From Chromatiales bacterium (lineage in GTDB: Bacteria > Pseudomonadota > Gammaproteobacteria > SZUA-140): a stretch of DNA of 33,299 nucleotides. Positions 1-33,299 of the stretch are shown one piece after another; the first letter of the stretch is position 1, and the number at the start of each line of letters is the position of its first letter. Both the position numbers and the translations under genes were made by a program. Location of the stretch: assembly GCA_011053135.1 (NCBI GenBank), contig DRLG01000085.1:1-33299 (forward strand), read 5' to 3'. The notes under the pieces were generated by a model. That model saw nothing but the letters and a program-made list of their open reading frames with translations, searched no databases and had not been told where the DNA came from.

Positions 1-288
1 GGCGCAGAACTGGTGCATGATGATGATGAGCTGATGCTGATCACCAACGGCGGCACGCTGGTGCGTACGCGTGTCAATGAGGTTTCGATACAGGGGCGTA
101 ACACACAGGGTGTGCGTCTGATCCGCCTGAGTGGTGATGAGCGCCTGGTCGGGCTTGACCGGATCGCAAACCTTGTGACGGATGATGCCGATGCCGATGC
201 CGATGCCGATGCCGATGCCGATGCCGATGCCGATGCCGATAGCAGTGCAGCAGATGATGCCGCTGAACCAGCCAGAGAAGATGAATAG
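1..288 (+). CDS. gyrA: DNA gyrase subunit A, C-terminal end (partial)
   Basis: This is the 3' end of gyrA, entering from the left edge. The frame is open from base 1 and stops at 286–288. The visible residues ([15 protein letters not shown], then [12 protein letters not shown] and a VGLDRI-like stretch) match the last blade of the GyrA C-terminal beta-pinwheel, the DNA-wrapping domain of the type II topoisomerase that introduces negative supercoils. GyrA proteins normally end in an acidic tail. Here the tail is a monotonous Ala-Asp repeat encoded by nine tandem GCCGAT hexamers, followed by a short Ser/Ala/Asp/Glu end. A GTG at base 13 opens a 91-codon frame but is internal to gyrA, not a start. 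serC begins 44 bases downstream. Identity rests on the pinwheel motif; most of the gene is outside the window. Confidence 0.93.
187..240 (+). repeat. (GCCGAT)9 hexanucleotide tandem repeat inside the gyrA tail
   Basis: Nine perfect in-frame copies of GCCGAT, preceded by GAT GAT, encode the Ala-Asp tail of GyrA. Because the unit is six bases, slippage would change the tail by two residues per unit without breaking the frame. Confidence 0.95.
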
Positions 289-332
289 CGCTGTTGATTT
301 TACTGTAAGAGAAGATCTGAAAGGAAACGTTG

Positions 333-1415
333 ATGTCACCGATTTATAATTTTAGTGCCGGCCCCGCCTGCCTGCCCGAGGCGGTTCTGAAACAGGCACA
401 GCAAGAGCTGCTCGACTGGCAGGGCGCTGGAATGTCTGTGATGGAGATGAGCCATCGCGGTAAAGAGTTTATGTCGATTGCGGCGCAGGCAGAGGCCGAT
501 CTGCGTGAGCTGATGGCGATACCAGAGAATTATAAAGTGCTCTTTCTGCAGGGCGGTGCCAGTGCGCAGTTTGCTAACGTGCCACTTAATCTGCTGCGCG
601 GCAAAAAGAGCGCGGACTATATCTACAGCGGGCAGTGGTCGAAAAAGGCGATTGCTGAGGCGAAACGCTTCTGCGATGTCAATGTGGCGGCGAGTGCCGA
701 GGCGAGTAATTTTAGTGTGCTGCCGGCGCAGTCAGAATGGAGGCTCAATAGCGATGCGGCCTATCTGCATTACACCCCGAATGAGACGATTGGTGGGTTG
801 GAGTTTCACTGGATACCGGAGGTGGGCGACGTACCGCTGGTGGCAGATATGTCATCGACCATCCTGTCGCGTCCGATCGATGTCTCAAAGTTTGGTGTGA
901 TCTACGCCGGAGCGCAGAAAAACATCGGGCCGGCCGGCCTGACCGTGGTGATTGTACGTGAGGATCTGCTCGGTGAGACAGTACCGGGTATGCCGACGAT
1001 GTGTGATTACAAAACAATGGCGGACAACGACTCAATGTACAACACACCACCGACCTACGGCTGGTACCTGGCGGGGCTGGTCTTTGCGTGGCTGAAGAAA
1101 AACGGTGGGCTTGCTGCGATGGCCGAGATCAATGAGCGTAAAGCAGGCAAACTTTACGATGCGATTGATCGCTCCGATTTTTATGCCAACCCGATCGACC
1201 CGAGCTGCCGTTCGTGGATGAACGTGCCGTTTACGCTCGCGGATGCAGCACTTGATGACGCTTTTCTGAGTGGCGCGAAAGAGGCTGGACTCATGACGCT
1301 GAAGGGGCACCGTTCAGTGGGTGGCATGCGTGCCAGTATCTACAACGCGATGCCAGAGGCGGGTGTCGATGCGTTGATCAGCTTTATGGCTGATTTTGAA
1401 AAACGTAACGGATAG
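333..1415 (+). CDS. serC: Phosphoserine aminotransferase SerC
   Basis: SerC is a PLP-dependent class V aminotransferase that converts 3-phosphohydroxypyruvate and glutamate to phosphoserine; it also serves pyridoxal phosphate synthesis. The protein is 360 aa, close to the 362 aa of E. coli SerC. It begins [15 protein letters not shown], the usual SerC N-terminus, and carries the PLP-binding lysine at about K196 in [12 protein letters not shown] chose the ATG at 333 because an AAGGAAA ribosome-binding site lies at 321–327; a TTG at 330 would add one residue. The next gene, serA, starts 9 bases after the stop, so the two consecutive serine-pathway steps are probably cotranscribed. Confidence 0.97.
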
Positions 1416-1424
1416 GGCGCCGTC

Positions 1425-2597
1425 ATGTATAAAGTCCAGACGCTGAACAACATCTCTGACCTCGGCCTGAAACGGTTACCGCTGGGGCAATATACGGTGG
1501 ACGATGAGGTCGCGGAGCCCGATGCCATTCTGGTGCGTTCCACCAAAATGCACGATATGGCGCTTGCCGATTCGCTCAAGGCGATTGGCCGCGCGGGTGC
1601 GGGTGTTAATAACATTCCCGTTGATGCGATGACAAAACGCGGTGTGGCGGTGTTTAACTCGCCAGGTGCCAACGCCAACGCGGTGAAAGAGCTGGTACTC
1701 GCCGGGATGTTGCTGGCGAGCCGTAACATCTGCCAGGCGTGGGACTATGCACGCAACCTGGAAGGTGATGACGCGAGCATTCACAAGCAGGTAGAAGCGG
1801 GTAAAAAAAATTATGTTGGGGTTGAGCTGCCGGGGCGCACACTGGGGGTGGTCGGGCTGGGGGCGATCGGTGTACAGGTGACCAATGCCGCGCTTAAACT
1901 GGGGATGAATGTGGTGGGGTATGACCCCTGCATTACGGTACGCAGTGCGTGGCGACTGTCGGCCGAGGCGACGCAGGCGCACAGCATCGAAGAGCTGCTG
2001 TCGCAGGTAGACTATGTCTCTTTTCATGTCCCTCTGATTGAGGCGACCACGCAGATGATCAATGCCGAACGGATCAAACTGATGAAAGACGGCGCAGTGG
2101 TGCTGAACTTTTCGCGCGACGGGATCGTCGATGATGCCGCGGTATGTGATGCGATTGAAGCGGGTAAGCTCTACGCTTATGTCTGTGACTACGCCAGCAA
2201 CACCCTGAAACGCCATGAGCGTGTGATTACGTTGCCACATATCGGCGCTTCAACCGTTGAGGCGGAGGATAACTGCGCAGTGATGGTGGTTGACCAGATT
2301 CGTGACTATCTGGAGAATGGCAACATTGTCAATTCGGTTAACTTCCCTGAGGTGGTGATGCCGCGCAGTGGCAGTCCGACGGACTCACGTATCGCAATCG
2401 TTAACTCAAACGTGCCGAATATGGTCGGGCAGATCTCAACCGCGATGGCCGATGCCAACCTTAATATTATCGATCTGCTGAACAAATCGCGTGGCGATGT
2501 TGCTTACACGCTGGCGGATGTCGAAGGCGACATCCCTGCGGATGTGGTGGAGAAAATCAGAGCGATTGATGGTGTGGTGTGTGTCCGGACGCTATAG
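1425..2597 (+). CDS. serA: D-3-phosphoglycerate dehydrogenase SerA (short, ACT-containing form)
   Basis: SerA performs the NAD-dependent oxidation of 3-phosphoglycerate to 3-phosphohydroxypyruvate, the first committed step of serine synthesis and the one before SerC. The protein is 390 aa. It has the D-2-hydroxyacid dehydrogenase fold with the Rossmann motif GLGAIG at 144–149, a catalytic arginine at about R231 (NFSRDGIVDD), a glutamate at about E265 and a histidine at about H272 (LPHIGAST). A C-terminal ACT domain covers roughly 318–390; in this family it usually mediates serine feedback control. There is no intervening ASB domain as in the long actinobacterial form. The ATG lies 9 bases after serC and 24 bases separate its stop from pheA. 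Confidence 0.95.
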   Translation: MYKVQTLNNISDLGLKRLPLGQYTVDDEVAEPDAILVRSTKMHDMALADSLKAIGRAGAGVNNIPVDAMTKRGVAVFNSPGANANAVKELVLAGMLLASRNICQAWDYARNLEGDDASIHKQVEAGKKNYVGVELPGRTLGVVGLGAIGVQVTNAALKLGMNVVGYDPCITVRSAWRLSAEATQAHSIEELLSQVDYVSFHVPLIEATTQMINAERIKLMKDGAVVLNFSRDGIVDDAAVCDAIEAGKLYAYVCDYASNTLKRHERVITLPHIGASTVEAEDNCAVMVVDQIRDYLENGNIVNSVNFPEVVMPRSGSPTDSRIAIVNSNVPNMVGQISTAMADANLNIIDLLNKSRGDVAYTLADVEGDIPADVVEKIRAIDGVVCVRTL

Positions 2598-2621
2598 ATT
2601 TTTTGCTTTGGGTCAATTGAG

Positions 2622-3704
2622 ATGAGCGATACAGATGGTCTGCAGGCGGTGCGTGCGCGCATTGATGAGATCGACGAAAAAATTCAGGCGCTGATTTCCG
2701 AGCGGGCCAGATGTGCCGAGGAGGTGGCGCGCCACAAGGGCGACGGCCCCGATGTCGTCTACTACCGCCCGGAGCGTGAAGCGCAGGTGCTGCGCACCGT
2801 GATGGCGCGCAATAAAGGGCCGCTCGATGATGAGACGATGGCGCGCCTTTTTCGTGAGATTATGTCGTCATGTCTGGCGCTGCAGTATCCGATGAAAATT
2901 GCGTTTCTGGGGCCAGCCGGCACCTTCACCCAGGCGGCCGCAACCAAACATTTTGGCAGTGCTGTGACGACGGTGCCGATGGCGGCGATTGATGATATTT
3001 TCCGCGAGGTTGAAGCGGGTCGCGCAAACTACGGTGTCGTGCCGGTAGAAAATTCAACTGAGGGGGTGGTGAACCACACCCTTGATATGTTTATGAACTC
3101 ACCACTGAAGATCTGTGGTGAAGTCGAGCTGCGTATTCACCATAACTTGATGAGCAAGTCGAAAACGCTGGCGTCGATAAATAAACTATACGTGCATCAC
3201 CAGGCGCATGCGCAGTGCCGCGGCTGGCTGGATGCCAATCTGCCTGGGGTCGCGTACGTGGTGGTCAGCAGCAACGCAGAGGCGGCAAGGTGTGCGGCTG
3301 AAACGGAAGGGGCGGCCGCGATTGCCGGTGAGATGGCCGCTGAGATCTACCAGCTCGAGATCGTGGCGAGTAATATTGAAGATGAGCCAGACAACACCAC
3401 CCGCTTTTTAGTGATCGGCAACCATCTGGCGCAACCGAGTGGTCATGATAAAACATCACTACTGGTCTCGACCGCCAACAACCCGGGGGCACTGCACAAA
3501 CTATTAAAAGTGTTTGCAGATAATGATATTTCGATGACACGTATCGAGTCGCGCCCGTCGCGGCGTGGCATGTGGGACTATGTCTTTTTTATCGATATCG
3601 AAGGGCATGAACAGGACCCCGCAGTAGCGAAATCGCTACAGACACTGCAACAGACGGCCTATATGGTCAAGGTGCTTGGCGCCTATCCCGATGCGGTGCT
3701 GTAA
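2622..3704 (+). CDS. pheA: Bifunctional chorismate mutase/prephenate dehydratase (P-protein)
   Basis: PheA converts chorismate to prephenate and then to phenylpyruvate in phenylalanine synthesis. The 360-aa protein has the P-protein layout. An AroQ-type helical chorismate mutase covers about residues 1–90 (LQAVRARIDEIDEKI at the start, RPEREAQVL later). A prephenate dehydratase domain begins near 91 (MKIAFLGPAGTFTQAA) and contains the TRF catalytic motif (NTTRFLVIG). A C-terminal ACT domain from about 283 carries the ESRPSRR phenylalanine-binding signature, so feedback inhibition by phenylalanine is likely. The ATG at 2622 has only a weak ribosome-binding site. In Pseudomonas-type loci hisC often follows pheA; here a DAHP synthase follows instead. 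Confidence 0.96.
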   Translation: MSDTDGLQAVRARIDEIDEKIQALISERARCAEEVARHKGDGPDVVYYRPEREAQVLRTVMARNKGPLDDETMARLFREIMSSCLALQYPMKIAFLGPAGTFTQAAATKHFGSAVTTVPMAAIDDIFREVEAGRANYGVVPVENSTEGVVNHTLDMFMNSPLKICGEVELRIHHNLMSKSKTLASINKLYVHHQAHAQCRGWLDANLPGVAYVVVSSNAEAARCAAETEGAAAIAGEMAAEIYQLEIVASNIEDEPDNTTRFLVIGNHLAQPSGHDKTSLLVSTANNPGALHKLLKVFADNDISMTRIESRPSRRGMWDYVFFIDIEGHEQDPAVAKSLQTLQQTAYMVKVLGAYPDAVL

Positions 3705-3775
3705 CGCACAGGCGCGATCCACTATCATCTTTTGCATTAACCATTTAACAATATTTTAGAACCAGGAAAAGTAAC

Positions 3776-4792
3776 ATGATTATTATCATGAGTAACAAGG
3801 CTGCTGATGAGCAGGTAAACGCAGTGGAAGAGAAGCTGGCCCAGATGGGGCTTAGCTCGAATGTGTCGCGCGGTATTCAGCGTATTGTCATCGGTGCGAT
3901 TGGTGATGAGCAGGCGGTGGATCAGGAGGCGCTTGAGGCGCTGCGTGGCGTTGATAAAGTGGTGCGGGTGATGAAGCCCTATAAGATTGTGGCGCGTGAA
4001 TCACATGAAAAGAGTACCGTGATTGATGTTGCCGGTGTGCCGATCGGTGGCGCTACTGTGCAGGTGATCGGTGGCCCGTGTTCGGTTGAGACCGCGGCAC
4101 AGATGGCCGCCTCTGCCGAAGGGGTGGCAGCGGCAGGTTGTCGTTTGATGCGCGGTGGTGCGTTTAAGCCTCGCACCAGTCCCTACTCCTTTCAGGGGGT
4201 CGGCGTGGACGGTTTGACGATGTTTCGCGAAGCGGCAAACCAGCACAATCTACCTATCGTGACTGAGCTGATGGATGTGCGCATGCTCGACACCTTCCTT
4301 GAACACAACGTTGATGTGATCCAGATCGGTACCCGTAATATGCAGAACTTTGATCTGCTGAAAGAGGTGGGGCGAACACAGGTGCCGGTGATTTTGAAGC
4401 GTGGTATGTGCGCGACTATCTCTGAGTGGCTGATGTCTGCGGAGTATATCGCCGCGGGCGGTAACCACAACATCATCTTCTGTGAGCGCGGCGTGCGTTC
4501 ATTCGAAACCGCATACCGCAATATGCTCGATGTGACTGCGATTCCAGTCTTAAAGCGTGAAACGCATCTGCCGGTGATTGTCGATCCAAGCCATGCCGGC
4601 GGTAAGGCGTGGATGGTGCCGGAACTGTCACGCGCAGCGGTCGCAGCTGGTGCAGATGGACTGCTGGTTGAGATGCATCCCTGCCCGCAGGATGCGTGGT
4701 GTGATGCGGATCAGGCGCTAAGCCCTGTCGAACTATCTGCGTTGATGGTTGAGCTGGGCGGCATCGCACGCGTTATTGGGCGTGACATCTAA
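3776..4792 (+). CDS. aroF: 3-deoxy-7-phosphoheptulonate synthase, type I-beta with N-terminal ACT-like domain
   Basis: DAHP synthase condenses phosphoenolpyruvate and erythrose 4-phosphate, the first step of the shikimate pathway. This 338-aa protein is not the AroG/AroF/AroH type of E. coli. It starts with a roughly 70-residue ferredoxin-like regulatory domain (MIIIM strand, ending near RVMKPYKIV), followed by the catalytic barrel with IGGPCSVE at about 98–105 (metal-ligand cysteine C102), KPRTSP at 131–136, LKRGM, and DPSHAGG. This architecture is known from Thermotoga-like enzymes, where the N-terminal domain senses tyrosine or phenylalanine. The first ATG at 3776 is preferred over the one at 3788 because MIIIM forms the first strand of that domain and a CCAGGA site lies upstream. 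Its position beside pheA and tyrA fits aromatic pathway control. Confidence 0.94.
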   Translation: MIIIMSNKAADEQVNAVEEKLAQMGLSSNVSRGIQRIVIGAIGDEQAVDQEALEALRGVDKVVRVMKPYKIVARESHEKSTVIDVAGVPIGGATVQVIGGPCSVETAAQMAASAEGVAAAGCRLMRGGAFKPRTSPYSFQGVGVDGLTMFREAANQHNLPIVTELMDVRMLDTFLEHNVDVIQIGTRNMQNFDLLKEVGRTQVPVILKRGMCATISEWLMSAEYIAAGGNHNIIFCERGVRSFETAYRNMLDVTAIPVLKRETHLPVIVDPSHAGGKAWMVPELSRAAVAAGADGLLVEMHPCPQDAWCDADQALSPVELSALMVELGGIARVIGRDI

Positions 4793-4807
4793 CCAGGGCC
4801 TAATCCA

Positions 4808-5689
4808 TTGAGCAGACCCAGCCAGCCATTCTCCAGCCAGCGTTTGACAATTATCGGTGTCGGCCTGATTGGTGGCTCGCTGGCGCGCGCGCTGCGTCGC
4901 ACAGGCGAATGTGGTGAGATTGTAGGCTGCGGCCGCGATGAGGCGCATCTACAGAAAGCGCTTGAGCTAGGGGTGATTGATCGCTATGAGCTGGAGGTGG
5001 CGTCGGCCGTTGCGGGTGCCGATGTGGTGGTGCTGGCGGTGCCTTTGCGTGCGATGCTCTCTGTATTAAAGCAGATGGTGCCGGCGCTTTCACCAGCAGT
5101 GGTGATCACCGATGTCGGTAGCGCCAAAGGGTGTGTGGTTGAAGAGGCGCGAGCGGTCCTCGGTAGTCGATTTACCGACTTTGTGCCGGGCCACCCCATT
5201 GCCGGTACGGAAAAAAGCGGTGTTGAGGCGTCGTTTGCCGAGCTGTTTGACCATCGCAGCGTGATTCTAACCCCGGTTGAAGAGACCGACGCAGCGAAGT
5301 GCGCACGCGTCAGTGCGATGTGGCAAGCTGCAGGCGCCAATGTCACGGAGATGGCCGTGTCGCATCACGATGAGGTGTTGGCGGCAACCAGCCACCTGCC
5401 GCATCTGCTGGCATTTTCGCTGGTCAATACACTCGCCAGCCTTGATGAAAGTAGAGATATCTTTGCATACGCTGCGGGTGGGTTTCGCGATTTTACCCGT
5501 ATCGCATCGAGTGACCCGCTGATGTGGCGTGACATCTGTATGGAAAATCGTGATGCGGTGCTGGAGGTGTTACAGCATTTCAATAACGACCTCCGGCAGC
5601 TTGAAGAGGCGGTGCGCGATAATGATGGTGACGCAGTAGTGAATGTCTTCACGCGAGCAAAAGAGACGCGCGACCGTTTTTGCGGTTGA
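4808..5689 (+). CDS. tyrA: Prephenate (or arogenate) dehydrogenase TyrA
   Basis: TyrA oxidatively decarboxylates prephenate to 4-hydroxyphenylpyruvate (or arogenate to tyrosine) using NAD(P). The protein is 293 aa. It has an N-terminal Rossmann motif GVGLIGG at 17–23 and the family motif GHPIAGTEKSGVE containing about H129. A SHLPHLLAFSL helix and a GGFRDFTRIA segment follow in the C-terminal helical domain. No chorismate mutase or ACT domain is fused, so this is the monofunctional form. The likely start is TTG at 4808, because there is no in-frame ATG before the Rossmann motif. The sequence does not tell me whether prephenate or arogenate is preferred. It lies between aroF and aroA, a common gammaproteobacterial arrangement. 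Confidence 0.93.
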   Translation: MSRPSQPFSSQRLTIIGVGLIGGSLARALRRTGECGEIVGCGRDEAHLQKALELGVIDRYELEVASAVAGADVVVLAVPLRAMLSVLKQMVPALSPAVVITDVGSAKGCVVEEARAVLGSRFTDFVPGHPIAGTEKSGVEASFAELFDHRSVILTPVEETDAAKCARVSAMWQAAGANVTEMAVSHHDEVLAATSHLPHLLAFSLVNTLASLDESRDIFAYAAGGFRDFTRIASSDPLMWRDICMENRDAVLEVLQHFNNDLRQLEEAVRDNDGDAVVNVFTRAKETRDRFCG

Positions 5690-5737
5690 GCCGTCGGCTC
5701 CCGTTTAATTTTTAATGACAGTTTGGAAATTGTAGAT

Positions 5738-7060
5738 ATGTCAGGTTCAGACCTAGTATTCAACCTCTCACCGGGGGGGCATCTCAGCGGTGAAATTCGT
5801 GTCGCAGGAGATAAGTCGATTTCACACCGCGCCATTATGCTCGGCTCACTGGCCAATGGCGTGACTGAGATCAGCGGGTTTCTTGAAGGTGACGATAGCC
5901 TCGCGACATTAAACGCCTTTCGTGCGATGGGGGTTCAGATCGACGGCCCGACCAACGGGAATGTCACTATCCATGGTGTCGGGATGCATGGTCTCAAGCC
6001 ACCTGAAGGCGTGCTGGATCTGGGCAACTCAGGTACCTCGATGCGGCTACTTTCCGGGTTGCTGTCGGGGCAGTCGTTTGATGTTGAGATGGTGGGTGAC
6101 CGCTCATTAAACGCGCGCCCGATGAAGCGCATCACTGTGCCGCTGGCGATGATGGGGGCGGTGGTAGAAGGAACCGACGCCGGCACACCACCATTAAAGG
6201 TGAAAGGGGGGCAGCAGCTGAAGGGGATTTTATATAAAATGCCGATGGCCAGTGCGCAGGTCAAATCATCGTTACTGCTGGCGGGGCTCTATGCCGAGGG
6301 GGAGACCTGTGTGATCGAGCCGGCACCGACCCGGGACCACACCGAACGGATGTTGCAGGGGTTCGGTTATGAAGTGCGTGTCAATGGTCACGCCGCCTCG
6401 CTTTCAGGTGGGGGCGAGCTACAGGCGACGCGCATCGATGTCCCTGCCGACATCTCGTCAGCGACCTTCTTTATGGTGGGCGCAGCTATTGCACCCAATT
6501 CAGATGTGCTGTTACAGCATGTCGGCATCAATCCAACCCGTATCGGCGTGATCAATATTCTGCGTCAGATGGGGGGGGCGATCGAAGTGCAGAATGAGCG
6601 AGTGGTTGGTGGCGAGCCGGTGGCCGATATTCGTGTGCGATCAAGCCAGCTACGCGGTATTCAGATCCCGCAGGATCAGGTGCCTCTGGCGATCGATGAA
6701 TTCCCCGCGCTATTTGTCGCAGCCGCCTGCGCCGAGGGTGAGACGGTGTTGACAGGGGCAGAGGAGCTGCGCGTTAAAGAGACCGACCGGATTCAGGTGA
6801 TGGCCGATGGACTGAAGGCGCTGGGGGTGGCGGCGACACCAACAGCGGACGGGATGGTGATCCGCGGTGGAGAGATTAGCGGTGGCTGTGTCGATAGTGG
6901 CGGCGACCACCGCATCGCGATGTCGTTTGCGATGGCGGCGCTGCGCGCCAGTGGTGAGATCAAAATCCTCGACTGTGCCAACGTGAACACCTCCTTTCCA
7001 GGATTTGTAGCGCTTGCCCAGCGTGCCGGACTGTCGATCACCAGCGATCATCAGGGGTGA
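5738..7060 (+). CDS. aroA: 3-phosphoshikimate 1-carboxyvinyltransferase (EPSP synthase)
   Basis: AroA transfers the enolpyruvyl group of PEP to shikimate 3-phosphate, the penultimate step to chorismate. The protein is 440 aa from the ATG at 5738, chosen because GGAAA at 5725–5729 is well spaced; a TTG at 5723 would add five residues. Visible motifs are GDKSISHRA (K26), LGNSGTSMRL at about 95–104, DRSLNARPM, PTRDHTERML, DEFPALF and KETDRI. The GNSGT..RL loop, with Leu where E. coli has Pro101, resembles class II enzymes such as that of Bacillus more than the E. coli class I enzyme. Two G homopolymers (G7 at 5773–5779, G8 at 6571–6578) lie inside the gene, but the frame is intact. Confidence 0.97.
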   Translation: MSGSDLVFNLSPGGHLSGEIRVAGDKSISHRAIMLGSLANGVTEISGFLEGDDSLATLNAFRAMGVQIDGPTNGNVTIHGVGMHGLKPPEGVLDLGNSGTSMRLLSGLLSGQSFDVEMVGDRSLNARPMKRITVPLAMMGAVVEGTDAGTPPLKVKGGQQLKGILYKMPMASAQVKSSLLLAGLYAEGETCVIEPAPTRDHTERMLQGFGYEVRVNGHAASLSGGGELQATRIDVPADISSATFFMVGAAIAPNSDVLLQHVGINPTRIGVINILRQMGGAIEVQNERVVGGEPVADIRVRSSQLRGIQIPQDQVPLAIDEFPALFVAAACAEGETVLTGAEELRVKETDRIQVMADGLKALGVAATPTADGMVIRGGEISGGCVDSGGDHRIAMSFAMAALRASGEIKILDCANVNTSFPGFVALAQRAGLSITSDHQG

Positions 7061-7068
7061 AATGAGCG

Positions 7069-7767
7069 ATGAGTGAGCGGAAAATTGCATCAGAGGTCGC
7101 CCCCGTCATCACCATTGATGGCCCCAGTGGCTCCGGAAAAGGGACCGTGAGCCGCCTTATTGCGAACCACCTTGGGTGGCATTTTCTGGATAGCGGCGCG
7201 CTATATCGCCTGGTGGCGCTGGCGGCATTGAAACGCCAGCTTGAGCTGGATAACGAGTCTGAAATCTCCCTGGTTGCTAGAGAGTTAGCCGTTGAATTTA
7301 AGGTTGATTCTAGCGCGGGTGAGCCGCAGATATTGCTTGAAGGGGAGGTCGTTGGCAGTGAAATCCGCAGCGAGGCGTGCGGCAATGCAGCTTCAAAGGT
7401 GGCGGCGCTGCCCGCTGTGCGAGAGGCGCTGCTGGCGCGTCAGCGTGATTTCAGAGTAATGCCGGGTCTGGTGGCCGATGGGCGGGATATGGGGAGCGTC
7501 GTTTTCCCGGACGCAGCACTTAAGATTTTCCTCGATGCAAGCCCCGAGGAGCGCGCCCAGAGGCGCTATAAACAGTTGAAAGAAAAGGGGATGAGTGCTA
7601 ATCTCTGCGATCTTCTGGAAGAGATCAAAGCGCGAGATGCGAGGGATAGAAATCGCAGCGTAGCGCCGTTGGTACCCGCACCCGGAGCGATATTGATCGA
7701 TTCAACGATGCAAAGTGTCGATGAAGTGGTTGCGGGGATTTTAGAAAAATACGCCAAGCTCGACTGA
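7069..7767 (+). CDS. cmk: Cytidylate kinase
   Basis: Cmk phosphorylates CMP and dCMP to the diphosphates. The 232-aa protein has the P-loop GPSGSGKGT at 18–26. It also has the [13 protein letters not shown] segment and an [10 protein letters not shown] lid-like region, which are typical of the bacterial CMP kinase family (about 227 aa in E. coli). It starts 8 bases after the aroA stop and precedes rpsA, the standard order aroA–cmk–rpsA in gammaproteobacteria. The ribosome-binding site AGGGG at about 7053 is rather distant from the ATG, so translation may depend partly on coupling with aroA. Confidence 0.97.
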
Positions 7768-7949
7768 GCGAGGGGTGGATTTGTACAGGATGTTCTTCGA
7801 TTTTGGTGGTATCTATTATTTTTATCGATAACAGAGTCTTGGGGCAGTTTATTAACTAAATAACCGTGCAAGCGGTTTCAACAATCGGGTTCGCTGCATC
7901 ACGCTATTGAGGCTGGATGTGTTTAAGTGGATCAAGGGTTTTTTAAATA
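7768..7949 (+). promoter_or_regulatory. rpsA upstream leader (no clear Shine-Dalgarno)
   Basis: The 182 bases between cmk and rpsA carry no gene. The only purine-rich stretch before the rpsA ATG is AAGGG at about 7934–7938, 11 bases upstream and followed by a T-rich run. This resembles known gammaproteobacterial rpsA leaders, where a structured AU-rich region without a strong Shine-Dalgarno is recognised by S1 itself for autoregulation. Whether that happens here is inference. I see no convincing single promoter; transcription may also come from cmk. Confidence 0.45.
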
Positions 7950-9626
7950 ATGAGTGAAAGTTTCGCGCAACTCTTTGAAGAGAGTCAGGTAGAAAAATTA
8001 ATGCGTCCAGGCGCTATCGTAACGGGTGTTGTGATGGCAGTTGGACCCGATGTGGTCGTCGTGAATGCAGGGCTTAAGTCTGAAGGTGTTATTCCCCTTG
8101 AGCAGTTCCTGAATGAGAAGGGTGAGCCCGAAGTCGCCGTGGGCGATGAGGTTGATGTCGCCCTGGATGCAATTGAAGATGGTTTTGGCGAAACAAGACT
8201 TTCTCGTGAGAAAGCGAAGCGTGCGAAACTTTGGGACGAGCTTGAAGAGGCTCTTGAAAGCAGTGCGATTGTAACCGGTATTATTACAGGCAAGGTGAAG
8301 GGTGGTTTCACCGTTGAGATCGGTGCAGTGCGCGCATTCCTGCCAGGTTCACTGGTCGATGTTCGTCCGGTACGTGACACCTCTTACCTTGAAGGCAAGG
8401 ATCTTGAATTTAAGGTTGTCAAACTTGATCGTAAGCGTAACAACGTCGTCGTCTCTCGTCGTGCAGTGGTTGAGAAAGAGAGCAGCGCCGAGCGTGAAGA
8501 GCTACTTGCCAACCTTCAGGAAGGGCAGGTCATTAAGGGCGTGGTTAAGAACCTTACCGATTACGGTGCATTTATCGACCTGGGCGGTATCGATGGTCTG
8601 CTCCATATTACCGACATGGCGTGGAAACGGGTCAAGCAGCCTTCTGAGATCGTTAACATTGGTGACGAGATCGACGTTAAGGTGCTGAAGTTTGATAAAG
8701 AGCGTAACCGCGTGTCGCTTGGCCTGAAACAGATGGGTGAAGATCCATGGGGTAATCTGACCCGTCGCTATCCAGTCGGCCATCAGGTCTTCGGCAAAGT
8801 GACCAACATCGCAGATTACGGCTGCTTTGTTGAGATTGAAGATGGTGTTGAAGGGCTGGTTCACGTCTCTGAAATGGACTGGACCAACAAAAACATCCAC
8901 CCTTCCAAGGTTGTTCACCTGGGTGATGAGGTAGAGGTTAAAGTACTGGATATCGATGAAGAGCGTCGTCGTATTTCGCTCGGCATGAAGCAGTGTTTCT
9001 CGAACCCATGGGAGGAGTTTGCCGCTACCCATAATAAGGGTGACAAGCTGACCGGTACCATTAAGTCGATCACTGATTTTGGTGTATTCGTTGGCTTGAC
9101 CGGTAGTATTGATGGCCTGCTGCATCTCTCTGACCTTTCATGGAATGTCTCTGGTGAAGAGGCGGTTCATAACTACAAGAAGGGAGATGAGATCGAGGCG
9201 GTCATTCTTGCGATCGACCCGGAGCGTGAGCGTATTTCACTGGGTGTTAAGCAGCTTGAGCGCGACCCGTTTTCCAACTACGTTGCCGATCATCCTAAAG
9301 GTGAGATCGTTAAGGGTGTAGTGAGCGAGGTTGATGCCAAGGGTGCAATTGTGACGCTGGCCGAGAGTGTTGAAGGTCATCTTCGTGCATCTGAGCTAGC
9401 GCGTGACCGTGTAGAAGATGCGCGTACCGTGCTGACGGTGGGTGATGAAATCGAAGCGCGCTTCATGGGTGTTGATCGTAAGAACCGCACCATCATGCTC
9501 TCTGTTAAAGCGAAAGATGCGTATGAAGAAGCGGCTGCTGTTAAAGATTATAGCCAGTCTTCAGCATCAACAGGCTCAACCACGCTGGGTGATCTGTTGA
9601 AAGAGAAAATGGAAGGCAACTCGTAG
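7950..9626 (+). CDS. rpsA: 30S ribosomal protein S1
   Basis: S1 is the large RNA-binding protein of the 30S subunit that brings mRNAs with structured or weak leaders to the ribosome. The protein is 558 aa (E. coli 557) and contains six S1/OB repeats, at roughly 21–87, 105–171, 192–260, 277–347, 364–434 and 451–520. Clear examples are [21 protein letters not shown] and [21 protein letters not shown]; each repeat closes with a D.ERNR(I/V)SLG-type strand. Base composition and codon use are the regular pattern expected of a highly expressed gene. ihfB follows after 111 bases containing a strong hairpin. Confidence 0.98.
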
Positions 9627-9637
9627 TTGATTCATGT

Positions 9638-9690
9638 CTGATCGGCTCTCCCTTGTTATTGCAAAATATCGCGTAACAAGGGATGATCAG
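9638..9690 (+). other. Long interrupted hairpin between rpsA and ihfB
   Basis: An inner perfect 9-bp stem (CCCTTGTTA at 9650–9658 pairing with TAACAAGGG at 9674–9682) is extended by an outer 6-bp stem (CTGATC 9638–9643 with GATCAG 9685–9690). It starts 12 bases after the rpsA stop. There is no T-run, so it is not a standard intrinsic terminator; it could stabilise the rpsA mRNA 3' end or act as a partial attenuator. Confidence 0.75.
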
Positions 9691-9737
9691 ATATATGCAG
9701 TCGTGTGTAGCGCTTTATCTGTTTTGGGGCGGAATAA

Positions 9738-10043
9738 ATGACAAAATCTGAGTTAATTGAAATCATCGCGCAGAAGCAAAAGCATCTATCGTATAAGGAT
9801 ATCGAATATGCTGTAAAAACCATGATCGAACAGATGGCTCAGTCACTTGCGAGTGGTGAGCGAATCGAGATTCGCGGTTTTGGTAGCTTCTCCTTGCACT
9901 TTCGCCCGCCAAGAATGGGACGCAATCCAAAGACAGGTGAGCCGGTACCGCTTTCAGGGAAGTATGTACCACACTTTAAACCAGGTAAGGAACTGCGTGA
10001 ACGAGTGAATGAGAGTATCGGGACAACAACGATTCAGGAATGA
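9738..10043 (+). CDS. ihfB: Integration host factor subunit beta
   Basis: IhfB pairs with IhfA to bind and sharply bend DNA at specific sites in recombination, replication and transcription. The protein is 101 aa, within the usual 94–100 range. It has the HU/IHF fold: N-terminal [11 protein letters not shown] helix, the [26 protein letters not shown] beta-arm region with the conserved Pro that intercalates into DNA, and the C-terminal [12 protein letters not shown] helix. A GGGGCGG ribosome-binding site precedes the ATG at 9738. rpsA–ihfB is a conserved pair; in Pseudomonas the B-band O-antigen locus starts next to it, which matches what follows here. Confidence 0.97.
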
Positions 10044-10118
10044 TCTTGTTTGATTGGCCTAATTATAATTTCAAAGCCTATCGAGCAGCAGAACTTCACA
10101 TAGAAGGGGTGTGATGAC

Positions 10119-10352
10119 ATGATGAAAATCTTTTTATTTATTTTTACGTTGGTAATTCTGATACTAGGCGCGAGCTTTACACTACTGAATGCAGAGCCGG
10201 TCCAGGTGAACTACTACTTTGGAACGGCTGAGGTTGCATTGTCTGTGGTCCTGGTGGGCACATTGGTAGTCGGAGCACTAATCGGTGTCTCTGCCACCAT
10301 GGGTAAGCTGCTATGCCTTAAGCTTCAGCTATCCAGATTGCGTCGCTCCTGA
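10119..10352 (+). CDS. lapA: LapA-domain inner-membrane protein (short)
   Basis: This 77-aa protein has two hydrophobic segments (about 3–22 and 40–62) separated by a short loop with the motif NAEPVQVNYYFG. This is the pattern of LapA/YciS (DUF1049) proteins such as E. coli LapA (102 aa). LapA works with LapB at the inner membrane in control of lipopolysaccharide synthesis. Here the protein ends shortly after the second segment (LKLQLSRLRRS), so most of the coiled-coil tail of longer homologues is missing. Its usual partner lapB is not downstream; a strong terminator follows and then pyrF. A GAAGGGGTG site precedes the start; the ATG at 10122 is equally possible. Confidence 0.85.
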   Translation: MMKIFLFIFTLVILILGASFTLLNAEPVQVNYYFGTAEVALSVVLVGTLVVGALIGVSATMGKLLCLKLQLSRLRRS

Positions 10353-10405
10353 TTAATAGCGTCTGAAAATACTGCTGCTCTAGCAGTCATAATGTTTGAA
10401 TACGA

Positions 10406-10432
10406 AGCCCCATTTTATAATGGGGCTTTTTG
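10406..10432 (+). terminator. Rho-independent terminator after lapA
   Basis: A perfect 9-bp stem (AGCCCCATT / AATGGGGCT) with a 4-base TTAT loop is followed directly by a run of T residues. It closes the rpsA–ihfB–lapA unit and separates it from pyrF. Confidence 0.93.
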
Positions 10433-10492
10433 TTATGAGCAAGGCTCATATCTGTTTTGTCGATTAACTATCTGTTGTTGGAGGTGAGCACC

Positions 10493-11230
10493 GTGAGTGG
10501 AAAGGAAAATAGAGTGATCGACCCTAAGTGCGTTATTGTCGCACTTGATTTCTCTGACTCAGGGGAAGTGATGGAGCTGGTTAGTGGGCTTGATGCGGCC
10601 AACTGTCGCCTCAAGGTTGGAAAGGAGCTCTACACCCACTGTGGTCCCGCATTAGTAGAGCGCCTGGTAGCCGATGGGTTCGATGTTTTTTTAGACTTAA
10701 AGTTTCACGACATTCCAAACACAGTGGCTGGGGCGTGTGCTGCTGCTGCAGACCTGGGAGTCTGGATGGTGAATGTTCATGCGCTGGGCGGGCGCCGCAT
10801 GATGGAGGCTGCACGTGCAGCGCTTGAGCAGAAATCACACCGGCCACTGCTGATCGCGGTGACGATTCTAACCAGCATGGGTGAAAGCGATCTGCTGGAG
10901 ATCGGTCTGTCAGGGTCAGCGCAGGAGAATGTGATACGGCTCGCAAAATTAGCAGAACAGGCAGGTTTAAATGGTGTCGTCTGCTCACCACTTGAGGTCG
11001 ATGTGTTAAATCAACTATGTGGCGAAACGTTCGGCTTTGTTACGCCAGGCATCCGCCCTGTTGGTGCGCAGGTCGATGACCAGAAAAGAGTCACCACGCC
11101 GGTTGATGCGCTAAATGCCGGGTCAGACTACCTCGTGATCGGACGGCCAATCACTGCTGCCGACGATCCGTTAGCCGCGCTTCAGGCAATTAATAGCGAT
11201 ATACGCCAATCATTCCCGATCACTGCTTGA
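10493..11230 (+). CDS. pyrF: Orotidine 5'-phosphate decarboxylase
   Basis: PyrF decarboxylates OMP to UMP, the last step of de novo UMP synthesis. From the GTG at 10493 the protein is 245 aa, the same length as E. coli PyrF. I chose this start because a strong GGAGGTGA site sits at 10480–10487; a TTG at 10457 would add 12 residues unlike the family. The catalytic motif [10 protein letters not shown] (D68, K70, D73) is intact, and the C-terminal PGIRP and [11 protein letters not shown] phosphate-binding segments are present. It is transcribed after the lapA terminator, so it probably has its own promoter in the 60 bases upstream, though I cannot pick one with confidence. Confidence 0.96.
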
Positions 11231-11287
11231 CAGCGAATTTGTTCTGAGTTTAGCTATCAAAACTGATGCCAGGACGGCGTTGGAGTG

Positions 11288-11305
11288 GCCTTATTGTAAT
11301 AAGGC
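11288..11305 (+). promoter_or_regulatory. Near-perfect 18-bp dyad upstream of the comEA-like gene
   Basis: GCCTTATT and AATAAGGC form a perfect 8-bp inverted repeat around a 2-base centre (GT), about 30 bases before the comEA-like start. There is no T-run after it. It could be an operator or a small RNA hairpin; no regulator can be named. Confidence 0.45.
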
Positions 11306-11336
11306 GATCATTGATTGGATAACAGGGAGGTTAATG

Positions 11337-11618
11337 ATGCGATATCTAAGAGAGTTACTGTTACTGGTTTTTATCTGCTTAAGTTCTTCATTTGTACTGG
11401 CAGACAGAGTCGATATTAATACTGCCAATGCCGATGTATTAGCAGCTGAACTTCACGGTATTGGTGCAAAAAAAGCGGCCGAGATTGTGAAGTACCGAGA
11501 GGTCAATGGATCGTTTAAATCCATAGAAGAACTGATAAAAGTAAAAGGAATTGGTGATACAATTCTAAATAAGAATAGAGAGCGAATAGTCATTGGCGGG
11601 ATGGATGAAGAAACCTGA
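11337..11618 (+). CDS. ComEA-like secreted helix-hairpin-helix DNA-binding protein
   Basis: This small protein (93 aa from 11337) has an N-terminal signal peptide (hydrophobic LLLLVFICLSSSFVLA, likely cleaved after A22) followed by a ComEA-type domain. DRVDINTANADVLA leads into a first hairpin LHGIGAKKAAEIV, and a second follows at VKGIGDTIL. Periplasmic ComEA proteins bind incoming DNA during natural transformation, so a role in DNA uptake is reasonable but not proven. A GGGAGG site at 11325–11330 fits the ATG at 11337 best (or 11334); the frame upstream to 11280 is open but lacks such a site. pyrF/comEA-like neighbours next to O-antigen loci are seen in other gammaproteobacteria. A strong terminator follows. 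Confidence 0.88.
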   Translation: MRYLRELLLLVFICLSSSFVLADRVDINTANADVLAAELHGIGAKKAAEIVKYREVNGSFKSIEELIKVKGIGDTILNKNRERIVIGGMDEET

Positions 11619-11652
11619 AAAGTCTTTTTTTAACAACATATAATGGTTGATG

Positions 11653-11682
11653 GCTTCCGGCGTAAAAACCGGAAGCTTTTTT
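11653..11682 (+). terminator. Rho-independent terminator after the comEA-like gene
   Basis: An 8-bp stem (GCTTCCGG / CCGGAAGC) with loop CGTAAAAA is followed by TTTTTT. It separates the housekeeping block from the polysaccharide locus. Confidence 0.93.
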
Positions 11683-11725
11683 ATGCGGGCCTTATGTGGA
11701 TATTATTGAATAGTAGTGACTGAGA

Positions 11726-12625
11726 ATGGAAAAAGGAAGCTGTGTGGAGGCCTCAAAAGTCGATAAGGAGCTGATTGATGCTGATGAAGTTAGCCTGATG
11801 GAACTATGGGCTGTGCTTCTCCGCCGCTGGAAAACAGTGGCTACACTGTCTGCTTTGTGCCTGCTCATTGGTATTGCTGCTGTGCTTTCCACATCAACAA
11901 AATTTCTCTTTTCAACAACAATTGATCTAGCGCGAACGAGTTCGACATTAATTAAACCTGTTGCAGCTATTCAGGCGGAATTAAAGGAAAGCTATATTCC
12001 CCGGATGATCGCTGCTGAAAATAGAGCAGAAGTATTGGAGACTGATGTCAAAAACCCGCGGGGTAGTCAGGTTCTGGTTTTGACAAGCCTGGGGCGTAGT
12101 GCTGATGAGGAAGCGATAAGAACCCTTCACCAGTCTATACTGGATCTTTTAATAAAAGAACAGGAGGCATTGATAGAGGCAGTGAAGGACCCGCTCAGGA
12201 AAGAGCACTCATTATTAGAGGCCCGAGTAAAAATTGATACGCAGCGTATCAACAAGCTTAGGCAGAGTGAAACGCGATTAGAAAAAGCGCTCACGGAAAT
12301 TGAATCTAGTCCCGCTTCATCATCGAAAGAAGTAGCTGTGGCCAGTGTATTACAGGCGGCTTCACTCAACTTGCGAGCATTGATGGATGCAGAGCATGCT
12401 ATTACCGACTATCAATTAGAATTGAATGGTCTGAAACTCAATATGGATATGATACAGCCTGCTACTGCTGATCAGGTTGCAGTAAGATCACAGAAGCCAG
12501 TTGGTATAGGGAAGGCGGCAATGGTTCTGTTATCTGTAGTTATAGGGCTATTTTTAGGGGTTCTGGCCGCTTTTTTTCAGGAATTTATCGCTAAAGTGTG
12601 TCGTTCAAGGGGGGTGGTTGAATGA
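11726..12625 (+). CDS. wzz: Wzz-family polysaccharide chain-length determinant
   Basis: Wzz proteins are inner-membrane co-polymerases that set the modal length of O-antigen or related polymers made by Wzy. The 299-aa protein shows the family layout. There is a cytoplasmic N-terminus with VSLMELWAVLLRRWKTV (residues 22–38), a first membrane segment at about 38–56, and a long periplasmic part with coiled-coil-like charged helices (about 150–240). A proline-containing SQKPVGIGK then leads into the second membrane segment (about 264–285). Start at 11726 is the first ATG after the comEA terminator; a GTG at 11741 is an alternative. It opens the polysaccharide locus, like wzz next to ihfB in Pseudomonas. 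Sequence outside the ends is poorly conserved in this family, so the call rests on architecture and position. Confidence 0.85.
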   Translation: MEKGSCVEASKVDKELIDADEVSLMELWAVLLRRWKTVATLSALCLLIGIAAVLSTSTKFLFSTTIDLARTSSTLIKPVAAIQAELKESYIPRMIAAENRAEVLETDVKNPRGSQVLVLTSLGRSADEEAIRTLHQSILDLLIKEQEALIEAVKDPLRKEHSLLEARVKIDTQRINKLRQSETRLEKALTEIESSPASSSKEVAVASVLQAASLNLRALMDAEHAITDYQLELNGLKLNMDMIQPATADQVAVRSQKPVGIGKAAMVLLSVVIGLFLGVLAAFFQEFIAKVCRSRGVVE

Positions 12626-12662
12626 TGGGTGTATTTATAAAAACTTGCAAAGGCCAACCGAA

Positions 12663-14126
12663 ATGAACATCCAGCCTGTGATTCTATCTGGTGGTGCGGG
12701 CACGCGACTGTGGCCGCTTTCTCGAGAGCTTTTTCCGAAACAGCTGCACGCCCCTTTTGGTGGTGAATTTACATTATTACAGCATACCGTTAAGCGGCTG
12801 GAGAGGCTGGAAGATCAGCAGGCAGGGGTCAGTGTGCTACCCCCAATTCTGGTGAGTAATGAAGAGCACCGTTTTCTGGTCGCCGAACAGATGCGCCAGA
12901 TAGGTACTGATATGAATGGTCTTTTGCTTGAACCTGTCGGTAAAAATACGGCACCTGCTTTGACGTTGGCTGCACTCCAGGCTAGTCGAGTCGCTGGTGA
13001 TCCTGTGATGCTGGTGATGCCAGCAGATCATGTTATTCGTGATGTGGCCGCCTTCCAGAAAATTGTTATGGAGGGGGCTAACAAAGCCGTTTCGGGCGAT
13101 ATCGTCACCTTTGGTGTAGTGCCCACATTTCCTGCAACAGGCTATGGCTATATCAAGCGCACAACTGCTCCAGCCGATGGAAACGCCTCGCTGGTCTCCT
13201 GCTTTGTCGAGAAGCCTGATGTTGATACGGCGCTGAAATTTTTTGAAGGTTCGGACTATTTGTGGAACAGCGGGGTGTTTATGATGAAGCCCTCTGTATG
13301 GTTGGCACAGATACAGATGTTACAGCAGGATATCTACAATGTTTGTCTTGAGGCTTATGAGGCGGGCAGCGCTGACGGCGATTTTCAACGAGTCGATAAA
13401 GCGATATTTGAGCGTTGTGCAAGTGACTCAATCGATTATGCCGTCATGGAGCATCTATCGGATGCCGAGTCAAAAATAGATAAGCAGGTCTCTCTATATG
13501 TATTGCCACTCGATGCAGGGTGGTCGGATGTCGGTGGCTGGGCAAACCTTCAGGAAGAGGCTCCTCATGATGAGCATGGCAATGCGGTTCAGGGCGATGT
13601 CATCACCCATAACGTTAAAGACTCGCTACTACTATCGAGTCATCGCCTGATTGCTGGTGTCGGGCTTAAAAATATGATTGTGGTGGAGACTGCAGATGCG
13701 GTACTGGTAGCTAATAAAGACGATGCGCAAGAAGTGAAGCAGATTGTAAAGCAACTCAAGCTGGATGAGCGGAGTGAGTACCAGGTTCACAAACGTGTCC
13801 ATCGCCCCTGGGGGGATTATGAGGGAATTGACCTGGGTGAGCGCTATCAGGTAAAGCGCATTACGGTGACGGCGGGGGCATCATTATCGTTACAAATGCA
13901 TCATCACCGTGCTGAGCACTGGATCGTTGTCAGTGGCACAGCAAAGATCACACGTGGTGAAGATGAGTTCCTGTTGAGTGAAAATGAATCAACCTATATT
14001 CCGGTTGGCGTGAAGCACCGTCTTATGAACCCAGGTCAGGTACCATTGGAAATCATTGAAGTGCAGTCGGGAAGTTACCTGGGCGAAGATGATATTGTCC
14101 GTTTTGATGATGAATATGGGCGCTAG
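12663..14126 (+). CDS. manC: Mannose-1-phosphate guanylyltransferase/mannose-6-phosphate isomerase
   Basis: This is the bifunctional AlgA/ManC/CpsB-type enzyme that makes GDP-mannose and usually also interconverts fructose 6-phosphate and mannose 6-phosphate. The protein is 487 aa from the ATG at 12663; upstream TTG 12618 is an open extension only. The N-terminal nucleotidyltransferase has the signature LSGGAGTRLWPLSR at 8–21 and an FVEKP motif. The C-terminal cupin domain shows WGDYEGIDLGERYQVKRI and SLQMHHHRAEHWIVVSGTA, the metal-binding isomerase region. gmd follows after 5 bases, so GDP-mannose is probably channelled to the 4,6-dehydratase. No phosphomannomutase (manB) is seen in the window. 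Confidence 0.95.
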   Translation: MNIQPVILSGGAGTRLWPLSRELFPKQLHAPFGGEFTLLQHTVKRLERLEDQQAGVSVLPPILVSNEEHRFLVAEQMRQIGTDMNGLLLEPVGKNTAPALTLAALQASRVAGDPVMLVMPADHVIRDVAAFQKIVMEGANKAVSGDIVTFGVVPTFPATGYGYIKRTTAPADGNASLVSCFVEKPDVDTALKFFEGSDYLWNSGVFMMKPSVWLAQIQMLQQDIYNVCLEAYEAGSADGDFQRVDKAIFERCASDSIDYAVMEHLSDAESKIDKQVSLYVLPLDAGWSDVGGWANLQEEAPHDEHGNAVQGDVITHNVKDSLLLSSHRLIAGVGLKNMIVVETADAVLVANKDDAQEVKQIVKQLKLDERSEYQVHKRVHRPWGDYEGIDLGERYQVKRITVTAGASLSLQMHHHRAEHWIVVSGTAKITRGEDEFLLSENESTYIPVGVKHRLMNPGQVPLEIIEVQSGSYLGEDDIVRFDDEYGR

Positions 14127-14131
14127 TTTCA

Positions 14132-15085
14132 ATGGCTAAGCGCGCATTAATCTGTGGTGTTTCAGGGCAGGATGGTGCCTATCTTGCCCAGTTATTACTG
14201 AGCAAAGGTTATGAAGTGTTTGGAACCTCTCGTGATGCTCAGATGTCATCATTCCAGAATTTGCAAACCTTAGGGATCAAAGAGCAGGTTCGTTGTGAAT
14301 CGATGAGTCTTAATGACTTTAGAAGCGTGATTCAGGTGTTGATTAATGTAGAACCAGATGAAATTTATAATTTGGCAGGTCAGAGTTCAGTTGGATTGTC
14401 ATTTCAACAACCAGTAGAAACGCTTGAAAGTATCAGTGTGGGTACTTTGAATTTACTGGAAGCTATTCGCCTTACCGGCAAGTCTATAAAGCTGTACAAC
14501 GCAGGCTCTAGTGAGTGTTTTGGTGATGTGGGTGATCAATGTGCAGATGAAGATACTCCGTTTCATCCAAGAAGCCCATACGCAGTGGCGAAAGCAGCAG
14601 CCTACTGGGAGGTTGCAAATTACAGAGAAGCGTATGAACTCTTCGCCTGTTCTGGAATACTGTTCAACCATGAGTCGCCTCTGAGGCCAGCGCGATTCGT
14701 CACCAAAAAGATAATCTCTTCAGTTTGTAAAATTGCTGAAACTGGTGAAGGAGTCATTAAACTGGGCAATATGGATATCAAGCGAGACTGGGGGTGGGCA
14801 CCTGAGTACGTTGAGGCGATGTGGTTGATGCTCCAGCAAGATACGCCCGATGATTTTGTGATTGCAACTGGTGAAAGCAACTCATTACAGGACTTTGTAG
14901 AGACAGCTTTTTCGTGTGTTGGGTTAAATTGGAAAGATTATGTGCAGACAGACTCTAGTTTATTGAGGCCAACTGACTTGGCTGAGAGCAGAGGAAACCC
15001 TCAAAAGGCTTTTGATGTGCTGGGTTGGAAGGCGAAGTATAAAATGAAGGATGTTGTAAAGAGTATGATTGAATTTCGCGCGTAA
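14132..15085 (+). CDS. gmd: GDP-mannose 4,6-dehydratase
   Basis: Gmd is an extended SDR that converts GDP-D-mannose to GDP-4-keto-6-deoxy-D-mannose, the precursor of fucose, D-rhamnose, 6-deoxytalose or perosamine. The protein is 317 aa, shorter than the 373 aa of E. coli Gmd but common among bacterial homologues. It has CGVSGQDGAYLA (cofactor loop at 8–19), SSE at 126–128, the catalytic Y150/K154 pair (YAVAKA), and the family-specific FNHESPLRPARFVTKKI segment. The second-step enzyme (Fcl, Rmd or Per) is not in the window, so the final sugar is unknown. It begins 5 bases after manC. Confidence 0.92.
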   Translation: MAKRALICGVSGQDGAYLAQLLLSKGYEVFGTSRDAQMSSFQNLQTLGIKEQVRCESMSLNDFRSVIQVLINVEPDEIYNLAGQSSVGLSFQQPVETLESISVGTLNLLEAIRLTGKSIKLYNAGSSECFGDVGDQCADEDTPFHPRSPYAVAKAAAYWEVANYREAYELFACSGILFNHESPLRPARFVTKKIISSVCKIAETGEGVIKLGNMDIKRDWGWAPEYVEAMWLMLQQDTPDDFVIATGESNSLQDFVETAFSCVGLNWKDYVQTDSSLLRPTDLAESRGNPQKAFDVLGWKAKYKMKDVVKSMIEFRA

Positions 15086-15162
15086 TTCTTAAAGTTATGA
15101 GCAGTATGGAACCTTCCCTATATAGCTAAGAGTGCTGTTGATGCGGTGTTTTAGTTTTATAG

Positions 15163-15190
15163 TTGGTTTGTTGAAATTAGTTATTAATAA
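15163..15190 (+). promoter_or_regulatory. Possible sigma-70-like promoter upstream of rfbF
   Basis: In the 126-base gap after gmd, TTGGTT (15163–15168) and TAATAA (15185–15190) are separated by 16 bases, about 20 bases before the rfbF start. The match is loose and the region is AT-rich, so this is a weak suggestion of a separate start for the CDP-sugar block. Confidence 0.2.
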
Positions 15191-15211
15191 TTTAAGCTTG
15201 AAAGGTAGTGT

Positions 15212-15979
15212 ATGAAAGCTGTAATTCTGGCAGGTGGTTTGGGTACAAGATTAAGCGAAGAAACTGAAACGAAGCCAAAGCCCATGGTTGAAATCGGTGG
15301 TAAGCCAATTCTTTGGCATATAATGAAAATCTACTCAGCGCACGGCATACATGATTTTATAATTTGCCTGGGATATCGTGGTTATGTAATAAAGGAATAT
15401 TTTGCAAATTATTTCTTACACATGTCTGATGTCACATTTGACATGAAAAATAATCAATTAGAAGTTCACCAGAATAATGCTGAGCCATGGCGTGTAACAT
15501 TGGTCGATACGGGGGATCAGTCTATGACTGGTGGGCGCCTTAAACGAGTGCGTTCATATTTAGATGGTGAGGACTTTTGTTTTACATATGGTGATGGTGT
15601 TGGTGATATAGATATTACTAGCCTGGTAAAATTTCACAAAGATAGCAATAAACTGGCAACTTTAACGGCTACTCAGCCGCCAGGGCGCTTTGGGGCGCTC
15701 GATCTAGATTGTAATTCAGTTTTGGGGTTTCATGAAAAGCCACAGGGAGATGGTTCCTGGGTTAATGGTGGTTTCTTTGTGCTCTCACCAAAAGTAATAG
15801 ACTATATTTATGATGATAAAACTATTTGGGAACAGGAGCCCCTTAAAAAACTTTCGGAGGAGAGACAGTTGTCAGCATTCCTGCACGAAGGTTTTTGGCA
15901 GCCTATGGATACACTAAGAGATAAAAACCATCTTGAAGAATTATGGGGGGAGGATGCCGCACCCTGGAAAGTTTGGTGA
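15212..15979 (+). CDS. rfbF: Glucose-1-phosphate cytidylyltransferase
   Basis: RfbF (DdhA) couples CTP and glucose 1-phosphate to CDP-glucose, the entry step for CDP-3,6-dideoxyhexoses in O-antigens. The protein is 255 aa (Salmonella RfbF 257). It shows [14 protein letters not shown], the [18 protein letters not shown] segment, [11 protein letters not shown], the [10 protein letters not shown] metal-binding motif and [10 protein letters not shown], all typical of this subfamily rather than of RmlA. A GAAAGGTAG ribosome-binding site precedes the ATG. The usual next gene, CDP-glucose 4,6-dehydratase, is not present; a decarboxylase-like SDR and ugd follow instead. Confidence 0.96.
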
Positions 15980-16046
15980 GAGCAATACTGTCTCTGATTG
16001 GAAGTCTTTATGAGTTGGTTTATGAACTAAAAATATGGAAGTGATG

Positions 16047-17159
16047 ATGAAAAATGCGCAAGATGTAATTCAGGCTGATCTCGATTATATTTGTGATCAT
16101 CTGGTGGACGAGTTTTCTGTTTTATCAGGTAATAAATTATTAATTACAGGTGGGGCAGGGTTTCTAGGCTACTATCTTATTCAGGCTGTTCTGTACTGGA
16201 ATTCTAGTCATAGCGATAAAGCCCCTATTGATTTGACTGTATATGATAATTATTCTCGTGGGATACCCGATTGGCTATCTTCGCTAGATGGTACTAATAA
16301 TCTAACATTGAGAAGACATGATGTGACCGATCCTCTGCCTGAGGATATTAGTGATTTTTCTTACATCATACACGGCGCTACTATTGCATCTCCTATGTAT
16401 TATAGGAAATTTCCTATTGAGACGATGGATGCCAATGTTGGGGGGCTTCGTTTCTTGCTAGAGTACTTTAAGCAGCAAAAAGAAGAAGGTAAACCTGTTG
16501 GTGGGTTCCTGTTTTATTCTACTAGTGAAATTTACGGTGATCCATCAGCCGAGAATATCCCTACGCCAGAAACATATCGTGGCAACGTGTCATGTACAGG
16601 GCCTCGTGCTTGCTATGATGAGTCTAAACGATATGGTGAAACGCTGTGCGTTAATTTTTCTCAGCAATACGACCTACCTATTAAAACCGCACGGCCATTT
16701 AATAATTATGGGCCCGGGTTGAAAATTACTGATCGTAGAGCTCTTCCTGATTTTGCACGTGATGTTTTAGCTGGTAACGACATTGTGATGTATTCAGATG
16801 GCGCTCCAACTCGAACCTTTTGCTATGTTGCTGATGCAATTGTTGGCTACTACAAAGTGCTGGTGAAAGGAAATAATGGCGAAGCTTATAATATTGGAGT
16901 TGAAGGGCCTGAGATATCAATAAAAGAGTTAGCTGAAAAAGTTGTTGAGATATCTACAGAGCTTTTTAACTATCAAGGAAAAATTGTTTTTGAGGTTAGT
17001 GAGGATAAAGAGTATTTAGTTGATAACCCTAACCGCCGTTGTCCAGTTATAGATAAAGCTCGCCATGACCTGCAGTATAACCCAGGCATAGGGTTTGAGG
17101 AGGGAATCAGGCGTTCGCTGCTCTGGTATAAAGATAATGCGATAGCAGAGGATGCATAA
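16047..17159 (+). CDS. NAD-dependent SDR resembling UDP-glucuronate decarboxylase
   Basis: This extended SDR has 370 aa from the ATG at 16047, chosen for the GGAAG site at 16037–16041 although ATGs at 16035 and 16044 are also in frame. It has the cofactor motif TGGAGFLG (about 34–41), STSEIYGDP and the catalytic Y190/K194 in GPRACYDESKR. The STSE.YGDP plus GPRACYDE.KR combination, and a TRTFCYVADA stretch later, are signatures of UDP-glucuronate decarboxylases (UXS, also ArnA-like), which make UDP-xylose or a 4-keto-pentose. A roughly 30-residue N-terminal extension precedes the Rossmann fold. Its stop overlaps the ugd start by one base, which fits use of a glucuronate nucleotide. The nucleotide (UDP or CDP) and the product are not shown by the sequence; a dehydratase function is possible. 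Confidence 0.75.
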   Translation: MKNAQDVIQADLDYICDHLVDEFSVLSGNKLLITGGAGFLGYYLIQAVLYWNSSHSDKAPIDLTVYDNYSRGIPDWLSSLDGTNNLTLRRHDVTDPLPEDISDFSYIIHGATIASPMYYRKFPIETMDANVGGLRFLLEYFKQQKEEGKPVGGFLFYSTSEIYGDPSAENIPTPETYRGNVSCTGPRACYDESKRYGETLCVNFSQQYDLPIKTARPFNNYGPGLKITDRRALPDFARDVLAGNDIVMYSDGAPTRTFCYVADAIVGYYKVLVKGNNGEAYNIGVEGPEISIKELAEKVVEISTELFNYQGKIVFEVSEDKEYLVDNPNRRCPVIDKARHDLQYNPGIGFEEGIRRSLLWYKDNAIAEDA

Positions 17160-18499
17160 TGAAAGTATCTGTATTAGGTTCCGGCTATGTTGGCCTGGTA
17201 TCGGGTGTATGTTTAGCTGAGAAAGAGCATGACGTAGTATGTGTTGATCTGGATTTAGATAAGGTAAATAAAATCAACAATGGTATTCCCCCTATTTATG
17301 AGGCAGGGCTAGAAGAACTGCTAACAAAAAATGTAGAGTCAAGAAGGCTGAAAGCAACTACAGAGTTACGAGATGCTGTATTGAATTCAGATATAACATT
17401 GATAGCCGTTGGAACTCCGTTTGATGGTGAGGTTATCGATTTAAGCTATGTGGAGGTTGCTGCGCGCCAAATAGGTGAGGCACTAAAAGACAAAAATTCA
17501 TATCACGTGGTTGTCGTTAAAAGTACGGTAGTTCCCGGTACCTCTGATGAGGTTGTTCTTCCTATTATAGAAAGCGCATCAGGAAAAAAGGCAGGCGTAG
17601 ATTTTGGCGTTGGTATGAACCCTGAATTTTTACGTGAAGGTGAAGCGATAATTGATTTTATGTACCCTGACCGTATTGTGTTAGGGGGAGGAGATGAGCG
17701 GACTCATGCGGTGTTAGAGCAGCTATATAGCTCATTTGCTGGTGTGGATATATTGAAAACAAACAACAGTACTGCCGAAATGATTAAGTATGCTTCTAAC
17801 TCATTGTTGGCAACTATGATCTCTTTTTCCAATGAAATTGGAAATTTATGCAGTTTAATCGAAGGAATAGATGCGGTTGATGTTTTTAACGGTGTACATC
17901 TAGATAAGAGAGTGTCACCTATCATGAATGATGGAAAGCGAGTCGTCCCTAGTCTCACCTCATATCTTGAGGCCGGATGTGGCTTTGGTGGAAGTTGCTT
18001 TCCAAAGGATGTAAAGGCTTTAGTTGCTTACGGTAAACGTAAAAATATGAGGATGAACTTGTTGGATTCAGTTATGGCTGTAAATCGTGATCAGCCGCAG
18101 CAGATGATTAACAGACTTACTAAGCATATACCTGATCTGGCTGGTAAAACTATCTCAGTGTTGGGGTTGGCTTTTAAGCCTGGGACTGATGATATGAGAG
18201 AGTCTCCAGCTATTCCTATTATAATGTGGCTGCATGAGCAGGGTTGTAAAGTTAAGGCCTATGACCCTATTGCACAACATGAGGCTGAGGCGGTTTTTGA
18301 ACATTATGATATTGAATATTGTAGCAAGCTATCCGAAGCCATTGATGATGTAGACGCAATCATGCTGATTACACGGTGGGATGATTTTAAGAATATTGGT
18401 CAATTAATACGTGAAAAAAACCCTCAGCCATTATTGGTCGATGGTCGTCGTATGATTGATAAAAATAGCATAGAGAATTATGAAGGTATAGGTGTGTAA
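17159..18499 (+). CDS. ugd: UDP-glucose 6-dehydrogenase family protein
   Basis: Ugd oxidises the C6 of a nucleotide-glucose twice, giving the glucuronate form. The protein is 446 aa with an N-terminal Rossmann motif GSGYVGLVSG (7–16), conserved EFLREG (156–161), K210 in EMIKYASN, and the catalytic cysteine C280 in GFGGSCFPKD. A C-terminal domain contains LGLAFKPGTDDMRESP, the UDP-binding part of the family. The start codon overlaps the previous stop (TAATG), so translation is probably coupled. In this context it may serve the UXS-like neighbour. UDP-glucose is the normal family substrate; whether this copy accepts CDP-glucose is an open question. A 134-base gap without a gene separates it from rfbH. 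Confidence 0.94.
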   Translation: MKVSVLGSGYVGLVSGVCLAEKEHDVVCVDLDLDKVNKINNGIPPIYEAGLEELLTKNVESRRLKATTELRDAVLNSDITLIAVGTPFDGEVIDLSYVEVAARQIGEALKDKNSYHVVVVKSTVVPGTSDEVVLPIIESASGKKAGVDFGVGMNPEFLREGEAIIDFMYPDRIVLGGGDERTHAVLEQLYSSFAGVDILKTNNSTAEMIKYASNSLLATMISFSNEIGNLCSLIEGIDAVDVFNGVHLDKRVSPIMNDGKRVVPSLTSYLEAGCGFGGSCFPKDVKALVAYGKRKNMRMNLLDSVMAVNRDQPQQMINRLTKHIPDLAGKTISVLGLAFKPGTDDMRESPAIPIIMWLHEQGCKVKAYDPIAQHEAEAVFEHYDIEYCSKLSEAIDDVDAIMLITRWDDFKNIGQLIREKNPQPLLVDGRRMIDKNSIENYEGIGV

Positions 18500-18633
18500 T
18501 CTCCTGCTATCAATTGAGCTGTTTAGGTTTTTGCTTGATTGCCCATGATATTAGACGGTATATGTTAAGAGCTATAAAGCTAGCTAATGATTCTATAATT
18601 TGCAATACGCTTGAATATTTGGAGTAAATACAT

Positions 18634-19944
18634 ATGAAAGATAAGGCGACTCTACGCCAGGAAATTCTTGAAAAAGTTTCTGAGTTTTATTTAGCTAGCG
18701 AATCTGAGCGTCCAGGCTTTATACCGGGGAAAAGCCTGGTTCATTATGCTGGCCGGGTTAATGATGCGGATGAAATTGTTACATTAGTCGATTCATCTCT
18801 TGATTTCTGGCTCACAGCAGGGCGATTTACAGAAGAATTTGAGTCTAATTTGGCTGATCTTCTAGGCGTAGAGAATATTTTAACAGTAAATTCTGGTTCT
18901 TCTGCTAACTTAGTTGCTGTAAGTACCCTGACTAGCCCAAAGCTTCTTGATCGTCGAATTCGCCCTGGCGATGAAATTATTACAGTAGCCGCAGCATTTC
19001 CCACTACCGTTAATCCGATTATTCAAAATCAGGCAGTGCCAGTATTTGTAGATGTAGAGTTGGGTACATATGCCCCTACTATCGAAAGTATAGAGGCAGC
19101 AATTGGTCCCCGTACGAAAGCAGTAATGTTGGCTCATACAATGGGAGTTCCTTGTGAGCTACAAGAGCTTAAAGAGCTCTGTGAGCAGAGAGGGTTATGG
19201 TTAATAGAGGATAACTGTGATGCCCTGGGTAGTCGTTACGATGAAAAGTATACCGGCACGTTTGGGGATCTGGCTACGCTCAGTTTTTATCCAGCCCATC
19301 AGATAACGATGGGAGAAGGTGGTGCTGTCATTACCAATAATGATGATCTTGCTAGAATTGCGAGAAGCTTTCGTGATTGGGGGCGTGACTGCTACTGTAT
19401 TGGAGGTGAGAACAATACTTGTGGTAAAAGGTTTAACCAGCAGTTTGGTTCACTTCCGCTTGGTTATGATCATAAGTATGTATATAGCCATATTGGATAT
19501 AACCTGAAGATTACTGATATGCAAGCAGCTATAGGAACCGCACAACTACGAAAATTACCTGACTTTATTCAAAGCCGAAAAAATAATCACGCGCAAATTA
19601 CGGCCGGTTTGCAGAAATATTCTAATAATTTAGATTTACACATATTTCCTGAAAAGGCCGATCCTTGTTGCTTTGGATATGTCGTTACTGTTAAGCCAGA
19701 GTCGAGTGTGACGCGCAATGAACTGGTTAAATTATTAGAGGATTCAAGGATAGAGACGAGAAGTCTTTTTTGCGGCAACCTGCTTCGACACCCTGCTTAT
19801 CAGGATATTGAACATCGTGTTGTTGGTGATTTGGCTAATACTGATTTAATAACAACAAACACATTCTTTATAGGTGTCTATCCCGGTATGACATCAGAGA
19901 TGATTGAGTACATGCTCAGTGTTTTTGATAAGGCGCTGAGTTAA
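18634..19944 (+). CDS. rfbH: CDP-4-keto-6-deoxyglucose 3-dehydrase (E1), PMP and [2Fe-2S] enzyme
   Basis: RfbH/AscC/DdhC removes the C3 hydroxyl of a 4-keto nucleotide sugar, with pyridoxamine phosphate and a [2Fe-2S] cluster. The 436-aa protein has the aminotransferase fold, but the PLP lysine is replaced by histidine (H222 in FYPAHQITMGEGG), the hallmark of E1. The four cluster cysteines are exactly in the family spacing C-X57-C-X1-C-X7-C, at C195, C253, C255 and C263. This strongly predicts a working 3-dehydrase. A GGAG site precedes the ATG. The reductase gene starts 4 bases after the stop, so E1 and its reductase are coupled. Known members act on CDP-4-keto-6-deoxyglucose; the dehydratase that would supply it is not in the window. 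Confidence 0.96.
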   Translation: MKDKATLRQEILEKVSEFYLASESERPGFIPGKSLVHYAGRVNDADEIVTLVDSSLDFWLTAGRFTEEFESNLADLLGVENILTVNSGSSANLVAVSTLTSPKLLDRRIRPGDEIITVAAAFPTTVNPIIQNQAVPVFVDVELGTYAPTIESIEAAIGPRTKAVMLAHTMGVPCELQELKELCEQRGLWLIEDNCDALGSRYDEKYTGTFGDLATLSFYPAHQITMGEGGAVITNNDDLARIARSFRDWGRDCYCIGGENNTCGKRFNQQFGSLPLGYDHKYVYSHIGYNLKITDMQAAIGTAQLRKLPDFIQSRKNNHAQITAGLQKYSNNLDLHIFPEKADPCCFGYVVTVKPESSVTRNELVKLLEDSRIETRSLFCGNLLRHPAYQDIEHRVVGDLANTDLITTNTFFIGVYPGMTSEMIEYMLSVFDKALS

Positions 19945-19948
19945 GGTT

Positions 19949-20692
19949 ATGGCTCAGCCGGTTAGATTTAAAGTAATCGTTAAAGCGATTAATTACCACG
20001 ATAAAGATGTTGCTAGTTATCAGCTTTACTCCGAGAAACGTTTACCACATTTTTCTCCAGGACAGTTTATTCATCTAACGATTGATGAGTTCGATCCATC
20101 GAGTTTCTGGCCTGAAAGTCGTGCTTTTTCAGTAGCGAATGCTGTATTAGATCGACATACCCTTAATTTAACTATTGGCAGGCAAGGTGATTATACAGCA
20201 CGTATACTTGATGAGCTGCAGATTGGTGATTCGATTTGGGCCAAGGGCCCGTACGGTGAATTTTGTGTCGATAAGATGGCTGACTGCGATCGTATCGTGA
20301 TGATTGCCGGTGGGACTGGTGTTACTCCCTTTTGTTCTTTTATGGACTCTGCAATAAGTCTAAAATTAATTCCAGCTGACGAAGTGATTCTCTATTATGG
20401 GGCTCGTACTTCAGATTTATTGATATATCACCAGTTAGCAGAAAGGTGCTCTCGTGCTGTTTCTGGCTTTTCAGCTAAGTATTACGTTGAACATCCCCTG
20501 GCTGGCGATAACATGGTGGATATTAATCATGGACGCTTGAGTATAGAAGCTATTAATGCTGACTTAGGGGGGTGTATGAATACTGTATTTTACATTAGTG
20601 GTCCTAAGTCAATGATTCAAGGTTTTAGTCAAGAATTGGTTGAATCATATCGGGTGGATAGTAGTCGAGTTATTCTTGATGCATGGGAATAG
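19949..20692 (+). CDS. FAD/NAD(P)H reductase partner of RfbH (E3-like) without ferredoxin domain
   Basis: The 247-aa protein is a ferredoxin-NADP-reductase-type module. An FAD-binding beta barrel holds ESRAFSVAN (about 57–64; R58 for flavin). The GPYGEF segment and the NAD(P) motif IAGGTGVTPF at 119–128 follow. Standard E3/DdhD/AscD reductases are about 325–330 aa because an N-terminal plant-type [2Fe-2S] domain of about 90 residues comes first; here it is entirely absent. Only 4 bases separate the start from the rfbH stop, leaving no room for it. Electrons must therefore pass directly from FAD to RfbH or through a separate ferredoxin. Its role beside RfbH is inferred from position; the oxidoreductase fold itself is clear. 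Confidence 0.88.
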   Translation: MAQPVRFKVIVKAINYHDKDVASYQLYSEKRLPHFSPGQFIHLTIDEFDPSSFWPESRAFSVANAVLDRHTLNLTIGRQGDYTARILDELQIGDSIWAKGPYGEFCVDKMADCDRIVMIAGGTGVTPFCSFMDSAISLKLIPADEVILYYGARTSDLLIYHQLAERCSRAVSGFSAKYYVEHPLAGDNMVDINHGRLSIEAINADLGGCMNTVFYISGPKSMIQGFSQELVESYRVDSSRVILDAWE

Positions 20693-20839
20693 TTACGCCC
20701 GGTGGAACTGATAGTTTTTGTTTCAATTTATCGTTGTTTGTGAACTTTATAGCGAGTACAACGTGCCATCGGATTTTTTAGTGCTCAGTACTGGTTAGCA
20801 TCATCATCTGTATCTGTATTTTAGCGTAGTTAGGTAATT

Positions 20840-21760
20840 ATGATTGATAAAATTCTTGTGACGGGTGCGACTGGTTATGTAGGTCGTAACTTCGTATTCT
20901 ACCTTTTAGAAAAGGGCTATGAGGTATATATCACTGTAAGAGATAGTTCTAACACCGATCTTTTTGAGTATGTAAAAGATAAGATTCATCTAGTTTATAT
21001 TGGGCCAAAAGTGACGGCTGACTCTTTATCAGAGGATATTTGTAGGATTAAACCAGATGTCGTGGTTCACTTAGCATCACTTTATATTACAGAACATAAT
21101 TCAAGTGATATTGAGTCTATAGTTGATGCGAATATTTTATTTGGAACTCAGCTGCTTGAAGCGATGGATCGCTGCGGATGTAATAAGCTCGTAAATGTAG
21201 GTACGTCGTGGCAGCATTATAATAATGCCGATTATGAGCCAGTAAATTTATATGCTGCAACAAAACAAGCATTTTTAGATGTGATTAAATTTTATAATAA
21301 ATCAAAAGGAATTCAGGTTATTGATCTTAAGTTTTTCGACACATATGGCCCTGATGATAATAGGAAAAAGATTATTCCTTTTTTAATTGACAGTGTCGAT
21401 AACATGCAAGAATTATTGCTATCGCCTGGGGATCAGAAAATTAACATAGTACATATTGATGATGTGATGGCTTGTTTAGAGCTTTCTATATTACGACTTA
21501 AAAATGAAGTGCTGTCTGATGTGGAAGAGTATGCGGTTGGCGCAGATGAGGTGGTTACGCTCAAAGAGCTCATTGGCCTGCTTGAAGCATTGCTATCAAG
21601 GAAGTTCAATATAAGGTGGGGAGGGCGGCCTTATAGAGATAGAGAGGTGATGGTGCCCTGGAATAAAGGTTTACGCTTGCCCGGTTGGTCCCCTAATGTT
21701 TCTTTAGAAGAAGGCCTTAGTAAAGTTTTAATGAAGGCTAGTGGAAAAATAAACACATGA
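20840..21760 (+). CDS. NAD(P)-dependent SDR similar to CDP-abequose/paratose synthases
   Basis: This 306-aa extended SDR has TGATGYVG (8–15), GTS at 121–123 and the catalytic Y138/K142 pair in LYAATKQAF. Enzymes of the RfbJ/Prt type reduce the 4-keto group of a CDP-3,6-dideoxy-4-keto sugar to finish abequose or paratose. Their pattern, GTSW...LYA.TK followed by LK..DTYGPDD and a VHIDDV-type segment, is seen here. It lies 147 bases downstream of the RfbH–reductase pair, fitting a final ketoreductase step. Stereochemistry and product cannot be read from the sequence; an epimerase or another dehydratase is also possible. Confidence 0.75.
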   Translation: MIDKILVTGATGYVGRNFVFYLLEKGYEVYITVRDSSNTDLFEYVKDKIHLVYIGPKVTADSLSEDICRIKPDVVVHLASLYITEHNSSDIESIVDANILFGTQLLEAMDRCGCNKLVNVGTSWQHYNNADYEPVNLYAATKQAFLDVIKFYNKSKGIQVIDLKFFDTYGPDDNRKKIIPFLIDSVDNMQELLLSPGDQKINIVHIDDVMACLELSILRLKNEVLSDVEEYAVGADEVVTLKELIGLLEALLSRKFNIRWGGRPYRDREVMVPWNKGLRLPGWSPNVSLEEGLSKVLMKASGKINT

Positions 21761-21979
21761 ATTTGATACTAGAGGGGGCTTTGTCATGAACTGGACAATG
21801 ATCGCCTGGATAAGGAGCGCTTGATTTAACTGCCTGAACACCACTTTTGACAATAACTCCATCGTGTCAGGGATGGGGTCCACTTCTTCCCAGCGCTCAG
21901 AGAGCGCCTCCAGCACCAGCAAGGCATCATCCTCTTGGTCACGGACTGGCAAATGACAGGTCTCTCCCTTCAGGCTCAT
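21728..21979 (-). pseudogene. Unrecognised minus-strand ORF, possible gene remnant
   Basis: An 83-codon frame on the minus strand runs from an ATG at 21979 to a stop at 21728, overlapping the 3' end of the preceding SDR. The translation begins MSLKGETCHLPVRDQEDDA and looks protein-like (charged and amphipathic) over its first 60 or so residues. The stretch 21790–21980 is visibly more GC-rich than its surroundings. No ribosome-binding site is evident and I do not recognise a family. It is the only opposite-strand candidate in the locus, so a truncated fragment of a foreign gene or mobile element is the most economical reading. It may also be non-coding. Confidence 0.35.
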
Positions 21980-22520
21980 TTCATATTGGACAAGGCTAAT
22001 GCTTGACCACGTCAGTTCGACACATTATATTAGAAATGTACGTTATTCTAAGATATGGTGGATTTGGGAGCTTTGGACGATGTTTGGCTCAGGGTGCAGA
22101 TATACGATATGGGTCAAAAGTTAAGCAAGTAGATTAAAAGTCAAAATGTGTTTATCTCTCTTGATTGTATATTACGTGGGAAGATGATTTCTGGCGCTGG
22201 CGGCCATGAAGAGCGAAGCGAGGGTCACTAACTAGTTCCGGATAGGTGACTCCGTTCTCATACTCGAAGTTATAAACGATAGCGAAGACGTAGAGGATGT
22301 GGCAGCGGGTATAGTCGCTGAGGTAGCTATGTTTGTGTGCGAAGAGTGAAACGATGTTGGTACACAAACGCAGCGGACGTAGAACAGTCCGGGCAAAAGG
22401 AATCAGTTGTCGTGTAAGTGAGTGATTTTTTGGCATGGACGCCAAATAATTATTAGCGAAGTAGTGACACAATCGATCCTGATGCACAAATAACTCACAT
22501 GACTTGATGGCGGTATTTCA
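21761..22520. other. 760-base intergenic region with debris and repeat copy A
   Basis: Between the SDR and wzx I see no convincing complete gene. The left third holds the GC-richer minus-strand remnant; 21980–22150 is AT-rich without clear signals. From about 22203 to 22475 lies copy A of the element repeated at 25081–25373. A minus-strand frame of 111 codons (22152–22487) runs through copy A, but the corresponding frame in copy B is broken, so I do not call a gene. Confidence 0.6.
22203..22475 (+). repeat. Diverged direct repeat, copy A (upstream of wzx)
   Basis: The right-hand 89 bases (22387–22475) match 25285–25373 at 79 of 89 positions without gaps. Weaker matches extend to the left: 13 of 14 bases around TAGTTCCGGATAGG, and a GAGCGA.GCGA block further left. 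The core contains an inner stem TTTGGC/GCCAAA (22429–22434 with 22441–22446) inside an outer stem TGTCGT/GTGACA (22408–22413 with 22464–22469). It ends 45 bases before the wzx start. Confidence 0.85.
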
Positions 22521-24062
22521 ATGAACAGTGTCATCGGTGCCGCAGGAAGGGCAGTGTTTGCGGTATGGTTTTCCAGGGTCGTAGTCATAGTCATGGGGCT
22601 AGTTGTTATTCCTGTGTTATTCGACCAATTAACACAGAAAGAGCTTGGTCTCTGGATGCTGATGAATGCTGGAGGGGCGTTGATCCAGTTATTAGACTTT
22701 GGTGTTCTACCTACACTGACACGACGAATTGCTATATCTACAGCAATCGAAAAAAACCGTAAGGGAATTAATAGTAATGAACGAGGTGCAAATATAATTT
22801 GCTGTGGGCAGGTTATTTACAGGTATCTCTCTTTAATATTGGTTTCTTTGTTAATTCTCCTAAGTATGGTTTTAATGCTTACTACAAGCGTTGATGATAA
22901 TGATTCATCTCTTCTAGTCGCATCGGTTTTATTTATAGGTCTAGGATATGTTTTTACCATAGCATCTGGGGTATGGCAGTCATGCTTGGCTGGTAGCGGA
23001 TATGTTGCGCTAAATACATTTATTCTCTTTGTTGTTACTTTAGTAACGATAGGTCTACAGATAATTTTTGCATATGAGTTTTCAAACTTGATTTCTCTCT
23101 CAGTGACGGTGTTTATATCTGGTATTTTGACATTTTATGTTACTAAATATTTTTCTAGTTTAAAGTGTTCTAGCATAGTTAGTGTGAAGGGTCGGATCAA
23201 AAAGAGTTATGTGAGATCATTGCTGCTCATGTCATCTAAGTACTGGTTAATGATATTGGGTGCGTTCCTTGTTTTACAGACTGACCGATATTTTATAAGT
23301 GTATTTATAGGGGTAGATAGTCTTCCCTTGTATCAGGCCTCGTATCAGCTTGTTAATAATATATACATCTTTTCTGTTTCCCTGGCTGGAGCATTTAGTG
23401 TATTTGTGAGTCAGATGTGGCGCTCTGGTAATAATGTTGAGCTTTTTAGAATGATAAAAATTGCTATTCGTATTGGGCTAGGGTTGATGAGCCTGGGAAT
23501 AGTATGTGTCTTACTCTTTGGCGAAGAGATATTTTATTTCTGGCTGGGAGAAGGGAACTTTATTGGTAGAAATATTTTATTGGTATTTTGTGGGTTACTA
23601 TTTCTTGAAGCACAACATGTGATTTTATGTAGCCTGGCGAGGGCAACTGAATTTGAAAGATTCGCAAGCATCGCATTGATTGCTGGAGTTGTGAATGTTG
23701 TGATTACCTACTTCCTAGTGCTGGAATTTGGGTTGTATGGTGTTGCATTAGGAACTTTGATTGCTCAGTTGCTAACCAATAATTGGTATGTTGTTTATTT
23801 AAGTCTAAAACGGCTTAACATTACGCTGATGCAATATATGAAAAGTATGCTTATTCCTGTGCTGCTGGTTTTTATTCTATTATATTCGGTGGGTATGTTG
23901 ATTAATTGGATATTAAGTCAATCTATAGGTGATGGCTGGCGGCTCTTATTGGGAAGTGGCTTTTTAGCAATACTATTTATTATAAGCTCGTGGTTTGTAT
24001 TAATTGATAGTAGTGATCGTATTATTTTGATTGATGTGTTACGTAAAAGGGTGAATAAGTGA
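22521..24062 (+). CDS. wzx: Wzx-type polysaccharide flippase
   Basis: This is a polytopic membrane protein of 513 aa with about 12–14 hydrophobic segments spread along its length, in the style of the MVF/PST family that flips undecaprenyl-linked oligosaccharide units across the inner membrane. The N-terminus (FAVWFSRVVVIVMGLVVIPVLFD, then a loop with ELGLWMLMNAGGALIQLLDFG and PTLTRR) is the typical Wzx start. It is the only flippase in the window, and a Wzy-type polymerase lies downstream, which supports a Wzx/Wzy pathway. Its stop overlaps the GTG of the next glycosyltransferase. The gene is clearly AT-rich. Flippase sequences diverge widely, so the call rests on topology and context. Confidence 0.88.
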   Translation: MNSVIGAAGRAVFAVWFSRVVVIVMGLVVIPVLFDQLTQKELGLWMLMNAGGALIQLLDFGVLPTLTRRIAISTAIEKNRKGINSNERGANIICCGQVIYRYLSLILVSLLILLSMVLMLTTSVDDNDSSLLVASVLFIGLGYVFTIASGVWQSCLAGSGYVALNTFILFVVTLVTIGLQIIFAYEFSNLISLSVTVFISGILTFYVTKYFSSLKCSSIVSVKGRIKKSYVRSLLLMSSKYWLMILGAFLVLQTDRYFISVFIGVDSLPLYQASYQLVNNIYIFSVSLAGAFSVFVSQMWRSGNNVELFRMIKIAIRIGLGLMSLGIVCVLLFGEEIFYFWLGEGNFIGRNILLVFCGLLFLEAQHVILCSLARATEFERFASIALIAGVVNVVITYFLVLEFGLYGVALGTLIAQLLTNNWYVVYLSLKRLNITLMQYMKSMLIPVLLVFILLYSVGMLINWILSQSIGDGWRLLLGSGFLAILFIISSWFVLIDSSDRIILIDVLRKRVNK

Positions 24063-25054
24063 TAGTTTTTGATGTGATCATTCCAACCTTCAATAGGTTG
24101 GGAATGCTTAAAGAAGCAATAGCAAGCGTGCTAAATCAATCATTCCTTGAATATAGAGTTATTGTGGTTGATGCTGCATCTACCGATGGAACAATAGATT
24201 ATCTGAATAGTCTTAGAGATGAAAAACTACAAATTATTCAGTGTGAAGATAATAGAGGTATGGCGGGTAACTGGAACAGGGCAATTGCATTATCCCGGGC
24301 ACAGTATGTCATGTTATTTCATGATGATGATATTATGCATAAGGATTTTCTTAGCCAGCAATATAGGATGTTCCAAAAATATAGAGATATGGTTTTTTGT
24401 CATTCATCCGCTAGGTTGATTAATGATCGTGGTGATAGGGTTGGCAGTAAAGAAATGAAAGTCCCAGAAAACATTTCAGGGGCTGACTATTTAACTCGGG
24501 TAGTAACACAGTCCGGGCTAGTACCAGTTCCACCAACAGTGGTAATTAATCGTGCTCTACTAAATCGTAAGATAATATTTGATAGTGAAATAGAGCCGCT
24601 TGCGGATATTTTTTGCTGGCTTGAGCTTACTGAATATGGTTCGGTGGGTTATATAAACGAGGAGTTAATTTCGTATAGGATCCACGATAAGAGTGTTACA
24701 GGTATATTCATGAAATTATTTCAACGCAAGCTTGAGTACCGGAAATGCTTTATGGATAAAATGATAGTATTGCTGGTTAAAAGGTCTGCTTTTTGTTTGA
24801 GCGATGCTAGAAAGATAATGAAAAAATACACGTACGCAGGTGTGGGTATTGATATTTTAAATTTAAAAAAATCTACTGGATCACTTTCCCATGTTGTAAA
24901 GAGCTGCTTAATTGTTATCAAGGTCATGCCTGGCGCATTGACAAACTCTAGATGTTTTGCATCTATCCTGGCTGCCTTGTTTATGCCATACAATTTATCA
25001 AGGTCTATTTATAGGCGGCTTGTTAGCTTCAAAGATCGTAGTATTAGTTGTTGA
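24059..25054 (+). CDS. Family 2 glycosyltransferase
   Basis: This 331-aa protein has a GT-A fold N-terminal domain: VIIPTFNRLGMLKEAIASVL at 7–26, VVDAASTDGT at 36–45 and the metal-binding HDDD at 88–91. The remaining part is helical and basic without an obvious membrane anchor. It is expected to add one sugar to the lipid-linked repeat unit at the cytoplasmic face of the membrane; donor and acceptor cannot be read from the sequence. It starts at GTG 24059, overlapping the wzx stop by 4 bases, so the pair is translationally coupled. This wzx–GT pair is bounded on both sides by copies of the intergenic repeat. Confidence 0.9.
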   Translation: MIVFDVIIPTFNRLGMLKEAIASVLNQSFLEYRVIVVDAASTDGTIDYLNSLRDEKLQIIQCEDNRGMAGNWNRAIALSRAQYVMLFHDDDIMHKDFLSQQYRMFQKYRDMVFCHSSARLINDRGDRVGSKEMKVPENISGADYLTRVVTQSGLVPVPPTVVINRALLNRKIIFDSEIEPLADIFCWLELTEYGSVGYINEELISYRIHDKSVTGIFMKLFQRKLEYRKCFMDKMIVLLVKRSAFCLSDARKIMKKYTYAGVGIDILNLKKSTGSLSHVVKSCLIVIKVMPGALTNSRCFASILAALFMPYNLSRSIYRRLVSFKDRSISC

Positions 25055-25388
25055 GTAGCTTTATTTGGCCATCGCTGATCGCCAAGGAGAGCGATGCGAT
25101 GGCGATTAGTTCCCGATAGGCCACACCGTCTGCCCTCTGCCCTTTCGTAGTTGAGAGCGGTTAGCGAACGATGAAGAAATGCAGGGGCGGCTTTAGTGGC
25201 CGTAGATTCATTGTGGCAGTTGTGTCGTAGTATATGGATTCACTTGTGAGTCAGGTTGTGCGGAGACGTGACGGACGCTGGATGGTCGGGGTAAAAGGAA
25301 TTAGTTGTCGCGTAAGTGAGTGAGTTTTTGGCAGGGAAGCCAAATAATTTTTAGCGAAGTAGCGACATAATCGTAACTCAGTGTTTAA
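25055..25388. other. 334-base intergenic region consisting mostly of repeat copy B
   Basis: No gene is seen here; all frames are broken. Nearly the whole gap is copy B of the element found upstream of wzx. It ends 15 bases before the next glycosyltransferase start. Confidence 0.7.
25081..25373 (+). repeat. Diverged direct repeat, copy B (downstream of the wzx–GT pair)
   Basis: Same orientation as copy A. The core 25285–25373 matches copy A at 79/89. The inner stem TTTGGC/GCCAAA (25327–25332 with 25339–25344) is identical, while the outer stem TGTCGC/GCGACA (25306–25311 with 25362–25367) is fully Watson-Crick here and partly wobble in copy A. Confidence 0.85.
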
Positions 25389-26513
25389 ATGATAATGAAA
25401 GTTGTGCATGTTTTAGCTGGGAAAGCAAATCCGGAAACGATGAATGGAGTCAATAAAGTGGTTCACCATTTATCTGAAGAGCAAACAAATAATGGATTAG
25501 ATGTGGAGGTTTGGGGGCTTACTAAGTCGAGCCTTACTTCGGTTCATTCGCATAATTATAAGCTGAAATTGTTTTCTATGATGAGGACCAGGTTTTCTAT
25601 TTCACCTGAGCTAACTGCAGAAATTGAGGCAAGTAATGCCGATATTGTCCACTTTCACTCGGTGTTTATACCCGAGTTCTTTGTGATCGCTAAACTTTTA
25701 TCTAAAAATAAAACCCCCTGGGTTATTACACCGCATAGTGGTTATTCGACTGAGAGCATTGCCCATAACTATCTACTTAAAGTCATGTACTTCAGGGTGT
25801 TTGAAAAATACCTGATTAAAAACTCAAGAGCGATCCATTTGCTCGGTATAAGAGAAAAAGGCTTATTAAGTAAGCATTGTGATGATAATAAATTTGTGAT
25901 TATCCCTAATGGGCATAATGTTTGTGAATTGGTAGACCATATTGAAAAGAGGAGTGAGCTTCCACTGTTTGGCTTTTGCGGAAGACTGTCTATAAGGCAT
26001 AAAGGATTGGATCTGTTATGTCTAGGCTTTGCAGAATATGTTCAATCCGGGGGTAAAGGGAATCTGAGGATTATAGGTGGAGGAGAGGTCGAGCAGCTCA
26101 AAGCAATTATAAATGAGCTCGGGCTTGAGTCTAGAATCGACGTTATGGGGCCTCTTTTTGGTACGAAAAAAGTTGAAAGTATTCGACATATGGATGCTTT
26201 TATTCATACCTCTAGATGGGAAGGAATACCGATGGCAGTACTGGAGGCTGCTTCAATGAAAATTCCTGTTTTGATTACAGAAGAAACCAACCTGGGTTCA
26301 TATGTTAGAAGGCATAATGCTGGATACGTATTGAAGGATAATTCAGCTCACAATATTAGTGATGCGTTACATAAGCTTGAGGATGATTTTGTACACAAAA
26401 GGATATATCCTATGGGTGAAAATGCAAAATCAATGATCATTAATGATTTCTCCTGGTCATTTGTAGAGGCCCAGGTTAGGCATGATCTATACAATCTTGG
26501 TGATTCCTCATGA
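25389..26513 (+). CDS. Family 4 glycosyltransferase
   Basis: The 374-aa protein has a GT-B fold. The N-terminal half contains MNGVNKVVHHLSEE and DIVHFHSVFIPEF. The C-terminal nucleotide-sugar-binding half begins near 195 (FGFCGRLSIRHKGLDLL) and carries TSRWEGIPMAVLEA, the E-x7-E motif of retaining GT4 enzymes. It is likely to add a sugar to the repeat unit. ATG 25389 or 25395 may be used; no strong ribosome-binding site is visible just after repeat copy B. Its stop overlaps the next start (ATGA). The sugar donor is unknown. Confidence 0.92.
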   Translation: MIMKVVHVLAGKANPETMNGVNKVVHHLSEEQTNNGLDVEVWGLTKSSLTSVHSHNYKLKLFSMMRTRFSISPELTAEIEASNADIVHFHSVFIPEFFVIAKLLSKNKTPWVITPHSGYSTESIAHNYLLKVMYFRVFEKYLIKNSRAIHLLGIREKGLLSKHCDDNKFVIIPNGHNVCELVDHIEKRSELPLFGFCGRLSIRHKGLDLLCLGFAEYVQSGGKGNLRIIGGGEVEQLKAIINELGLESRIDVMGPLFGTKKVESIRHMDAFIHTSRWEGIPMAVLEAASMKIPVLITEETNLGSYVRRHNAGYVLKDNSAHNISDALHKLEDDFVHKRIYPMGENAKSMIINDFSWSFVEAQVRHDLYNLGDSS

Positions 26514-27823
26514 AGTTCTCTGATTTTATTATTTCGCTTCTTAAGGAGTTCAACTCTAATGATGTTACATATTGTATCCTGAGAAATTATAAATCGCTTC
26601 CCAATGTAAACGATGGGAATGATATCGATTTTCTGGTTCGACAAGCAGATCTTGCTAAGATCAGTGAGGTTCTATACGCACTGCCAGGTATGGTGGTAAC
26701 AGGCTATGCAAAAAGGCCATATGTAGTATCATTTTTTTTGTTCGGTATTAATGATGAGGGAGTAGATACTGGAATCCAGGTTGATTTTTTTATATCACTT
26801 AGCTGGAAAGGGATGCCGTATATTGATGCCGATCAAATGCTAACAACATCTCGCCCTTTTTCTAATAATGAGTTAATTATTATTCCAGATATAAAGTATG
26901 AGGCTGTAAATAATCTTTTCTCGAGTTATTTGGTGGGGGGATGGATTAAAGAGAAATATCTTGATGGGATTCTAGTTGTATTTAGCAAGCACTTAGATCA
27001 AGTTATAGAGATTTTATCTCGCACATTTGGGCATAACTTGTCTAAAGAGTTGGTTGAGAATTTGTTAGCTAATAACAGGCAATATTTGCTTGGTATGATG
27101 CTGTGGAAATTACGAACAATGTTGGTTTATATAAATATCACCTCATCACCAATACCTATGCTAAAAGGGTTATTTTCTTATTATAAGTATGAGGTTTTAT
27201 ATAGAATGACTTCATCAAATATAGATGATGTGGTTTTTCTAGGTGTCGATGGGGTAGGTAAATCGACAGTAATTAAGTCAGTAGTTCGCGATTTAAAGAA
27301 TACAACTAAAGAAATTGGTGTGTGCCACTTAAGGCCAGGTTTGTTCAAGCGTTCAAATAATAATATAGATGTATCTGATCCGCATGCAATGCCAGAACGA
27401 TCTTTTTTATTTTCTATGATTAAACTTCAATTATGGACAGTGGAGCTATGGTTGAATAAGGTATTTCATGGGCATAAAAATATTACACTGAGAATATGGG
27501 ATCGATATTATCATGATATTTTTATTGATCCTAAACGCTATAGGTATAGAACTGGTGGTGCGAGATTACTTGGAAGGCTTATTCCTAAGCCTAAGCTATG
27601 GATTCTACTTGATGCATCATCCGATGTTGTTTTAGGGCGGAAGCAAGAGGTTTCAACTGAAGAATGTGAGCGTCAAATCGAATCTTATAGGAAATTTATA
27701 ACTTCAGTGAGTGGTGGAGTGGTTATTGATGCGTCACAAACGGAGGGTAATGTTCTTAGTGACGTGAAGGCGGTGATTATTGATTACATGATCAAGCGAA
27801 CTAATGAACGTGTTAACCGCTAG
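26510..27823 (+). CDS. Nucleotidyltransferase-like/thymidylate-kinase-like fusion protein, function unknown
   Basis: This 437-aa protein joins two modules. Residues 1–130 resemble a minimal nucleotidyltransferase fold (TYCILRNYKSLP, then NDIDFLV with D38/D40, and D92 in IQVDFF as the possible third metal ligand). Residues 240–437 resemble thymidylate-kinase-type P-loop kinases (FLGVDGVGKST at 243–253, WDRYYHDIFID with the DR pair near 330, LWILLDA). The middle is helical. Proteins of this design occur in polysaccharide loci but I know of no firmly assigned reaction. It overlaps the preceding GT by 4 bases and the following kinase-like gene by 20. A role in phosphorylating or nucleotidyl-modifying a glycan component is inference only. 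True TMP kinase activity is unlikely in this context. Confidence 0.75.
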   Translation: MKFSDFIISLLKEFNSNDVTYCILRNYKSLPNVNDGNDIDFLVRQADLAKISEVLYALPGMVVTGYAKRPYVVSFFLFGINDEGVDTGIQVDFFISLSWKGMPYIDADQMLTTSRPFSNNELIIIPDIKYEAVNNLFSSYLVGGWIKEKYLDGILVVFSKHLDQVIEILSRTFGHNLSKELVENLLANNRQYLLGMMLWKLRTMLVYINITSSPIPMLKGLFSYYKYEVLYRMTSSNIDDVVFLGVDGVGKSTVIKSVVRDLKNTTKEIGVCHLRPGLFKRSNNNIDVSDPHAMPERSFLFSMIKLQLWTVELWLNKVFHGHKNITLRIWDRYYHDIFIDPKRYRYRTGGARLLGRLIPKPKLWILLDASSDVVLGRKQEVSTEECERQIESYRKFITSVSGGVVIDASQTEGNVLSDVKAVIIDYMIKRTNERVNR

Positions 27824-28940
27824 CTCTATTCTTAGAAAGGTCTTTCGTGTAATGCATAACACGAATATATCAGTTTATTCTCGCCCGGATAAAAGTTCTA
27901 ATGAAGGGTGCTTTTACATTATTCCTGGCACAAATGGCCCTAGATGGATTGTCCCATGTGACGCACGAACTGGATTAAAAGTCCTGATTAGTTGGCGGCC
28001 CTACTCAACCCTCGCTAGGGTTAAGTGGTGGATTGCGACAGGATTATACCGGGTCGGTGCGTTAAGGTATGCCCCAGGTGTTAGTCGGCTCTATTTTAAG
28101 AGGGAATGTTATGAATATGGGGCTTGTTCATGGGGGGAGGTGATAAAAAACTGCCACCCTGTTATTTATGTAGGTACTTATGGTGAGTTCCAGAAATTTG
28201 TTATTACCTATGTCGATACTATCACTGCTCTTCCTAAGTGTGTTGTGAAAGTGCCTTACGGGCATATGGCAAAACAATCTATAGTGAATGAAGCGAATAC
28301 TCTAGAGCAATTAAGCATAGAAGACAGAGGGCTTAACATACCTAAGCTGTTTTCTTTAAATGAGGATAGAGGTGTCTCTGTTCAATCGATTGTTGAGGGG
28401 AGACTGTCGAGTGAGCGATTTACTGAGAGGCATGTGGATGTACTGTTAAAGCTTATCAATCATGGCAGTACAGTGTGTATAAAGAGTGATAGTGAGCCAT
28501 TGATAGAGGCTCTAAATGCTAAAAATATGCCAACTACAACAGGGCATGGCTTTATTAAAAATACCTTACTAGGGCTCGATGGGGCGCTGTTACTCCCTTC
28601 CACCTGGGAGCATGGTGACTTTACGCCATGGAATATAAAAATAGCACACGATGATCTTGCGCTCCTTGATTGGGAAGCAGCTGTTAAAAATGGAGTGCCT
28701 TTGCAGGATATATGTCATTTCTTTTCTATGCAAGAGTACCTTCTTGATCGGACTCAGGATCACATATCTGAAATTATCTCATCAAGTCAGGTAAATAGGT
28801 ATATTAGCGTTTTAGGTATACGGCAAGAATATGTTTTGGAGCTGATCAAATATTATCATATTAAGAGCTGGTGTAAGAGTGTTATTCAGGATCCTGGATA
28901 TGCAGAATTTTCATTGGGAAAATTAAAAGGGATTAGATGA
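27804..28940 (+). CDS. Aminoglycoside-phosphotransferase-fold kinase, substrate unknown
   Basis: The 378-aa protein has a kinase core in its C-terminal two thirds: K149 in CVVKVPYG and E163 in VNEANTLEQL as ATP-binding residues, the catalytic-loop motif HGDFTPWNI at 270–278 (D272 base, N277), and LLDWEAA with D289 as metal ligand. This is the APH/choline kinase fold. About 140 N-terminal residues (W/R-rich, LISWRPYSTLARVKWW) do not look like a kinase and I do not recognise them. The gene overlaps the NTase–TMK-like fusion by 20 bases and the next glycosyltransferase by 4. A small-molecule or sugar kinase role in the locus is inferred; antibiotic resistance is not suggested by the context. Confidence 0.8.
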   Translation: MNVLTASSILRKVFRVMHNTNISVYSRPDKSSNEGCFYIIPGTNGPRWIVPCDARTGLKVLISWRPYSTLARVKWWIATGLYRVGALRYAPGVSRLYFKRECYEYGACSWGEVIKNCHPVIYVGTYGEFQKFVITYVDTITALPKCVVKVPYGHMAKQSIVNEANTLEQLSIEDRGLNIPKLFSLNEDRGVSVQSIVEGRLSSERFTERHVDVLLKLINHGSTVCIKSDSEPLIEALNAKNMPTTTGHGFIKNTLLGLDGALLLPSTWEHGDFTPWNIKIAHDDLALLDWEAAVKNGVPLQDICHFFSMQEYLLDRTQDHISEIISSSQVNRYISVLGIRQEYVLELIKYYHIKSWCKSVIQDPGYAEFSLGKLKGIR

Positions 28941-30166
28941 AAATACTGGTCTCTGCATACGCATGTGAGCCTAATAAAGGTTCAGAGCCTTCAGTTGGAT
29001 GGGAGTGGGCTGTTGAACTCTCAAAACTAGGGCATGAAGTTTGGGTGATAACACGTGCTAATAATAAAGTTAATATTGATAAAGAATTACTAAGCCGTAA
29101 AAACTTGGAGAGTTTACATTTCGTATACTACGATTTACCAGAGAAGATATGTTCCTGGAAAAAGAGAAGTGGACTGGTTAGATTGTATTACCTGCTATGG
29201 CAGTGGTGGGCCTATAGGCATATTATTGCAAAGCATGAGGAGATAGGTTTTGATTTTGTTCACCATGTGACCTTTGTGAGTGTGCGACAGCCTAGTTTTA
29301 TGGGTAATCTGGGGATCCCTTTTATTTTTGGTCCTGTAGGAGGGGGGGAAAAAGCACCGTTAAATTTACGCCAGGGGTACGGAGTACGAGGCGTGATTCT
29401 TGATGCTATACGTGACCTGTTAAATAAGTTAGTCAAAGTCGACCCTCTCATGTGGATGACTTTTAGGCAGGCTAATGGGATTTTTGTCACTTCCCCGCAA
29501 ACTAAATCTTTGATACCCAGGCGATATTGGCAGAAAACAAAAATACTGCTAGGAATAGGTCTAGATTCTTCATTTTCTGAAACTTTACCTGCACTAATCA
29601 AGCAGGAGCCTAATGTGGGCGGTGCAAGGATCCTATATGTAGGAAGATTGATTTATTGGAAGGGTATGCATCTTGGCCTGTCTGCATTTGCCAGCACTAT
29701 TAAGTCTATCCCGCATGCCCGGTTAACAATTGTAGGCTCTGGCCCAGATGAAAAGCGTTGGCGCCGTTTGGCTAAGAACCTGGGGGTTGATAACAACATT
29801 ACATGGGTGCCATGGGTCAGGCAAAGCGAGTTAAAGGAGGTATATGCCAAACATGATTTTTTTCTTTACCCTAGCTTGCATGATTCTGGCGGAATGGTTT
29901 TACTTGAATCTATGGCATATGGCTTGCCTGTTGTTTGTTTAAATGTAGGTGGACCTGGTGTGATTGTAGATGAGTCATGTGGATTGGCGGTGAATATAGA
30001 AAATGAGCAGAAAAGGGTCATTGAAGATCTGTCGAATGCAATAAAAGTGTTGAGTAATGATAGGGTTTTGTATGCACGATTAAGCAAAGGAGCAATCGCT
30101 CGAAGTAAAGCGTATATCTGGAAAAATATGTCAGCTGAGCGAGCAAAGGTATTATTCGCGAAATGA
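28937..30166 (+). CDS. Family 4 glycosyltransferase
   Basis: The 409-aa GT-B protein begins MKILVSAYACEPNKGSEPSVGWEWAVEL cut across a typical GT4 N-terminal glycine-rich region, followed by FVHHVTFVSVRQP and FGPVGGGEKAP. The C-terminal domain starts near 235 (LYVGRLIYWKGMHL), with VGSGPDEKRW and HDSGGMVLLESMAYGLPVV. The E-x7-E motif has an atypical first position (Asp/Ser), as in a recognised GT4 subgroup. It probably extends the lipid-linked oligosaccharide. It is coupled by an ATGA overlap to the upstream kinase-like gene and by 4 bases to the polymerase downstream. Confidence 0.92.
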   Translation: MKILVSAYACEPNKGSEPSVGWEWAVELSKLGHEVWVITRANNKVNIDKELLSRKNLESLHFVYYDLPEKICSWKKRSGLVRLYYLLWQWWAYRHIIAKHEEIGFDFVHHVTFVSVRQPSFMGNLGIPFIFGPVGGGEKAPLNLRQGYGVRGVILDAIRDLLNKLVKVDPLMWMTFRQANGIFVTSPQTKSLIPRRYWQKTKILLGIGLDSSFSETLPALIKQEPNVGGARILYVGRLIYWKGMHLGLSAFASTIKSIPHARLTIVGSGPDEKRWRRLAKNLGVDNNITWVPWVRQSELKEVYAKHDFFLYPSLHDSGGMVLLESMAYGLPVVCLNVGGPGVIVDESCGLAVNIENEQKRVIEDLSNAIKVLSNDRVLYARLSKGAIARSKAYIWKNMSAERAKVLFAK

Positions 30167-31509
30167 TGATACGACTCACCCGTAATGATTTAATTCTTTG
30201 GGTTATAGGGCTCTATCTGGTATTGAATTATGGTTTTATGCAGTTTCGAATCCCTCCTGTTGGTGGGGGCGGTGTTCCGTTGGGTGAGTTAGTTCTTCTG
30301 TTAGTCCTTCTTAAGGTAAATTATTTAATTGTATATACTCGTCTTTCTAATGTTGTTTTTCTATTTCCATTTATTGTTTGGTGGGTTTACGGGCTAGGGC
30401 GAGCGCTTGCTGGGGTCCCAGAGTTTGGTATGTGGGCTTTGAGGGACGCAAGTCACGTTATTGAATCATTGTTTATAATAATAGGGTTTATTGCTGTATC
30501 CAGAGAAAGAGATCTTGAGCGTTTTTTTTATTGGCTACCAAGAGTCTTAATAGTCATTAGTATTTATTCGCTAGGTTTTATGTTCAAAGATACTCTTCAG
30601 GGGTGGTCGCCTTCAATTGTCGCTGGAGGTGGGCATGATACGCCAGTTTTATTTAACTATGCAAATACAGCGCAATTACTACTGTGGGCTGCTGTTTATA
30701 TATTATTGTTTAAGGTTGGTGTGAGCAGTTTACCTAATTATTTATTAGTTCTTATTGCTACTGTATTGATAGGTTACGCTGTTTTATTGTTCCAGGGTCG
30801 TATCACCTATCTACAGCTAATTGTTTTGTTTTTATTGTTGCTGCTCTATAGACGTGAGCTCATTGGACAGGTTATTTTTAGCCTTTTTTCTATTTTAATA
30901 TTCCTTTTAATTTTACCTTTTACTGGGATTCAGCTGGAGGGGAGGTTAGGACAGGAGCTTTCAGTCGATTTCATAGCTAAACATATTGCAACAATTGGCG
31001 GGATTTCAGCTGATGGTGTGGCAGGTTCTGCAGCTGGTGTTCATCAGCGCATTGGGTGGTGGTCTGAACTCTTCTTTGCATGGACGTCAAGTGTCAAGAC
31101 ATTCATATTTGGGCTTGGCTATGGTATGCCCTTGATTGATTTTACTTTAGCAAGTGGGGCGGTAGTTCGGGAGCCTCATAATTCATATATCTCAATTCTG
31201 GCTCGTCTTGGTGTGGTTGGAGCTATAACGTGGGTATGGATGCATCTTATTCTAATTGTAGTATGGATAAATGCGTACAGGAAATGCACCCACGTTCGCT
31301 GGAGAGAAGGTCAAAATCGTCTTCTAATTTTACTAGTTTTCTTTGTTTTAATTTGGGTGCTTGCTCTTGGTCAGGATGCGTTTGAAAAGCCTTACAATGC
31401 GATCCCATATTATTTTTTCTGGGGCGTTATACTACGCTTTATGTTTAATTTAAAAGAAAAAATAAGGCGCCAACAAGAAGAGCCATATGCGGATATTACA
31501 AGTCCATAA
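30163..31509 (+). CDS. wzy: Wzy-type O-antigen polymerase (or ligase-family protein)
   Basis: This 448-aa protein has about 11–12 membrane segments and a large non-membrane loop at roughly 256–310. The loop is followed by GWWSELFFAW and the Wzy_C signature REPHNSYISILARLG at 336–350. Polymerases of this family join undecaprenyl-linked units at the periplasmic face. The related WaaL ligases share the same domain, so ligase is the alternative, but the place in the middle of the cluster with Wzx and Wzz favours polymerase. A T8 run lies within the gene (about 30522–30529). The start overlaps the previous stop by 4 bases; the 3' end overlaps the next glycosyltransferase by 23 bases. Confidence 0.85.
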   Translation: MMIRLTRNDLILWVIGLYLVLNYGFMQFRIPPVGGGGVPLGELVLLLVLLKVNYLIVYTRLSNVVFLFPFIVWWVYGLGRALAGVPEFGMWALRDASHVIESLFIIIGFIAVSRERDLERFFYWLPRVLIVISIYSLGFMFKDTLQGWSPSIVAGGGHDTPVLFNYANTAQLLLWAAVYILLFKVGVSSLPNYLLVLIATVLIGYAVLLFQGRITYLQLIVLFLLLLLYRRELIGQVIFSLFSILIFLLILPFTGIQLEGRLGQELSVDFIAKHIATIGGISADGVAGSAAGVHQRIGWWSELFFAWTSSVKTFIFGLGYGMPLIDFTLASGAVVREPHNSYISILARLGVVGAITWVWMHLILIVVWINAYRKCTHVRWREGQNRLLILLVFFVLIWVLALGQDAFEKPYNAIPYYFFWGVILRFMFNLKEKIRRQQEEPYADITSP

Positions 31510-32644
31510 TCGTTATTGCCAGGCAGGTGGTGAAGACTCAGTCGTTAAGGCAGAAGGAGGGCTTCTCGATCACATGGGGGAAACTGTTTTACTTGAACAG
31601 GTAGATAATTCCAGTATTAATGGCTTTATGGGAAAAGCAATGGTGGGTGCCTCTGTTGTTTATTCTAAAAAAGCAAGAAGCAGACTAGAGGCTAAAATTA
31701 AAGACTTCAGACCAGATGTTGTACATGTACACAATTTCTTTCCATTATTGAGTCCTTCAATCTTTGATGCATGTGGTGAATTAAAGGTTCCTGTGGTTTG
31801 TACACTGCATAATTATAGGTTGATGTGTGCAGGTGCCTTTTTAATGCGTGATGGGAGTGTATGCGAGATATGTATTAACAAATCACCATATCATGCTCTA
31901 TTGTATGGCTGTTATCGAAATTCACGTATTGGCACTTTCTTTGTTGCCAGGATGATTGAGTCAATTAGGAAAAAGAATAATCTGGCTAATAGTGTTACAA
32001 GGTTCATTGCGTTAACAGATTTTTCAAAGGAAAAATTTACGCAAGCCGGTTTCCCTTCTCATCAGATAATGGTTAAGCCTAATTTTTCTAATGATAATAT
32101 GGCTTTCCCTCGCTGCTTTGATGGTGGGGCTTTGTTTGTGGGTAGGCTTAGTGTGGAAAAAGGTGTTGGAACACTCATTGAATCTTGGCAGGATTTATCT
32201 GTTCATATGACTATTATAGGAGATGGCCCCTTACGAAGTGAAGTAAACTCTTGTGGGATAGACAATATCTCTGTTCATGGTTGGTTACCTTTTGATGAGG
32301 TCTCCAAGTTTATGTCAAAAGCAAGTTTTCTCATTATGCCATCACAATGGTATGAGGGATTCCCGATGGTTCTGGTTGAGGCATTTTCTCGCGGCTTGCC
32401 TGTAATCGCTTCTAAGCTCGGTGGAATGGCTGAAATTGTGGAAGATGGCGTGACTGGCCTGCATTTTAAAGTGGGTGATGCAGAAGATTTGGCTGAAAAG
32501 GTACGTTGGATGCATTCCCACCCAGAAGCGTGTAAGCGTATGGGAAGCAATGCAAGAAAAGTGTACTTAGAGAAATACACTTCTGAAGTGAACTACAAAA
32601 TGCTTATGAATATCTATCAAGAGGCAATAGATAGTTATGCATAG
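31487..32644 (+). CDS. Family 4 glycosyltransferase
   Basis: The 385-aa GT-B enzyme starts MRILQVHNRYCQAGGEDSVV, has DVVHVHNFFPLLSPS and CTLHNYRLMCAGAFL in the N-terminal acceptor domain, and a cysteine-rich stretch (CEICINKSPYHALLYGC) seen in a subgroup of GT4 proteins. The C-terminal domain shows FVGRLSVEKGVGTLIE and EGFPMVLVEAFSRGLPVI, the E-x7-E motif. Its start lies 23 bases inside wzy and its stop 8 bases inside the next gene, so the three are translationally coupled. Sugar specificity is not readable. Confidence 0.93.
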   Translation: MRILQVHNRYCQAGGEDSVVKAEGGLLDHMGETVLLEQVDNSSINGFMGKAMVGASVVYSKKARSRLEAKIKDFRPDVVHVHNFFPLLSPSIFDACGELKVPVVCTLHNYRLMCAGAFLMRDGSVCEICINKSPYHALLYGCYRNSRIGTFFVARMIESIRKKNNLANSVTRFIALTDFSKEKFTQAGFPSHQIMVKPNFSNDNMAFPRCFDGGALFVGRLSVEKGVGTLIESWQDLSVHMTIIGDGPLRSEVNSCGIDNISVHGWLPFDEVSKFMSKASFLIMPSQWYEGFPMVLVEAFSRGLPVIASKLGGMAEIVEDGVTGLHFKVGDAEDLAEKVRWMHSHPEACKRMGSNARKVYLEKYTSEVNYKMLMNIYQEAIDSYA

Positions 32645-33299
32645 CGTCGTTTTAGGGATGCGTGTGAATGTGATCTCAATTCCTGGTGTGATTAAACAAA
32701 CTGAGTTCTGGGTAAATTCTGGAGGCGGGTATTATATTTGTGTTTCAAATGTCCATATGTGTATGGAGTCTCATGACAATCCCCAGTTCCGTGATGTTGT
32801 GAACAATGCAGATCTTGTTATTCCTGATGGTAAGCCGCTTGTTTGGGCTCAAAAACTACTGGGGGTAAAAGAAGCGCAGCAAGTTCGAGGAATGGATTTA
32901 ATGCTATCTCTGTGTGCATATGCTGAAGATAAAGGCTGGTCCGTAGGGTTTTATGGCTCTACCCCTGATGTGCTGTTAATGTTGAATGCTGCGCTTTTAC
33001 AACATTACCCAAACCTTGATATCAAACTCTCTTTGTCTCCGCCATTTCGCCCCTTGAGTGCTGAAGAGGAAGGTGATTATATTGCCAGGATCAATGACTC
33101 AGGTGTGAAAATCCTCTTCGTGGGGCTAGGGTGCCCGAAACAAGAGCGCTGGATGGCAGAGCATCGAGATCAGTTAAATTGTGTTATGATTGGTGTGGGC
33201 GCTGCTTTTGATTTTATCGCTGGCGAAAAACAGCATGCACCGATGTGGATGCAAGAAACAGGCTTGGAGTGGTTGTTCAGGCTGGTATGTGAGCCTCGA
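32637..33299 (+). CDS. WecG/TagA/CpsF-family glycosyltransferase (partial, runs off the window)
   Basis: The frame opens at ATG 32637, overlapping the previous gene by 8 bases, and is open to the last base (221 codons). The translation has the hallmarks of the GT26 family: SNVHMCMESHDN, ADLVIPDGKPLVWAQKLLG, FYGSTPDV, FVGLGCPKQERWM and GVGAAFDFIAGEK, then the conserved ETGLEWLFRL. Members such as WecG (ManNAcA transfer) and TagA add the second or a later sugar to a lipid-linked acceptor. Only a few C-terminal residues are likely to be missing. The specific donor is unknown. Confidence 0.93.
   Translation, partial: MHSVVLGMRVNVISIPGVIKQTEFWVNSGGGYYICVSNVHMCMESHDNPQFRDVVNNADLVIPDGKPLVWAQKLLGVKEAQQVRGMDLMLSLCAYAEDKGWSVGFYGSTPDVLLMLNAALLQHYPNLDIKLSLSPPFRPLSAEEEGDYIARINDSGVKILFVGLGCPKQERWMAEHRDQLNCVMIGVGAAFDFIAGEKQHAPMWMQETGLEWLFRLVCEPR

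Follow-up and report, generated by a model that had tools for sequence, protein, structure and literature searches.

Genes A and B of the window (the whole stretch of 33,299 nucleotides that was analysed) encode a nucleotidyltransferase (NTase) fused to a thymidylate-kinase-like (TMK-like) P-loop kinase, and an APH/choline-kinase-fold kinase, respectively. The NTase, TMK-like and APH-like active sites are intact, and both genes are coupled to membrane-side proteins of polysaccharide assembly. We tentatively interpret A and B as a conserved phosphoryl-transfer module of polysaccharide clusters, which would phosphorylate a lipid-linked unit at the membrane and then give it a phospho-linked substituent. 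The presence of the pair in distant bacteria points to a widespread phosphorylation step in surface-sugar synthesis.

Genomic context of the A/B pair

In the 5′ part of the window are genes of aromatic amino-acid synthesis, together with those for cytidylate kinase, an S1-domain protein, a bacterial DNA-binding protein and an OMP-decarboxylase-like protein. The polysaccharide cluster starts at about 11.7 kb. Its early genes encode a Wzz-like protein, ManC, a Gmd-like dehydratase, a glucose-1-phosphate cytidylyltransferase and an NDP-sugar dehydratase, followed by a UDP-glucose-dehydrogenase-like protein, RfbH, a reductase and an epimerase-like protein. Positions 15212-21757 likely hold the genes of a CDP-3,6-dideoxyhexose branch, dehydratase, reductase and epimerase-like protein included; the cytidylyltransferase and RfbH in this interval exceed NCBIfam cut-offs. 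The late genes are arranged in the order Wzx-like flippase, glycosyltransferases, A, B, GT4, Wzy-like protein and another GT4.

Genes A (26510-27823, 437 aa) and B (27804-28940, 378 aa) and their neighbours are all encoded on the + strand. Directly upstream of A lies a GT4 glycosyltransferase (25389-26513) with the motif 'KANP...NGVNKVVHHL'; this glycosyltransferase family occurs in 24 loci, and its representative at locus L028 is also placed directly upstream of A. Downstream of B are a conserved GT4 neighbour of the pair with the motif 'SAYACEP...GSE..GW' (28937-30166), a Wzy/O-antigen-ligase-like membrane protein (30163-31509; PF04932, 32.8 bits) and a second conserved GT4 with the motif 'HNRY..GGEDxV' (31487-32644). 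The original prediction held that A and B overlap their neighbours by 4-20 bases, and the ORF coordinates bear this out, with overlaps of 4 bases between the upstream GT4 and A (26510-26513), 20 bases between A and B (27804-27823) and 4 bases between B and the following GT4 (28937-28940).

A is a nucleotidyltransferase fused to a thymidylate-kinase-like kinase

The N-terminal domain of A (residues 1-229; 26510-27196) is, from its profile, an NTP_transf_5-type (Pol-β-fold) nucleotidyltransferase of predicted activity. When compared with NTP_transf_5 (PF14907) members by hhalign, the domain profile gave a probability of 95% (E 3e-8). The alignment spans about 130 columns and places the DxD motif in register, and the domain also keeps the third acidic residue; the profile of B, used as a control, scored 0.1%. 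The PF14907 Pfam model itself found no match in A of the window at E up to 1, and it matched 2 of 62 A homologues weakly (E up to 0.01). When the whole A model was searched with Foldseek, only TMKs appeared among the 50 matches listed, and the NTase assignment thus rests on sequence profiles.

The C-terminal domain (residues 238-434; 27221-27811) is TMK-like by both profile and fold. It matches solved TMKs with a profile E of about 2e-11, its fold is that of TMK in Foldseek comparison (with a target TM that reaches about 0.7), and 56 of the 62 homologues match the thymidylate kinase family PF02223 at E up to 0.01. The AlphaFold model of A has a pLDDT of 94 and a pTM of 0.91. A housekeeping thymidylate kinase was considered and rejected, given the NTase fusion partner, the cluster context and a score of 14.6 bits against the dTMP kinase equivalog, for which the cut-off is 83.25. 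In the profile alignment, the FLASRN stretch of T. maritima TMK, which we take to help bind thymine, is replaced in A.

Conservation was counted over homologues drawn from many phyla, 62 for A and 52 for B. In the NTase domain, the putative metal-binding DxD motif (D38/D40; 26621-26629) is kept in 62/62 (D38) and 60/62 (D40) sequences, and the third acidic residue D92 (26783-26785) is Asp in 58/62. In the kinase domain, K251 of the P-loop GVDGVGKST (245-253; 27242-27268) is found in 61/62, D331 and R332 of the DR motif (27500-27505) in 58/62 and 61/62, and R377 and E380 in all 62. The catalytic motifs first predicted for A are thus all present at the expected positions, and are invariant or nearly so.

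B is an APH/choline-kinase-fold kinase with a family-specific N-terminus

B carries the complete APH/choline kinase signature, namely the N-lobe lysine K149 (28248-28250), the helix-C glutamate E163, the HxD....N catalytic loop HGDFTPWN (residues 270-277; 28611-28634) and the DxE metal motif DWE (D289-E291; 28668-28676). E163, H270, D272, N277, D289, E291 and D302 are present in 52/52 homologues, and position 149 is Lys in 49 and Arg in 3; the motifs originally read in B (HGDFTPWN, K149 and D289) are therefore correctly placed. The window protein scores 22.6 bits against Pfam APH, for which the gathering score is 23.2, and 42 of the 52 homologues match this family at E up to 0.01. The structural model (pLDDT 92, pTM 0.90) has the APH/choline-kinase fold. 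Kinases of antibiotics, homoserine, methylthioribose and choline resemble this fold to about the same degree, and B could thus act on a small molecule. Aminoglycoside resistance is not favoured for B in view of its gene context and family-specific N-terminus.

The N-terminal extension, for which about 140 unrecognised residues had been proposed, was corrected to about 115 residues (27804-28148), since the kinase N-lobe begins near residue 117. It recurs in the family and is modelled with fair to good confidence, at a pLDDT of about 76-96 that falls to 58 immediately ahead of the N-lobe. Within it, a partly amphipathic helical segment (residues 54-92) is cationic, with a net charge of +5.7 per 39 aa as compared to -0.5 for the whole kinase domain, and its net charge is positive by 3 or more in 49/52 homologues. 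This segment may have a role at the membrane surface.

A and B are linked across distant phyla

A gene-neighbourhood survey of other polysaccharide clusters, suggested along with the original prediction as a check on the pair, was carried out by a contig scan with A as the sole query. The resulting 80 loci belong to Proteobacteria, Acidobacteria, Verrucomicrobia, Flavobacteriia, Bacillota, Nitrospirota, Vampirovibrio relatives, Planctomycetes and one archaeal MAG. After a six-frame rescan, B was found to be encoded in 59 of the 80 loci across distant phyla, mostly adjacent to A; among the 21 loci without B, several end at a contig edge close to A. Before the rescan, 56 pairs had been counted, of which 44 have the order A>B and 11, with both genes on one strand, the order B>A; in the remaining pair the genes are on opposite strands. 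The genes mostly overlap or are separated by a few bases. The 'SAYACEP' GT4 accompanies 51 of 74 loci and the 'HNRY..GGED' GT4 33 of 74, again as counted before the rescan.

The association was also evident among 369 genomes of the class, of which 14 match the NTase profile, 20 the B profile and 8 both (Fisher p = 4e-8). In all eight (G000, which is that of the window, G015, G074, G080, G166, G177, G220 and G254) the A and B matches lie close together. With the GT4 as query and E below 1e-55, seven genomes were retrieved, six of them with A and B; the copy in G166 is on another contig. By single-protein search, A and B were both absent from the sampled relatives of the same order; G015, of the same genus, has distant relatives of both, found together by profiles.

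Variations on this arrangement were observed. The NTase domain was undetected in three TMK-like loci (L034, L038 and L103), and the kinases may thus work without the NTase in some systems. The gene run at L038 is a flippase-like gene, TMK, B and GT4. In an exopolysaccharide cluster on plasmid p1 of Agrobacterium leguminum (L018), A and B are about 4.4 kb apart, annotated as hypothetical protein and phosphotransferase, respectively, with nos denitrification genes nearby; in strain AT13 the two plasmid genes are PX860_RS27065 and PX860_RS27090. Culturable hosts of the module include Flavivirga, Colwellia and A. leguminum. A family that looks like WecG/TagA/CpsF-type glycosyltransferases by sequence is found near the module in 29 loci (for example, L061 15347-16111). 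A specific tie to GDP-fucose genes was considered and set aside; such genes are frequent, not universal, with 21 loci holding a GDP-fucose-synthase-like family and 18 a Gmd-like one.

Natural fusions connect the pair to the assembly machinery

A and B are fused to each other at four loci from different phyla (L020, L039, L069 and L088). B is fused to GT4 at L024, and A to GT4 at L057 and L062. Fusions of A to a hexapeptide acetyltransferase were detected by Pfam at L019 and L056 and by sequence reading at L025. At L067, L087 and L065, B or the TMK domain is joined to a polytopic flippase-like membrane protein. This membrane family received no name from Pfam or NCBIfam; by hhalign it gave a probability of 92% with the flippase-like set of L105/L018 and 30% with the Wzx of the window, and it is likely a flippase judging from these profiles. 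Taken together, the fusions tie A and B to the assembly of lipid-linked repeat units.

A and B are under purifying selection

Near-identical genes on a Thiotrichaceae MAG contig (L026) served as reference for dN/dS. The values were 0.31 (A, partial), 0.19 (B) and 0.13 (GT4 and Wzy alike), indicating that all four are under purifying selection. The divergence of A and B is coupled, with a mirror-tree correlation of r = 0.70 (n = 44; maximum 0.18 after shuffling) to which shared species history contributes. The idea that A and B are decayed genes was rejected, as their active sites are conserved and dN/dS is low. Degraded catalytic residues in orthologues had been named at the outset as evidence that would count against the pair, and the lineage of L025 is the sole case of this kind. 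Here the A-acetyltransferase fusion (9111-10886, G292) has lost the P-loop (LVPQGTSKWE) and has no B nearby; this copy of A appears to be decayed or repurposed.

Proposed mechanism and alternatives

In the mechanism that we tentatively favour, the cationic N-terminal helix would keep B at the membrane face, and B would phosphorylate a hydroxyl of either the undecaprenyl-linked repeat unit or the sugar handled by the adjacent GT4. The TMK-like domain of A could then add a phosphate to that phosphate or supply a nucleotide, and the NTase domain could transfer a nucleotidyl- or glycosyl-phosphate group. The outcome would be a phosphate or phosphodiester, installed before export as a substituent or as a linkage. 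The order of these steps is guesswork, with the kinase acting ahead of the NTase by analogy to PsmK and PsmN of pseudomycoidin.

Activation of a donor, which is close to the original prediction, is a serious if somewhat less likely alternative. The substrate of B would then be a sugar or small molecule in free form, and the NTase and TMK-like domains of A would convert the phosphorylated compound to a nucleotide-activated donor for the adjacent GT4. The tight tie to one GT4 subfamily, including the B-GT4 and A-GT4 fusions, and the existence of small-molecule kinases within the APH superfamily are consistent with such a route. However, known sugar nucleotidyltransferases, such as the RfbF-type enzyme and ManC of the cluster, have the unrelated NTP_transferase fold, Pol-β-type NTases usually have acceptors that are large or preformed, and the flippase-like fusions are unexpected for a soluble precursor pathway. 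The GT4 linkage and the flippase-like and glycosyltransferase fusions agree with modification of a lipid-linked unit no less well than with precursor activation. The original prediction of a linked phosphorylation or nucleotidyl-transfer step is thus retained as regards a functional pair in polysaccharide assembly, given the linkage across phyla, the four A-B fusions, the coupled divergence and the intact active sites; its proposed product, an activated or modified non-sugar substituent or unusual sugar, is conjectural.

The fusions to several machinery components and the protein-kinase-like fold of B could also be explained if B and A phosphorylated or nucleotidylated assembly proteins (GT4, flippase, Wzy), thereby controlling synthesis with the glycan unchanged, and Pol-β-fold enzymes do include protein and tRNA nucleotidylating enzymes. 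Such regulation seems unlikely, since regulators are usually dispensable and variable, whereas the A/B active sites and the order of the genes are retained from phylum to phylum, and the best profile matches of B are small-molecule kinases. It is very improbable that A and B are unrelated tailoring enzymes which modify different things and co-occur only since clusters move as blocks. Polysaccharide clusters are indeed mobile, A occurs without B in some loci, and single-protein search did not recover either in the sampled order relatives, though G015 has distant forms of both; the A-B fusions in different phyla, the 59/80 linkage and the co-location in every class genome with both genes argue against this reading.

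Returning to the modification of lipid-linked units, A and B may perhaps constitute a widespread two-gene module in which a kinase-kinase-nucleotidyltransferase route installs a phosphate or glycosyl-phosphodiester on such units, a route conserved from Proteobacteria to Verrucomicrobia, Bacteroidota, Acidobacteria, Bacillota and at least one archaeal MAG. Annotation of surface polysaccharides relies mainly on glycosyltransferases, flippases and polymerases. A conserved pair of intact kinases and an NTase, fused to the assembly machinery in several lineages, suggest either that sugar chains are phosphorylated more often than one would gather from known structures, or that phosphorylation regulates their assembly.

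Comparison with known systems

Each domain of A and B belongs to a known superfamily, but neither a description of the module nor the conserved combination with its GT4 and flippase-like coupling was found in the open-licence literature searched on thymidylate kinase in exopolysaccharide or O-antigen, PF14907 and related topics. A resembles thymidylate kinases (PF02223) in fold, P-loop, DR motif and the C-terminal half of the kinase, and differs from them in the NTase fusion, the sugar-cluster setting and the missed dTMP kinase cut-off. With NTP_transf_5, an uncharacterised nucleotidyltransferase family, it shares the core and the DxD motif, the fusion to a P-loop kinase being the difference.

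By profile and fold, the nearest known kinases to B are choline kinases such as LicA. B is like LicA, the eukaryotic choline kinases and the APH superfamily at the level of fold and of the HxD....N and DWE motifs, the latter also present in pneumococcal LicA here; identity is about 14%, and the N-terminal extension sets B apart. WbdD, the O9a chain-terminating kinase-methyltransferase, is a kinase of O-antigen synthesis whose target is the growing glycan; it belongs to an ABC-transporter pathway and carries a methyltransferase. Its profile match to B is weak and not significant (E 0.03).

A precedent for the pair as a whole may be the kinase and nucleotidyltransferase of the lasso peptide pseudomycoidin, which together give a phospho-hexose group. 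A serine is phosphorylated by PsmK, and attachment of hexoses to that phosphate requires the NTase PsmN, an addition that may be indirect according to a review (PMC9266682, PMC8498205). The substrate there is a peptide, and lasso-peptide kinases are described as HPr-kinase homologues, in contrast to the APH fold of B.
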